Shown piece after piece: positions 1-64,000 of a stretch of DNA of 64,000 nt. Where the stretch lies: assembly GCA_019359745.1 (NCBI GenBank), contig JAHHGT010000004.1:124001-188000 (forward strand). Reading direction: 5' to 3'. The translations under genes were made by a program, and so were the position numbers. Every line of letters begins with the position of its first letter. Within the stretch, counting starts at the first letter, position 1. The notes beneath the pieces are model-generated. The model did not search any database and was not told the origin of the DNA. It saw nothing but the letters and a program-made list of their open reading frames with translations. This stretch comes from Aphanothece saxicola GSE-SYN-MK-01-06B (GTDB lineage: Bacteria; Cyanobacteriota; Cyanobacteriia; PCC-6307; Cyanobiaceae).

Positions 1-2
1 TG

Positions 3-200
3 CGGGAACGTCTCGGCCTGGGGCCGGAGCGCTGCCGGCGGCTGCTGCTGGAGCGGGCCCGCGAGCCCTTCCGGGATCTGGCCGATCTGCAGCAGCGGCT
101 GCAGCTTCCCGCCGACCAGGCCGAACGCTGGATCGGTCGGTTCCGCTACGCCGCCGCCCCGGAACCGGTGCTGCCGCCGTCCCGGAGGCCGGCCCCATGA
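3..200 (+). CDS. C-terminal fragment of a protein with a helix-hairpin-helix-like segment (truncated by window edge)
   Basis: Open frame from base 3: RERLGLGPERCRRLLLERAREPFRDLADLQQRLQLPADQAERWIGRFRY...; stop overlaps the ATG of the next gene. Confidence 0.5.
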   Translation, partial: RERLGLGPERCRRLLLERAREPFRDLADLQQRLQLPADQAERWIGRFRYAAAPEPVLPPSRRPAP

Positions 201-823
201 GCCGGCAGGGGGACCTGTTCACGGCCGCGGCCGCCGTTGAGGCAGGAGCGGCCAGTACCTCGCCGTTCCCGGAGCTCCCCCTGCTGCGGCAGCAGCTGCT
301 CACCTGGCAGGGCCGGCTGGCTGCGTTCCAGGGGCCGCTCTATGCCGAAGGCAGGGCCGGCGGGGCCGCCCCCCTGCAGCAGGGGCAGCTCTTCCCGATG
401 GCGGCCGACCCCGGCGATCCCGCCGTGGTGGCGCGCCGCTTCGATCCCCTCCGCCTCAGTCCCCAGAGCCTCTCCTTCTGGCGCTGGCCCCGCCTGCCCC
501 AGCGGGGGGCGGCCCTCTACCTGGTGATGGATCGTCCTGCGGAACTGCCGGTGCCGCTCCTGCTCTACGTCGGCGAGACGGGGCGTGCCGACCAGCGTTG
601 GAAGGGCGACCACGACTGCAAGGGGTACCTGGCCGCCTATGGCGAGGCGCTGGCCAGGGTGGGGTTGGAGGCGCGGCCGAGCATCCGCTTCTGGAGCGAC
701 GTGCCGGCGGCGGTGTCCCCGCGCCGGGCCCTGGAGCAGGCCCTGATCCGGCGCTGGCTGCCCCCGTTCAACAAGGAGACCCGGGAGCGCTGGGCCACGC
801 CGTTCACGGCCGACCCGGCCTGA
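197..823 (+). CDS. GIY-YIG-like nuclease family protein
   Basis: ORF with LLLYVGETGRADQRWKGDH...FWSDVP...ALEQALIRRWLPPFNKE, resembling the GIY-YIG fold. Confidence 0.6.
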   Translation: MSRQGDLFTAAAAVEAGAASTSPFPELPLLRQQLLTWQGRLAAFQGPLYAEGRAGGAAPLQQGQLFPMAADPGDPAVVARRFDPLRLSPQSLSFWRWPRLPQRGAALYLVMDRPAELPVPLLLYVGETGRADQRWKGDHDCKGYLAAYGEALARVGLEARPSIRFWSDVPAAVSPRRALEQALIRRWLPPFNKETRERWATPFTADPA

Positions 824-871
824 AGGGCAGGGCCGGGCTGGCTACGATCACGGGTCGCCTGCGCTGGGTCC

Positions 872-2362
872 ATGGAGTTTCGCTGTCTTGCCGTCCCCGG
901 TGCTCTCGAGGAGACCTGGACGGGTGACACCCTGGTGCTGGGCCTGTTCGCCCCCGCCACGGGCAGCGGCCGGGCCCTGGCCGAAGAGCTGGTGGGCGAG
1001 GGGTTCGAAGCCTTGCTGCAGCGCCGCCGCTTCGAGGCCAAGTCCGGCCAGACCATCACCCTGGAGCGGCCGGGGGGCTCCCCGGCCAGCCTGATCCTGG
1101 TGGGCCTGGGGGAGCCGGCCGACTTCGGCCTCGAGGCCCTGCGGCAGGCCGCTGCCGGAGCGGCCCGCGCCGCCGCTTTGGCCGGTGCCGTGGAGCTGGG
1201 CCTTTGGCTTCCGGTCGAGGGGCTGGAGCCGGCGGCGGCCGCCGCCGCCATGGCCGAAGCGGTGCGGCTCGGGCTGTATGCCGACCAGCGCTTCAAAAGC
1301 GAGGCGGAACCTTCGTCCCTCCCCTCACTGGTGAGCCTGCTCGGCGTTGCGGCAGGGGCCGAGGCGGGCCTGGCCCATGTGGCGGCCACCTGCAGCGGCG
1401 TGGAACTGGCCAGGCGACTGGTGGCGGCCCCGCCCAACAAGGCCACCCCCCAGTCCCTGGCCGAGGAGGCCGCCGCCATCGCCGCCGCCTTCGGCCTCGA
1501 GCTCAAGGTGCTGGAGCGGGACGACTGTGAGGCCCTGGGCATGGGGGCCTACCTGGGGGTGGCCCAGGGCTCGGATCTGCCCCCCAAGTTCATCCATCTC
1601 ACCTACCGGCCCACCGGGGCGGTGACACGTCGGGTGGTGCTGGTGGGCAAGGGGCTCACCTTCGATTCCGGCGGGTACAACCTCAAGACAGCCGGCTCCC
1701 AGATCGAGATGATGAAGTACGACATGGGCGGCAGCGCCGCGGTGCTCGGGGCCGCCCGTGCCATCGCCGAAATTCGGCCCGCCGGCCTGGAGGTGCACGT
1801 GATCGTGGCCAGCTGCGAAAACATGATCAGCGGTGGCGCCATCCACCCGGGTGATGTGCTCACCGCCTCCAACGGCAAAACCATCGAGATCAACAACACC
1901 GATGCGGAAGGGCGGCTCACCCTGGCCGATGCCCTCGTCTATGCCTGTGGCCTGGAGCCGGATGCCATCGTCGATCTCGCCACCCTCACCGGCGCCTGCG
2001 TGATCGCCCTCGGCGAGGAGATCGCCGGGCTCTGGTCCCCCAGCGACGGCCTGGCCGAGGCCCTGCTCAGCGCCGGCGATGCCGGCGGGGAGGCGTTCTG
2101 GCGCATGCCCCTGCGCCCCTCCTACAAGAAGGGGCTCAAGAGCCACATCGCCGACCTGAAGAACACCGGTCCGCGGCCGGGTGGCTCGATCACCGCCGCC
2201 CTCTTCCTGCAGGACTTCGTCACCAAGGATCTGCCCTGGGCCCACCTCGACATCGCCGGGACCGTGTGGAGCGACAAAGCCCGGGGGATGGATCCGGCCG
2301 GGGCCACCGGCTTCGGGGTGCGCACCCTGGTGGCCTGGATGCTGGCCGGTGCCGCCAGCTGA
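872..2362 (+). CDS. pepA: leucyl aminopeptidase (M17)
   Basis: VGKGLTFDSGGYNLK and NTDAEGRLTLADAL motifs. Confidence 0.95.
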   Translation: MEFRCLAVPGALEETWTGDTLVLGLFAPATGSGRALAEELVGEGFEALLQRRRFEAKSGQTITLERPGGSPASLILVGLGEPADFGLEALRQAAAGAARAAALAGAVELGLWLPVEGLEPAAAAAAMAEAVRLGLYADQRFKSEAEPSSLPSLVSLLGVAAGAEAGLAHVAATCSGVELARRLVAAPPNKATPQSLAEEAAAIAAAFGLELKVLERDDCEALGMGAYLGVAQGSDLPPKFIHLTYRPTGAVTRRVVLVGKGLTFDSGGYNLKTAGSQIEMMKYDMGGSAAVLGAARAIAEIRPAGLEVHVIVASCENMISGGAIHPGDVLTASNGKTIEINNTDAEGRLTLADALVYACGLEPDAIVDLATLTGACVIALGEEIAGLWSPSDGLAEALLSAGDAGGEAFWRMPLRPSYKKGLKSHIADLKNTGPRPGGSITAALFLQDFVTKDLPWAHLDIAGTVWSDKARGMDPAGATGFGVRTLVAWMLAGAAS

Positions 2363-2436
2363 TCCCATGGCCGCCGGCCGTGGCGGCTGAAGGTTGCGGC
2401 CTAGGTTTGCTCCCAGACCAGACAACGCATCGCTCC

Positions 2437-2712
2437 ATGGCCGTTCACAAGATCCGCTGGTACGTGAAGGCCCAGCTCGGTGTGCTCCTGCTCCCCGCCG
2501 GCCTCTGCCTGTTCGGGGAGGGGGTGATCCGCAAGGGCATCCAAACCTGGTCGGCCCTGGCGGCAGCGGCCGATCAGGGACAGTCACTGCCGGAGGCCGG
2601 TCCCTGGGTCTGGTACGGCGCCCTGGGGTTGATCTTCATCAATGCGGGCGTCGGGCTGATGGTCGAGAGCGGTCTGCTGCGCGGCTACCCCCGCACCCCG
2701 CCCCGGGCCTGA
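2437..2712 (+). CDS. small hypothetical membrane protein
   Basis: MAVHKIRWYVKAQLGVLLLPAGLCLFGEGVIRKG...; hydrophobic segments, start placed at internal ATG. Confidence 0.65.
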   Translation: MAVHKIRWYVKAQLGVLLLPAGLCLFGEGVIRKGIQTWSALAAAADQGQSLPEAGPWVWYGALGLIFINAGVGLMVESGLLRGYPRTPPRA

Positions 2713-2715
2713 GGT

Positions 2716-2988
2716 TCAGACCGCCACCGGCTCGGTGTCGCCCCTGCCGCTCACGTGGACGTGCAGCTCGGCCGGGGATTCCAGGCGATGGATCTGCCAG
2801 GTGGCTTTCTCACCACAGCTGGCCTGCAGCTTGTCGAGGTCGTCGGACGCCTGCCTGGGGCTCGCATAGGGCCCGATGTGGCGCGTCTGCAGACCGTCAC
2901 GGATGGTCAGCAGATACATACAGAAGCCCTCCCGTCGTGTGCCAAACGCTAGGGCATTCTTCGGGGTCGCGACAGGGTGCAAAAGCAC
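2716..2988 (-). CDS. hypothetical protein (true start probably at MYLLTIRDG)
   Basis: Compact ORF filling the gap between neighbours. Confidence 0.5.
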   Translation of the reverse strand: MLLHPVATPKNALAFGTRREGFCMYLLTIRDGLQTRHIGPYASPRQASDDLDKLQASCGEKATWQIHRLESPAELHVHVSGRGDTEPVAV

Positions 2989-3017
2989 CGTGTCTGCATC
3001 ATCCGGTCGGGTTCGGC

Positions 3018-3644
3018 TCAGGCTCCCTGCCAGCGCTGACTGCTGCGGGCCCGCCGACCCCAGACCGTGTCCAGGCGCCGGTCGCGCCCGCAGGACCAGC
3101 GGTAGTAGTTGTATTTGACGCCATTGCGCTTGGCGTAGTTCTGGTGATAGCCCTCCGCCGGCCAGAACTTGGCCAGGGGCCGGATCGCCACCTTGAGCGC
3201 AGCCGCCGGCTTGCCCAGCTCCCGGGCCGCCGCCACGAGGCTGTTGCGGGCCTCCACGGCCTGGTTGGCGCTGGTGGTGAAGATCACCGGCCGGTAGGAA
3301 TCACCGCGGTCGCAGAACTGGCCGCCGGCGTCGAGGGGATCGATGTTGCGCCAGTAGGCCCGCAGCAGCGCGTCGTAGCGGATCTCGGTGTTGTCGAAGC
3401 GCACCCGCACCACTTCCTGATGGCCGCTTCCCCCGGCCGAGACCTGCTTGTAGGTGGGGTTCGCGCCCTTGCCGCCGCTGTAGCCGCTCACCACGTCCAG
3501 GACCCCGGGGAGCCCCTCCAGATCGTGCTCCAGGCACCAGAAACAACCTCCCGCCAGAACGGCCTCCTCGGTGGCCGCCAAGGCGGGAGCCACCGGGCCC
3601 CCCAGGGCGAGCAGCAGCCCCAGCAGCAGCGCGATCAGTCGCAT
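3018..3644 (-). CDS. msrA: peptide-methionine (S)-S-oxide reductase, with N-terminal signal peptide
   Basis: [17 protein letters not shown] and YHQNYAKRN motifs; leader [23 protein letters not shown]. Confidence 0.93.
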
Positions 3645-4834
3645 GGCGTGTGTCCCGAGAACGGTTCGAGGATCGCCGTCGCCGCCCGGCGGGTGACGCC
3701 TGGCTCCCCCAGCTTCTGCCTCAGCCGAACGTAGCCCTCCTGCACCCGCTCCCGTGCCCCGGAGGCGGGATCGAACAGGGGCAGCAGGGCGGCCAGGATG
3801 GCGTCCGGGGTGAAGTCGTCCTGCAGCAGCTCCGGCACCAGCCGTTCCCCCAGCACCAGATTCACCGGGGAAATGTGGGCCACGTTGAAGTGGATCACAT
3901 GTTTCGCCAGGAACGCCGTGGGCCGGCTCACCCGGTAGCCGGTCACCTGGGGCACCCCCCGCAGGGCCAGTTCCAGGTTGGCGGTTCCGGATTTGGTCAG
4001 GGCGGCATCGGCCGCGGCACAGAGCTGGGGCCGCAGGGCATCGGCCTCACCGGCCGGGATCACCCGCACCGCCGTGGCTCCGGCCGCCTGCATGGTCTCG
4101 GCAAGGACCGCCTCGAACCCCGGCAGGCCAGCCGGCAGCAGCACCTGCAGATCGGGCCGTAGCCGCTGCAGCTTGGCCACGGCCTCGGCCATGGGGGGCA
4201 GCACATAGCGCAGCTCCTGCCGCCTGGAGGCGGGCAGCATCAGCAGCACCGGCGCCTCCTGGGGCAGGCCCAGCCGCTGGCGGGCGTCCTGGCGCGAGGG
4301 TCGCTGCTGCAGGGTGTCGATCAGGGGATGGCCCACCCAGGTGACCTGGGCACCCCGTTCGGCGTAGAAGCTGGCCTCTTCCGGGAAGATCGCCAGGATG
4401 CGGTCGGTGAAGCCGATCAGCCGGGTGGTGCCGCCGTCGCCGAGACGAAAGGCCCACTCCTGGGGGGCGATGTAATAGGTGATCGGCACATCGGGGTAGA
4501 GCCGCCGCAGGCGCAGCCCCAGGTTGACGTTCGCCCCCATGTAATCGATCAGCACCACCGCATCCGGGGGGTGCAGACGCAGCCAGCGGCGCACCCTGGC
4601 CTGCAGCTTCAGGGTGGGAATGACCAGGGGGATCGGTTCCCAAAGGCCGATGGCCCCGAGCTTTGTGGTGTCCGCCAGGAGCTGGGCACCGGCCCGCTCC
4701 ATGCGACTGCCCCCGAGGGCCACCACATCGAGGGGCAGGGAACGGCGGGCCGCTTCCTCGTGCAGGGCCTTGACCAGCAGGGATCCCTGCAGATCACCGG
4801 AGACCTCTCCGGTGCTGACCAGGAGTCGCACCAT
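3635..4834 (-). CDS. lpxB: lipid-A-disaccharide synthase
   Basis: [21 protein letters not shown]... ; position next to lpxA. Confidence 0.94.
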
Positions 4835-5655
4835 CAGCGCTGGGCCGGCAGCGGTCCGCGCCGGCCCGGCCCCACCGAGGCCTCCAGAAAGGCGCACAGC
4901 TCATCGGCCGCGGCCAGCAGGGGGCGCTCCCGCGCCTGCCGCAGGGCGGCCGCCAGCACCAGATCGCTGCGGTAGATGAGGGTCCAGAGATCCTGCAGCT
5001 GGCGGAACTGGGCACCGTCGTCGAGCTGGGCCACGCCGCTGCGGCGCAGTCCGACGCGGTTCAGCCCCCGGATGCGGCCTGGATGGCCCTCCACCGTCAT
5101 GAACGGGGGCACATCGCGGTCGATGCGGCTCATGCCGCCCACCATCGCCAGGCTGCCGATGTGGACGAACTGGTGGATGCCGAGCACACCACCGATCACG
5201 GCCCGCTCACCGATCACCACGTGGCCCGCCACCGCCACACCGTTGGCGATGACGATGCGGTCGGAGAGCTGGCAGTTGTGGCCGATGTGGCTGTAGGCCA
5301 TCAGCAGGTTGCCGTTGCCCAGGACGGTGCTTTCCCCTTCGGCGGTGGCGCGGTTGATGGTGACGCACTCGCGGATCGTGTTCTCGTCCCCCATCACCAC
5401 TTCGGTGGGGGCGCCGCCGTACTTGAGGTCCTGGGGCTCGAGGCCGATGCAGGCGCCCGGGAAGATCCGGTTGCCCTTGCCCATCCGCACCCGCCCGTCG
5501 ATCACGACATGGGGGCCGATGCGACTGCCTTCGCCGATCTCCACCTCCGGACCGATGACCGAATAGGGACCGATCTCCACGCCGGGGGCCAACCGGGCCC
5601 GGGGATCGACCAAGGCCGTGGGATGCACGGATGTCGTCATGGCAGTGCTCGACAT
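4834..5655 (-). CDS. lpxA: acyl-ACP--UDP-N-acetylglucosamine O-acyltransferase
   Basis: Hexapeptide repeats, [31 protein letters not shown]. Confidence 0.95.
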
Positions 5656-5659
5656 CGCG

Positions 5660-6163
5660 TCAGTCCACGAGCGAGAACATCAGCTCGCCCGAGCAGACCC
5701 GCTCGCCATCGACCGTGGCGGTGGCGTGCACCTTGCCGAAGCGTTTGCGCTTCAGGCTGAGCAGTTCGCAGGTGATCAGGAGCTGGTCGCCGGGCACCAC
5801 GGGCCGCCGGAAGCGCACACCGTCGATGCCGGCGAACACGAACAGACCCTTGGGCAGATCGGGCATCTGGGTGACGATCAGGCCTCCCACCTGGGCCATG
5901 GCCTCAACGATCAGCACGCCGGGCATCAGCGGACGGCCGGGGAAATGGCCCTGGAACTGCGGTTCGTTGAAGGTGACGTTCTTGAGCGCCACCGCCCGCT
6001 TGCCGGGGACGTACTCCACCACCCGATCCACCAGGGCGAAGGGGTAGCGATGGGGGAGCAGGTTGAGGATCTGCTCGCTGCTGAGCACCACGGCCCGTGC
6101 CGGATCGGCGTCGGGGCAGGCCGCTGTGGCGGCCTCAGGAGCGGCGGAAGGAAGAACGGTCAA
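5660..6163 (-). CDS. fabZ: 3-hydroxyacyl-ACP dehydratase FabZ
   Basis: [14 protein letters not shown] and [13 protein letters not shown] motifs; TTG start inferred. Confidence 0.92.
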
Positions 6164-6167
6164 GGAA

Positions 6168-7040
6168 TCAGTGGGTCGGTACGGGCACGGGCAGGCGGGG
6201 CGCCTGGGCCGCAAGGGCCGCGGCCATGGCGGTGTGCAGGCCATGGGAACCGCGGTAGGCGAAGACGTGGGCCCTGGGCAGGCCCACCAACGCCAGGTCT
6301 CCCAGCAGGTCCAGCAGCTTATGGCGCACCGGTTCGTCGGCGAAGCGCAGCGGCGGATTGACCCAGCCGTCGCCGTCACAGACCAGGGCGTTGTCGAGGG
6401 CACCGCCGCGGATCAGGCCCGCAGCCAGCAACTGCTCCACCTGCTCCTTGAAGCCGAACGTGCGGGCCGGGGCGATCTCCGCCACGAAGCGCTCCGGGGT
6501 GAGATCCAGGGCGTAGAGCTGGCGGCCGATGGCCGGCTGGGGAAAGTCGATGGCGGCCGCGAGGCGCAACCGGTCGGCCGGCAGGGCCACCACGAAGCTC
6601 TGGCCCTGCTGCAGGGTGAGGGGCAGGGGCGGCAGGGGGGGCTCGAGGCGCTCGCCCCGGCTGCTGATCCCCGCCTCGCCGATCGCTTCGACCCAGGGAA
6701 GCCCCGAGCCGTCGAGCAGGGGGACCTCCTCCCCGTCCACCAGCAGCTCCGCCTGGCTGACCCCGGTGCCGGCCAGGGCCGCCAGCAGGTGCTCCACTGT
6801 GGCCAGGCGCCGGTCCCCCAGCTGCAGGCAGGTGCAGAGGCGGGTGTCACTCACCAGGTCGGGGCCCAAAGGCTGCAGGGGCCGTTGCGGGGCGTCCAGC
6901 CAGCCCAGCCAGTAGCCCGGCCGCTCCGACGGGCCGAGGCGGACCCTGGAGACGGCGCCGCTGTGAAGGCCCACCCCGGTGCGCTCCACGCAGGAGCTCA
7001 GGGTCCAGGCCTGGCGATAGTCGCTGGGCCAGCTGGTCAC
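6168..7040 (-). CDS. lpxC: UDP-3-O-acyl-N-acetylglucosamine deacetylase
   Basis: [17 protein letters not shown] and [15 protein letters not shown] motifs; GTG start at 7040 inferred. Confidence 0.93.
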
Positions 7041-9451
7041 TAGAACTTCCAGCCCACGCCGAGGTTGAAACGCCACTCTCCGGTGAAGTCCTGGCTGGCC
7101 ACCTCCAGCCGCAGCGGTCCGACCGGGGTGGTGACGATCAGGCCGGTGCCGATCGAGAAGCCGGAGCCCGGCTTGTTCAGCAGCCCGCCCAGGTTGCCGG
7201 GCACTTTGGTCTGGCTGCCGAAGGTGGTGCCGCCGTCGATGAACAGCTCGCCGCTGACGATGCTGAACAGGGGGAAGCGGTATTCGATCGTGGCCTCACC
7301 GAAGCTGCGGCCCACGCCGAGATCGCAGTCGAAATAACCCCGCACCGAGTTGCCGCCGCCCAGACAGAAGGCCTCATAGGGCGGCAGATCGCCGATCACC
7401 GTGCCGGCGGACACCTGGAAAGCCAGGGCCTGCTTGCAATCCTCGGTTTCACCGGCCTTGGGCCGGCACCCTTTGTAGAACTTCAGCCAGCGCACCGGGA
7501 TGTAGTGGGTGAAGCTGCCCCGCAGTCGGTTGAAGGTGGGGGAATCGGGACCCACCGAGAAGAACTGTTCGGTGCCGAGGCTGAGGAAGTTGCCCTGGGT
7601 GGGGTTGCGCGGATCGTTGAGGGTGCTCATCGTCGCCGCCAGCCGCAGGCCCAGCAGCTGGTTGCGGGCGGCGCAGTTGTAGGCCAGACAGATGACCGAG
7701 CTGGTGGGAGCGGAGAACAGCGAGGTGGCCTCGTTCGGAGTGGCCAGACCGAAGCGGCGGGAGGTGCCGGAGAAATCCATCGGCGTGGCCACCTGGCCGG
7801 TCAGACCCAGCAGAACGGTCCAGGGAGCGCGCTTGAAGGGGTTGCCGCCGTTGAGGGGCCGCACGAACTGAACGTTGGCGCCGACACGCTGGATCAGGAC
7901 GCTGTTGCCGTCGAACTGGAACCAGCTGAGGTTCTGACCGGTGGTTTCGGCGGCGATGCGGGCCGCCGTCACCGACGGGAAGACGTCGAGGAGGGGGTTG
8001 AACGGCGAGAAGATGTTGTAGGCGACCTGGGTGCCGGGGGCCTGGTAGAAGTCGGCGACGGTGAAGATGTTGCCGTTGTCCTGGCTCTGGAACACCTGGG
8101 GGGCGTCCCGGCTGATGAAGGCCTTGAAGCGGAAGGCGGTGCGGTACTTGTCCCCCTTGATCCAGGGGTCGCTGAAGGAGATGTCGGCCAGGCCGCCGAA
8201 CTGGCCGTAGGTGAAGCTGGTGGAGAGATCCCAGGCGCGGCCGAACAGGTTGCTGTCCTGCACCTGGATCTGGCCGAAGACCCCCTGGCTCTGGCTGTAG
8301 CCCAGACCACCGGAGAGGGAACCGGTCGACTGCTCGACCACCCCCAGCACGATCACCACCGAGCCGGGATCCTCCGGTTCGGGGCGCAGGGTCACCTTGA
8401 CGTCGCTGAACAGGCCGGTGCCATAGAGACGCTTGAGGTCGTCCTCCAGGTTGCGGCGGTTGAAGACCTCGCCGGTCTTGATGGAGATCTCACGGGTGAT
8501 GACCCATTCCTTGGTCTTGCCCTTGATCGGCTGGCCCTTGTCGTTGGTGGCCGATCCCTCCTTGTTGAGGAACTGCACCTCCACACCCTTGACCGTGCCC
8601 TGGCGCACCAGCAACTGCACATCGCCATCGGGGCCGACGCGGGAGGGGCCGGTGACACGGGCCAGGGAGAAGCCCTGGTCGGCGTACCACTTCTGCAGTT
8701 CCTGCATGCGGCCCTGCAGGGTGACCAGGTTGAGGGTCTTGCCGTAATCACCGGCGAAGGTGTCCTGCAGCACCGTGTCGGGCAGCTTGGCGTCGGCGGG
8801 ATCGAGGCTCACCTTGGTGAGCACCGGGTTGGGCACCACCGAGACCACCAGCCGCACCCCGAGGGGGCCGTCCTGGGGCTGGATCCGGACGTCGGAGAAC
8901 CAGCCGGTGGCATAGATGGCCTGGAGATCCGTTTCCAGTTCGCTGCGGGTGATCGCGTTGCCGGGCGTCACCGCCATGGCGGCGTACGCGGCCAGCTCCA
9001 GCCGCTCCCGCTCGGGATGGTCCGCCAGGCCTTCGATCACCACCTCGCTGATCAGCACCCTCGGTTCGGCCGAGGCCGCAGGCGAGGGGGCCGGTCCCAG
9101 GGAGGGTTTGCCGGGCCGGTCGTCGCTGGCGGCGGGGGCGCCAGGGGTTGGGGTGGCGGGGGCTGGCGTCACCGGAGCCGCCTCGCTGCCGGGGCTGGCT
9201 CCCGGGGCCGGGGCCGCCGGGGTGGCGGAGGGGTCAGGGGCGACGTCGGCCGGGCCGGCGAAAGGATCGGCGCCGGCCTGGGCCAGTGACGGCACCGGGG
9301 CCTGCCCCTCCCGCTTGCTGGGGGGACTTTCCGCCGCCCTGGCCTGGCCGCCGGTCAGCAGCAGGGCCACGAGCAGTGGCAAGGAGGCGGTCGCCGCCCG
9401 GGGCGTCACGCTTCGAAGGATGTGGGGCCTGCCGAGGCGAACGCCAATCAT
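7040..9451 (-). CDS. bamA: Omp85/BamA family outer membrane assembly factor with POTRA domains
   Basis: POTRA-like repeats plus C-terminal beta-barrel (GGGNSVRGYFDCDLGVGRS, GTGLIVTTPVGPLRLE...GVGWKF). Confidence 0.9.
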   Translation of the reverse strand: MIGVRLGRPHILRSVTPRAATASLPLLVALLLTGGQARAAESPPSKREGQAPVPSLAQAGADPFAGPADVAPDPSATPAAPAPGASPGSEAAPVTPAPATPTPGAPAASDDRPGKPSLGPAPSPAASAEPRVLISEVVIEGLADHPERERLELAAYAAMAVTPGNAITRSELETDLQAIYATGWFSDVRIQPQDGPLGVRLVVSVVPNPVLTKVSLDPADAKLPDTVLQDTFAGDYGKTLNLVTLQGRMQELQKWYADQGFSLARVTGPSRVGPDGDVQLLVRQGTVKGVEVQFLNKEGSATNDKGQPIKGKTKEWVITREISIKTGEVFNRRNLEDDLKRLYGTGLFSDVKVTLRPEPEDPGSVVIVLGVVEQSTGSLSGGLGYSQSQGVFGQIQVQDSNLFGRAWDLSTSFTYGQFGGLADISFSDPWIKGDKYRTAFRFKAFISRDAPQVFQSQDNGNIFTVADFYQAPGTQVAYNIFSPFNPLLDVFPSVTAARIAAETTGQNLSWFQFDGNSVLIQRVGANVQFVRPLNGGNPFKRAPWTVLLGLTGQVATPMDFSGTSRRFGLATPNEATSLFSAPTSSVICLAYNCAARNQLLGLRLAATMSTLNDPRNPTQGNFLSLGTEQFFSVGPDSPTFNRLRGSFTHYIPVRWLKFYKGCRPKAGETEDCKQALAFQVSAGTVIGDLPPYEAFCLGGGNSVRGYFDCDLGVGRSFGEATIEYRFPLFSIVSGELFIDGGTTFGSQTKVPGNLGGLLNKPGSGFSIGTGLIVTTPVGPLRLEVASQDFTGEWRFNLGVGWKF

Positions 9452-9494
9452 GGATGTCGTCTGCAGAGCGGCCAGGCCGCAAATTCCGCTGACC

Positions 9495-10253
9495 TTACCC
9501 GTAGACCCGCGGTTCGGGACAGACCCCTTGGACCCGTTTGAGGACCTCCCCGTAGGCCTCGACAACGCCGCCCAGGTCCTGGCGGAAACGGTCCTTGTCG
9601 AGAATTCGCTCCTGGGCATCGCTCACCGCCCGGTTCCAGAGGCGGCAGGTGTCGGGGCTGATCTCGTCTGCCACCACCAGTTCGCCAGCCCCGGTGAACC
9701 CCAGTTCGATCTTGAAATCCACCAGTTCGAGCCCCACGTCGGCGAACAGCTGGCGCAGGGCGTCATTGACGCGGAAAGCCAGGCCCCTGATGGCTTCCAT
9801 CTCGGCGACGGTCACCAGCTGGAGCCTCTCCAGCCGCGCTTCGCTGAGCAGGGGATCGCCCAGGGCGTCGTCCTTGTAGTACAGATCGAGAAGCGGCGGA
9901 TCGAGCGGGGTGCCCGCCGGGATCGGCATCTGGCGGCAGAGGGAACCGGCAGCCACGTTCCGGACGACCACTTCCACCGGCACCACCCGCACCGGCCGCA
10001 CCATCATCCAGTGATCCCCGTGCAGGCCCAGATAGTGGGTGGGTACCCCCAGCCGCTGAAGATGCTCGAACAGAAGGGCGGAGATGCGGCAGTTGAGGGC
10101 CCCCTTTCCGAGCAGCTGGGCCTTCTTGAGGGCATTGAAGGCGGTGGCGTCGTCCTTGTATTCCACGGCCACCACATCGTCCTGATCGGTGGCGTACACC
10201 CGCTTCGCCTTGCCTTCGTAAAGGAGGGGGCCGGTGGCAGGGGGCAGGGTCAT
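9495..10253 (-). CDS. purC: phosphoribosylaminoimidazolesuccinocarboxamide synthase
   Basis: [37 protein letters not shown]. Confidence 0.96.
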
Positions 10254-11422
10254 GGGGCGGGTGTGGTGGTCGGGGCCGGTTCCGTCGCCGGTACCGGAAG
10301 GTCGGCGGCATGGCCGCCGGGGTCGCGGGGGGAACGCAGCTGGAGCTCCAGCTTGCGGGTGCGCGGGGCCGAAGCCGGATCCTCGCGCCGCCAGCGCCAT
10401 TCCCCATAGGCGTCGTCGAGGCGGCCACTGAGCCGCAGGCGCCGCTCCACGGCCCGCCCGGAGGGCAGGGCGGCCTGGGTGTCCAGCAGTTCGGCCACCA
10501 GGCCCCAGGCCCCGGCCGCCGCCGCCTGGTCGAGGGCCGCCTCCAGCAGGGCCTCCCGCTCCGGCGCCGGCAGCTCCGCCAGCATCCCCACCGCCTGCTG
10601 CAGACGCAGGGCCCCCGCCAGGCCGCCCTGGCGGGCCCGGACCAGCAGCTCGCCGCCGACCCTGGGGAAGCCCCGCGATTCCAGATGCAGGGCCAGCAGC
10701 TCCAGAGCTGAGCGGCTGATCACGGTGCCATCCTCACGGCGCTGCAGCGGCAGGGCGATGCCATCGAGGGACGTGCCGCTCTCCTGCCGCAGCCGCTCCA
10801 GGGCCAGGGCGGCCCGGCGGTGGTCCAGCCCCGCCGAGGCGGCGCGCCACTGCAGTTGCAACCACTGCACCCGCTCGGCTCCGGCGGCCGGTCCGACGCG
10901 GTTGAGCACGTCCATGGCTTCGCTGGGGGCCCGGCAGCTGAGCAGCACGTCGGCATTGGCCAGCACCACTTCCAGGGGCTGGGGGGCCGGGTGGAGCGTC
11001 AGCAGCCGCTGCTGCAGTTGCCTCAGGCGCTCGCCCAGATCGGCATCGGCGCTCTGGCGACAGGCTGCATCGAGCTGCTCCAGGTCCCCGTCGCGCAGCA
11101 GGTCGGCGAACGCTTCGTCACTCAGGAGCGGTGGCGGTTCTTCGGTCTCCTCCGCTGGCCCGGAGGGTCCGGTGCCTGCCCCGTCTGCCGCAGGATCCTG
11201 GGGAGCCTGCTCTGGTGCCACCGCCGGCGCAGCGGTCGGGGGGCTGGCCGCCGCAGCCCCCAGCGGGGCGAGCAGTCCCAGGAGGATGAGGGCTCCAAAG
11301 GGCCTCAGGAGCAACCGACGCCACGCCGGTGGCCACGGCCGTCCGCCCGGGGGAAGGCCGGTGGTCGGGCCGGATCCGCGGGACGGGGCAGCGGTCGAGG
11401 CGGCGGTCGGAGAGAATGGCAA
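10250..11422 (-). CDS. hypothetical protein with N-terminal hydrophobic segment
   Basis: Long ORF whose stop overlaps the purC ATG. Confidence 0.7.
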
Positions 11423-11537
11423 AGGGGAGTGGCAGCAAGGCAGGTCAGGGCAACCGGTGCAGCACCCGTGCCGAAGCTCAACCTAGGGGAGCTCTCCTCC
11501 CCGATCCACCCCCCGTCCTGCCTCCCCTGTTCCGCCC

Positions 11538-12896
11538 ATGGCTTCACCCACCCCCACCCATGCTCCCGCTGCTGGCCCAGGGCCGGCCCGGATCCTGGTG
11601 GTGGGCGGCGGTGGCCGCGAAAACGCCCTGGGCTGGGCCCTGGCGCGCTGTCCGGGGGTGGAGCAGGTGCTGGTGGCCCCTGGCAACGGCGGCACCGTGG
11701 CCCTGGCGGGCTGCGGCCAGCTGGCCATCGCCGAATCCGACCAGGAGGCCCTGGCTGCGGCCTGCCGCGAGTGGGCCATCGACCTGGTGGTGGTGGGGCC
11801 GGAAGCGCCGCTGGCGGCCGGTCTGGCGGATCGTTTGCGCTCGGAGGGGCTGGCGGTCTTCGGCCCCGGGGCGGACGGGGCCCTGCTGGAGGCCAGCAAG
11901 CGCTGGGCCAAGGACCTGATGCAGGAAGCGGGTGTGCCCACGGCGGGCTACTGGGCGGCCACATCCCGGCAGGAGGCCCTGGAGGCCCTGGAGCGGCACG
12001 GCCGCCCCCTGGTGGTGAAGGCCGATGGGCTGGCGGCCGGTAAAGGTGTGACGGTGGCCGACAGCCTCGAGCAGTGCCGCGACGCCATCGAGGAGGTGTT
12101 CGCCGGCCGTTTCCAGACCGCCGCACCTGGTGAGCCGGCCGCCGCCCCCTCCCTGGTGCTGGAGGAACGCCTGCACGGCCCGGAGGTGTCGGTGTTCGCC
12201 CTCACCGATGGCCGCAGCATGGTGTTGCTGCCCCCGGCCCAGGACCACAAGCGCATCGGCGAGGGGGACACCGGTCCCAACACCGGCGGCATGGGGGCCT
12301 ACGCCCCTGCCCGGCTGCTGGATGGGGCGGGACTGGAGCAGGTGCGCCAGCTGGTGCTGGAGCCGGTCCTGGCGGCCCTGCGGGCCCGGGGCATCGACTA
12401 CCGCGGCGTGATTTTCGCCGGCCTGATGCTCACCAAGGACGGACTGCGGGTGATCGAGTTCAACTGCCGCTTCGGGGACCCGGAATGCGAGACCCTGATG
12501 CCCTTGCTGGGCCCTGAGCTGGCCCGGGTGCTGCTGGCCTGTGCCACCGGCCATCTGGAAGGGGCTCCGCCCCTCACGATCGAGCCCCGCTGCAGCGCCT
12601 GCGTGATCGCCGCCGCCGAGGGGTACCCCGGCGACGTGCGTCGCGGTGACCCGATCCATGGGGAGCTGACGGACGACCCCGACCTGCAGCTGTTTCACGC
12701 CGGCAGTCGCCGCGGCGAGGACGGCGACGTGGTCACGGCCGGCGGGAGGGTGCTGGCGGTGGTGGCCCAGGCCGAGGATTTTGATGCGGCCTTCGAGCGG
12801 GCCTACGCCGGCCTGGGACGGGTGGGTTTTGAGGGCATGGTGTACCGCCGCGACATCGGCCATCAGGTGCGGACGCGTCCGCCGGTGCGGCCATGA
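11538..12896 (+). CDS. purD: phosphoribosylamine--glycine ligase
   Basis: ILVVGGGGRENALGWAL, ATP-grasp motifs, GDTGPNTGGMGAYAP. Confidence 0.96.
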   Translation: MASPTPTHAPAAGPGPARILVVGGGGRENALGWALARCPGVEQVLVAPGNGGTVALAGCGQLAIAESDQEALAAACREWAIDLVVVGPEAPLAAGLADRLRSEGLAVFGPGADGALLEASKRWAKDLMQEAGVPTAGYWAATSRQEALEALERHGRPLVVKADGLAAGKGVTVADSLEQCRDAIEEVFAGRFQTAAPGEPAAAPSLVLEERLHGPEVSVFALTDGRSMVLLPPAQDHKRIGEGDTGPNTGGMGAYAPARLLDGAGLEQVRQLVLEPVLAALRARGIDYRGVIFAGLMLTKDGLRVIEFNCRFGDPECETLMPLLGPELARVLLACATGHLEGAPPLTIEPRCSACVIAAAEGYPGDVRRGDPIHGELTDDPDLQLFHAGSRRGEDGDVVTAGGRVLAVVAQAEDFDAAFERAYAGLGRVGFEGMVYRRDIGHQVRTRPPVRP

Positions 12897-14947
12897 CGCT
12901 CAGCGACCCAGGCCATGCCCGCACCAGCAGCCAGCCAGCCGATTCTCTGAACCTGTGGCGGGCGCGCCTGCGTCGCTGGTGGGCCGAGTTCAGCCTGCAG
13001 ACGAAGCTGCTGGCGGTCGCCACCCTCGTGGTGAGCTTGCTGATGACCGGCATCACCTTCCTGGCCCTTAATGGCATCCAGCGGGATGCCCGCATGAGCG
13101 ACACCCGCTTTGCCCGCGATCTCGGGCTGCTGCTCTCGGCCAACGTCACGCCTTTGGTGGCCGAGGGCAACGACCGCGAACTGGCCTCGGTGGCCGAACG
13201 TTTCTGGCAGTCCAGCCGCAGCCTCCGGTACATCTTCTTCGCCGATTCCGACGGCGTGATCTACCTGGGCATCCCCATGGGCGGCAGCACCGGCGTGGGT
13301 GAGCGGTTGCTCAGCCGCCGCCTGGAGCTGCCGGCCGACATCCAGCGCCGCCCCGACAACCCCCTGATCCGCCAGCACCTCACCCCGGACGGCCAGGTCA
13401 CCGATGTGTTCGTGCCGATGGTCAGCGACGGCCGCTATCTGGGGGTGGTGGCCCTGGGCATCAACCCCAACGAAACGCTGCTGGCCAGCGCCGCCCTCAC
13501 CCGTGAAGTCACCGTGGCGGTGTTCATCTCCATCTGGGTGCTGGTGATCCTGGGGTCGGTGTTCAATGCCCTCACCATCACCCAGCCGGTGAAGGAACTG
13601 CTGCGGGGGGTGCGCTCGATCGCCGGCGGCAATTTCGAGACCCGCATTGCCCTGCCGGTGGGGGGAGAACTGGGTGAGCTGCTCAACGGGTTCAACACCA
13701 TGGCCTCCCAGCTGGAGGTCTACAAGGCGGCCAACATCGAGGAGCTCACCGCCGCCCAGGTGAAGCAGCAGTCATTGATCGCCACCATGGCCGATGGGGC
13801 GGTGCTGCTCGATGCGGAAGGGCACATCGTGCTGGCCAACCCCACCGCCCGGCGCCTGTTTCGCTGGGAGGGTCGCAAGCTGGAGGGCAGCGAGCTGGCC
13901 GGTGAACTGCCCGACCGGCTGGCGATGGAGCTGCACGATCCTCTGGAGAGCCTGATCCTCAACGAGCGGGACAACACCGAGGTGCGCTGCAGTTTCGGAG
14001 ATCCCGCCCGCACCCTGCGCATCGTGCTTCAGTCGGTGCGGGATGCCAGTGGCGAAAGCCTCAAGGGCATTGCCATGACCATCCAGGACCTCACCCGGGA
14101 GGTGGAGCTGAATGCGGCCCAGAGCCGCTTCATCAGCAACGTGTCCCACGAGCTGCGCACCCCCCTGTGCAACATCAAGAGCTATGTGGAGACGCTCCAC
14201 GACATGGGTGACCTGCTCAGCCCCGAGGAGCAGAAGGAATTCCTGAGCATCGCCAACGCCGAGACCGACCGGCTGTCCCGGCTGGTCACCGACGTGCTCG
14301 ACCTGTCACGACTGGAGTCCGACCGGGTCTGGCAGCTGGAGCCCTTGGAGATCGCCCCGGCGATCGAGCAGACCCTGCGCACCTACCGGCTGAACGCTGA
14401 GGAGAAGGGGGTCACCCTCATCTTCGCCGGCGATCAGCACCTGCCCCGGGTGCGTGGCAACTGGGATCTGCTGCTGCAGGTGTTCGACAACCTGGTGGGC
14501 AATGCCCTCAAGTTCACCCAGGGCGGCGGCCAGCTGCTGCTGCGCGCCTACCCCTGGCCCGACCACTGCCTGCTGGATCCCGGTGTCAGCCCGGGCGACC
14601 ACCCCGCCTGCGCCCTCACCTCCCCCCTGCCCCGGCTGCGGGTCGAGATCGCCGACACCGGCTGCGGCATCTCCGAAGCCGACCAGTCGCGGATCTTCGA
14701 GCGGTTTTTCCGGGTGGAAAACGCCGTCCACACCGAGGCCGGCACCGGGCTGGGACTCTCGATCGTGCGCGGCATCCTCGAGAAACACGGCAGCCAGGCC
14801 CGCATGGCCAGCGAGCCCGGGGTGGGGACCACCTTCTGGTTCGACCTGCCCCTGGAGGATGCCGACGGCGATGAATTGCAGGTTCAGGTGGAGCGCTCCT
14901 CCTCGATGGCCGAGATGGACAAGGAACGACGCATCGCCGTGGCCTGA
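12893..14947 (+). CDS. nblS: two-component sensor histidine kinase (HAMP-PAS-HisKA-HATPase; NblS/Hik33-like)
   Basis: FISNVSHELRTPLCNIKSYVETLHDMGD, HAMP and PAS regions, HATPase motifs; overlaps purD. Confidence 0.88.
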   Translation: MTLSDPGHARTSSQPADSLNLWRARLRRWWAEFSLQTKLLAVATLVVSLLMTGITFLALNGIQRDARMSDTRFARDLGLLLSANVTPLVAEGNDRELASVAERFWQSSRSLRYIFFADSDGVIYLGIPMGGSTGVGERLLSRRLELPADIQRRPDNPLIRQHLTPDGQVTDVFVPMVSDGRYLGVVALGINPNETLLASAALTREVTVAVFISIWVLVILGSVFNALTITQPVKELLRGVRSIAGGNFETRIALPVGGELGELLNGFNTMASQLEVYKAANIEELTAAQVKQQSLIATMADGAVLLDAEGHIVLANPTARRLFRWEGRKLEGSELAGELPDRLAMELHDPLESLILNERDNTEVRCSFGDPARTLRIVLQSVRDASGESLKGIAMTIQDLTREVELNAAQSRFISNVSHELRTPLCNIKSYVETLHDMGDLLSPEEQKEFLSIANAETDRLSRLVTDVLDLSRLESDRVWQLEPLEIAPAIEQTLRTYRLNAEEKGVTLIFAGDQHLPRVRGNWDLLLQVFDNLVGNALKFTQGGGQLLLRAYPWPDHCLLDPGVSPGDHPACALTSPLPRLRVEIADTGCGISEADQSRIFERFFRVENAVHTEAGTGLGLSIVRGILEKHGSQARMASEPGVGTTFWFDLPLEDADGDELQVQVERSSSMAEMDKERRIAVA

Positions 14948-14967
14948 GGGGTCACCACCCCGCCTGA

Positions 14968-16512
14968 TCAGCTCTCCCCGTCGACGCTGCGCATGATGCG
15001 CCCGAGGTCGACCCGTTCATCGGTGGTGATGCGATGGGGCACACCGCTGATGATGCGCTCGAAATTGGCGAAGGAATCCTTGATCTCCGGTCCGTTGCCC
15101 GTGATCACGAACTCCCGGATGCCCTTGTCGTGCCACGAGCCGCGCATCTTGAACACGTTCAGGGCGCGGGCCATTTCGCCACGGATCTCCACGTACTGCA
15201 GCAGCAGAATGGTGTCGGTGATGGTGGAGATGTGGGAGTCGGTGATCGAGTGGCTGCCCATGAACTCCTCGGAGGTGTTGGTGAAGAAGCCCGCGATCTC
15301 CTCCTGCTTCGCATACCCCGTCACGCCGATCACGAACTGCCGGAAGGCGTTGTGGCTGACGCCCCTGGCAAGGGCGGAAAGGGAGTCAATCGCCATCCGG
15401 GTCGGTTTGAACTCGCTGATCTCCGTCTTGATGATCTGCAGGTGATCCTCCAGACCGGTGGACTCCGGATAGGCGCAGATGATCTTGAGCAGGCCGTCCT
15501 GCTCCATCTGCTCGAAATCGATGCCCCAGCTGGTGGCGTTGCGCAGCAGCTGGGAGCGGGATTCCTCGTAGGCGAACAGGATCGCCCGCTCCTTGCTGCG
15601 GCAGGCATCCTCGACGAACTTGCTGACCAGAAGCGTCTTGCCGGTTCCGGTGGCGCCCGTCGCCAGGATGATGGAGTCCTTGAAGAAGCCCCCGCCGCAC
15701 ATCTCATCCAGCCGGGGAACGCCGGAGCTCACGCGCACGTTGGAGGAGCGCTGGGTGAGGCGCATCGCCCCCAGGGGGAACACGCTGATGCCGTGGCTGC
15801 CCATGGTGAACGGGAACTCCCCTTTCATGTGCGTGGTGCCACGGAGCTTGAGCACTTCCACGGTGCGGCGCCGCCGTTCCCCCTCCAGCACGTTGCGCAG
15901 GATCACCACGTTGTCGGAGACGAATTCCTCGACGCCGTAGCGGGCGATGGCTCCGTACTCATCGACACGTTCGGTGGTCATCACCGTGGTGACGCCGATC
16001 TCCTTGAGCCGGGCGATCAGCCGGAAGATCTCCCGGCGCACCACGGAGATGGCGTCGTACTGCTGGAAGACAGCAGTGATGGAGTCAATCGCCACCCGCT
16101 TGGCTTTGTATTTGCGGATCGCATAGTGAATGCGTTCGATCAGACCGGAGAGGTCGAAACTTCCTGAGACCTCCTGGCCATCGGGGTCCGGGGAGGCGTC
16201 GAGGACAAACAGCTTGTTCTGCTCCACCATCTCCTGCAGGTTCCAGCCGAAGCTGGAGGCGTTGCGAAGGATGTCGAGGGGGGATTCCTCAAAGGTGACG
16301 AAAATACCGTGCTCGTTGAACTGGCGGATCCCGTTGCAGAGAAAGTTCAGCGAAAAGACCGTTTTTCCTGTTCCTGAGGTGCCACTGATCAAGGTCGATC
16401 GACCGATCGGCAGACCGCCATGGCAGATGTCATCGAAGCCCTCGATTCCCGTGGGAAGCTTCTGCATCTGCATCCGGTTGGCGGTGAGGTCGTGGTCGTT
16501 GGGATCCGGCAT
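14968..16512 (-). CDS. kaiC: circadian clock protein KaiC
   Basis: Two P-loops (GTSGTGKT, GATGTGKT) and the phosphorylation-site region SITDSHISTITDTI. Confidence 0.98.
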   Translation of the reverse strand: MPDPNDHDLTANRMQMQKLPTGIEGFDDICHGGLPIGRSTLISGTSGTGKTVFSLNFLCNGIRQFNEHGIFVTFEESPLDILRNASSFGWNLQEMVEQNKLFVLDASPDPDGQEVSGSFDLSGLIERIHYAIRKYKAKRVAIDSITAVFQQYDAISVVRREIFRLIARLKEIGVTTVMTTERVDEYGAIARYGVEEFVSDNVVILRNVLEGERRRRTVEVLKLRGTTHMKGEFPFTMGSHGISVFPLGAMRLTQRSSNVRVSSGVPRLDEMCGGGFFKDSIILATGATGTGKTLLVSKFVEDACRSKERAILFAYEESRSQLLRNATSWGIDFEQMEQDGLLKIICAYPESTGLEDHLQIIKTEISEFKPTRMAIDSLSALARGVSHNAFRQFVIGVTGYAKQEEIAGFFTNTSEEFMGSHSITDSHISTITDTILLLQYVEIRGEMARALNVFKMRGSWHDKGIREFVITGNGPEIKDSFANFERIISGVPHRITTDERVDLGRIMRSVDGES

Positions 16513-16585
16513 CGATAGGGATGGAAAGGGAAGGAGCTGAAGGGCTGAAGGATCTGAAAGGAATGCTGGCCTGGCTTGAACGGCT

Positions 16586-16948
16586 TCAGGAGGATTCAGG
16601 AGAGGAGGCTTCACCGCCTGCTTCGAGATCGTCGATGTCCAGCTTGAAGTCCTCCTCCGAGAGTTCTTCGTAGAGGAGATCAAGGCCGATCAGCACCCGA
16701 TCCCGGTCGGACAGATCGCCGATGATCCGCCGCACGGGCGGGGGCAGGATCTTCGCCAGGGTGGGAGTGGCCAGGATCTTGTCCTCCTCGGCGAGTTGGG
16801 GATTCTTGAGGACGTCGATCACCTTCAGGGCATAGACCCCACGGAACTCGGACTCGAGGATGTCGCGGAGCGTTTTCAGAGCCCGCATCGAGTTGGGCGT
16901 GTTGCCGGCCACGTAGAGCTTGAGGATGTAAGTCTTGCGAAAAGTCAT
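16586..16948 (-). CDS. kaiB: circadian clock protein KaiB with acidic C-terminal tail
   Basis: [28 protein letters not shown]...[25 protein letters not shown]. Confidence 0.97.
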
Positions 16949-16957
16949 GGCTGTGGC

Positions 16958-17806
16958 TCAGGCGAAGGGGCTGGATACTTCGGGGATGGGGGCAGGCACG
17001 ATCGGCACGTCCGGAGGGATGGAGCGCCGATACATCTCACAGAGGTGCGCCATGACGTCAAGGAGGGCCAGGCGATAGTCCTGCAGGAAATCGTTCTTCT
17101 GTCCTTTCAGCATGAGCTGTTTCCAGAACTCCTCGATCAGATTCACGTGGATCTCGACCATTTTGGTGATCGGCAGATCGGCGAAGAAGGCTGTGTTCAC
17201 GAAGCTTTCGATCGCCAGGTTGGCCGTGGCTGGATTCTTGAAGTAACTGATCAGCAGATCGCGGTAGCTGCGGCGCAGGGAGTTGAGCAGCTCGTCGCGC
17301 TCCTCGGCTTCCAGGTTGCGCAGGAAGCGGGAGGGATCCCGCTTGTAGTAAACGCTGAGATAGCCGAGACGACCGTTCAGCCGGTTCGACAGCTTCCAGC
17401 CATCGGGGGTGGCCGCCTGGGCCTCGTTGCTGGCCGGCGGCGTGTGGCTGCGCAGGAATCGGGAGACGGCCGCATCGAGGCTGTAGCTCAGCTGCTCCAG
17501 TTGGTCGGGGGGCAGACGGACTTCAGCGCCATGGAACAGCACATCCCCGCTGACGGGTCCGATCAGCACGGCCGGCAGCTCCAGTCCCCGTTCATGCAGG
17601 ATCCCGAAGAAGCCTGCCCCGACAGCCCCCTCCTCCAGCAGCAGCCCGTCGACATCCTCCCGGTGACGCTCCAGCTGCGCCAGGGGCTCGGCGTCAGGGT
17701 CCGTCGGCACCAGGTGGTAGCGCCCACCCTTGAGCCACTGGACGCAGGCCTCGGCCAGGGCAGGGGTCTGGATGAGGGACAGGATGTTGAGAACCGGTTG
17801 GGGCAT
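16958..17806 (-). CDS. kaiA: circadian clock protein KaiA (full length, 282 aa)
   Basis: Gene order and C-terminal domain SNRLNGRLGYLSVYYKRDPSRFLRNLEAEERDELLNSLRRSYRDLLI; start MPQPVLNILS. Confidence 0.94.
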   Translation of the reverse strand: MPQPVLNILSLIQTPALAEACVQWLKGGRYHLVPTDPDAEPLAQLERHREDVDGLLLEEGAVGAGFFGILHERGLELPAVLIGPVSGDVLFHGAEVRLPPDQLEQLSYSLDAAVSRFLRSHTPPASNEAQAATPDGWKLSNRLNGRLGYLSVYYKRDPSRFLRNLEAEERDELLNSLRRSYRDLLISYFKNPATANLAIESFVNTAFFADLPITKMVEIHVNLIEEFWKQLMLKGQKNDFLQDYRLALLDVMAHLCEMYRRSIPPDVPIVPAPIPEVSSPFA

Positions 17807-17956
17807 CGACCGCTGCGGCGGGGAACTCCCCTGGTCGAGCTGATTCTTGACGGAAGGTGGTCCCGGACGGGAGGATCTTAGTTCTGTCTTTCGATTCCGT
17901 GCGCCCAGGCCCAATGGCGGCTCCCTGCCGCCAGCCTGGCCACGCCCCTTGACGTG

Positions 17957-18358
17957 ATGACCCAAGCCCCCCAGCAGGACCTCCCGAGCGACGCCGCGAC
18001 GGGAGCCGCCACGACGGACACCACCGGTGCCTACGCGATCGTCGAAGCCTCCGGTCAGCAGTTCTGGCTCCAGACCGATCGCTACGTCGACCTTGATCGT
18101 CTCAGCGCCGACGTCGACAGCACCGTCACGCTCGAGAACGTGCTCCTGGTGAAGGACGCGTCCGGCACCACCCTGGGCCAGCCCTACGTGGCAGGCGCCA
18201 CCGTGGAGCTCAAGGTGATGGCCCATCGCCGCGGCCAGAAGATCATCGTTTACAAGATGCGCCCCAAGAAGAAGACCCGCCGCAAGAACGGTCACCGCCA
18301 GGAACTCACCCGCGTGATGGTCCAGTCCATCAAGGTGGGTGGCAAGGCGATCGTCTGA
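17957..18358 (+). CDS. rplU: 50S ribosomal protein L21
   Basis: [15 protein letters not shown]...[19 protein letters not shown]. Confidence 0.95.
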
Positions 18359-18413
18359 TCGGGTTCTTCCAGCTCTCCGGTTTCTTTACCCCCCTCCACC
18401 TCTCGTTTCCCCC

Positions 18414-18680
18414 ATGGCCCACAAGAAAGGCACAGGTTCGACCCGTAACGGCCGCGACTCCAACTCCAAGCGCCTCGGCGTCAAGCGCTACGGCGGTGAA
18501 ACCGTCAGCGCCGGTTCGATCCTGATCCGTCAGCGCGGCACCTCCGTGATCCCCGGCGTCAACGTGGGCCGCGGTTCCGATGACACCCTGTTCGCCCTGG
18601 TGGACGGCGTGGTCAACTTCGAATCGATCAAGCGGGGCCTGCGCAACCGCAAGCGCATCAACATCGCAGTGGCTGCCTAG
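18414..18680 (+). CDS. rpmA: 50S ribosomal protein L27
   Basis: [28 protein letters not shown]. Confidence 0.98.
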
Positions 18681-19432
18681 GTCAGGGGCACCTCGCCCAG
18701 TTCGGTGCCGTCCCCCGGCACCTCCAGGTAGCGCCTCAGCCAGCCCACCAGCAGGTAGAAGGGCAGGGTGTCGGCCAGGGCCGCCACCAGCTTGAACACA
18801 TAGCCGCTGGCGATGAACACGCCCAGCTGGGGCAGCACGGGCTCACCGGCCCTGATCGGCAGCACGTGGGCGGCGTAGTGGCTGATCAACACCACCGCCG
18901 AGGTGTCCACGATCTGGCTGATCAGGGTGGAGCCGTTGTTGCGCAGCCACAGGGCCTTGCCGTTGCTGAAGCGCTTCCAGAAATGGAACAGGCGCACGTC
19001 GGTGAACTGGGCCGCCATGTACGCGGCCATGGAGGCTCCCACCGCCCCGAAGGCCAGCCGCCGCACTTCAAAGAACACCGGCACCCCATCGGCCCGGGTG
19101 TCGAGAGGCAGACCCGCCACCCCCCCGAACCCGTCCAGACCCGGCAGGATGCCCCCCAGCCAGAGCACCAGCACGATCCAGCCGTTGAGCATCAGACCCA
19201 CCCACACCACCTGGGAAGCGCGTCGCTCGCCCCAGATCTCGCTGATCAGGTCGGTGCAGAGGAAGGTGACGGGGTACGGCAGGGCCCCGATCGCCACGAT
19301 GATCGGGAAGGAGCCGATGCTGCCCAGGGTCAGGAACCGGGTCAGACCCAGGATGTTCAGCATGCCCATGGTTCCCAGGAAGATGCCGGCCAGCACCAGA
19401 AAGGCCACCTCGCGCCGCTCCTGCAGGGTCAT
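18677..19432 (-). CDS. queuosine precursor transporter (VUT/YhhQ family)
   Basis: [29 protein letters not shown]...[26 protein letters not shown]. Confidence 0.88.
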
Positions 19433-19444
19433 CGGCGCCTGGGC

Positions 19445-20368
19445 ATGAAGGAAGGTTCCACCAGGCTGCCGCCTTCGCCCCCGTCGCGCCACGGCTGCGG
19501 CTTTCTGGTGCTCGACAAACCCGCCGGCGTGACCTCCCACGATGTCGTCGCCCGGGTGCGGCGGGCCTCCGGCCTGCGGCGGGTGGGCCATGGCGGCACC
19601 CTGGATCCCGCCGTCACGGGGGTGCTGCCGATCGCCCTGGGTCCGGCCACCCGGTTGCTGCCCTACCTCCCCGGCGACAAGATCTACCGCGGCACGGTGC
19701 AGCTGGGGCTGCGCACCAGCACCGACGACCTCGAGGGTGAGGTGCAGGAGCAGCGGCCCGTGCCACCCCTCGGCCCCGAGGCACTGGAGCGGGCCCTGGC
19801 CGCCTTCCGGGGCGAGATCCTGCAGGTTCCCCCCCAGGTCTCCGCCGTGCACGTCGATGGCCAGCGGGCCTACGCCCGGGTGCGGGCGGGGGAAGCGCTG
19901 GCCCTGGCGGCCCGGCCGGTGCTGATCCACGGCCTTGACCTGCTCGGCTGGGATGCGGCCGGTGGCCGTCTGGAGCTGGAGGTGCGTTGTTCCGCCGGCA
20001 CCTACGTGCGTGCCCTGGCCAGGGACCTGGGGGAGGCCCTGGGCTGCGGCGGTGCCCTGGCCAGCCTGCGCCGCACCGCCGCCCTCGGCTTCGGCCTGCA
20101 CCAGGCCATTTCCATGGAGCGTCTGGCGAGCGGCCCCATGCCTCCCCTGCTGGATCCCCTTGACGTGCTGGTTGATCTGCCGCGGCAGCGTCTCGATCCG
20201 GCCCAGCTGTCGCCGTGGCGTTGCGGCCGGGCGCTGCCCCGTACGGTGGAGCAGTTGCCCGAGGGGGCCGTCGCCGTGCTCACGCCGGATGGCGCTCTGG
20301 CGGGCATCGCCCGTGCCGACGGCAAGGGCCAGCTCCTGCCCCGGCTGGTGTTCGACGCCACCGGTTGA
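19445..20368 (+). CDS. truB: tRNA pseudouridine(55) synthase
   Basis: GFLVLDKPAGVTSHDVVARVRR and GHGGTLDPAVTGVLPIALG. Confidence 0.95.
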   Translation: MKEGSTRLPPSPPSRHGCGFLVLDKPAGVTSHDVVARVRRASGLRRVGHGGTLDPAVTGVLPIALGPATRLLPYLPGDKIYRGTVQLGLRTSTDDLEGEVQEQRPVPPLGPEALERALAAFRGEILQVPPQVSAVHVDGQRAYARVRAGEALALAARPVLIHGLDLLGWDAAGGRLELEVRCSAGTYVRALARDLGEALGCGGALASLRRTAALGFGLHQAISMERLASGPMPPLLDPLDVLVDLPRQRLDPAQLSPWRCGRALPRTVEQLPEGAVAVLTPDGALAGIARADGKGQLLPRLVFDATG

Positions 20369-20386
20369 ACCTCTCCTGACATCGCG

Positions 20387-21163
20387 ATGGCCGGCCACAG
20401 CAAATGGGCCCAGATCAAACGCACCAAGGCGGTGGTGGATGCGAAGCGGGGGGCCCTGTTCACCCGGCTGGGGCGGGAGATCACGGTGGCGGCCCGTGCT
20501 GGTGCCGACCCCGCCGGTAACTTCCAGCTCCGCACCGCCATCGAGAAGGCCAAGGTGGCGGGACTGCCCAACGCCAACATCGACCGGGCCGTGGCCAAGG
20601 GCAGCGGCCAGGGTGGTGCTGGCGCCGACCTGTTTGAGGCGGTGCGCTACGAGGGCTATGGCGCCGGTGGGGTGGCCGTGCTGGTCGAGGCCCTCACCGA
20701 CAACCGCAACCGCACCGCCGCCGACCTGCGGCTGGCCTTCGGCAAGCATGGCGGCAATCTCGGCGAGATCGGCTGCGTCAGCTACCTGTTCGAGCAGCGG
20801 GCCGTGGTGCGGCTGGTCCTGCCCAACGCCGACGAGGAGGACCTGCTGGAGAGCCTGCTGACCCTGGAGGAGCGGGGTGGACCAGCGGCGGCTGGCTACG
20901 CCATCGATGCGGACGGCGTCGATGTGTTCGGGGCCTTTGCCGATCTGGAAGTCCTCCAGGACGGGCTGAGGGACCTGGGTCTGCCGCTGGCGGGCTGGGA
21001 GCACCGTTGGATCGCCTCGCTGCCCTGCCGCCTCGAAGACGGGGACCTGCTGGCCGCCTGTCTGCGCATGCTGGATGTGCTGGAGGATCTCGACGACGTG
21101 CGCAGCGTCACCACCAATCTCGAAGCGGACGACGGCCTGATGGAAGCGGTCCTGCTCAGCTGA
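20387..21163 (+). CDS. YebC/PmpR family regulator
   Basis: [32 protein letters not shown]...[14 protein letters not shown]. Confidence 0.96.
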
Positions 21164-21923
21164 GCATGGCGTCGGCGTCGGCGATCACCGTCAGGGCGGG
21201 ATGGTGCTGCAGCCAGCTGGCGGGCAGCTCCGCTGAAGGGGGCTCCTGCAGGGTGCGGCGCAGGATGGTTGCCTTCTCGGCTCCCGTGACCACCAGCAGC
21301 ACCCGGCGGGCCGAGAGGATCTCGGCCAGTCCCAGGGTGATGGCCTGCCGGGGGACGGCACCGGGGTCGCCGCCGAAGCCAGCGGCGTTCTGGCGGCGTG
21401 TGTGGTCGCTGAGCACCACACAGCGGCAGGCCACCGCAGGGTCGGAAGGGGGTTCGTTGAAACCCACGTGGCCGTTGAGGCCCAGGCCCAGCAGTTGCAG
21501 GCCGATGCCGCCGGCCGCGCTGACGGCGGCGCCATAACGACCGGCTTCGGCCACCGGATCGGCGGCCTGCCCATCGGGGAGCCGCACCCGCTCGGGGTCC
21601 AGGCCGAGGGGCGCCACGAGCTGGCGGGCCATGGTGGCGGCGAAGGAGCTGGGATCCTGCGGCGCCAGCCCCACGTACTCGTCCAGGTTGAAGCTGCGCC
21701 AGGTGGCGCGCACCCTGGCCGCCAGGGTGGGTTCCAGCTGAGCCATCCGGCGGACCAGGGCCCCATAGACAGGCCCCATGGTGCGTCCGGTGGCCAGGCC
21801 CAGGGGCCGCTGCGGGTGCAGCCGATCCGCCAGCAGCAGGGCTGCCACCCGTTCGGCCACGGCCGCCGCATCGGCCAGAACGACGGGCGTGATCGCGGAG
21901 CTGTTGGTGGAGCCGTGCCTCAA
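21156..21923 (-). CDS. nagB: glucosamine-6-phosphate deaminase/6-phosphogluconolactonase family
   Basis: [39 protein letters not shown] start inferred. Confidence 0.85.
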
Positions 21924-23242
21924 AGGGAGCTGTAGGGGAGGATCCTGGCCCCCTGGTAGTAGTGCTGCAGGATCTGGCGGTAATCCTCGCCGCGCAGGGC
22001 CAGCCCGTAGGCCCCCCACTGGCTCATGCCCACCCCGTGACCGTAGCCGCGGCCGCTCACCAGCAGCGTCGGCGCGGCCGGGGGCCGGGGGCTTCGCCAG
22101 GGGGACTGGACCATGCCGGAGGCCAGGGAGCGGATCCCCTCGGGGGTGAACACCCCCTGCAGGGAGGGCAGCGGGGGAGGGAACGGGTAGGCCCTGGGGG
22201 CCTCGAAGTCGAAGCGGGCCAGGGTGCTGCGCAGTCCCAGCCGCTGCCGCAGTTCGGCGCCCGTGAGCAGCAGCGTGCCGCCAGGTCCGGTGACCCGGGC
22301 CTGGCGGATGCGGCCGGAGCTGGTGGTGGAGAGCACCTCGATGCGGAAGGCCCCATCGATCTCCCGGAAGGCCCGGGCCAGCCTGTCGGGCTCGATGCGC
22401 AGCTGCCAGGCGTGGACCGGGCTGGCCTGGTCGAAATCGGGCACGCTCACCAGGTAAGGGAGCTGCTGGCGCCAGATCTCGCCGCTGTTTTCCGTCAAGC
22501 CGCCACTGCTGCTGTGGAAGACCGCGTTGATCAGGGCGGAACCATGGACCAGCACCTGGGATCGGGTGCTGCGCACCGCTTCACGGGTGGAGTCGGTTTC
22601 GCTCTCCACCCCCTTGTAGACCTGGCTGGCGACCGTGGCCTTGAGGTCGAAGGGGGCCGCCGGTCGGCGCTGGCGAAGGGCGTAGGTGCGGGCCGCCACC
22701 GCCTGGGCCCGCAGGGCCGCCTGCGGCCAGCTGGCCGGCATCTCGCTGCCCACCACGCTGGGCAGGTAACTCTCGACGTCGATCAGGTTGATCGCCTGCA
22801 GCCGATCGCCCTCGCTGCGCACCAGCAGCCGGCCGCGGTAGCGGCGCTGCTGCAGGGTCAGCATGGCCTCGCCGCCGCCCTGGGCCTGGGCGGGTTCGAT
22901 CCAGGCCTGACCCGAAGGCAGCGACAGCCGCCGGGGGCTGCCGGCCGGTCCCTGAAGCCTTGCCTCCAGGGCCGTGCCGCTGCGGACCAACTGCAGCCGG
23001 GCCCCCGGGGCCAGTTCCATCAGGGTGCGGCCCGCCCCGTCGCCCAGCCGCAGGGCGGCGCTGCCGGCCACCAGCTCCAGGCTGGGGGCTTCTTGCAGCA
23101 GCACCCGCACCAGGGGCACCGGTGCCCTGGCCTCGATGGGCAGCGGCGCCGCCATGGCGGCCGGGAGCAGTGCCAGGGGCAGGCCGGCGCGCCATCCGAA
23201 GCGGAGCAAGGACACGGGTGGACGCCAGCGACAACGGGTCAT
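21920..23242 (-). CDS. SpoIID/LytB domain-containing protein
   Basis: INLIDVESYLPSVVGSEMPASWPQAALRAQAVAARTYAL, GYGHGVGMSQWGAYG. Confidence 0.92.
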   Translation of the reverse strand: MTRCRWRPPVSLLRFGWRAGLPLALLPAAMAAPLPIEARAPVPLVRVLLQEAPSLELVAGSAALRLGDGAGRTLMELAPGARLQLVRSGTALEARLQGPAGSPRRLSLPSGQAWIEPAQAQGGGEAMLTLQQRRYRGRLLVRSEGDRLQAINLIDVESYLPSVVGSEMPASWPQAALRAQAVAARTYALRQRRPAAPFDLKATVASQVYKGVESETDSTREAVRSTRSQVLVHGSALINAVFHSSSGGLTENSGEIWRQQLPYLVSVPDFDQASPVHAWQLRIEPDRLARAFREIDGAFRIEVLSTTSSGRIRQARVTGPGGTLLLTGAELRQRLGLRSTLARFDFEAPRAYPFPPPLPSLQGVFTPEGIRSLASGMVQSPWRSPRPPAAPTLLVSGRGYGHGVGMSQWGAYGLALRGEDYRQILQHYYQGARILPYSSL

Positions 23243-23329
23243 TCTGGATGCTGCGTCCGGGGATGGCCATGGCGCCGGCCACCACACCGGCTGGCGGCGT
23301 GGCAGCATGCCCGCTGAGGCCTCCCGGAT

Positions 23330-24277
23330 GTGCAGGTCACCTTCCTGGGAACCAGCTCCGGCGTTCCCACCCGCGCCCGCAACGTCTCCGCCGTCGCCCT
23401 GCGTCTGCCCCAGCGGGCGGAGCTCTGGCTGTTCGACTGCGGCGAGGGCACCCAGCACCAGTTTCTGCGCAGCGAGCTGCGGGTGTCGCAGCTGCGCCGG
23501 ATCTTCGTCACCCACATGCACGGCGACCACGTCTTCGGTCTGCCGGGGCTGCTGGCCAGCCTGGGCCTGGCCGGCAGCTGTGGCGGGATCGATCTGTACG
23601 GACCGGATCCGCTGCGCGACTACCTGGAAGGGGTGATGCGCACCTCCTCCACCCGCATCGGCTACCCCCTGCGCACCCACCGGGTGAAGGAGGCCGCCGC
23701 CCGGGGCAGCCTGGTGCTCGATGACGACGACATCACGGTGCGCTGCACGGCGCTCACCCACCGGGTGCCGGCCTTTGCCTATCGGGTGGATCAGAAGCCG
23801 CGGCCCGGCCGCTTCGACGTGGAGCGGGCCAGGGCCCTGGGCGTTCCCCCCGGGCCGGTCTACGGGGAGCTCAAGGCCGGTCGCAGTGTCACCCTCGATG
23901 ACGGCCGGGTGATTCGGGGCGAGGCCCTGTGCGGGCCGCCGCGGCCAGGCCGCAGCGTCGTCTATTGCACCGACACGGTGTTCAGTGAGGCGGCGGTGGC
24001 CCTGGCCCAGGGCGCCGACCTGCTGATCCACGAGTCCACCTTTTCCCACGGCGAGGCGGAGCTGGCCATCGCCCGCCAGCACTCCACCAGCACCATGGCC
24101 GCCCAGACCGCCCTGGAGGCGGGGGTGAAGCGGCTGGTGCTGACCCACCTGAGTCCCCGCTACGTGGCTGGCAATCCCATGACCCCCGACGACCTGGTGG
24201 CCGAAGCGCGGGCCATCTTCCCCGAGACGCTCGTGGCGAGGGACTTCCTCAGCCTTGAGGTGGGGGAGGTGGGCTGA
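23330..24277 (+). CDS. rnz: ribonuclease Z
   Basis: [36 protein letters not shown]. Confidence 0.95.
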
Positions 24278-24316
24278 GCCTGCAACAGTTCGCGTGATTC
24301 CGCTGCGGGGGACCCG

Positions 24317-24916
24317 TTGCCCGTGATACAAGGTCTCAGTTGCGGTCCCACCGCCATTTCGCCGGCTTCTTCCATGGCCCCCCTCTTTCTCTCAGCCGCC
24401 CCCCTTTCAGCCGTCCGCCGCTCGCTCGTCCGTGCCGTCGCCCGGACCCTGCTGATCCTTCCCCTGGCCCTGCTGGTCTGCTTCGCGGGTCCCGCGGCGG
24501 CGGCCCAGTGGAGCGCCGAGGACCTGACCGTGCCCGTGTCCCCCGACGGCACCCTGGTGACCTTCACCGAGAAGGAGGTCAAGACCGGCCGCAAGCTCTT
24601 CAATGACAGCTGCGGCACCTGCCATGCCGGCGGCATCACCAAGACCAACCAGAACGTGGGCCTGGATCCCGAGACCCTCGCCCTGGCCACCCCGGCCCGG
24701 GATTCGGTCGACGCCCTGGTCGACTACATGAAGGACCCCACCTCCTACGACGGGGAGTACAGCATCTCTGACGTCCATCCCAGCCTGCGCAGCAGCGATG
24801 TGTTCGTGAAGATGCGCGACCTGGATGACGAGGACCTGCGTCTGATCGCCGGTTACATCCTGGTGGCCCCCAAGGTTCAGGGCATCCAGTGGGGCGGCGG
24901 CAAGATCTACTTCTGA
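24317..24916 (+). CDS. psbV: photosystem II cytochrome c550 (true start may be 24374)
   Basis: CGTCHAGGITKTNQNVGLDPETLALATPARD...LIAGYILVAPKVQG. Confidence 0.95.
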   Translation: MPVIQGLSCGPTAISPASSMAPLFLSAAPLSAVRRSLVRAVARTLLILPLALLVCFAGPAAAAQWSAEDLTVPVSPDGTLVTFTEKEVKTGRKLFNDSCGTCHAGGITKTNQNVGLDPETLALATPARDSVDALVDYMKDPTSYDGEYSISDVHPSLRSSDVFVKMRDLDDEDLRLIAGYILVAPKVQGIQWGGGKIYF

Positions 24917-24932
24917 GTCCCCACCCAATCTC

Positions 24933-24965
24933 AAGCCGGCAGTCCTCCAGGGCTGGCCGGCTTTT
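24933..24965 (+). terminator. Rho-independent terminator after psbV
   Basis: 8-bp stem aagccggc/gccggctt followed by T run. Confidence 0.75.
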
Positions 24966-24986
24966 CTGTGGCTCAACGCCTGCGTC

Positions 24987-25382
24987 TCAGGGGGCCGGGG
25001 AGGGCAGAGGTGGTGGAAGTGGCGGCGCCAGGTTGTCGGCCTCCAGGGAGCCGGGCAGCTTGCTGTACCACCACTCCTGCAGGCCGGGGGCCAGCCGCTG
25101 GGGGAACAGGGTGATGACGGTGCGGGTGGGTCTGGCCCCGGGCTGGAGCAGCTCCACGGCATAGGAGGGGCAGCGGCGGGCGGCCAGGTCGGCCACGAAG
25201 CGGCGGCCGACGCGGCGCCAGCTGGGCTCCTTGCTGCGCCAGGCCAGCCGGCAGCAGGGCCAGGGCAGTTCCTCCCGATCGAACAGGCGGCAGCAGGGCC
25301 CCAGGACCCGGTAGCTGTACTGGCCGCCGGGGCTGGGATGCTCGCTGCCGGAGGCCAGCACGGTGTCCACCTGGAGTGACAT
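24987..25382 (-). CDS. hypothetical protein
   Basis: MSLQVDTVLASGSEHPSPGGQYSYRVLGPCCRLFDREELPW... Confidence 0.65.
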   Translation of the reverse strand: MSLQVDTVLASGSEHPSPGGQYSYRVLGPCCRLFDREELPWPCCRLAWRSKEPSWRRVGRRFVADLAARRCPSYAVELLQPGARPTRTVITLFPQRLAPGLQEWWYSKLPGSLEADNLAPPLPPPLPSPAP

Positions 25383-25383
25383 G

Positions 25384-25406
25384 AAAAAGCCACCCCTGAG
25401 GGTGGC
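25384..25406 (-). terminator. Rho-independent terminator after petF
   Basis: Stem gccaccc/gggtggc with tetraloop ctga and T5 on the minus strand. Confidence 0.75.
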
Positions 25407-25460
25407 GGAGAAGAACACGGGGTTCAAGGGGCGATCCGCGTGAATCGCCCGGCGAGGAGC

Positions 25461-25760
25461 TCAGTAGAGCTCTTCTTCGGTGTGGGTCTTGATGGTGCAG
25501 TCGGAGGTGGGGTAGGCAACGCAGGTGAGGACGAAGCCGGCCTCGATCTGGTCGTCGTCGAGGAAGCTCTGGTCCGACTGGTCGACGGTGCCGGCGGTGA
25601 GCTTGCCAGCGCAGGTGGAGCAGGCGCCGGCGCGGCAGGAGTAGGGCAGGTCAATGCCCTGCTCTTCGGCGGCGTCGAGGATGTACTGGTCGTCAGGAAC
25701 CTCGATGGTCTTGTTCAGCCCCTCGCTCTCATTGACGAGGGTGACCTTGTAGGAAGCCAT
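25461..25760 (-). CDS. petF: 2Fe-2S plant-type ferredoxin
   Basis: [18 protein letters not shown]...[24 protein letters not shown]. Confidence 0.96.
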
Positions 25761-25902
25761 GGAAGAGATTGGAGCTCACAGACACCCGGCAGCCAGGGCC
25801 TGTAGGACCCGCCCTTCCTACATCCGACAGGGGGCATTCCCGGCGTTCTTGGGCTCGCAGGCCGGGAAGGCCAATCAAAGCCAGGACACAGATCAGCGTG
25901 TC

Positions 25903-26847
25903 TTATGCAACATCCGAGGCCGAACGGATCCGCAGCAGGCCCCAGCGGTCCTGCTCGACCTGCTGCTCCACCCGCCAGCCCGCGGCCAGCAGATCCCGCT
26001 CCAGGCCAGGGGCCTGATCCACCAGCAGGCCGCTGAGCAGGCCCACACCGCCGGGGCCCAGCAGCCGGGGGAAGCAGGGAATCAGGGCTTCGATCACCGG
26101 CGCCAGGATGTTGCACAGCAACAGATCGGCACCGCGCCCCCCCAGCAGCTCCGCGAGGGCCTCCGCCGAGCCGGTCGTCACCGTCAGAGCCTGGGCGCCA
26201 TCCAGGCCGTTCAGGGCGGCGTTCTCGCGGGTCGCCCGCTCCGCCAGGGGATCGCAGTCGGCGGCCGCCACGGTCGCCGCCCCCAGCCTTAGGGCGGCCA
26301 GGCCCAGGATGCCGCTGCCACAGCCCAGATCGGCCACCCGCAGGCCCCGCAGGCCCGGCCCCTGGCCCTCGCGCTCCCGCTCGCCGGCCAGGGCTTCGAG
26401 CGCCTCCAGGCAGAGGCGGGTGGTGGGATGGCTGCCGGTGCCGAAGGCACTGCCCGGATCGATGCGGATCACCAGGCGATCGGCCTGCTCCGGCGGCACC
26501 TCCAGCCAGGCCGGCAGCACCAGCAGCCGCTCCCCCACCGGATCGGGCCGCCAGTGGCTCTTCCAGCTCAGACTCCAGTCCTCATCAGCCTGCCGCTGCC
26601 AGTGGACCTGTGGCAGCGCCAGGTTGAAGGGCTCCCCCAGCGGGGCCAGGGCCCGCTCCAGCTCCTGCCGCTGGTCGGGGGGCCAGTCGCTTTCGGGCAG
26701 CCAGGCCAGCAGCTGGCGGCGCTCCGGGGCCTCGGGGGGATGCTGCAGGGCCACCCGGCTCACCCCCAGCAGCGGCAGCTTCCAGAGCAGGGATTCCTCC
26801 AGTTCGGCCGGGGCGGCCATCTCCAGCCGCCACCAGACCAGGCCCAT
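25903..26847 (-). CDS. prmA: ribosomal protein L11 methyltransferase
   Basis: DPGSAFGTGSHPTTRLCLEALE, VADLGCGSGILGLAA, LLCNILAPVIEALIP. Confidence 0.93.
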   Translation of the reverse strand: MGLVWWRLEMAAPAELEESLLWKLPLLGVSRVALQHPPEAPERRQLLAWLPESDWPPDQRQELERALAPLGEPFNLALPQVHWQRQADEDWSLSWKSHWRPDPVGERLLVLPAWLEVPPEQADRLVIRIDPGSAFGTGSHPTTRLCLEALEALAGEREREGQGPGLRGLRVADLGCGSGILGLAALRLGAATVAAADCDPLAERATRENAALNGLDGAQALTVTTGSAEALAELLGGRGADLLLCNILAPVIEALIPCFPRLLGPGGVGLLSGLLVDQAPGLERDLLAAGWRVEQQVEQDRWGLLRIRSASDVA

Positions 26848-28433
26848 CAGAGGGTGACCGGATGGGCGGCCTGGATGCCGTTGATGTCGTGGATCACCGC
26901 CAGCAGGCTGGGGGGGATCGGGTCGTCCAGGCTCAGCACCATCACGGCGTCGCCGCGCACGATGCGGCGCCCCACCTGCATCGAGGCGATGTTGACGTTG
27001 TGCTCGCCGAGCAGGGAGCCCAGCTGGCCGATGATGCCGGGCATGTCCCGGTGGCGGGTGAAGAGCATGTGACGGCTTGGTGTCACGTTCACCGGGAATT
27101 CGTCGATGGTGGTGATGCGCAGTTCCCCGTCGGTGAACACCGCGCCGGTGACGCTGTGGTTGCCCCGGGGGCTGCGGGAGCTGAGCTGGAGCGAGCCACC
27201 GGCGAAGTCGCGGCTGGCATCGTCTTTCACCTCGAGCACGTGGATGCCGCGCTCCTTGGCTTCCAGGGTGGCGTTGACGTAGTTGATGCTGTCGCCCAGG
27301 GCGGCCGACAGGATGCCCTTGAGGGCGGCCACCACCAGGGGCTGGGCGGGATGGGAGGCGAACTCGCCCTGCAGCCGCACCTCCAGCTCGCTGATCTGGC
27401 CACTGGCCAGCTGGCTGAGCAGCAGGCCGAGGGTTTCGGCCAGCTGCAGATGGGGCTTGAGCAGCTCCATCACCTCGGGGGTCAGGCCGGGGATGTTCAC
27501 GGCGCTGCGGGCCGGCAGGCCGAGCAGCACGTCCCGGATCTGTTCCGCCACATCGATCGCCACGTTCTCCTGGGCTTCTTCCGTGGAGGCGCCGAGGTGG
27601 GGGGTGAGGATCAGCCGCTCCTTGACCAGGCGCAGCGGTGAATCGGCCGCCAGCGGTTCTTTGGCGTACACGTCGATCGCGGCACCGGCGATCACCCGGT
27701 TCTCGACGGCGTCGGCCAGGGCCTGTTCATCGATGATGCCGCCGCGGGCGCAGTTCACCAGCCGGGCCGTGGGTTTCATCGTGGCCAGCAGGGCCGCGTT
27801 GACCAGGTTCTCGGTGTCGGGCGTTCGGGGGAGGTGCAGGCTGACGTAGTCGGCTTCGGCGAACAGCTGGGGCAGGGGCAGCAGCCGCACCTGCAGCAGC
27901 TGGGCCCGCTCGGCGGAGATGAAGGGGTCGTAGGCGGCCACGTCCATGCCCAGGGCCCGGGCGACGCGGGCGACGTGGGAGCCGATCTTGCCGAGGCCCA
28001 CCACGCCCAGGGTTTTCTTGTAGAGCTCGTTGCCCACGTAGGTCTTGCGGTCCCAGCCTCCGGCCATGGTGCTGGCGTGGGCGTGGGGCACGTGCCGCGA
28101 CAGGGAGAGCATCAGCGCCAGGGCGTGCTCGGCGGCAGCGATCGTGTTGCCCTCCGGCGAATTCACAACGATCACGCCGCGCCGGGTGGCGGCGGGCACA
28201 TCGACGTTGTCGACGCCGACGCCGGCCCGGCCGATGATGCGCAACTTGGCGGCGGCTTCGATCACCTCAGCGGTCACCTGGGTGCCGGAGCGGATCATCA
28301 GGCCGTCGTAGTCGCCGATGCAGCCCACCAGCTGCTCCGGGCTCAGGCCCGTGCGCACGTCCACCTGGGCAACCTGGGAGAGGATGTCGATCCCCGCCTG
28401 GTCGATGGGATCAGAGACCAGAACCTTCGTCAT
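26847..28433 (-). CDS. serA: D-3-phosphoglycerate dehydrogenase
   Basis: MTKVLVSDPIDQAGIDIL..., GRAGVGVDNVDVPAATRRGVIVVNSP, C-terminal ACT domain. Confidence 0.96.
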   Translation of the reverse strand: MTKVLVSDPIDQAGIDILSQVAQVDVRTGLSPEQLVGCIGDYDGLMIRSGTQVTAEVIEAAAKLRIIGRAGVGVDNVDVPAATRRGVIVVNSPEGNTIAAAEHALALMLSLSRHVPHAHASTMAGGWDRKTYVGNELYKKTLGVVGLGKIGSHVARVARALGMDVAAYDPFISAERAQLLQVRLLPLPQLFAEADYVSLHLPRTPDTENLVNAALLATMKPTARLVNCARGGIIDEQALADAVENRVIAGAAIDVYAKEPLAADSPLRLVKERLILTPHLGASTEEAQENVAIDVAEQIRDVLLGLPARSAVNIPGLTPEVMELLKPHLQLAETLGLLLSQLASGQISELEVRLQGEFASHPAQPLVVAALKGILSAALGDSINYVNATLEAKERGIHVLEVKDDASRDFAGGSLQLSSRSPRGNHSVTGAVFTDGELRITTIDEFPVNVTPSRHMLFTRHRDMPGIIGQLGSLLGEHNVNIASMQVGRRIVRGDAVMVLSLDDPIPPSLLAVIHDINGIQAAHPVTL

Positions 28434-28520
28434 GTCCGGCAGCGGTGCGTGGGGCGGGGGGAACGCCCCCAGGGGGGCAGGCCGGAGGTGCAGTGTAGAG
28501 AGCGGTGCGGAGACGAGCCC

Positions 28521-29024
28521 ATGTCCTTGAGTGTGGTGGTGGTGCTGGACGACCGTGATCGCCTGCAGGCGTTGCGGGAACGCTTGTTGGCGCTGCAGCC
28601 GGCCCCGACCCGCGTGCTGGCGATCGGCAGCGGTGAGGCGACCATGTCGGAGGTGGAGCGGCTCGATCCGGCCACGGCCCGGCGGCGGAGGCAGCAGTCG
28701 ATGGTCCGCTGGCTGCTGCCCTTCGGCTTCCTGGCGGGACTCACCTTCACCCAGATCACCGATCTGCACACGTTCAGCTTCGCCGGGGCCTACGGGGAGC
28801 CGCTGATCGGTGGCCTGCTGGGCATGGGTTCCGGCTGGATGGGCAGCTTCGCCGCCGCCGCCAGCGTCAGCTCCGAGGAGGACGACCGCATCCGCATCCT
28901 GCGCAACCGGCTCGACGAGGGCTGCTGGCTGCTGCTGCTGGAGGCCCCCGCCGGGAGCGAGATCCCCTGGACCACGATCCAGCTGGCACGACCGAAGGCG
29001 GTCGTGCGGTTGGACGACACCTGA
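28521..29024 (+). CDS. hypothetical membrane protein
   Basis: MSLSVVVVLDDRDRLQALRERL... two hydrophobic segments with glycine-rich motif. Confidence 0.75.
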   Translation: MSLSVVVVLDDRDRLQALRERLLALQPAPTRVLAIGSGEATMSEVERLDPATARRRRQQSMVRWLLPFGFLAGLTFTQITDLHTFSFAGAYGEPLIGGLLGMGSGWMGSFAAAASVSSEEDDRIRILRNRLDEGCWLLLLEAPAGSEIPWTTIQLARPKAVVRLDDT

Positions 29025-29035
29025 GCTCCTGGCCC

Positions 29036-29809
29036 ATGCTTCCACGACGGGACCTGCTGGAGGGAACGCGCCACCCGGAGGCCCTCGGCGGCCTGTTCGG
29101 CCTGGCGGAAACGGCCCTGCGCACCTGGGAGCCCCAGGTGAGTGGATTTCTGGACGCCGCTGTGTGGGAGGAGGCCGAGGCCAGGCTCGGTGCCCTCAGC
29201 GAGCTGAGCCTCGCGAGTGACGGCGGCCACCCCGGCGCCGAACGTCGCTGCCTGCTGCTGGGACGGGTGGGTCAGGAGCCCGTTGCCCCCGCCCTGATGG
29301 GGCTGGAGATCAGCGGCAACTTTCTGTTCGATCCCGCCTCCGCTGCCGACATGCTCGAGGGGCTGGCCCGCTCGGGTGCCAGCGCGGCGGAGTGGGGCGA
29401 CCTGTGGCTGCGGGGCGATCGGGGCGCCCAGGCCATCGTCACGGCGGCCCTGGCCGGCAGGCTGGATGGGGGCGAGGGCCTGGTGCGCACGGTGCCGGTG
29501 CGCTTCGAGGCCCGCCCCATCGACGGGCTGCAGCTGCCGGCCCGACGCCTGCCCCGCCAGCTGACCACGGTGGAAGCCTCCCTGCGGCTGGACGCCCTGG
29601 CGTCCGCGGGTTTCGGCCTGTCCCGCAACCGCATGGCCACCCTGATTCGCCAGGGGGCCGTGCGCATCGACTGGACCGTGGTCAGCAGCCCCAGCCAGCC
29701 ATTGGCGGTGGGGTCGCGGGTGCAGCTGGAGGGGCGGGGCGAGCTGGAGGTGCTGGCCATCGATCCCACCAAGCGGGAGCGCTTTCGAATCCGGATGGAG
29801 CGCCATTGA
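29036..29809 (+). CDS. photosystem II S4 domain protein
   Basis: LRLDALASAGFGLSRNRMATLIRQGAVRIDWTVVSSPSQPLAVGSRVQLEGRGELEV. Confidence 0.9.
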   Translation: MLPRRDLLEGTRHPEALGGLFGLAETALRTWEPQVSGFLDAAVWEEAEARLGALSELSLASDGGHPGAERRCLLLGRVGQEPVAPALMGLEISGNFLFDPASAADMLEGLARSGASAAEWGDLWLRGDRGAQAIVTAALAGRLDGGEGLVRTVPVRFEARPIDGLQLPARRLPRQLTTVEASLRLDALASAGFGLSRNRMATLIRQGAVRIDWTVVSSPSQPLAVGSRVQLEGRGELEVLAIDPTKRERFRIRMERH

Positions 29810-29974
29810 GGTCCCGGGCCCCAAGTTGACAGGAGGGAAGGCCGGCGAGTAGGAAAAGCCGTAGGAAGAAGCGGATCCAACGGTGTTCCCGTTGGCGAAG
29901 TTGCGACAAACCATGCCTTTCGATTTTCATCGAAAGGACTGTCGATTTCCCCACACCTCGGTGATCCCGGCAAC

Positions 29975-30046
29975 GGGCGATTAGCTCAGAGGTAGAGCAC
30001 TACCTTGACACGGTAGGAGTCACTGGTTCGATTCCAGTATCGCCCA
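29975..30046 (+). tRNA. tRNA-Val (anticodon GAC)
   Basis: 72-nt cloverleaf: acceptor gggcgat/atcgccc, anticodon arm ctacc-ttgacac-ggtag, T arm actgg-ttcgatt-ccagt. Confidence 0.97.
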
Positions 30047-30143
30047 TCTTCAGTTCACTTCATTGCTCGCGAATCGGGCTCGGTTCGGTTCGGCGTGCGC
30101 TTCGCTGCTACCCTCGGCCGATCGTGCCCGTGAGCCTGCCAGC

Positions 30144-31550
30144 GTGAGCCCCACCAAGGCCGATCCACCCCTGTCCTGCATGGTGGTGGTGGGCCTCGGA
30201 AGATCGGGACTGGGGGCTGCCCGCTTGCTGCATGCCCGCGGTGAAGCGGTTGTGGTGATCGAAAGTGGCGACTCCCCGGAGCTTCGGGCCCGGGCCGCCG
30301 AACTGGAAAGGGAGGCCATCGCGGCGCGCCTGGGGGTGCCCCTCAGCGTCGAGGCGTTCCAGGCCCTGCCGCTGCCGCCGTCCGTGGTGGTGGTGAGTCC
30401 GGGGATCGCCTGGAACCATCCGGTGCTGGAGGAGCTGCGCGGCCAGGGGGTGCAGGTGCAGGGAGAGATCGTGCCCGCCTGGCAGGCCAGCCGGGACGTG
30501 CCCTGGATCGGCATCACCGGCACCAATGGCAAGACCACCGTCACCTGCCTGGTGCACCACCTGCTGGAGCAGGGCGGCAAGGATGCACCGCTCTGCGGCA
30601 ATGTCGGCATCTCCGCCGCCGAGGTGGTGCTGCAGCGGCGCCTGGAGCAGGGCCCCCGTCCCGACTGGCTGGTGGTGGAACTGAGCAGCTACCAGCTGGA
30701 GGCTGCCCCGGCCGTCGCCCCCGCCATCGGCGTCTGGACCACCCTGACCCCCGACCACCTCGAGCGCCACGGCACCCTGGCCGCCTATCGGGCCATCAAG
30801 CGGCGCCTGCTGGAGCAGTCACGCCGGCGCATCCTCAATGCCGACGATCCCGACCTGCGACGCCACGCCGACACCTGGGATCACGCTGACTGGATCACCG
30901 CCGGTCCCAGGGAGGCCTTGCCGGCCGGGATCGACCCGCTGCTCTGGATCGATGCGAGCGATCAGGTGCAGGGGCGCCAGGGTCCCCTGTTCCCCGCCAG
31001 TGCCCTGGCGATGCCCGGGGCTCACAACCGCCAGAACCTGCTGCTGGCGGTGGCGGTGGGACTCCATGCCGGACTGGAGCCGGCGGCGATGGAGGCCGCC
31101 TGCCGCTGCTTCCCCGGCGTTCCGCACCGGCTGGAGCGCCTGCGCCAGCGGAACGGGATCACCTGGTTCAACGACAGCAAGGCCACCAATTACGACGCCG
31201 CCGAGGTGGCCCTGCGGGCCCTGGAGGGTCCCTTGGTGGTGCTGGCCGGAGGTCAGTCGAAGCAGGGGGATGCGGCGGCCTGGCTGGAGCAGCTTCAGTT
31301 GCGGGCGGCGGCGGTGGTGCTCTACGGCGCGGCCCGGGAAGAATTCACCGGCCTCCTGCAAACCAGCGGTTTCGGTGGTGTGGTGCGGCAGGTGGAGGAT
31401 CTGCAGGCTGCGGTGGCCCTGGCCGCCAGCCTCGCTCCGGAGCTCGACTGCCAGGGGGTGTTGCTGTCCCCGGCCTGTGCCAGCTTCGATCAATACGCCA
31501 GTTTCGAAGCCCGCGGCGACCACTTCCGCCGGCTGGTGCTGGCCCTCTGA
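30144..31550 (+). CDS. murD: UDP-N-acetylmuramoyl-L-alanine--D-glutamate ligase
   Basis: GITGTNGKTTVTCLVHHLLEQ, LELSSYQLE-like, WFNDSKATN; GTG start inferred. Confidence 0.95.
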   Translation: MSPTKADPPLSCMVVVGLGRSGLGAARLLHARGEAVVVIESGDSPELRARAAELEREAIAARLGVPLSVEAFQALPLPPSVVVVSPGIAWNHPVLEELRGQGVQVQGEIVPAWQASRDVPWIGITGTNGKTTVTCLVHHLLEQGGKDAPLCGNVGISAAEVVLQRRLEQGPRPDWLVVELSSYQLEAAPAVAPAIGVWTTLTPDHLERHGTLAAYRAIKRRLLEQSRRRILNADDPDLRRHADTWDHADWITAGPREALPAGIDPLLWIDASDQVQGRQGPLFPASALAMPGAHNRQNLLLAVAVGLHAGLEPAAMEAACRCFPGVPHRLERLRQRNGITWFNDSKATNYDAAEVALRALEGPLVVLAGGQSKQGDAAAWLEQLQLRAAAVVLYGAAREEFTGLLQTSGFGGVVRQVEDLQAAVALAASLAPELDCQGVLLSPACASFDQYASFEARGDHFRRLVLAL

Positions 31551-31562
31551 AACCGAACATCC

Positions 31563-32030
31563 ATGGCCTGGTGGTTGATGAAAAGCGAGCCGGATGTCTA
31601 CGGCATCCAGCATCTGCAAGCGGAGGGCACCACCCTCTGGGACGGGATCCGCAACTACCAGGCCCGCAACTTCATGCGCGCGATGCAGATCGGTGATCGC
31701 GTCTTCTTTTACCACTCCAATGTCAGCCCCCCCGGCATCGTCGGCCTGATGGAGGTGATCGAAACGGGGCTGGTGGATCCCAGCCAGTTCGATCCCACGT
31801 CCAAGTACTTCGATCCGGCCTCCAAGCCGGAGGCCCCGCGCTGGGACTGTGCCCGTCTCGCCTATCGCGCCACCTTCCCGGCGATGCTCAGCCTCGATGC
31901 CCTGCGGGAGCATTTCTCGGTGGAGGATCTGGTGGTGGTACGCCGGGGCAACCGCCTCTCGATCCTGCCGGTGGCAGACGCCAGCGCCGCGCGGATCTTC
32001 AGCCTGCTGGGGGTGGCGCCGGACGCCTGA
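31563..32030 (+). CDS. EVE domain-containing protein
   Basis: MAWWLMKSEPDVYGI...LWDGIRNYQARNFMRAMQIGDRVFFYHSN. Confidence 0.93.
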   Translation: MAWWLMKSEPDVYGIQHLQAEGTTLWDGIRNYQARNFMRAMQIGDRVFFYHSNVSPPGIVGLMEVIETGLVDPSQFDPTSKYFDPASKPEAPRWDCARLAYRATFPAMLSLDALREHFSVEDLVVVRRGNRLSILPVADASAARIFSLLGVAPDA

Positions 32031-32046
32031 GGCGCCCCAGGCCAGC

Positions 32047-32313
32047 TCAGGCCGCTGGCGCCGAGAACGCCTGATGGCCTGGAAACAGGTTGGCCAGGTA
32101 GCAGCGGGTCACCCCCCGGTTGCGGATGCCGTTCTGCACCAGAAAGCCCGCCAGGGCTGCCTGGAACAGCCGGTACTGGTCCCAGTTGGGGTGGCGCTCA
32201 ATGAACTGCCGCATGGCCTCCAGCAGCGGTTCGGGCACCTCGGCCCGCAGGCTCACCAGCGACTCGGCCCCATCCAACGGCAGGGATTTCAGGCGGGCCA
32301 TTGCGGACTCCAT
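32047..32313 (-). CDS. DUF2811-like small protein
   Basis: ESLVSLRAEVPEPLLEAMRQFIERHPNWDQYRLFQAALAGFLVQNG. Confidence 0.75.
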   Translation of the reverse strand: MESAMARLKSLPLDGAESLVSLRAEVPEPLLEAMRQFIERHPNWDQYRLFQAALAGFLVQNGIRNRGVTRCYLANLFPGHQAFSAPAA

Positions 32314-32595
32314 GCAGCGCGTCAGCTACTTCTCCACACCGAAGGGGGAACGTCAAACGGCCCCGGTTGAAGCGACAGCGGCCTGGTCCCAGACTGAGAC
32401 ACAAGCTCTTGCAGGGCCTTCAGGCCGTCGCAGGCCCCGTCAGCCCGCCGCCGCTGCGGCGGCCGTGAATTGTCAAGCCATGGCGGCGGCCCGTGCGGCT
32501 TCTCCCCAATCGCGACCAGTGACCAGCGTTTGAAGGGGGCCTCCTGGGGAGAAACGGTGCAAAACAGCGGTGGCGGCTGGGGAATCCAGCAACGA

Positions 32596-33021
32596 TCAAC
32601 AATCCTGATTCCCGCCACTCGGCTCAGCCGGTCTCAGGCGCTCGAGTGCCGCGGCGAAGGCGGCGCTGGCGGCGGCCGTCCAGCCCCCTTCCATCCCCCG
32701 CGATCCGGGCTCCGGGGTGAGCACCAGTTGCAGCGACCAGCTGCCGCGATCCCCCCGCAGGCCCAGCCACAGCGACCCGCCGGCGTCGGAGTGGGCATCG
32801 CCGATCGGCAACTCCAGCTCGATGTCGATGGCCTCTTCCGCCATCAGGGTGCCGGCGAGGGCGACGTGCTGCGCGGTGAGGCGTTCGCTGGCCCGTTGCA
32901 GGGCGAGCAGCTCGGCGCCGGTCAGTTCGCAGGCCCAGCCCTCTCCCCCGATCAGGGCGGTGTAGGGGCTGCGGGAGGGATCCACCACCAGCCGCCAGCC
33001 CTGGCCTTCGCCGATCTCCAC
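32596..33021 (-). CDS. DUF1818-like protein
   Basis: GEGQGWRLVVDPSRSPYTALIGGEGWACELTGAELLAL. Confidence 0.75.
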   Translation of the reverse strand: MEIGEGQGWRLVVDPSRSPYTALIGGEGWACELTGAELLALQRASERLTAQHVALAGTLMAEEAIDIELELPIGDAHSDAGGSLWLGLRGDRGSWSLQLVLTPEPGSRGMEGGWTAAASAAFAAALERLRPAEPSGGNQDC

Positions 33022-33043
33022 AGCAGGCTGGAGGGGCCCCGGG

Positions 33044-33271
33044 TCAGCCGGGAAGCAGGTCGGGCTGGTCCTGTTCGTCGCTGAGTTCGACGATCGCCCG
33101 TTGCACGGGTTTGATCATCGAATCATCGAGCAGGCCGTCAAAATCGTCGAAGCGGCGTTGCTTGGCCCGAAAAGCGATGCGAACGGTGGTCAGGTAGCGG
33201 TTGCTGGAGTGCCGAATCAGGCTCTCTCCTCTCTGGGCCAGCTCCTTGGCGTTGAGTTCGCTGCTTGGCAT
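33044..33271 (-). CDS. rpoZ: DNA-directed RNA polymerase subunit omega
   Basis: [35 protein letters not shown]. Confidence 0.88.
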
Positions 33272-33390
33272 ACGGACCTGATCATCAATCGCAACAGCCT
33301 AGTTCAGCCCCCCGTACGCCGTTCTTCCCTGGCCACGGCCTAGAAGGGGGCCAACCGTGCCCCTGCGCCAACTCCACACCCTTCCGACCC

Positions 33391-34944
33391 ATGCCCGGCA
33401 CCCTCGCCATCGACCTGGGCAGCAGCACCACCGTCGTGGCCTGGCAGGACAGCCAGGGACCCCCCGGGCTGCTGCCCCTGCCCCCCTACAGCTGCGGGGA
33501 TCCCTGCGTGGTGCCCAGCCTGCTGTGGCTGGAGAGCCCTGGGGCCGAACGGCCCCTCATCGGTCGCCAGGTGCTGGAGGCGGCCCTGGCCGATGGCGAC
33601 CATCCCGGCCTCTGCCGTGATTTCAAGCGCCACATCGGGGCCCCGGCGACGGGCCCATCGCCGGGCTGGCTCACCGCCGAGCGGGCCGGTGCCTTGCTGC
33701 TGCAGGGGCTCTGGCGGGCTCTGCCGCCGGAGCTGGTGCCGGAGCGGCTGGTGCTCACCGCCCCGATCGAGACCTACCGGGGCTACCGGGCCTGGTTGCA
33801 GCGGGCCAGCGGCGATCTGGCGGTGCCGGAGCTGGCGCTGGTGGATGAACCCACCGCCGCCGCCATCGGTGCCGGCCTGCCCCCCGGCAGTCGGGTGCTG
33901 GTGGTGGACATGGGCGGTGGCACGATCGACCTCTCCCTGGTGGCCCTGGAGGGCGGTGAGGGGCGGGCCGCCCCGATCGCCCAGCTGCTGCGCTTCGCGG
34001 GCCGGGATCTGACCCGCAGCACCCAGACCCTGCGCTGTGCCCGGGTGATCGGCAAGGCGGGTGTAGCCCTCGGTGGTCGGGACATCGACCGCTGGATCGC
34101 GGCCCACCTCTGCCCGGACGCTTCCGTTGACGGCGCCCTGCTGCAGCTCGCCGAGCGCCTCAAGTGCCAGCTCAGCGTTGCCCCCGAGGCCCTGCAGATC
34201 CAGGCGACGGGGGGATCCTTGCGCGAACTGACCCTGAGCCGGCCGGCCTTCGAGCGGCTGCTGCAGGAGCGGGGGCTGCTGCAGCTGCTCGATGGCCTGC
34301 TGGAGACGGTGCTGGCGGCGGCCCGCCGCGAGGGGCTGGGCCTGGCCGCCATCGATGCGGTGCTGCCGGTGGGGGGCAGCAGCCGCATCCCCCTGATCCG
34401 CCAGTGGCTGGAGAGCCGCTGTCCAGGCGTGCCCCTGCGCGGCGAGCGGCCCGTGGAGGCCGTGGCCCTGGGGGCCCTCGCCCTGACGCCCGGCGTGCGG
34501 GTGCGGGACGTGCTGGCCCGCGGCGTGTCGCTGCGCTGCTGGGACCGGCGCAGTGCTTGCCACCGCTGGCATCCCCTGTTCATGGCGGGCCAGAGCTGGC
34601 CCACCGACCAGCCCCTGGAGCTGGTGCTGGCCTGCAGCCGTGATGGCCAGGAACAGCTGGAGCTGGTGCTGGGGGAGCCCCTGCCGGAGGAGCGGGCCGA
34701 AGTGGTGTTTGAAGGGGGGCTGCCGGTGCTGCGGGAGCGGCCGGCGGGGGCGGCCCCGGTGCGGCCCTGGTCCACGCCAGCGCTGGCCATCCCCCTGGCC
34801 TCCCCTGGTCGGCGGGGCGTCGACCGGCTGCGCCTGCGGTTCTCCATTGATGCCGAGGCCCAGCTCCTGGTGGACAGCGACGATCTGGAGGCCCCTGCAG
34901 GAGCCGACCGCCCGAGCCCCCAACGCCTCGGCCCGGTGCGCTGA
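33391..34944 (+). CDS. Hsp70 family protein
   Basis: LAIDLGSSTTVVAWQD, LVDEPTAAAIGAGL, LVVDMGGGTIDLSLV, VLPVGGSSRIPLIRQWLE. Confidence 0.92.
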   Translation: MPGTLAIDLGSSTTVVAWQDSQGPPGLLPLPPYSCGDPCVVPSLLWLESPGAERPLIGRQVLEAALADGDHPGLCRDFKRHIGAPATGPSPGWLTAERAGALLLQGLWRALPPELVPERLVLTAPIETYRGYRAWLQRASGDLAVPELALVDEPTAAAIGAGLPPGSRVLVVDMGGGTIDLSLVALEGGEGRAAPIAQLLRFAGRDLTRSTQTLRCARVIGKAGVALGGRDIDRWIAAHLCPDASVDGALLQLAERLKCQLSVAPEALQIQATGGSLRELTLSRPAFERLLQERGLLQLLDGLLETVLAAARREGLGLAAIDAVLPVGGSSRIPLIRQWLESRCPGVPLRGERPVEAVALGALALTPGVRVRDVLARGVSLRCWDRRSACHRWHPLFMAGQSWPTDQPLELVLACSRDGQEQLELVLGEPLPEERAEVVFEGGLPVLRERPAGAAPVRPWSTPALAIPLASPGRRGVDRLRLRFSIDAEAQLLVDSDDLEAPAGADRPSPQRLGPVR

Positions 34945-35044
34945 CGGTCAGGGACGGTGGACGCCGACCAGGCTGCCCCTGGGACCGGGCGCCGGTGGCC
35001 GCCGTTGCATACAAAGGAGAGAGATCCGCCCCGCTGTCCCCCCC

Positions 35045-35872
35045 TTGGCCCTCCGCCGGCACAGACTGCCCCGTTTCTGGCTGGCCATCACCCTGGGTTC
35101 GGTCGCTGCGGCCATCGGTCTGGGCTACTGGTGGGAGCGTCAGCTGCCCGTGCGCCTGGAGCAGGCCTCCAGCAGCGGCCGCCTCGACGATTGCCTGCGC
35201 TACAGCGAGCAGCTGGCCGCCCTCAGCTGGCTGCCCGGCCGCTCCCCCTTCGATCGGGGCCGCTGCCTGCGGGCCAAGGCCGACCAACTCTGGGGCGAGG
35301 ACAACTGGAGCGAGGCCCTGCGCCTGCAGCGCCAGGTGATCAATTCCAGGGCCGGCACCCCGGCCGACCGGGAACGGCTCGCCCGTTGGCAGCGCCAGCT
35401 GCGGGCCACGGCGATGAACCGCTTCCAGGCCGGTGATCTGCCGGGGGCCCTGGCGGCGCTCACACCCCTTGGGGAGGAGCGCAAGGACGATGGCAGTGCC
35501 ATGGGCGACGACCTCCAGGAGATCTGGAACCGCAACCGCTCCCAGCTGGAGCGGGCGACGCTTCTGGTCAAGCAGAAGCGCTGGTGGGAGGCGCTCGACA
35601 GCCTCAACCGCATCGATCACCCCTGGTGGCGCCAGCAGAGCGATCCGCTGCGGCTGGAGGTGAAGAAGGGCCTCGACCAGCTCAAGGGCAAGGACCGGGA
35701 GCACGACAGCCATGGTTCCCTGCCCCACACGGTCTCCGGCGAGAAGCTGGATGGCCTGGTGCAACGCCGCATCGCCGCCGGCATGGACGAATGGCAGGCG
35801 TTCCAGGCGGCCTGCAAGGAGCTGGGCGGCAGGGTGGTTGAGGCCGGTCCCGAGAGCGCCTGCCAGCGCTGA
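35045..35872 (+). CDS. hypothetical single-pass membrane protein
   Basis: TM segment FWLAITLGSVAAAIGLGYWW then a long helical charged region; TTG start inferred. Confidence 0.7.
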   Translation: MALRRHRLPRFWLAITLGSVAAAIGLGYWWERQLPVRLEQASSSGRLDDCLRYSEQLAALSWLPGRSPFDRGRCLRAKADQLWGEDNWSEALRLQRQVINSRAGTPADRERLARWQRQLRATAMNRFQAGDLPGALAALTPLGEERKDDGSAMGDDLQEIWNRNRSQLERATLLVKQKRWWEALDSLNRIDHPWWRQQSDPLRLEVKKGLDQLKGKDREHDSHGSLPHTVSGEKLDGLVQRRIAAGMDEWQAFQAACKELGGRVVEAGPESACQR

Positions 35873-35884
35873 GCCCATGACAGG

Positions 35885-36130
35885 ATGGCCGCGCAGAGCG
35901 TCCCGGTGGACATGCAGCCAGGTGATCAGGTCAAGGTGAGCAGCAGCGTGGTCATCTACAACCACCCCCAGCACCGGGGAGAGGCCTTCGACATGGAAGG
36001 GCAGCAGGGAGAGGTGTTCAACGTCCTCAACGACTGGAAGGGACGTCCGATCAGTCCGAACCTGCCGGTGGTGGTGGCCTTCGGCAAGTTCCGCGCCCAC
36101 TTCCGCGAGGACGAACTGGCTGCCGTCTGA
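35885..36130 (+). CDS. ftrV: ferredoxin-thioredoxin reductase variable subunit
   Basis: MQPGDQVKVSSSVVIYNHPQHRGEAFDMEGQQGEVFNVLNDWKGRPISPNLPVVVAF. Confidence 0.92.
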   Translation: MAAQSVPVDMQPGDQVKVSSSVVIYNHPQHRGEAFDMEGQQGEVFNVLNDWKGRPISPNLPVVVAFGKFRAHFREDELAAV

Positions 36131-36165
36131 GGCCGCTGGGTGGTCTCGCCGCGTCTGAGGCCGCT

Positions 36166-36726
36166 TCAGTCGCGCAGCAGGTAGACCCCCTCCTCGCCAT
36201 CGATGGCCTGGAGGCAGAGCTGGATCGTCTCGTGCCGGGCGGTGGGCACCACCCGACCGCAGTAATCCGGCTGGATCGGCACCTCTCGGTGGCCCCGGTC
36301 CACCATCACCAGCAGGCCCACGCGGCGGGGTCGTCCCCAGGCCTGCAGGGCCTCCAGGGCGGCCCGCACCGTACGGCCGGTGAAGATCACGTCGTCCACG
36401 AGCACCACCTGACGGCCGTCCACGGGCACCGGCAGCTGGGTGGCCTCCACCAGCCGGGTGCCCACCCGCTCCAGGTCATCGCGGTGGAAGGTGGGATCCA
36501 GGCTGCCGTGGGCGATCGGATGGCCGCAGATCGCCTCCAGGCGTCCGGCCAGCACCCGTGCCAGGGCCACACCACGGGTGGGGATGCCGAGCAGCACCAG
36601 GTCCTGGCTGTCGGCCACGGCCTCCAGCACCTGGGAGGCGAGCCTGTCGAGGGTGCGTCCCAGGTCCTGGGCGGAGAGCAGTTCCAGCCGATCGGCGGGG
36701 GCCGTACCGGCCTGAGGTCGGGCCAT
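36166..36726 (-). CDS. pyrR: bifunctional pyr operon regulator/uracil phosphoribosyltransferase
   Basis: [36 protein letters not shown]. Confidence 0.94.
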
Positions 36727-36856
36727 CGAACGTATGGCGTGTAACCAAAGCCTGACGCATCTCCGTCGCAGGAAGGTGTTTGGGGAGGGGGGCTGTAGGT
36801 TGGCTCTGCGTAGAAACGTGCAGATTTTCTCGCTGGTGAAAGCAGCTCCCTCCCAG

Positions 36857-38488
36857 ATGCATTCCGCCAGCGGCAGAGCTGATCGTGTCTCCAGCGAGAC
36901 GTCAGCTCCCGTGGCGCCCATGGTTTTGGCCATCCTGGATGGCTGGGGCTATCGGCCCGAGAGCGATCACAACGCGGTCAGGGAGGCGGACACGCCGGTC
37001 ATGGATGCCCTCTGGGCGGCCTACCCCCACACCCTGATCGAGGCCAGCGGAGCCGCTGTGGGCCTGCCGGATCACCAGATGGGGAACTCCGAGGTGGGTC
37101 ACCTCACCATCGGCTCCGGCCGGATCATCCGCCAGGAGCTGGTGCGGATCGGTCAGGCGGTGCGCAGCGGCACCATCGCCAGCAATCAGGCCCTCAACAA
37201 TCTGGGCGACACGCTGGTGGCCAGCGGTCGCCCCCTGCATCTGATCGGCCTCTGCTCCGATGGTGGCGTCCACAGCCACGTGGACCATCTCGGCGGCCTG
37301 CTGCGCTGGGCGGCCGGCCGCGGCCTCAGCGATGTGCTGGTGCACGTGGTCACCGACGGCCGTGACTCGGCCCCCCATGGCGGCCCCGGCTATCTGGCCC
37401 GCATTCAGGCCATGATCGAGGAAGCGGGCGTGGGGCGCATCGCCACCCTCTGCGGCCGCTACTGGGCCATGGACCGCGACCAGCGCTGGGAGCGCACCGA
37501 GAAGGCCTTCCGGCTGCTCACCGAGCCGTCCGAGATCTGCCCCCTCACCCCAGCGGAGGTGCTGCAGGACTCCTATGCGGAGGGCATCACCGACGAGTTC
37601 CTTGAGCCGGTGCGCCTCGCCGAGGGACTGCTGGAGAGCGGCGACGGCCTGGTCTGCTTCAACTTCCGCCCCGACCGGGTGCGCCAGCTGATGCGCGCCC
37701 TGGTGCTGCCGGACTTCGACGGCTTCCCACGCCAGTGGATCGGCCCGCTGGATGTCGTCACCTTCACCCAGTACGAGCAGGGGCTGCCGGTGCAGGTGGC
37801 CTTCCCCCCCGAGTCCCTCGACGGCCTGCTGGGCCAGGTGGTCTCCGAGCACGGCCTGCGGCAGTTCCGCACTGCTGAAACAGAGAAGTACCCCCACGTC
37901 ACCTACTTCATGAACGGTGGCATCGAGCAGGCCTTCCCCGGCGAAGACCGCCACCTGGTGCCCTCGCCCCGCGTCGCCACCTACGACCAGGCGCCGGCGA
38001 TGTCGGCGGAGAAGCTCACCGACAGCTGCATCGCCGCCATCGGCCGGGGGATCTACTCCCTGGTGGTGATCAACTACGCCAACCCCGACATGGTGGGTCA
38101 CACCGGCCAGATGGAGGCCGCCACCGAAGCCATCGCCATGGTCGATCGCTGCGTGGGCCGGCTGGTGGAGGCCACCACCCGCATGGGCGGCACCCTGCTG
38201 ATCACGGCCGACCACGGCAATGCCGAAGTGATGCAGGGCCCCGATGGGCTCCCCTGGACCGCCCACACCACCAACCCCGTGCCGGTGATCCTGGTGGAGG
38301 GTGAAAAGCGCAAGCTGGCCGGCCACGGCAACGACGTCACCTTGCGGGAGCACGGCGGCCTGGCCGACATCGCCCCCACCCTGCTGGAGATCCTCGGTCT
38401 ACCCAAGCCCGCCCGGATGACGGGCACCTCCCTGGTGGTGCCGGCCACCGCCCCCACCGCCCGGATTCCCCAGACCCTCAGCGCCTGA
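36857..38488 (+). CDS. gpmI: 2,3-bisphosphoglycerate-independent phosphoglycerate mutase
   Basis: [43 protein letters not shown]; start uncertain (36857 or 36920). Confidence 0.95.
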
Positions 38489-38520
38489 AGGTCTGCATCG
38501 GAGACGGCTAGTCTGGGTCG

Positions 38521-38751
38521 ATGGTCAAGAACATCGTCTCGTCCCTCTGGATGCTCAGCGGCGCCCTGCTGATCATCTCCGTTCTGCTGCACAGCCCCAA
38601 GGGTGATGGCATGGGGGGCCTGGCCTCCAGCGGCGGCTCGATGTTCAGCAGCGCCCGCAGCGCCGAGAACACCCTCAACCGCATCACCTGGACCCTGCTG
38701 TCCCTGTTCCTGGGGCTGGCCGTGGTGTTGAGCGCCGGCTGGCTGGGCTGA
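38521..38751 (+). CDS. secG: preprotein translocase subunit SecG
   Basis: LLHSPKGDGMGGLASSGGSMFSSARSAENTLNRITW. Confidence 0.93.
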   Translation: MVKNIVSSLWMLSGALLIISVLLHSPKGDGMGGLASSGGSMFSSARSAENTLNRITWTLLSLFLGLAVVLSAGWLG

Positions 38752-38756
38752 GCCGG

Positions 38757-39260
38757 ATGGAACGCCGCAGTTTCCTGTCCACATTGCTGGCCCGGGTGGG
38801 CACACCCCTGGCGGGGTTGTTGCCCTTCCTGCCGGCCTCCAAAGCCCTGGCGGCGGCGAAGGCCACGGATCCCGCCTGGCAGCTGAGCCCGGCGGAATGG
38901 AAGAAGCGCCTCAGCCCGGCGGCCTATGTGGTGCTGCGCCAAGAGGGCACAGAGCGCCCCTTCAGCAGCCCGCTCAACAAGGAGAAGCGCAGCGGCACCT
39001 ACGTCTGCGCCGGCTGCCGTCTGCCCCTGTTCGCCTCAACCGCCAAGTTCGACTCCGGCACCGGCTGGCCCAGCTTCTGGCAACCCCTGCCCAAGGCGGT
39101 GGTCACCAAGACCGACTTCAAGCTGATCCTGCCGCGCACCGAATACCACTGCCGCCGCTGCGGCGGCCACCAGGGCCACGTCTTCGATGACGGACCCAAG
39201 CCCACCGGCAAGCGTTACTGCAACAACGGCGTGGCCCTGGCCTTCGTGGCTGGGGGCTGA
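38757..39260 (+). CDS. msrB: peptide-methionine (R)-S-oxide reductase with twin-arginine-like leader
   Basis: CAGCRLPLFASTAKFDSGTGWPSF...CRRCGGHQGHVFDDGPKPTGKRYCNNGVALAF; leader MERRSFLSTLLARV. Confidence 0.95.
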   Translation: MERRSFLSTLLARVGTPLAGLLPFLPASKALAAAKATDPAWQLSPAEWKKRLSPAAYVVLRQEGTERPFSSPLNKEKRSGTYVCAGCRLPLFASTAKFDSGTGWPSFWQPLPKAVVTKTDFKLILPRTEYHCRRCGGHQGHVFDDGPKPTGKRYCNNGVALAFVAGG

Positions 39261-40825
39261 GCGGCCTGCGGCGTCGGCGTCGGCGCTGTGAGCGGATCGT
39301 GCCCCAGCTGGTCGCCGATGCGCTCCCGGGCCAGCTGGCGGTACTCGAAGAAGTGTTCGCCGGCGGCGCAGAGGCCCAGATAGAGGGCCAGCAGGCGGGG
39401 CTGTTGCCGTGCCATCTGCCCCAGCTGCCGCCAGAACTGCCCGCGCAATCCAGGGCGGCGCAGGCCCTGGTGCCAGATCAGCAGGGCCAGCAGCCGCACC
39501 GCCCGGACCGGTGGCACGTGCATCTGCTGCGAGCAGTGGGGATTGGGGGTGATGGCGAGGCAGTGGCGCAGGCAGCGCTCCAGATAGGTGGCGGGTTCGT
39601 ACATCCGCCAGAGGGCCCCCACGTACTCCCGGCCGATGTCCTGGGGCGGACGGGAGGGCACGAAGTTCATCAGGGTGTTCTGGTCGCCGCAGCAGCCATC
39701 GGCATCCGGTAGGAGCCGTCCCTCCCGCTCCAGTCGGGTCCAGAGCGCCGTGTTGGGCGGCGCCTGGAGGATGCCCAGCATCGGCTGGGGAATGGCCGTC
39801 TCAGCGACGAACGCCTCGATGCGCTGCCCTGCGCCGGAGCGTTCCCCGTCAAAGCCGAGGATGAAACCGGCGTAGATGACCAGCCCCGCCGCATTGATCT
39901 TGCGGCAGGCTTCCGTGAGCGGATGGCGGGTGTTCTGCTGCTTGCGGGTGATTTCGAGACTGTCCTGGTCGGGGGTCTCGATGCCCAGGAAGACGCCGAA
40001 GAAGCCGGCCTGGGCCATCCGATCAAGGAGCTCGGGCTGTTCGGCCAGGTTCACCGAGGCTTCGGTCAGGAAGTTGAAGGGATAGCGATGCTCCTGCATC
40101 CAGGGAATCAGGTCGTTCAGCAGACGCTTGACGTTGTGCTGATTGCCGATGAAGTTGTCATCCACCATGAAGATGGATCCCCGCCAGCCCAGGTCGTAGA
40201 GGGTCTGAAGTTCCGCCAGGATCTGGTGGTTCTCCTTGGTGCGCGGCTTGCGGCCGTACAGGCTGATGATGTCGCAGAACTCGCAGTTGAAGGGACAGCC
40301 GCGGGAGAACTGCACCGCCATCATCAGGTAGGCATCCCGCTGCAGCAGATCGAAGCGGGGCCTGGGACTGAGGCTGACATCCGGCTTCTCGCTGGCCCGG
40401 AACATCCCGTTGTTCGCTCCACTCTCGAGGGCCGCCAGGAAGGCGGGCACGGTGAGTTCCCCCTCATCCAGGATCAGGTAGTTGGCGCCGGATTCCAGCG
40501 CATGCCCCGGCAGGGAGGTGGGATAGGGGCCACCGACCGCCACCTTCTTTCCCAGCCTTACCGCCTTGCGGATCAGATGGTGAAAGTCTTCGCGCTGCAC
40601 CATCATCGCCGAGACGATCACGAGGTCGCACCACTGCCAGTCGTCCTGGGGCTCCTCGGCCACGTTCCTGTCGTGGAAGCGCAGGTTCCATTGCGGCGGC
40701 AGCAGGGACGCCACCGTGAGGATGCCCAGCGGCGGGATGAAAGCTTTGACGCCGGCCATCTCCAGGAGCCGGTCGAACGACCAGAACGTTTTCGGGAAGT
40801 GGGGATAGAGGAGAAGGGCGTTCAT
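39215..40825 (-). CDS. B12-binding domain radical SAM protein
   Basis: CxxxCxxC in RGCPFNCEFCDIISLYGRKPRTK; N-terminal B12-binding-like domain; start at MNALLLYPHFPKTFWS. Confidence 0.9.
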   Translation of the reverse strand: MNALLLYPHFPKTFWSFDRLLEMAGVKAFIPPLGILTVASLLPPQWNLRFHDRNVAEEPQDDWQWCDLVIVSAMMVQREDFHHLIRKAVRLGKKVAVGGPYPTSLPGHALESGANYLILDEGELTVPAFLAALESGANNGMFRASEKPDVSLSPRPRFDLLQRDAYLMMAVQFSRGCPFNCEFCDIISLYGRKPRTKENHQILAELQTLYDLGWRGSIFMVDDNFIGNQHNVKRLLNDLIPWMQEHRYPFNFLTEASVNLAEQPELLDRMAQAGFFGVFLGIETPDQDSLEITRKQQNTRHPLTEACRKINAAGLVIYAGFILGFDGERSGAGQRIEAFVAETAIPQPMLGILQAPPNTALWTRLEREGRLLPDADGCCGDQNTLMNFVPSRPPQDIGREYVGALWRMYEPATYLERCLRHCLAITPNPHCSQQMHVPPVRAVRLLALLIWHQGLRRPGLRGQFWRQLGQMARQQPRLLALYLGLCAAGEHFFEYRQLARERIGDQLGHDPLTAPTPTPQAAQPPATKARATPLLQ

Positions 40826-40938
40826 CGTTCGGTGGCAACGCTGCAAAGGCATCCGGACAAGGCAGCCGGACCTTGCTTTTCAACGTAGGCCGCGAATGAA
40901 TGTGCAAGCAGCAGCTGTGATTGGCAGCGGTGGCTTTT

Positions 40939-40957
40939 GATGCAGTTCAACTGCATC
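40939..40957. repeat. Near-perfect palindrome with 9-bp arms and 1-nt centre
   Basis: gatgcagtt-c-aactgcatc read directly. Confidence 0.85.
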
Positions 40958-41141
40958 TCACTGCGGATTTGCTGATTACTTTTGTTGCATCTTTGACTTC
41001 AAAGTGCGGACTTCCCCGGCCTACAGCAGCAATGGCCTTGGGAGACACTCCCGTTGCCGGGGGGCTGAATCGCTCCACCCGCACGGCCACTTCCAGGAGC
41101 TCTTGCCACGGCTCGGCGATCAGGGCGTACTGGGAATTCAT
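40947..41141 (-). CDS. small hypothetical ORF 3 bp downstream of yoeB
   Basis: Open frame MNSQYALIAEPWQELLEVAVRVERFSPP...; no recognised family. Confidence 0.3.
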   Translation of the reverse strand: MNSQYALIAEPWQELLEVAVRVERFSPPATGVSPKAIAAVGRGSPHFEVKDATKVISKSAVRCS

Positions 41142-41144
41142 GGG

Positions 41145-41411
41145 TTAGTAGTGGTAGCGACCTTGGAGGAACTCCACACGGTCAGCCTTGACGAGATGGA
41201 CACAGCGGTGCTGCTGGGTGATCCGGCGCGACCGGATGCCTGCGCCCAGGTAGTGGAGAGGCTCCGGTTTGCCGATGCCGCTGAAGGGATCGCGCAGCAC
41301 AGCGTTCATGAACTCCAGCAGGCGGCGGGCCGTGCGACGGTCGGTTTCAATCCAATGCTGCAGGTCCTCCAGAAACTCCGGATCGCACAGCGCCTCCCGC
41401 TGGGGGCTCAT
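41145..41411 (-). CDS. yoeB: Txe/YoeB family addiction module toxin
   Basis: DPFSGIGKPEPLHYLGAGIRSRRITQQHRCVHLVKADRVEFLQGRYHY; equivalents of E. coli YoeB E46, R65, H83, Y84 present. Confidence 0.9.
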   Translation of the reverse strand: MSPQREALCDPEFLEDLQHWIETDRRTARRLLEFMNAVLRDPFSGIGKPEPLHYLGAGIRSRRITQQHRCVHLVKADRVEFLQGRYHY

Positions 41412-41527
41412 GCCTCCAGCTGCGCCTCGAGAACCCCAAGGCATAGCGGCGGAAGGCTGTCGCTCTGGGCGCGCTCCAGGGCCTTGAGCTGGTTGCGGGC
41501 AGCGGTGTAGGTGGTCTCGATGGCCAC
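41408..41527 (-). CDS. Shortened YefM/Phd-like antitoxin (39 aa) overlapping the toxin start codon
   Basis: VAIETTYTAARNQLKALERAQSDSLPPLCLGVLEAQLEA*; GTG start, ATGA overlap with yoeB. Confidence 0.55.
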   Translation of the reverse strand: MAIETTYTAARNQLKALERAQSDSLPPLCLGVLEAQLEA

Positions 41528-41668
41528 GGGAGGCGCACAGGATGTCTGTGCATGTCAGTGGCGATCCGGTGGCGTCATCCAGCTGCCGCTCGAGCGACTG
41601 GCGAATCAGCGCTGAGCAGTCGATGCGTCTGGGCCGTTCATGCGAAAGACGAATAGCCTGGCAGCGCC

Positions 41669-41696
41669 AAAAAAAAGCGCCCCCGCAGGGGCGCTT
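41669..41696 (-). terminator. Rho-independent terminator of groEL
   Basis: Minus strand aagcgcccc-tgc-gggggcgctt followed by T8. Confidence 0.9.
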
Positions 41697-41744
41697 GGTG
41701 TTGAAGGCGAAGGAGTGGTGCTCCGACGCTGACCGCAGAAGCGA

Positions 41745-43430
<1,686 letters not shown>

Positions 43431-43435
43431 TCAGA

Positions 43436-43747
43436 TCAGTTGACGACGGCCAGGATGTCCTTCTCAGACAGGAGCACGTACTCGTCGGTGCCGAGCTTGA
43501 TGTCCGTGCCGGCGTACTTGCTGTAAAGCACCTTGTCGCCGACGCCCACTTCAGGAGCCTGACGGGAGCCGTCGTCGTTGCGCTTGCCGGGACCGATCTG
43601 GACCACTTCACCCACCTGGGGCTTTTCCTTGGCGGTGTCGGGCAGAAGGATGCCACCGGCGGTTTTCTCCTCCGATTCGGACACCTTGATGAAGACGCGA
43701 TCTCCGAGGGGTTTGACCGTGGAGACGCTGAGAGAAACGGCAGCCAT
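43436..43747 (-). CDS. groS: co-chaperonin GroES
   Basis: [34 protein letters not shown]. Confidence 0.98.
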
Positions 43748-43824
43748 GAAATGACGCGAAGAATGGTTGCGAAGACAGCGACGAGGGGTCGGCCGGGGCC
43801 GGGGCGTCGCTGGGGTGGGGTGAG

Positions 43825-43851
43825 TTAGCACTCACGCCCTTCGAGTGCCAA
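43825..43851 (-). promoter_or_regulatory. CIRCE operator upstream of groES-groEL
   Basis: ttagcactc-N9-gagtgccaa; one mismatch from TTAGCACTC-N9-GAGTGCTAA. Confidence 0.93.
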
Positions 43852-43856
43852 CCTAG

Positions 43857-45464
<1,608 letters not shown>

Positions 45465-45480
45465 TCCGGGAATCTTCTCC

Positions 45481-45888
45481 ATGACCCTCACCCTGCGCGT
45501 CCTCGCCCCCGATCAGAGCGTCTTCGACGGCACCGCCGACGAAGTGATCCTGCCCGGCACCACCGGCCAGCTCGGCATCCTCACCGGCCACGTCTCCATG
45601 CTCACCGCCCTCGACAGCGGCGTGCTGCGGGTGCGGGAGGGGGGCAACTGGCAGTCGATCGCCCTGATGGGCGGCTTCGCCGAGGTGGTGGCCAATGAGG
45701 TCACCGTGCTCGTCAACGGTGCCGAACTGGGCAGCAGCATCGACGCCACCGCCGCCCAGAGCGATTTCGAGGCGGCCCAGCAGGCCGCTGTGGCCCTGGA
45801 AGGCTCCGACCCCAGCCCCGAGAAGGTCAAGGCCCAGCAGGCTCTGGCCCGCGCCCGCGCCCGTCTTCAGGCCAGCACGGCCGCCTGA
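45481..45888 (+). CDS. atpC: F0F1 ATP synthase subunit epsilon
   Basis: MTLTLRVLAPDQSVFDGTADEVILPGTTGQLGILTGHVSMLTALDSGVLRVR. Confidence 0.97.
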   Translation: MTLTLRVLAPDQSVFDGTADEVILPGTTGQLGILTGHVSMLTALDSGVLRVREGGNWQSIALMGGFAEVVANEVTVLVNGAELGSSIDATAAQSDFEAAQQAAVALEGSDPSPEKVKAQQALARARARLQASTAA

Positions 45889-45920
45889 GTTCCCCTGCGG
45901 GCCGGGAGGCTGCGGCGGCC

Positions 45921-47009
45921 ATGGGCAAGGGTCGGGAACTCGGTCTGCAGCTGCGCCAGTGGATCGCCACCGGTTCGGTCAGCCTGGATAACCCCCAGGC
46001 CCTGGCCAACCGGTTGATCGATGCCCTGGGGGCCGAGGAAAGCCTGCGGGGTCCCGTGCGCGATCTGGCCACCCAGCCCCTGTTGTTGCGGGTGCTGCAA
46101 TTGCAGGGTGGCCCCCAGCGCAGTGCCGTCACGGCCCTCAGCCAGCAGTTGGCCGGGATCTATGCGCCCAGGGTGCTGGCCGAGCTGCTTGACCTGCTGG
46201 AGGCCTGCTCCGGTGTGGCTCCTGTTCGGCCCGCAGGAGAAGTCATAGTCGCTGACGTTGCCATCAGCGGGCCCTGGCTGCAGAGCCTGCGGCCCCTCGG
46301 CCCCGGGCTGGCCCTGGCCGCCGCCTCGGCGCCGGTGCTGTTCTGGGCCGGCGGGGAACTCGATCAGTGGTTCTTTGATCCCTGGCGCTGGGGAAGCGGC
46401 GCGGTGCTGGTGGTGGCCCTGGCCCTGCTGCAGGCCCTGGCCCTCGGCCCGCTGCGGGCCCTGCGCCGCCGCTGGCCGTTGAGCCTTGAGGCCAGCGGTG
46501 ACCCTCGCCGCGCCTGGTGCTGGATCACGGCTCCCTGGATCCATTCCGCCAGCCGCGAGGCCCTGCTCAACCTGGTGGTGCTGGCGATCGTGCTGGGGAG
46601 CTCAACGCTGCCCCTGTCGTCCCTGCTGCTGCGCTACACCCTCACCGCCCTGGCCACCACGGCACCGGCGGTGCTGGTGGCCCGTCGGGCCCGGGTGCTG
46701 CGTCAGTGGGACGGGGCCTCTGGGCCGATCGCCGCGTTGATTGCCCTGGCTTCGGCCCTCAGCCTGCTGCACTGGAAGGCCCATCCCTTTGTGGTGGGGC
46801 CGGTGGAGATTCCCGCCTGGGTGCTGCTGGTGATCTTTGGCGCCGTCCAGCTGGGCTGGCAGTTGCCGCGCCGCGATCCCCAGGACAGCAGCAGCCCCAA
46901 GGCCCGGCTCTGGAGCAGCCCCTGGTGGTGGGGCACCGTGCTGGGAACGGCCTGGGCCCTGGTCACCCGCGCCCAGGAGCTGGGCCGGGGCCTGGGCTGG
47001 CTGGGCTGA
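45921..47009 (+). CDS. hypothetical multi-pass membrane protein
   Basis: Long ORF with several hydrophobic helices in the C-terminal two thirds. Confidence 0.75.
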   Translation: MGKGRELGLQLRQWIATGSVSLDNPQALANRLIDALGAEESLRGPVRDLATQPLLLRVLQLQGGPQRSAVTALSQQLAGIYAPRVLAELLDLLEACSGVAPVRPAGEVIVADVAISGPWLQSLRPLGPGLALAAASAPVLFWAGGELDQWFFDPWRWGSGAVLVVALALLQALALGPLRALRRRWPLSLEASGDPRRAWCWITAPWIHSASREALLNLVVLAIVLGSSTLPLSSLLLRYTLTALATTAPAVLVARRARVLRQWDGASGPIAALIALASALSLLHWKAHPFVVGPVEIPAWVLLVIFGAVQLGWQLPRRDPQDSSSPKARLWSSPWWWGTVLGTAWALVTRAQELGRGLGWLG

Positions 47010-47040
47010 AGCCCTGGCTCCGGCCTGAGCCCGCTCAGCA

Positions 47041-49325
47041 TCAGCTCGCCAGGGCGCGCATGACCTGCCCCCACAGCTCGGCCACCAGGGCGCCGGAGGC
47101 GGCCTGGGCGGGGCGGTTGTCGTCGTTGCCCATCCAGATGCCGGTGAGGATGCGGCTGGAGGGGGAGTAGCCCACGAACAGCACATCGACGCCGTTGTCG
47201 GTGGTGCCGGTCTTGCCGCGGGCATCGGCCACCACGGCGGCGGCGCCGCCGGTGCCAGCGCTCACCACCTGCCGCAGCAGGGCATCCATTTCGGCGGCCA
47301 CCGCCGGTTCAATCAGCTGACGCGGCAGCTCGCCCACCGGGGTGGTGACGCCGCTGGGGGGGCAGTCGGCCAGGGACCGCACCGAGCCGCAGATGCCCAG
47401 GTCGTAGATGCGTTTCACACCGTGCAGGGGCACCGAGCGACCGCCGTTGGCCACCACGGCATAGGCCCCCGCCAGCTCGTAGAGGAAGGTCTCCTTGCCG
47501 CCCAGCACCATCGAGAAGCTCTCCTCCATGGGCGTGCTGATGCCCAGCTGGCGGGCCTTGGCCACCACCTTGTTGAGGCCGGCCTGCTGGGCCAGCCGCA
47601 GCGCCACCACGTTCTCGGAGCTGGCGAAGCCCGCCGCCACACTGGTGCTGCCACCCCCGCCCCGGCAGCCGGCCACGTAGGCCAGCGGGGCGCAGGAGAC
47701 GGCATCGCCGGGCTTCACGCCGGCCTCCAGGGCCGCCAGGAAGCTGAACAGCTTGAAGGTGGATCCAGGCTGACGCAGGGCCTGCACCCGGTCAAAGCTC
47801 GAGCGGCTGTAATCGCCGCCGCCGACGTAGGCCAGGATCGCCCCGGTGCCGTAGTCGATCGCGATCAGGGCGCCCTGGGTGAGCCCGGCCCGGCCCCCCG
47901 GCCCCTCCAGGAACGCCTTCAGCTGCTTCTGGGCGATGGCCTGCAGGCGGGGGTCGATGCTGCTGATCACCGCGTAATTGCCCCGGGCCTCCGCGCTGCT
48001 GAGGTCGAGGGCGAAGCGTCGACCCTCCAGCTCGCCGATCACGTAATCGCTGAAGAAGGGATAGCTGGAGTAGGTGGACGCGCCGCAGGCGGAGGGATCG
48101 ATGTTGAGCGGTCGGCGGCGGGCGTCGATCAACGCCTGGTCGGAGAGATAGCCCTCGGCGTGCATCCGCCCCAGCACCAGGTCGCGGCGCTCCCTGCCCC
48201 AGGTGGGGTTCTCCCGGTTGCAGGGGCTGTAGCTGTTGGGGCTCGGCAGCAGGCCCACCAGGAACGCCGACTCCGCCACGTCCAGGGCGCTGGCCGACTT
48301 GCGGAAATAGAGCTGGGCCGCCTGCTCGAACCCTTCCGCCCCCAGGCCCAGGTAGGCCCGGTCGAGGTACATCTTCAGGATCCGGTTCTTGCTGAATCCG
48401 GCCTCCAGCTGCCAGGCCACCCACAGCTCCCGCAGCTTGCGGGCCACCGAGACATCGGTGCCCACGGCCGGGTAGACCATGCGGGCCACCTGCTGGGCCA
48501 GGCCGCTGCCGCCACCGGTGCCCTGCACCAGGGAGCGCAGGGTGCCGAACAGATCGATGCCGCTGTTCCAGCCGAAGCGCGAATCCTCCGAGGCGATCAG
48601 GGCCTGGCGCAGGTGCAGGGGGTAGTCGGCCAGGGTCGGCAGGGCCGTCGAGGAGCCCTCGACTGCATCGATCTGGCGGCCATCGGTGGAGAACACCTTC
48701 ACCGGCCCGCTCACCGACCGGATCGAGGAGCCGCCGGAGACGGTGGTGGCCAGCAGCAGACCCCCCAGGGCCACACCCGAGCCGACGAGGGCGCCGATGG
48801 CGCCCCAGTGCACCAGTTGCCCCAGGGGACTGCGGGGATGGCGGTACACCAGGGTGGGCGCTTCCCCCTTCAGCGGTGAGCCGAGCTGCAGCTTGTCCCC
48901 GTCCCGCAGGTGGATGGCGCGGATGCGGCGATCGCGGTGGAAGAGGCCGTTGGCGGAGCCGAAATCCTCGCCGACATAGTCCCGGTCGCCGGGGCGCTCC
49001 TGCTCCACGATCGCGTGCACCCGGCTGACGCCGGTGGCGTCGGCCGGCAGTTCGCAGAGGGGATCCCGGCCGATGCGGTAGCGGCCACCCTCCAGGGCCA
49101 CACGCTGGCGGCACTGGCCGCCGATCCAGAGTTCCAGCCAGGCGCCGTGGCGGTTCAGTTCCCCCAGGGCCGTACTCACGGCCCGGCGACGGCCGCCAGC
49201 CGGAGCGGGGCTGCCAAGGGCCTGCCAGAGGCGGAGCCAACCCGTGGCGGGCGCGGGTGCGGTGGGCGGGGCGGTGCTGGGTGCGGTGCTGTCGCCAGGC
49301 GACGCCTGCTCCGTCGTCCCCACCA
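47041..49325 (-). CDS. class A penicillin-binding protein (transglycosylase/transpeptidase) with N-terminal FHA domain
   Basis: FHA-like YRIGRDPLCELPADATGVSRVHAIVEQ...FGSANGLFHRD; GT51 ALIASEDSRFGWNSGID; transpeptidase RQPGSTFKLF, SSEN, RGKTGTTDN. Confidence 0.9.
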
Positions 49326-49385
49326 TCCCCGGCCCATCTGCCTTGCTCCCATACGCTACCCGCAGCGATCGGAGCGGCCGGCCAG

Positions 49386-49670
49386 GTGGAGCAACGCCGG
49401 GATCCATGGGCACCCTTCCGCATCTGGACCGCCCTGACCATCGGGGTGTATGCCGTGCGGGCCACCTTTGCCGCCACCTGGGTGGGGGCGATCCCCGGCT
49501 GGGTGCTGCTGCTGCTGCTGCTGGTGGCCCTGGCGCTGGCGACCTCGGCCCTGCTGTTCCCCGGGCGGGTGATTCCCTGGCGGGAGGGGGAACCGATGGG
49601 CTGGTGGGGCCGGTTCCTGGCCGACCGGCGCCTGGGCCGCCGTCCCAAGGCCGGTGAGGACCCCCGATGA
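49386..49670 (+). CDS. small membrane protein
   Basis: VEQRRDPWAPFRIWTALTIGVYAVRATFAATWVGAIPGWVLLLLLLVALALA...; GTG start inferred; stop overlaps next ATG. Confidence 0.65.
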   Translation: MEQRRDPWAPFRIWTALTIGVYAVRATFAATWVGAIPGWVLLLLLLVALALATSALLFPGRVIPWREGEPMGWWGRFLADRRLGRRPKAGEDPR

Positions 49671-50398
49671 GCTCCCAGCCCCGGCTGCTGCTGCGGGCCG
49701 ATCCCGGCCGCAGCGTGCCGCTGGATCCCCGCACACCCCTCTCGATCGGCCGCGATCCGGCCAGCGGCCTCTGCCTGGGCCAGGCCCAGGGCGTCTCCCG
49801 CCACCACGCCCTGGTGCGGGTGTCGCGAACGCGGCCGGGCCAGTGGCTGCTCTGTGACCTGGGCAGCGCCAACGGCACCTATCTGGAGGGCGCCCGGCTG
49901 CGGGACTGCCGGCCCCTCTCGGACGGCGACGAGATCCGGCTGGGCCTGCAGGGGCCGGTGCTGCAGTTCCGCGCCACCGCCACCGCCACCGCCTCCACCG
50001 CCGCTGCCAGCGCCGCCGGCCGACCTGCGGCTCTGGTGGTGGACCAGCCGGCCGCCGGGCAGCTGGATTTCGCCGGCCGCTCCCTGCCCCTCGATCGGAT
50101 CCGCTCGGCCTACGTGCGCAGCCGTCGGCGCCATCCCCAGGCCTTCAGCTGGTGGCTGCTGCTCTGCCTGGGCGGCCTGCTGCTGCTTCCCTTTCCGTGG
50201 CTGTTCTGGCCCCTGCAGCTCGGGGCGCTGGCGGGCTGGATCCTGCTGGGCTCCCGCTGGGAGCATCTGCTGGAGGTGACGCTGCAGGACGGCCTGGCCT
50301 ACCGGCACCGCTTCGACAGCCTGGAGACCGCCCTGGCCCACCGCAACGGCATCCGCAAGGCGATGGGTCCGGCCCCGGCGTCGGGGAGGCGGCCATGA
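49667..50398 (+). CDS. FHA domain-containing protein with C-terminal hydrophobic region
   Basis: PLSIGRDPASGLCLGQAQGVSRHHALVRVSR...CDLGSANGTYLEGARLRDCRPLSDGDEIRLG. Confidence 0.9.
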   Translation: MSSQPRLLLRADPGRSVPLDPRTPLSIGRDPASGLCLGQAQGVSRHHALVRVSRTRPGQWLLCDLGSANGTYLEGARLRDCRPLSDGDEIRLGLQGPVLQFRATATATASTAAASAAGRPAALVVDQPAAGQLDFAGRSLPLDRIRSAYVRSRRRHPQAFSWWLLLCLGGLLLLPFPWLFWPLQLGALAGWILLGSRWEHLLEVTLQDGLAYRHRFDSLETALAHRNGIRKAMGPAPASGRRP

Positions 50399-51750
50399 GC
50401 TGGATCCTGCCGGAGGGCGCCAGCCTGGAGTTCGAGGGTCTGGCGGCTCCGCTGCGGATCATCCGGGGCCTCGGGGGTGGCACCCAGGGCCAGGTGTACG
50501 AGGTGGAACTGGAGGGGGAGCGGCTGGCCCTGAAGTGGTACCTGCCGGCCTGCATCGCCCGTGACGGGGGCCTGGAGCGGCGCCTGGTCGCCAGCATCCG
50601 CGCCACCGCCCCGAATGAGGATTTCCTCTGGCCGATCGCCCTGCTGCGGGCCAGTCCCGCCAGCCGCCCCCTGATCCGCATCCGCCAGGAGAGCTTCGGC
50701 TACCTGATGCCCCTGCGGCCGCCGGCCTACGTGGGGGCCTGTGAGCATGCCTCCGGCCGGCTGGCGATCGGCCTGCGCCAGGTGTTGCGCGCCTGCTTCG
50801 GCCTCGCCGATGCCTTCCATGCCCTGCACCTGGCGGGCCTCTGTTACAAGGATGTGTCGCTTGGCAACCTCTTCCTGGAGCCCGGCAGCGGCAGCATCCT
50901 CATCTGCGACAACGACAACGTCGCGGTGGATGGCGCCGACCATGGCGCGGTGCTCGGCACCCCGGGCTTCATGGCCCCGGAGGTGCTGCTGGGCCAGGCA
51001 CGGCCCGGCGCCGACAGCGACCTGTTTTCCCTGGCGGTGCTGCTGTTCCGGCTGCTCACCCGCCACGATCCGCTCAAGGGCCAGATGGAGCTGGCGATCC
51101 GCTGCCTTGATGAGCCGGCCCGCCGGCGCCTCTGCGGTGAGGATCCGGTGTTCATCTTCGATCCGGTCGACGACCGCAACCGACCCGACCCGATCGAGCA
51201 TGCGGCGGCCCTGATCACCTGGCCGATCTACCCCCGCCCCCTGCAGGCCCTGTTCGAGCAGACCTTCTGCCGCGGCATGAAGCAGCCCTCCCGCCGGGCC
51301 CTTACCGGCCAGTGGAAGCAGGAGCTGGCCCGCACCCTCGACCGCCGTACCCTCTGTCTTGCATGCGGCCAGGAAAACTTCCAGGCCAGCGGCGCTCCGG
51401 CGCTGTGCTGGAGCTGCGGCGCCCCCCTGCCGGAGCCCATCACGCTGCTGCTGGCCCATGGGAGCGTGGTCGCTGCCCCCGACAACGAGCTGCACGCCCA
51501 CCACTTCGATGCCCTGGCCGGGGAGGATCTGCGCCGGCCGCTGGCCCGGGTGGTGGCCCATCCCCAGGATCCGCGGCGGCTGGGGCTGCGCAATCTCCAG
51601 GCCGCTGCCTGGAGCGCCGAGACCCACGACGGCCGCTCCCAGCCGGTGCAACCTGGCGAGAGCTGTAGCCTCGCCGCACTCGCCCGGATCCAGTCCCCGG
51701 CGGGTCCGATCGCCGTGCAGCGCCCCACCCGGCCATCCCCCGCCACCTGA
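50395..51750 (+). CDS. atypical protein kinase with C-terminal zinc ribbon (TerY-P triad kinase-like)
   Basis: LALKWYLPA, YKDVSLGNLF, ICDNDNVAVDG (DND at the DFG position), GTPGFMAPEVLLGQARPGADSDLFSLAVLLFRLL; CxxC...CxxC. Confidence 0.85.
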   Translation: MSWILPEGASLEFEGLAAPLRIIRGLGGGTQGQVYEVELEGERLALKWYLPACIARDGGLERRLVASIRATAPNEDFLWPIALLRASPASRPLIRIRQESFGYLMPLRPPAYVGACEHASGRLAIGLRQVLRACFGLADAFHALHLAGLCYKDVSLGNLFLEPGSGSILICDNDNVAVDGADHGAVLGTPGFMAPEVLLGQARPGADSDLFSLAVLLFRLLTRHDPLKGQMELAIRCLDEPARRRLCGEDPVFIFDPVDDRNRPDPIEHAAALITWPIYPRPLQALFEQTFCRGMKQPSRRALTGQWKQELARTLDRRTLCLACGQENFQASGAPALCWSCGAPLPEPITLLLAHGSVVAAPDNELHAHHFDALAGEDLRRPLARVVAHPQDPRRLGLRNLQAAAWSAETHDGRSQPVQPGESCSLAALARIQSPAGPIAVQRPTRPSPAT

Positions 51751-51753
51751 GAG

Positions 51754-52491
51754 ATGCCGTTCCCCGACGTCAAGCTGGCCAACCGGCCGCTCCATTTCCT
51801 CTACCTCTGCGACTGCTCCGGCTCGATGGCGGCGTCGGGCAAGATGCAGGCCCTCAACCAGGCCATCCGCCAGTCGCTGCCGGGCATGGCGGCGGTGGCC
51901 CGGGACAACCCGGAGGCGCGGGTGCTGGTGCGGGCCGTGCGCTTCGCCGACCATGCCGCCTGGCACATCGAGACCCCCACGCCGGTGGATCAGCTGGAAT
52001 GGCGCGATCTCCAGGCCGGCGGCATCACGGCCATGGGGGAGGCCCTGAAGCTGGTGGCGGCGGCCCTGCAGACCCCGCCGATGGAGGTGCGCGCCCTGCC
52101 GCCGGTGCTGGTGCTGATCTCCGACGGCCAGCCCACCGATGATTTCGCCGCCGGCCTCGAGGCCCTGCTGCGGGTGCCCTGGGCCCAGAAGGCGGTGCGC
52201 CTGGCCATCGCCCTGGGCCACGACGCCGACCTGGAGGTGCTGCAGCGGTTCATCGGCATCGAACCGGCCACGGCGGGCCGCTCGCCCCGTCGCCCCCTGC
52301 AGGCCAGCAACGCCACGTCCCTGGCCCAGTACATCCAGTGGGCCTCCACGGCGGTGGTGGGGGCCGCCTCGATGCCGGCGAGCCGGGTGAGTGAGACGCC
52401 CCTCGAGCCTGCGGCGGGCAACATCCCCCTGCCGGATCTGCCCCCCACCGTGCTGGATCCCACCGACGATGTCGGTCCCCTGGTGTGGTGA
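51754..52491 (+). CDS. VWA domain protein, TerY-like
   Basis: MIDAS-type LYLCDCSGSMAASGKMQALNQAI, PVLVLISDGQPTDDF. Confidence 0.87.
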   Translation: MPFPDVKLANRPLHFLYLCDCSGSMAASGKMQALNQAIRQSLPGMAAVARDNPEARVLVRAVRFADHAAWHIETPTPVDQLEWRDLQAGGITAMGEALKLVAAALQTPPMEVRALPPVLVLISDGQPTDDFAAGLEALLRVPWAQKAVRLAIALGHDADLEVLQRFIGIEPATAGRSPRRPLQASNATSLAQYIQWASTAVVGAASMPASRVSETPLEPAAGNIPLPDLPPTVLDPTDDVGPLVW

Positions 52492-53846
52492 ACCGCTGGG
52501 CGGCGCCGATCGCTGCCAGCCGGGCCGGGGCCGCCCACCTCAGGACCGGCCGCCCCTGCCAGGACGCCGTGCTCTGCGGTGAGCTGCGCGACGCCGAAGG
52601 CCAGCCCGTGATGCTGATGGCGGTGGCCGACGGCCACGGCGGGCTCCGCTACCGCCGCAGCGAGGTGGGCAGTCGCCTGGCCTGCGAGACGGCCCTGGCC
52701 GTGGTGGGGGACGCCCTGGCCGCCGCGCCCCCGGGGGACGGGGAGGGGGGCTGGAGCCGCTGGCTGGCCCACGACCTGCCCGAGGCGGTCCAGCGCCGCT
52801 GGCTGGAGGCGGTGCAGGCCCACTGGCAGAGGGATCCCGGCGAGGGCGACTTCGAGTCCCTGCTCTATGGCAGCACCCTCGGGCTGGTGGTGATGACGAC
52901 CCACTGGTGGGGCCATACGGGCCTGGGCGACTGGGACCTGGTGCGGGTGGAAGCGGACGGCCGTGCCCGGCTGCTGCAGGAGGAGAACGAACCCACGGCT
53001 CTCGGCGAGGCCACCTGCAGCCTCTGCCAGCCCCAGGCGGCGTCCCTGTTCGCGCGCCGGGCGGCCCTGCATCCCCTGGCGCCTGAGGCGCATGCGTTCG
53101 CCCTGGTGCTCTGCACCGATGGCATCCGTAAATCCTGTGCCACTGACGCGGACTTTCTCACCCTGACGGCCTGGCTGGCTCGCAGCGGCGCCGAGGCGGC
53201 AGGAGACCTGTCGGAGGCGCTGGATCGGATCAGCCGCGAAGGCAGCGGCGACGATGTGACCGTGGCGATCGGCCGCAGCGGGGCGCCCGGCGAGCCGCCG
53301 GCGCCGCTGCCCGCGCCTCCGGCGGTGGCGGAAACCCCTGCCGTGACGCCATCCCCTGCCCAGGCCGCCCAGGCTTCCCATCCCCGAAGGCGGCGCCCGG
53401 CGATCGGCCGGGCGGTGGCCATCGGCCTGGCCCTGGCCGCCGCCGGTGCGGGCTGGCTGGCCCTGATCTGGCCCCGAACCCAGCCCCCGCCGCAGGCGGC
53501 GCCCACCTCCCCCGGGCTGCGGGCCGCCCTGGCCGAGGTGGAGCGCCTCTGCGCCCAGCCGGCCAGCCTTCCCCTGGAGTTGCGCCGCCGGCGCGAGCTG
53601 TTCGTCGCCCTGCGCCAGGGCCGGCAGGATCCAGGCCAACTGAAAGCCGCAGCCGCCACGGATCCCCTGGCCGCCCTGATCGCGGCGGATCTGCCTGCTG
53701 CCGATCCAACGGTGGAAAAGCCTGCTGGGGCCAAACCGCCACCGGCCAATCCCCGCCGCAACCTGCAGGCCCTCGGTGCCTGCCCAGCCCTGCTGGAGGC
53801 CCTCAGCCAGCAGTGGGCCCTGTCCCCGGCTCCCACCACCCCCTGA
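52485..53846 (+). CDS. PP2C family serine/threonine phosphatase with C-terminal TM segment and tail
   Basis: CQDAVLCGEL, AVADGHGGLRYRRSEVGSRLA, CTDGI; TM AVAIGLALAAAGAGWLALIW; GTG start inferred. Confidence 0.87.
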   Translation: MVNRWAAPIAASRAGAAHLRTGRPCQDAVLCGELRDAEGQPVMLMAVADGHGGLRYRRSEVGSRLACETALAVVGDALAAAPPGDGEGGWSRWLAHDLPEAVQRRWLEAVQAHWQRDPGEGDFESLLYGSTLGLVVMTTHWWGHTGLGDWDLVRVEADGRARLLQEENEPTALGEATCSLCQPQAASLFARRAALHPLAPEAHAFALVLCTDGIRKSCATDADFLTLTAWLARSGAEAAGDLSEALDRISREGSGDDVTVAIGRSGAPGEPPAPLPAPPAVAETPAVTPSPAQAAQASHPRRRRPAIGRAVAIGLALAAAGAGWLALIWPRTQPPPQAAPTSPGLRAALAEVERLCAQPASLPLELRRRRELFVALRQGRQDPGQLKAAAATDPLAALIAADLPAADPTVEKPAGAKPPPANPRRNLQALGACPALLEALSQQWALSPAPTTP

Positions 53847-53851
53847 CCACC

Positions 53852-54514
53852 ATGGCCCTGCGTCTGCTGCTCGATAGCGCCGATCCCCTGGAGTGGGAGC
53901 GCTGGCTGCCCAGCGGCCTGTTCCAGGGCGTCACCACCAACCCCACCCTGCTGCGGCGGGCCGGCCAGCCCTGCAACCTCGACCACCTGGGGCGGCTGGC
54001 GGAGCGCGCCGCGACCCTGGGCTGCCGCGAGCTGCATCTGCAGACCTGGGGCGCCGATGGCGAGCAGCAGCTGGCCACCGGCCGGGCCCTGGCAGCCCTC
54101 GATCCCCAGCGGGTTCTGGTGAAGGTGCCGATCACCCAGGGAGGGGCCGAGGTGGCACGCCAGCTGATCGCCGAAGGGGTGCCCGTCACGTTCACCGCCT
54201 GCTACGAGGTGGCCCAGGTGCTGGTGGCCGCCGCCCTCGGGGCCGACGGCATCGCCGCCTACCTGGGTCGCATCGGCGATCTGGGTCGCGACGGCCACGG
54301 CGAGCTGATCGCCATGCAGCGCGCTCTCGACGGGGTGGGCTCCAGCACCCGCCTGCTGGTGGCCAGCCTGCGCCAGCCGGGGGATCTGGCCCGCCTGGCG
54401 GCGGCCGGTCTGGCCCACCACACGATCAGTCCGGCCATTGCCGAAGCCCTGTTCGCCAGCCCGGACACCGCCGCGGCTGCCGAACAGTTCGAACGGGATT
54501 CCCAAGGCGGCTGA
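53852..54514 (+). CDS. transaldolase family protein (FSA-like)
   Basis: LLLDSADPLEWERWLPSGLFQGVTTNPTLL, VLVKVPITQGG, VTFTACYEVAQ. Confidence 0.9.
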   Translation: MALRLLLDSADPLEWERWLPSGLFQGVTTNPTLLRRAGQPCNLDHLGRLAERAATLGCRELHLQTWGADGEQQLATGRALAALDPQRVLVKVPITQGGAEVARQLIAEGVPVTFTACYEVAQVLVAAALGADGIAAYLGRIGDLGRDGHGELIAMQRALDGVGSSTRLLVASLRQPGDLARLAAAGLAHHTISPAIAEALFASPDTAAAAEQFERDSQGG

Positions 54515-54535
54515 ACCGCCCAGGGAACGCGGGAC

Positions 54536-55024
<489 letters not shown>

Positions 55025-55066
55025 CTAGCAAACGATTAACTTACCAGCCGATTCGCAGCAACCCCC

Positions 55067-55864
55067 CTGGCCGCCCCCGCCGCCCCCCGCGCCGTCCTCC
55101 TGTTCGACATCGACGGCGTGATCAGGGATGTGGGCGGCAGCTACCGGCGCGCCATCGTTGAAACCGTGCGGCAGTTCAGCGGCTGGGCTCCGGAGCCCGC
55201 CGCCATCGACGCCCTCAAGGGCGAAGGCCGCTGGAACAACGACTGGCAGGCCTCAATGGAGCTGCTGCGCCGCCGCGGCCTGTCCCCCCTGCCCGCCTGG
55301 GAGGAGCTGGTGGCGGTGTTCAGCGGCCACTACTTCGGTGGCGACCCGGACGGGGATCCCGGCCTCTGGCGCGGCTTCATCGGCAGCGAACCCCTGCTGG
55401 TGGATGGGCCGTTCTTTGCTTCTCTCAGCGAGCGGGACCTCGCCTGGGGCTTCGTCAGTGGCGCCGAGCCCCCGTCCGCCCGCTTCGTGCTCGAGCAGCG
55501 GCTGGGCCTGGTGGCGCCGCCCCTGATCGCCATGGGTCAGGCCCCCGACAAGCCCGACCCCACCGGCCTGCTGGCCCTGGCGGCCCGCCTGATGGGGGTG
55601 CCCCTGGGGGCCGGCGCCCCGCCCGTGGCCTACCTCGGCGACACCGTGGCCGATGTGGAGACGGTGCGGCGGGCCCGCGTCAGGGTGCCCGGCCAGCGTT
55701 TCGAGGCCCTGGCGGTGGCGCCCCCCCATCTGCAGCAGGCCGGTCGGGAGGCCGAGCGGCAGGCCTACGAAGCGCAGCTGCGGCAGGCGGGGGCCGACCG
55801 CGTCCTGGCCTCGACCCGCCAGGTGCTGGAACTGTTCAGCGCTCCATCGCCGCCGGCGCCTTGA
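55067..55864 (+). CDS. HAD-type hydrolase (TIGR01548-like); start codon uncertain, CTG at 55067 proposed
   Basis: VLLFDIDGVIRDVGGSYRRAIVETVRQFSGW; frame bounded by TAA at 55037-55039. Confidence 0.8.
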   Translation: MAAPAAPRAVLLFDIDGVIRDVGGSYRRAIVETVRQFSGWAPEPAAIDALKGEGRWNNDWQASMELLRRRGLSPLPAWEELVAVFSGHYFGGDPDGDPGLWRGFIGSEPLLVDGPFFASLSERDLAWGFVSGAEPPSARFVLEQRLGLVAPPLIAMGQAPDKPDPTGLLALAARLMGVPLGAGAPPVAYLGDTVADVETVRRARVRVPGQRFEALAVAPPHLQQAGREAERQAYEAQLRQAGADRVLASTRQVLELFSAPSPPAP

Positions 55865-57167
55865 GGGCGGCGGCCGAGAGCACCTCGTGGCCGTGGTCGC
55901 TGACCGCCACGTCGTCCTCGATGCGGATGCCGATGCCCTTCCAGCGCTCCGCGATGGCTGGCTGGCCCTCGGGCACCGCCAGCCGGTCGCTCACGTAGAG
56001 GCCGGGCTCCACGGTGAGCACCATGCCCGGTTCCAGGGCCACATGGTGTTCGCCGAGCCGGTAGGCGCCCACGTCGTGGACGTCGAGGCCGAGCCAGTGG
56101 CCGGTGCGGTGCATGTACAGGTGGCGGTAGGCCCCCTGCTCGATCAGGCCATCGACGGCGCCGCTCAGCAATCCCAGCTCCACCAGTCCCTCCACCAGCA
56201 CCCGTACGGCGGTGTCATGGACGCCTTCGGCGGTCTGGCCGGGGGCCACCACCGCCACGGCCGCCTCCTGGGCGCCCAGCACCAGCTCGTAGAGGGCCCG
56301 CTGCTCGCCGCTGAAGCGCCCGTTGACCGGGAAGGTGCGGGTGATGTCGCCGTTGTAATAGTCGTCGAGGCTGCAGCCGGCATCGATCAGCAGCAGATCG
56401 CCGTCCTGCAGCCGACCGGCGTTGGCGGTGTAGTGCAGGACGCAGGCGTTATCACCACCAGCCACGATGGATCCATAGGCAGGCCCGCGCGCTCCCTGCT
56501 CAAGAAAGTGCTGCTCGATGACGGCCTGCACCTGCCGCTCGCTGAGGCCGGGCCGCACCACCCGCCGGGCCAGTTCGTGGGCTTCGGCGGAGATGCGGGC
56601 GGCCTCGCGCAACCGGTCCAGCTCCTGGGGTTCCTTGCGGAGCCGCAGCTCGTGCAGCAGCGGGCAGGGGGCCACGAGCCCCAGGGCGGCCTTGCCGCTG
56701 CGGGGGGCCCGATCCAGCTGGCGCCCCCAGGCGGCCAGCACCAGGGGCTCCACCTGCGGATGACGCCCCACCCGGAAGGCGATCCCCTCGGCGCCGTCGA
56801 GATACTCCGGCAGCCGCTCGGCCAGTTCGCTGCGGGGGTGGGCCAGATCGGCGCCGAAACTGGCGACGGCCCCCTCGCAACCCCAGCGGAAACCGTTCCA
56901 CACCTCGGCCCCCGGATCCTTCGCCTCCACGAACAGCACGAAGGGGTTGTCGGGCCGGTGGGGCAAGAACAGGGCCACGGCACCGGGCTCATCGAAACCG
57001 GTGAGGTACCAGAAGTCGCTGTTCTGCCGGAAACCGTGCTCCACGTCGGCGTGGTGGGTCACCAGCGCCGCCCCGGGGATCACCGCGGCCACACCGCCCA
57101 GCTGCTGCAGGAACCGCTGGCGCCGGCGGGCCAGCAGGGCGGGGTCGATCGGGGGGGTCGGCGGCAT
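55836..57167 (-). CDS. pepP: Xaa-Pro aminopeptidase (M24B)
   Basis: RQRFLQQLGGVAAVIPGA..., LLIDAGCSLDDYYNGDITRTFPVNG, HRTGHWLGLDVHDVG. Confidence 0.94.
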   Translation of the reverse strand: MPPTPPIDPALLARRRQRFLQQLGGVAAVIPGAALVTHHADVEHGFRQNSDFWYLTGFDEPGAVALFLPHRPDNPFVLFVEAKDPGAEVWNGFRWGCEGAVASFGADLAHPRSELAERLPEYLDGAEGIAFRVGRHPQVEPLVLAAWGRQLDRAPRSGKAALGLVAPCPLLHELRLRKEPQELDRLREAARISAEAHELARRVVRPGLSERQVQAVIEQHFLEQGARGPAYGSIVAGGDNACVLHYTANAGRLQDGDLLLIDAGCSLDDYYNGDITRTFPVNGRFSGEQRALYELVLGAQEAAVAVVAPGQTAEGVHDTAVRVLVEGLVELGLLSGAVDGLIEQGAYRHLYMHRTGHWLGLDVHDVGAYRLGEHHVALEPGMVLTVEPGLYVSDRLAVPEGQPAIAERWKGIGIRIEDDVAVSDHGHEVLSAAALKAPAAMER

Positions 57168-57270
57168 CGCTGCGAAGGGATGTACAGCGAGAAGATGGCA
57201 CAGCCGATTAAATACACGTGACCCCCCCGAACCTGCGCGTGCCGTTCTTGTCTGTCTCGATCACCCGCGG

Positions 57271-58284
57271 ATGAACGATCTCCTGCTCCTGGTGCTGGCG
57301 GTGGTCGGGATGCTGATGGGGTCCTTCCTGTGTTCGGGGGTGGAGGCGGCCCTGCTCACGGTCAACCCGGTGAAGGTGCATGAACTGGCGAGCCGCACCC
57401 GGCCGGTGCCGGGGGCCCGGCGCCTGGAGGCCCTGCGTCAGCGCCTCGGCCGCACCCTGGCAGTGCTGGTGATCGCCAACAACATGTTCAACATCTTCGG
57501 CAGCCTGATGGTGGGCGGCTTCGCCAGTGCCGTGTTCGCCCGCCACGGCATCAGCGGCCCGGCCCTGCCCCTGTTCTCGGTGGCCCTGACGGTGCTGGTG
57601 ATCCTGCTGGGGGAAATCCTGCCCAAGGCGATCGGCAGCAAGCTGGCCCTGCCCGTGTCCCTTGCCGTTGCCCCTGCGCTCGGGCTGTTCACCACCTTGA
57701 TGCTGCCCCTGGTGCTGCTGCTGGAGCGCATCCTGCCGGCGATCACGGCCGAGAACGAGATCAGCACCGACGAGGAGGAAATCCGGCTGCTGGCCCGGCT
57801 CGGCTCCCAGAAAGGTCAGATCGAGGCCGATGAGGCCGCCATGATCGCCAAGGTGTTCCAGCTCAACGACCTCACCGCCAGGGATCTGATGCTGCCGCGG
57901 GTGTCGGCCCCCACCCTGGCGGGCCACCAGAGCCTTGATGAGCAGCGCTCCACCCTGCTGCGGCACGCCACCGCCTGGTGGGTGGTGCTGGGGGAGGAGG
58001 TCGACGAGGTGCTGGGCGTGGCCAGCCGCGAGCAGCTGCTCACCGCCCTGGTGGAGTGCCGGGGTGCCAGCCGGGCGGCCGATCTCTGCGAGCCCGTGGA
58101 GTTCGTGCCGGAGATGATCCGCGCCGACCGGCTGCTCACCAGCTTCCGCCGCAATGGGTCCGGGGTGCGGGTGGTGGTGGATGAATTCGGCGGTTTCGTC
58201 GGGGTGATCGGCCCCGAGGCCGTCCTGGCGGTGCTGGCCGGCTGGTGGCGGCGGCCGGCCGCCGCCGCGGACAGCACGTCGTGA
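57271..58284 (+). CDS. CNNM/CBS-type transporter family protein
   Basis: SGVEAALLTVNPVKVHELA..., ILLGEILPKAIGSKLALPVS, KVFQLNDLTARDLMLPRVS. Confidence 0.9.
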   Translation: MNDLLLLVLAVVGMLMGSFLCSGVEAALLTVNPVKVHELASRTRPVPGARRLEALRQRLGRTLAVLVIANNMFNIFGSLMVGGFASAVFARHGISGPALPLFSVALTVLVILLGEILPKAIGSKLALPVSLAVAPALGLFTTLMLPLVLLLERILPAITAENEISTDEEEIRLLARLGSQKGQIEADEAAMIAKVFQLNDLTARDLMLPRVSAPTLAGHQSLDEQRSTLLRHATAWWVVLGEEVDEVLGVASREQLLTALVECRGASRAADLCEPVEFVPEMIRADRLLTSFRRNGSGVRVVVDEFGGFVGVIGPEAVLAVLAGWWRRPAAAADSTS

Positions 58285-59612
58285 TGGCGTCGGCACCTGC
58301 CGCCGCCCCCCCCGCCGCCGAGCGCTGCCGGCAGCTGCTGGCCCGCTGGCGATCGGGGCTGGTGTTGAGCGGCCGGGAGCAGGCCGCCCTGGCGCCGGAA
58401 CTGGCCAGCCTCGATCGCCAGCTGGATCGCCTGCGTCGCCGCCGGCCGCGGGTGGCGGTGTTCGGCCGGGTGGGGGTGGGCAAGTCGAGCCTGCTCAACG
58501 CCCTGCTCGGGGAGGAGCACTTCGCCACCGACGTGGCCCACGGCTGCACCCGCCGCCAGCAGCAGCAGGCCTGGGGCCAGCCGCTCGCCGGCCTGGAGGG
58601 GGTCGACCTGGTGGACACCCCCGGCATCGATGAGATCGCCGCCGCCGCCCGCTCCCGCCTGGCGGCCCGGGTGGCAGTCGGCGCCGACCTGGTGCTGCTG
58701 GTGATCGACAGCGACCTGACCGTCATGGACGCCGAGGCCCTGGACGATCTGCTGGCCTCCGGCAAGCCCCTGCTGCTGGTGCTCAACCGCAGCGACTGCT
58801 GGCCGGAGGCCGAGCGTGACGCCCTGCTGGCCAGCATCTGCCGGCGTCTGCCGGCGGGGGCCCGCAACCTGCGGCCCCTGGCCGTGGCGGCCGCCCCCCG
58901 AGCGGCCCGCCTGCGCGCCGACGGCCGGGTGCGCAGCGAGCCGGCCCCTCCCCGGGTGGAGCCCCTGCGCCGGGAACTCACCGGCCTGCTGGAGCGCCAC
59001 GGGGAGCTGCTGCTGGCCCTCAATGCCCTGCGGGCCGCCGACCGCTTCAGCCAGGCCCTGCACCGCTGCCGGCTGCGCCATGGCCGCCGCCAGGCCCAGG
59101 GCCTGATCGGTCGCTTCGCGGCCCTCAAGGCCACCGGTGTGGCGGCGAACCCCCTGCTGCTGCTCGATCTGGCCGGCGGTCTGGCCTGTGACAGCGCCCT
59201 GGTGGTCCAGCTCTGCCAGCTCTACGGCCTGCCCATGACCCGCGGCGGTGCCCGCACGCTGCTCACCCGCCTCAGTGGCCACAATGCCCTGCTGGGCGGG
59301 GCCCAGCTGGGCCTGCAGCTGCTGCTGGGCGGTCTGCGCCAGTTGCTGCTGCTGGCGGCGCCCCTCAGCGGCGGGCTGAGCCTGGCGCCGGCGGCCCCGG
59401 TGGCCCTGGCCCAGGCGGCGCTGGCGGTCCACACCACCCGCCGCACGGGCCGGCTGGCGGCCGCCGAGCTGCTGCGCAGCACCACCGCCGCCGGCCAGCC
59501 GGGGGCCCTGCTGCGCCGGCTGGTGCGGCAGGATCCGGAAACCCGCCGCTGGCTGGGCGAGTGGCAGCAGGAGGGAGGGGAGCGGACCGCTGGCGGCGGG
59601 CTCCAGCCGTGA
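58284..59612 (+). CDS. GTP-binding protein (TRAFAC GTPase) with hydrophobic C-terminus
   Basis: VFGRVGVGKSSLLNALLGEEHFATDVAHGCTR, DLVDTPGIDE, LLVLNRSD. Confidence 0.88.
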   Translation: MASAPAAAPPAAERCRQLLARWRSGLVLSGREQAALAPELASLDRQLDRLRRRRPRVAVFGRVGVGKSSLLNALLGEEHFATDVAHGCTRRQQQQAWGQPLAGLEGVDLVDTPGIDEIAAAARSRLAARVAVGADLVLLVIDSDLTVMDAEALDDLLASGKPLLLVLNRSDCWPEAERDALLASICRRLPAGARNLRPLAVAAAPRAARLRADGRVRSEPAPPRVEPLRRELTGLLERHGELLLALNALRAADRFSQALHRCRLRHGRRQAQGLIGRFAALKATGVAANPLLLLDLAGGLACDSALVVQLCQLYGLPMTRGGARTLLTRLSGHNALLGGAQLGLQLLLGGLRQLLLLAAPLSGGLSLAPAAPVALAQAALAVHTTRRTGRLAAAELLRSTTAAGQPGALLRRLVRQDPETRRWLGEWQQEGGERTAGGGLQP

Positions 59613-60178
59613 CCCGTCTCGCCCTGTTCGGCACCAGCGCCGACCCCCCCACCCGTGGCCACCGGGCCCTGCTGGAGGGATTGCTGGGCCTGTTCCCTGC
59701 GGTGGTCACCTGGGCCAGCGACAACCCCCTCAAGCAGCACGGCGCCCCTCTCGAGGTGCGTACCGCCCTGCTGGAGGCCCTGGTGGGCGCCATCGACGAC
59801 CCCCGCCTCAGCCTGGAGCCGCAGCTCAGCAGTCCCTGGGCGGTGGAGACGCTGGAGCGCGCCCGGGCCCGCTGGCCCGAGCGGGAGCTGGTGTTCGTGG
59901 TGGGCAGCGACCTGGCCGGCCAGATTCCCCGCTGGAAGCGGGCCGACGCGTTGCTGCGCAGCTGCCGGCTCGGCATCGCCCGCCGCGAGGGCTGGCCGCT
60001 GCAGCCGGCGGATCTGGAGCGGCTGCGGGGCCTGGGGGCCAGCCTCGACCTGCTGCCGCTGGCGATCCCGCCCAGCGCCAGCTCCCGGATCCGGGAGCGA
60101 CCCGATCCGGCCCAGGTACCGTCCGAACTCTGGCCTGTGCTGCTGCAGCACAATCTCTACGGCCTCTCTGAGCCCTGA
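59609..60178 (+). CDS. nadD: nicotinate-nucleotide adenylyltransferase
   Basis: LALFGTSADPPTRGHRALLEGLL, SSRIRERPD, adjacent to nadE; GTG start inferred. Confidence 0.92.
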   Translation: MTRLALFGTSADPPTRGHRALLEGLLGLFPAVVTWASDNPLKQHGAPLEVRTALLEALVGAIDDPRLSLEPQLSSPWAVETLERARARWPERELVFVVGSDLAGQIPRWKRADALLRSCRLGIARREGWPLQPADLERLRGLGASLDLLPLAIPPSASSRIRERPDPAQVPSELWPVLLQHNLYGLSEP

Positions 60179-61866
60179 TGCGCCTCGCCCTGGCCCAGTT
60201 CAATCCCCTGGTGGGCGACCTGGAGGGCAACGGCCAGCGCATCCTGGCGGCCGCCGAGCGGGCCCGCTCCGGCGGCGCCGACCTGGTGCTCACCCCCGAG
60301 CTGTCGCTGTGGGGCTATCCGCCGCGGGACCTGCTGCTGCGGCCTGCCCTGATCCAGCGCCAGAAGCAGGTGCTGGACACCCTGGCGGCAGCCTGCCCAG
60401 GCGGACTGGCCCTGCTGGTGGGGGTGGCCGAGCCGGCAATGGGCCGGCGCCAGCCCGGCCTGTACAACGCCCTGGCCCTGGTGCAGCGGGGCGGCTGGCG
60501 CCATGTCTGTCGCAAGCGCCTGCTGCCCACCTACGACGTCTTCGATGAGCGCCGCTACTTCCTGCCCGGCGACGCACCGGCGGTGCTGGAGCTGCAGGCC
60601 GGTGGCCGCCCCTGGCGGCTGGGCCTGACCATCTGCGAGGACCTCTGGGTGGAGGAGAACCTGCGCAGCCGCTGGCCGGATGCGGTGGACCCGATTGCCG
60701 ATCTGGTGCCAGGCCGCATCGACCTGCTGCTCAACCTCTCGGCCTCCCCCTTCGGCCCCGGCAAGGGGGAGGTGCGCCAGGCGCTGGCGGCCCGGGCGGC
60801 GGCCCGGCTCGGGGTGCCGGTGGCCTACCTCAATCAGGTGGGCGGCAATGACGAACTGGTCTTCGACGGTGCCAGCTTCGTGGTGGCGGGATCGGGGCGG
60901 CCGCTGCTGCGGCTGGCCTGCGCCGCCGAAGACCTGGGCCTCTGGGACGCCACCCCCCCCGTGGCCACCACGCCCGCTCCGCCGCCGCCGGACTCCCGGG
61001 AGCAGCTGCTGCGGGTGCTGGTGCTGGGTGTGCGCGATTACGCCGCCAAGTGCGGTTTCCAGCGGGCTCTGCTGGGTCTGAGCGGCGGCATCGATTCGGC
61101 CCTGGTGGCGGTGATCGCCGCCGCTGCGCTCGGCCCTGAGCGGGTGGAAGGGCTGCGGATGCCCTCCCCGTTCAGCTCGGCCGGCTCCCTCGACGACGCC
61201 GACGCCCTGGCCCGCCGGCTGGGCCTGCGCACGGCCACCCTGCCGATCGCACCGCTGATGCAGGCCTTCGCCGCCGGCCTCGCCCCCGAGCTGGGGGCGC
61301 CGCCGCGGGGGGTCACCGAGGAAAACCTGCAGTCCAGGATCCGGGGCACGCTGCTGATGGCGGTGGCCAACGAAAAGGGTGGTCTGCTGCTTTCCACCGG
61401 CAACAAATCCGAGCTGGCGGTGGGCTATTGCACCCTGTACGGCGACATGAACGGCGGCCTGGCCGTGATCGGTGACCTCTACAAGACCACCATTGCCGGC
61501 CTCTGTGACTGGCTGGATGGCCCTGCCTCCGGCCCCTGCCGCGCCGCCCTCGGTCTGCCGCCCGATGGGGAACTGATCGGCGCGGCGATCCGCACCAAGC
61601 CCCCCAGCGCCGAGTTGCGCCCGGACCAACGCGACAGCGATTCCCTGCCCGACTACGCGGTGCTCGATCCCCTGCTGAAGGCCTGCATCGAGGAGATGCG
61701 CACGCCGGAGGAGCTGGTGGCCCAGGGGGCGGACCGGGAGCTGGTGGCCCGGGTGGCCGGGTTGCTGCGACGGGCCGAGTTCAAGCGACGCCAGGCGGCA
61801 CCGGTGCTCAAGGTGAGTGACCGGGCCTTCGGCAGTGGCTGGCGGATGCCCATCGCCTCGGCCTAG
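60178..61866 (+). CDS. nadE: glutamine-dependent NAD+ synthetase
   Basis: N-terminal nitrilase domain; LGLSGGIDSALVAVIA, STGNKSELAVGYCTLYGDMNGG. Confidence 0.96.
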   Translation: MRLALAQFNPLVGDLEGNGQRILAAAERARSGGADLVLTPELSLWGYPPRDLLLRPALIQRQKQVLDTLAAACPGGLALLVGVAEPAMGRRQPGLYNALALVQRGGWRHVCRKRLLPTYDVFDERRYFLPGDAPAVLELQAGGRPWRLGLTICEDLWVEENLRSRWPDAVDPIADLVPGRIDLLLNLSASPFGPGKGEVRQALAARAAARLGVPVAYLNQVGGNDELVFDGASFVVAGSGRPLLRLACAAEDLGLWDATPPVATTPAPPPPDSREQLLRVLVLGVRDYAAKCGFQRALLGLSGGIDSALVAVIAAAALGPERVEGLRMPSPFSSAGSLDDADALARRLGLRTATLPIAPLMQAFAAGLAPELGAPPRGVTEENLQSRIRGTLLMAVANEKGGLLLSTGNKSELAVGYCTLYGDMNGGLAVIGDLYKTTIAGLCDWLDGPASGPCRAALGLPPDGELIGAAIRTKPPSAELRPDQRDSDSLPDYAVLDPLLKACIEEMRTPEELVAQGADRELVARVAGLLRRAEFKRRQAAPVLKVSDRAFGSGWRMPIASA

Positions 61867-61909
61867 GGTTTGGCCACGATCGCCCTCGGGCGGCATTTCT
61901 TCTAGGCCC

Positions 61910-63058
61910 ATGCCAGCTCCCGGCCCGGCACCCCTGGCCTCCCCGATGGCGAGCATCGGTGTGCCCACGGAAATCAAGCGCGACGAGCAGCGGGTGGCCC
62001 TCACCCCCGACGGCGTCCACGAGCTGGTCTCCCAGGGCATGGAGGTGCGCGTCCAGGAGGGGGCGGGCCTGGGGGCCGGCATCAGCGACGACGACTACCG
62101 CGCCTCCGGCGCCCGCATCGTCAGCTGTGAGGAGGCCTGGGCCGCCCACCTGGTGGTGAAGGTGAAGGAGCCCCAACCCCAGGAATTCGCCTTCCTGCGC
62201 AGCGACCTGGTGCTGTTCACCTACCTGCACCTGGCGGCCTATCCCGAGGTGGGCCGGGCCCTGCTGGAGGCGGGCACCACGGCGGTGGCCTACGAGACGG
62301 TGCAGCTCGAGGACGGCAGCCTGCCGCTGCTGGCGCCGATGAGCGAGGTGGCAGGAAGGCTGGCGGCCCAGGTGGGGGCCCACCTGCTGGAGAAGCCCCA
62401 CGGGGGGCGTGGCGTGTTGATCGGGGGCTGCACGGGTGTGCGGCCGGCCCGGGTGGTGGTGCTGGGGGCCGGCACGGTGGGCTGGAACGCGGCCCGCATC
62501 GCCGCGGCGATGGATGCGGAGGTGTTCCTGCTGGATCGCTCGCCGCACCGCCTGCGGGGTCTGGAATCCGCCCGACGCGGCCGGATGACGGGCCTGGTGA
62601 GCAGCCGCAGCCTGATCGAGCGGCTGGTGCCGGGGGCCGATCTGCTGATCGGTGCCGTGCTCCTGCCTGGCGGCCGGGCCCCCACCCTGGTGGGGGAGGA
62701 CCTGGTGCAGCGCATGCGGCCCGGCTCGGTGATCGTCGATGTGGCCATCGACCAGGGGGGCTGCATCGCCACCAGCCGTGAGACCACCCACACCGATCCG
62801 GTGGTCACCATTCATGGCGTGCAGCACTACGCCGTGGGCAACATGCCCGGCGCCGTGCCCTTCACCTCCACCGAAGCCCTTGTGAGCGTCACGCTGCCCT
62901 ACATCCTGGTGATGGCGGGACGGGGCCTGCTCGAGGCGGTCACCGACCGGCCCGAACTGCTCTCCGGCCTGAACACCGTGGACGGGGCGGTCTGCCATCC
63001 CGGGGTGGCCAAGGCCCTGGGCGTGGCGCCCCGCCATCCGATGGCCTGTCTGCGCTGA
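61910..63058 (+). CDS. ald: alanine dehydrogenase
   Basis: IGVPTEIKRDEQRVALTPDGV, VVVLGAGTVGWNAARIAAAMDAEV, TSTEALVSVTLPYI. Confidence 0.95.
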   Translation: MPAPGPAPLASPMASIGVPTEIKRDEQRVALTPDGVHELVSQGMEVRVQEGAGLGAGISDDDYRASGARIVSCEEAWAAHLVVKVKEPQPQEFAFLRSDLVLFTYLHLAAYPEVGRALLEAGTTAVAYETVQLEDGSLPLLAPMSEVAGRLAAQVGAHLLEKPHGGRGVLIGGCTGVRPARVVVLGAGTVGWNAARIAAAMDAEVFLLDRSPHRLRGLESARRGRMTGLVSSRSLIERLVPGADLLIGAVLLPGGRAPTLVGEDLVQRMRPGSVIVDVAIDQGGCIATSRETTHTDPVVTIHGVQHYAVGNMPGAVPFTSTEALVSVTLPYILVMAGRGLLEAVTDRPELLSGLNTVDGAVCHPGVAKALGVAPRHPMACLR

Positions 63059-63074
63059 GCCGGCGCCGTGACCC

Positions 63075-63836
63075 TCAGGTGGCGCTCTGGGCGGTGGCGA
63101 AAAAGATCACCGAGGCGGGCTGGCCGCTGAGGGGATCAAGGGGTTCACGCATCTCCTTGACGACCAGATCGTGGCGTCGGAAAAGACGCATCCAGGATTC
63201 CATGGTGCGGAAATACCAGGGAGCCGGCGCCCGGAAGGCCGCGGAGAAGCCGGCCCAGGAGCCTTCGCGCCATCCGTCTTCGTAGGGGTAGTCGGCGCAG
63301 ACCAGCAGGGGGTGGAGGGTCTGCACCAGCACAGAACCCCCCGGGGTGAGCAGCTTCGGCAGGGCCTGGAACAGCTCGTCGAGGATGCCATCCCCCAGCA
63401 GGGAGAAGTTGGCCACCACCACGTCGAACTGTTGGTTCAGGCCGCCATCGGCGATCTGCTGGTAGGTGAGTGTCTGGAAGCGGGCCCCCGGCGGGGCGCT
63501 CTCTGCGGCGATGGTGGTGAACTCGGCCACGGCGTCGGTGCCGAGCACCTCGATTCCCCGGCGGGCGCACTGATGGCTCAACCAGCCTTCACCGCAGCCC
63601 AGATCCAGCAGGCTGCGCGGGGCGGCAGCGGAGATCGCTGCCAGGATCGCCCCATTCGTCACCCGTTCGCGGCTGAGGATCTCACCGCGGCGGACGGCCC
63701 GGGTCCAGGTGGCGGCGTTGACGACCCAGGAGGCCAGGATCTGCTCTTCCAGGCCCGGTCCCGGGGGCTGCTGCGCCGAGGCCTCGCCACCGTCGGCGTC
63801 ATGGGGAAAGAGCATGGAGGGGGCCTGGACGGGCAA
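63075..63836 (-). CDS. class I SAM-dependent methyltransferase
   Basis: RSLLDLGCGEGWLSHQCARRGIEVLGTDAV, FDVVVANFSLLGDG. Confidence 0.9.
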   Translation of the reverse strand: MPVQAPSMLFPHDADGGEASAQQPPGPGLEEQILASWVVNAATWTRAVRRGEILSRERVTNGAILAAISAAAPRSLLDLGCGEGWLSHQCARRGIEVLGTDAVAEFTTIAAESAPPGARFQTLTYQQIADGGLNQQFDVVVANFSLLGDGILDELFQALPKLLTPGGSVLVQTLHPLLVCADYPYEDGWREGSWAGFSAAFRAPAPWYFRTMESWMRLFRRHDLVVKEMREPLDPLSGQPASVIFFATAQSAT

Positions 63837-63838
63837 AG

Positions 63839-63857
63839 CTTAATCGGAGCTTAACAG
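63839..63857 (+). promoter_or_regulatory. candidate Pho box-like direct repeat
   Basis: cttaatcg-gag-cttaacag: two imperfect CTTAACCT-like octamers with 3-nt spacer. Confidence 0.35.
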
Positions 63858-64000
63858 AAAGGTGAATGCTTGATGAATGAGCGCGACAAGCCCTCCTCCG
63901 GTCAGCGACTTCAGCATCAGTACTTCGGAATGTAGTCAATACGAATCAGAATCGTCATCTGGCTGACGACATGGCGCCTGACGGTCAGAGCCGCCGCACG

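Follow-up and report, generated by a model that had tools for sequence, protein, structure and literature searches.

A TerY-P-like kinase, VWA and phosphatase module beside an FHA-domain penicillin-binding protein in picocyanobacteria: a candidate control of wall synthesis

Known phospho-signalling systems and the layout of the locus

TerY-P triads are defined by a TerY-like VWA protein, a PP2C phosphatase and a kinase with a C-terminal zinc ribbon (PMC11090510); Ter-protein or nucleic-acid-processing neighbours are their usual, not strictly defining, context. Clustered VWA, PP2C and kinase genes are also found in E. coli (yegL-pphC(yegK)-yegI). In Actinobacteria, the Ser/Thr kinases PknA and PknB, the PP2C PstP and the FHA proteins FhaA and FhaB are tied to peptidoglycan synthesis (PBP, MviN), and PknA/PknB control the wall through docking of phosphothreonine (pThr) on FHA domains (in part PMC11898655, PMC6554272). 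In pneumococcus, StkP phosphorylates MacP, a small transmembrane (TM) protein which activates the class A penicillin-binding protein (PBP) PBP2a (PMC10746261), and the T6SS protein Fha binds a pThr of TssL (PMC3953482). A literature search, with subscription journals mostly outside its scope, returned no paper on cyanobacterial FHA-PBPs or on the module described below.

In the window, i.e. the whole 64-kb stretch of Aphanothece saxicola DNA analysed, every gene described by an earlier sequence-only reading was recovered in place. The five same-strand genes, overlapping or a few bp apart, were verified at 49386-53846 on the plus strand. They encode a small single-TM protein of 94 aa (49386..49670, GTG start, alignment evidence, TM residues 40-58), an FHA-TM protein of 243 aa (49667..50398, Pfam FHA 61.3 bits, E-value 1e-16), a Ser/Thr protein kinase of 451 aa with a zinc ribbon and a C-terminal all-beta domain (50395..51750, Pkinase 7e-13), a TerY-like VWA protein of 245 aa with a complete MIDAS (51754..52491), and a PP2C phosphatase of 453 aa with a TM segment (residues 310-328) and a two-Cys C-terminal tail (52485..53846, PP2C_2 84.6 bits, 9e-24). 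The FHA-TM gene shares 4-bp ATGA overlaps with the small TM gene before it and the kinase gene after it; kinase and VWA genes are 3 bp apart, and VWA and PP2C genes overlap by 7 bp. The adjacency of the triad genes (spacing −7 to +3 bp) is maintained in orthologous loci, and an operon is predicted from the spacing. The divergent FHA-domain class A PBP, announced at about 60 bp, lies 59 bp away, and a promoter and terminator scan of this gap found neither. This protein, PBP-alpha (47041..49326, minus strand, ATG start, 761 aa), consists by Pfam of a cytosolic FHA domain (residues 83-149, 48880..49080, minus strand, 41.9 bits, 1e-10), a TM segment (residues 175-193, 48748..48804, minus strand, hydropathy 1.89), a transglycosylase domain (1e-43) and a transpeptidase domain (1e-23), the TM being predicted to divide the cytosol-side FHA from the periplasm-side enzyme domains. 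Convergent with PBP-alpha is a gene for a rhomboid-like membrane protein (45921..47009, plus strand, Pfam Rhomboid 27.8 bits for a cut-off of 22.6). At the other end, a transaldolase gene (53855-54514) lies 8 bp downstream; it was rejected as a module member, being located elsewhere in other genomes.

The assignment of kinase, VWA and PP2C to a TerY-P-like triad, made in the sequence-only reading, was borne out by profile-profile comparison with VWA-PP2C-kinase triads of other cyanobacteria (E-values of 1e-26 for kinase plus zinc ribbon, 7e-27 for VWA and 6e-9 for PP2C); by Pfam, the VWA protein matches VWA_2 barely above cut-off (5e-6). All three components are present, adjacent, homologous and of the same architecture. 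The differences concern gene order (kinase-VWA-PP2C versus VWA-PP2C-kinase), the PP2C, which is here membrane-anchored with an extra tail, and the partners, namely FHA-PBP, FHA-TM, small TM and rhomboid-like proteins in place of Ter proteins, helicases and nucleases. The compared triads adjoin a large helicase-like gene, whereas gene calls and Pfam revealed no helicase or nuclease at our locus; TerD was not found in the genome, and PADLOC gave weak matches only (TerY 15 bits; general kinases). The E. coli locus has PP2C_2 in common with the window and no PBP or FHA gene; YegI is 26% identical to the window kinase, with some zinc-ribbon cysteines aligned, but extends at its C-terminus into a long region with an HHH motif, which is absent from the window kinase. 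The actinobacterial system resembles the locus in its Ser/Thr kinase, PP2C and FHA proteins; the window kinase is however of another family (no PASTA, soluble, zinc ribbon, associated with VWA), its FHA domain is fused to the synthase itself, and pThr-FHA docking is here a proposal. Kinase, small TM protein and class A PBP recall the StkP-MacP-PBP2a trio, an analogy resting, for MacP and the window small protein, on similar size and a single TM. We know of no FHA domain in PBP2a.

Conservation of the synthase and of its neighbours

PBP-alpha has both enzyme domains and the catalytic motifs of a class A PBP: SxxK (S522/K525) and SxN (S570/N572) are invariant in 38 orthologues, and KTG (K705-G707) is kept in 37 of the 38, the last having a gap. 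In its FHA domain, G86, R87, S101, R102, H104, N126 and G127 are invariant (38/38), so that the Arg of GR, the Ser of SxxH and the Asn of NG that make the pThr pocket are present throughout; the N-terminus ahead of the FHA is highly variable. The genome contains three FHA domains in all, those of PBP-alpha, of the operon FHA-TM protein and of a second FHA-PBP, PBP-beta (contig 11:557394-559682). PBP-beta has the same FHA-TM-GT-TP architecture and an intact FHA, but is only 43% identical to PBP-alpha, near-universal in the sampled class and unlinked to a triad. As nearly all cyanobacteria have such a second FHA-PBP, the fusion of an FHA domain to a PBP is no peculiarity of the triad, and because PBP-beta keeps its FHA intact without one, FHA function on a PBP appears independent of the triad kinase. 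In one complete genome (G049), PBP-alpha is the sole FHA-PBP, and therefore can replace its near-universal paralogue. PBP-beta and the rhomboid-like gene had both been omitted from the sequence-only reading.

The operon FHA-TM protein is modelled by AlphaFold (pLDDT 84) as an FHA domain joined by a flexible linker to beta strands and a helical hairpin, followed by a beta-beta-alpha element. Its pThr pocket (Arg, Ser, Asn) is intact in the window, kept in 20 of 38 orthologues and degenerate in the other 18. Since the pocket of PBP-alpha is kept in 38 of 38, the PBP FHA is the likelier pThr reader. The earlier proposal that a pThr partner docks on one or both FHA domains is thus best narrowed mainly to that of the PBP, which has the pThr-binding residues whose lack would have spoken against the proposal.

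In the kinase, whose fold was confirmed by Foldseek, K47, D153 (YKD), N158 and D172 (DND) are invariant in 41 sequences, as are the four cysteines C321, C324, C338 and C341 of the zinc ribbon (51355..51417, plus strand), which aligns with the TerY-P kinase ribbon. At strict E-value, a phylum-wide search confined this kinase to the Cyanobiaceae family. The all-beta domain at its C-terminus (residues 350-442, modelled for the most part at pLDDT 84-94) was tried as a further FHA and rejected, to the extent that shallow alignments permit: the probability was 0.2-0.7% against both FHA sets, no better than for the VWA or PP2C controls. In the VWA protein, a profile match to TerY-P VWA proteins, the MIDAS residues D20, S22, S24, T92 and D124 are invariant in 40 sequences. 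After a variable linker it ends in a conserved tail, NIPLPDLPPTVLDPTDDVGPLVW (52417..52488, plus strand), in which PLPxLPPT and T232, the candidate pThr, are invariant (40/40); a D at +3 of T232 is found in 36 of 40 and missing in 4. This tail is a candidate FHA ligand. It is just as conserved in Prochlorococcus MIT 0701 (L107), a genome that lacks PBP-alpha, which means that something other than the PBP FHA could read it.

The PP2C keeps its metal-binding Asp residues, with D49 and G50 invariant in 39 sequences, and D212 and D257 in 38 (one gap). Its TM and two-Cys tail typify PBP-linked loci and are missing from the Prochlorococcus triads without PBP: of the 34 PBP-linked loci that could be assessed, 32 have the tail, and neither of the two Prochlorococcus triads does. 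One locus (L084) is an exception, with a PBP and a PP2C devoid of TM and tail. The small TM protein, without Pfam or NCBIfam match, has a conserved N-terminus (RDPWxPFRxW) and a nearly invariant T18 in the alignment. The rhomboid-like protein begins with a helical domain of ~100 aa (about 45921-46235) homologous to proteins adjoining relocated modules; inspection by eye showed a GASG motif and not the usual C-terminal His.

Joint inheritance of PBP-alpha and the triad

Within the genus, the VWA gene is present in 31 of 42 genomes and PBP-alpha in the same 31 plus one (G036), rejected as a PBP-only genome because its contig terminates within the kinase gene. In the family sample, VWA accompanies PBP-alpha in 23 of 23 genomes. 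Among 42 genus and 151 family genomes, PBP-alpha was thus never found without the triad. The module is patchily distributed, having been gained or lost at least 7 to 9 times, and on the PBP-beta gene tree of 40 genomes, which is not a species tree, PBP-alpha and the triad were concordant in 7 of 7 independent transitions (p 0.016). We conclude that PBP-alpha occurs only with the triad, and that, as read from the genomes, the two were jointly gained or lost at least seven times. Their linkage is well supported by these comparisons, contrary to the outcome, lack of co-occurrence, that would have spoken against the sequence-only reading. That reading had also asked whether the FHA-PBP adjoins the triad across cyanobacteria: it does within one picocyanobacterial family, to which the co-occurrence is restricted, and not beyond, and the triad also occurs without PBP-alpha in Prochlorococcus (L107, L155).

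Another 36 loci from the genus and family have the same gene order and strands, including six where both flanks differ (L064, L065, L071, L073, L084, L091), so the arrangement is not due to chance. Synechococcus sp. WH 5701 is among the strains with the locus. Most genomes carry the block at a single position flanked by the atp genes and pepP, and common descent at this position accounts for part of the synteny; relocated blocks retain exactly PBP to PP2C. The rhomboid-like gene shows the module's pattern of presence and absence in the 42 genus genomes, including unlinked cases such as G007, where it lies 1.2 Mb away. It is probably a seventh component, belonging to the same unit of gain and loss.

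A proposed switch and its alternatives

We lean, at slightly better than even confidence, towards a membrane-associated TerY-P-type phospho-signalling module with the neighbouring PBP-alpha as its dedicated client. The kinase would phosphorylate a threonine on a module protein, T232 of the VWA tail being the leading candidate; the phospho-tail would dock on the PBP-alpha FHA, and docking, relayed by the lone TM helix of the synthase, would recruit or alter this enzyme. The PP2C in the membrane would take the phosphate off; its two-Cys tail, which is predicted to be periplasmic, may sense a signal from the envelope. Small TM, FHA-TM (often unable to bind pThr) and rhomboid-like proteins could act as membrane scaffold or co-regulators. 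Against this reading count the tail conserved in L107, the four tails lacking the +3 D, the L084 exception and the intact FHA of the triad-free PBP-beta. The full version, in which the switch directly controls a bifunctional peptidoglycan synthase through the phosphorylated VWA tail on its built-in FHA, with the transmembrane PP2C as envelope sensor, is put forward tentatively, at clearly less than even confidence.

The coupling may also be real with another ligand: the kinase would phosphorylate itself, the small TM protein or the linker at the PBP N-terminus, the FHA would bind that site, and the VWA tail would serve only to dock the kinase or PP2C. The conserved tail of L107, where no FHA-PBP exists, the MacP precedent, in which a small TM protein is what the kinase phosphorylates (PMC10746261), and the strongly conserved N-terminus of the small protein with its T18 are consistent with this. 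Against it, the PBP N-terminus ahead of the FHA is highly variable, and in a non-exhaustive survey the tail Thr was the sole invariant Thr found in a short conserved motif after a variable linker; we consider this reading rather unlikely. It is improbable, in our estimate, that the module serves envelope stress or anti-phage defence as an accessory for which wall synthesis or the PBP would be a sensor or effector and not a means of routine growth control. TerY-P triads do occur in restriction-type systems, and TerY-P-like modules as stand-alone defence (PMC11090510), and the patchy distribution and the helicase-like neighbours of the cyanobacterial relatives also speak for this reading; yet the intact GT and TP motifs of PBP-alpha and its place as sole FHA-PBP in G049 suggest routine wall synthesis, and both the weak PADLOC matches and the locus free of nuclease and helicase genes argue the same way. 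Finally, PBP-alpha and triad might be functionally unconnected and simply travel together on a block that is mobile or inherited, as the single atp-pepP site of most genomes would allow. The strict dependence of PBP-alpha on the triad, the exact limits of relocated blocks, the rhomboid-like gene that tracks the module even when unlinked and the seven concordant transitions make this very improbable.

Returning to PBP-alpha as client of the module, the locus joins the question of TerY-P targets to that of the role of cyanobacterial PBP FHA domains, through strict co-inheritance, and names one candidate phosphosite and one candidate reader domain. If true, this would be the first physiological TerY-P client beyond tellurite systems and those of nucleic-acid conflict, and the first PBP acting as an FHA reader. 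It would also provide a cytoplasmic kinase route to cyanobacterial class A PBPs, following a logic like that of StkP-MacP and PknB-FhaA with other parts. The gain and loss of this module together with an FHA-bearing wall synthase suggests that some small freshwater and coastal cyanobacteria may possess a dedicated, previously undescribed on/off control of wall synthesis.

Gene layout and relation to TerY-P

All the module genes lie where the sequence-only reading had placed them. PBP-alpha, a class A penicillin-binding protein (47041-49326, minus strand; Pfam FHA, Transgly and Transpeptidase), is divergent, across a 59 bp gap, from five plus-strand genes. These encode a small transmembrane (TM) protein (49386-49670), an FHA protein (49667-50398; Pfam FHA), a kinase with a zinc ribbon (50395-51750; Pkinase), a VWA protein (51754-52491; VWA) and a PP2C phosphatase (52485-53846; PP2C_2), and are joined by two 4-bp ATGA overlaps, one 3-bp gap and one 7-bp overlap. 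A transaldolase/fructose-6-phosphate aldolase-like gene (53855-54514) begins 8 bp past PP2C; because it is located elsewhere in other genomes, it is probably only co-transcribed with the module, in the source clade.

Three proteins define TerY-P: a TerY-like VWA protein, a PP2C, and a Ser/Thr kinase that carries a fused zinc ribbon (PMC11090510). The same paper describes it in tellurite, restriction and defence contexts. The assignment of the window kinase, VWA and PP2C to this class held. In two loci of other cyanobacteria, L172 and L173, VWA-PP2C-kinase precedes a gene for a large helicase-like protein (translation read by eye), and profiles of the window families matched their triads, with E values of 1e-26 for the kinase through its zinc ribbon, 7e-27 for VWA and 6e-9 for PP2C (E. 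coli PphC included). Since all three components match, the triad qualifies as TerY-P in the parts that define this class; its gene order, membrane anchoring and partners differ.

All three triad proteins and PBP-alpha are expected to be active. In 41 kinase sequences there is no variation at K47, D153 (YKD motif), N158, D172 (DND motif) or the four cysteines of the zinc ribbon, the VWA MIDAS is complete in 40/40, and PP2C keeps D49 in 39/39, with D212 and D257 in 38 and one gap. For PBP-alpha, SxxK and SxN are found in 38/38, and KTG in 37 with one gap. The kinase structure model (overall pLDDT 65) is of low quality over the kinase domain and still matches kinases; past the zinc ribbon, residues 350-442 form a confident all-beta domain, for which no match to FHA or any Pfam family was found. 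PP2C has one TM and a two-Cys tail (LCxxP, CPxL) in 32 of the 34 assessable PBP-linked loci, the TM falling under a simple hydropathy threshold in some of the 32, with the tail present. Of the other two, L084 has no tail and L075 has a disturbed reading frame. This tail, predicted to be periplasmic, fits an envelope function, as it is found in PBP-linked loci and missing from the PP2C of both PBP-less Prochlorococcus triads (286-294 residues, no TM).

Distribution of PBP-alpha and the triad

VWA was detected in 31 of the 42 genus genomes and PBP-alpha in the identical 31; in G036, where PBP-alpha is present, the contig ends within the kinase gene. Among 151 genomes sampled from the family, VWA was present in 23/23 genomes with PBP-alpha, and in two further ones without it, Prochlorococcus MIT 0701 and AG-412-I05. 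PBP-alpha thus travels with the triad, but the triad is not obligatorily bound to the PBP. In 36 loci, examined wholly or partly, the genes follow the order PBP(-), small, FHA, kinase, VWA, PP2C. Six of these (L064, L065, L071, L073, L084 and L091) have both flanks unlike the window, and therefore the block has relocated as a unit. A PBP-beta tree covers 40 genomes, of which 20 carry the module and 20 lack it. The module requires nine changes on this tree, at least seven on well-supported branches, and PBP-alpha and triad are concordant in 7/7 independent pairs (p 0.016 by sign test); a species tree would be preferable to such a gene tree.

Conservation of the neighbourhood is real, but confined to picocyanobacteria within a single family. 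When one genome per species was scanned, the 58 VWA relatives were all or nearly all from picocyanobacteria, including Cyanobium, Vulcanococcus, Synechococcus WH 5701 and Prochlorococcus; a few records under other names (among them Microcystis elabens FACHB-917 and one bin titled Bifidobacterium) are presumably misnamed. Among 386 phylum genomes, the module kinase was not found outside the family at E 1e-30.

A seventh gene, rhomboid-like (45921-47009, convergent with PBP-alpha), matches the module in presence and absence. It accompanies the module in genus genomes and is found in 0/10 of those without it; the sole gap among the module genomes of the genus is G012, on a 6.6-kb contig. It can be unlinked, 1.2 Mb away in G007 and on another contig in G022, G026, G027 and G039. 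In a tree-aware test, 5/7 pairs were concordant and none discordant (p 0.06). Its helical N-terminal domain (~100 residues) recurs in module neighbours at L084 (E 4e-8), L091 (2e-5) and the Prochlorococcus MIT 0701 locus L107 (3e-4), the gene proper being absent from these three genomes. The Prochlorococcus triad neighbourhood (L107:1244-15200) and that of a relocated module (L084:1936-14702) both contain trypsin-like proteases, of which one pair shares 59% identity, as well as TPR proteins and COP23-like proteins; a wider envelope-protein set may accompany the triad.

PBP-alpha, its paralogue and the likely phosphothreonine reader

The sequence-only reading had singled out the FHA-bearing class A PBP beside the triad. 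The FHA domain is indeed there, but such a fusion is nothing special: almost every genome sampled from the class has PBP-beta, including its FHA region, without the triad. In the source genome (3.25 Mb, 11 contigs) there are only three FHA domains, two in the module and one on contig 11, in PBP-beta. PBP-alpha is a lineage-specific paralogue, 43% identical to PBP-beta, and it accompanies the triad. In the complete genome G049, neither search finds PBP-beta, which leaves PBP-alpha as the sole FHA-PBP, and one search gave the same pattern in G130, G152 and G185. This apparent loss of PBP-beta where PBP-alpha is present suggests that PBP-alpha replaces it in these four genomes.

Docking had been proposed on one or both FHA domains of the module. 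The pThr-binding residues of PBP-alpha (R87, S101 and N126, together with G86, R102, H104 and G127) are invariant in 38/38, whereas the operon FHA protein retains all three key residues in only 20/38 orthologues, with R replaced by K or C, S by A, and N by D, Q or T. From this difference, PBP-alpha is more likely to be the pThr reader, and the operon FHA protein would often have become something else. In the model of the latter (pLDDT 84), an FHA domain and a flexible linker are followed by beta strands that flank a membrane hairpin; its best Foldseek matches are FHA domains.

A candidate ligand is found at the VWA C-terminus, where a variable linker is followed by the tail NIPLPDLPPTxLDPxDxVGPxVW. 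P-L-P, L-P-P-T and the final W are invariant in 40/40, and 36/40 carry Asp at position +3 relative to T232, the other 4 having it deleted. The tail is likely disordered, and an invariant Thr followed by Asp at +3 in such a tail is a classic form of FHA ligand, as established for Rad53 FHA1. We regard T232 as the leading candidate pThr ligand, not as a result. The tail is also retained in Prochlorococcus, which is without PBP-alpha; there, a double-FHA ABC transporter (L107:3347-5704), encoded ~5 kb from the kinase in a genome without FHA-PBP, might be an alternative reader.

Proposed coupling to peptidoglycan synthesis

The literature search found no published account of the PBP-triad module, and its logic has precedents in StkP-MacP-PBP2a (PMC10746261), PpkA-TssL-Fha (PMC3953482) and mycobacterial FhaA (PMC11898655). 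In the mechanism we propose, the kinase would phosphorylate a Thr on a module protein, T232 of the VWA tail being the first choice, and the phosphorylated protein would dock onto the PBP-alpha FHA domain. Docking would switch or position the PBP-alpha synthase via its TM, and PP2C, which may sense the envelope, would reset the switch. That T232 is the phosphorylated site is a tentative proposal, rather doubtful at present; FHA-pThr docking as the mode of coupling is slightly favoured; and it is very probable that PBP-alpha is coupled to the triad.
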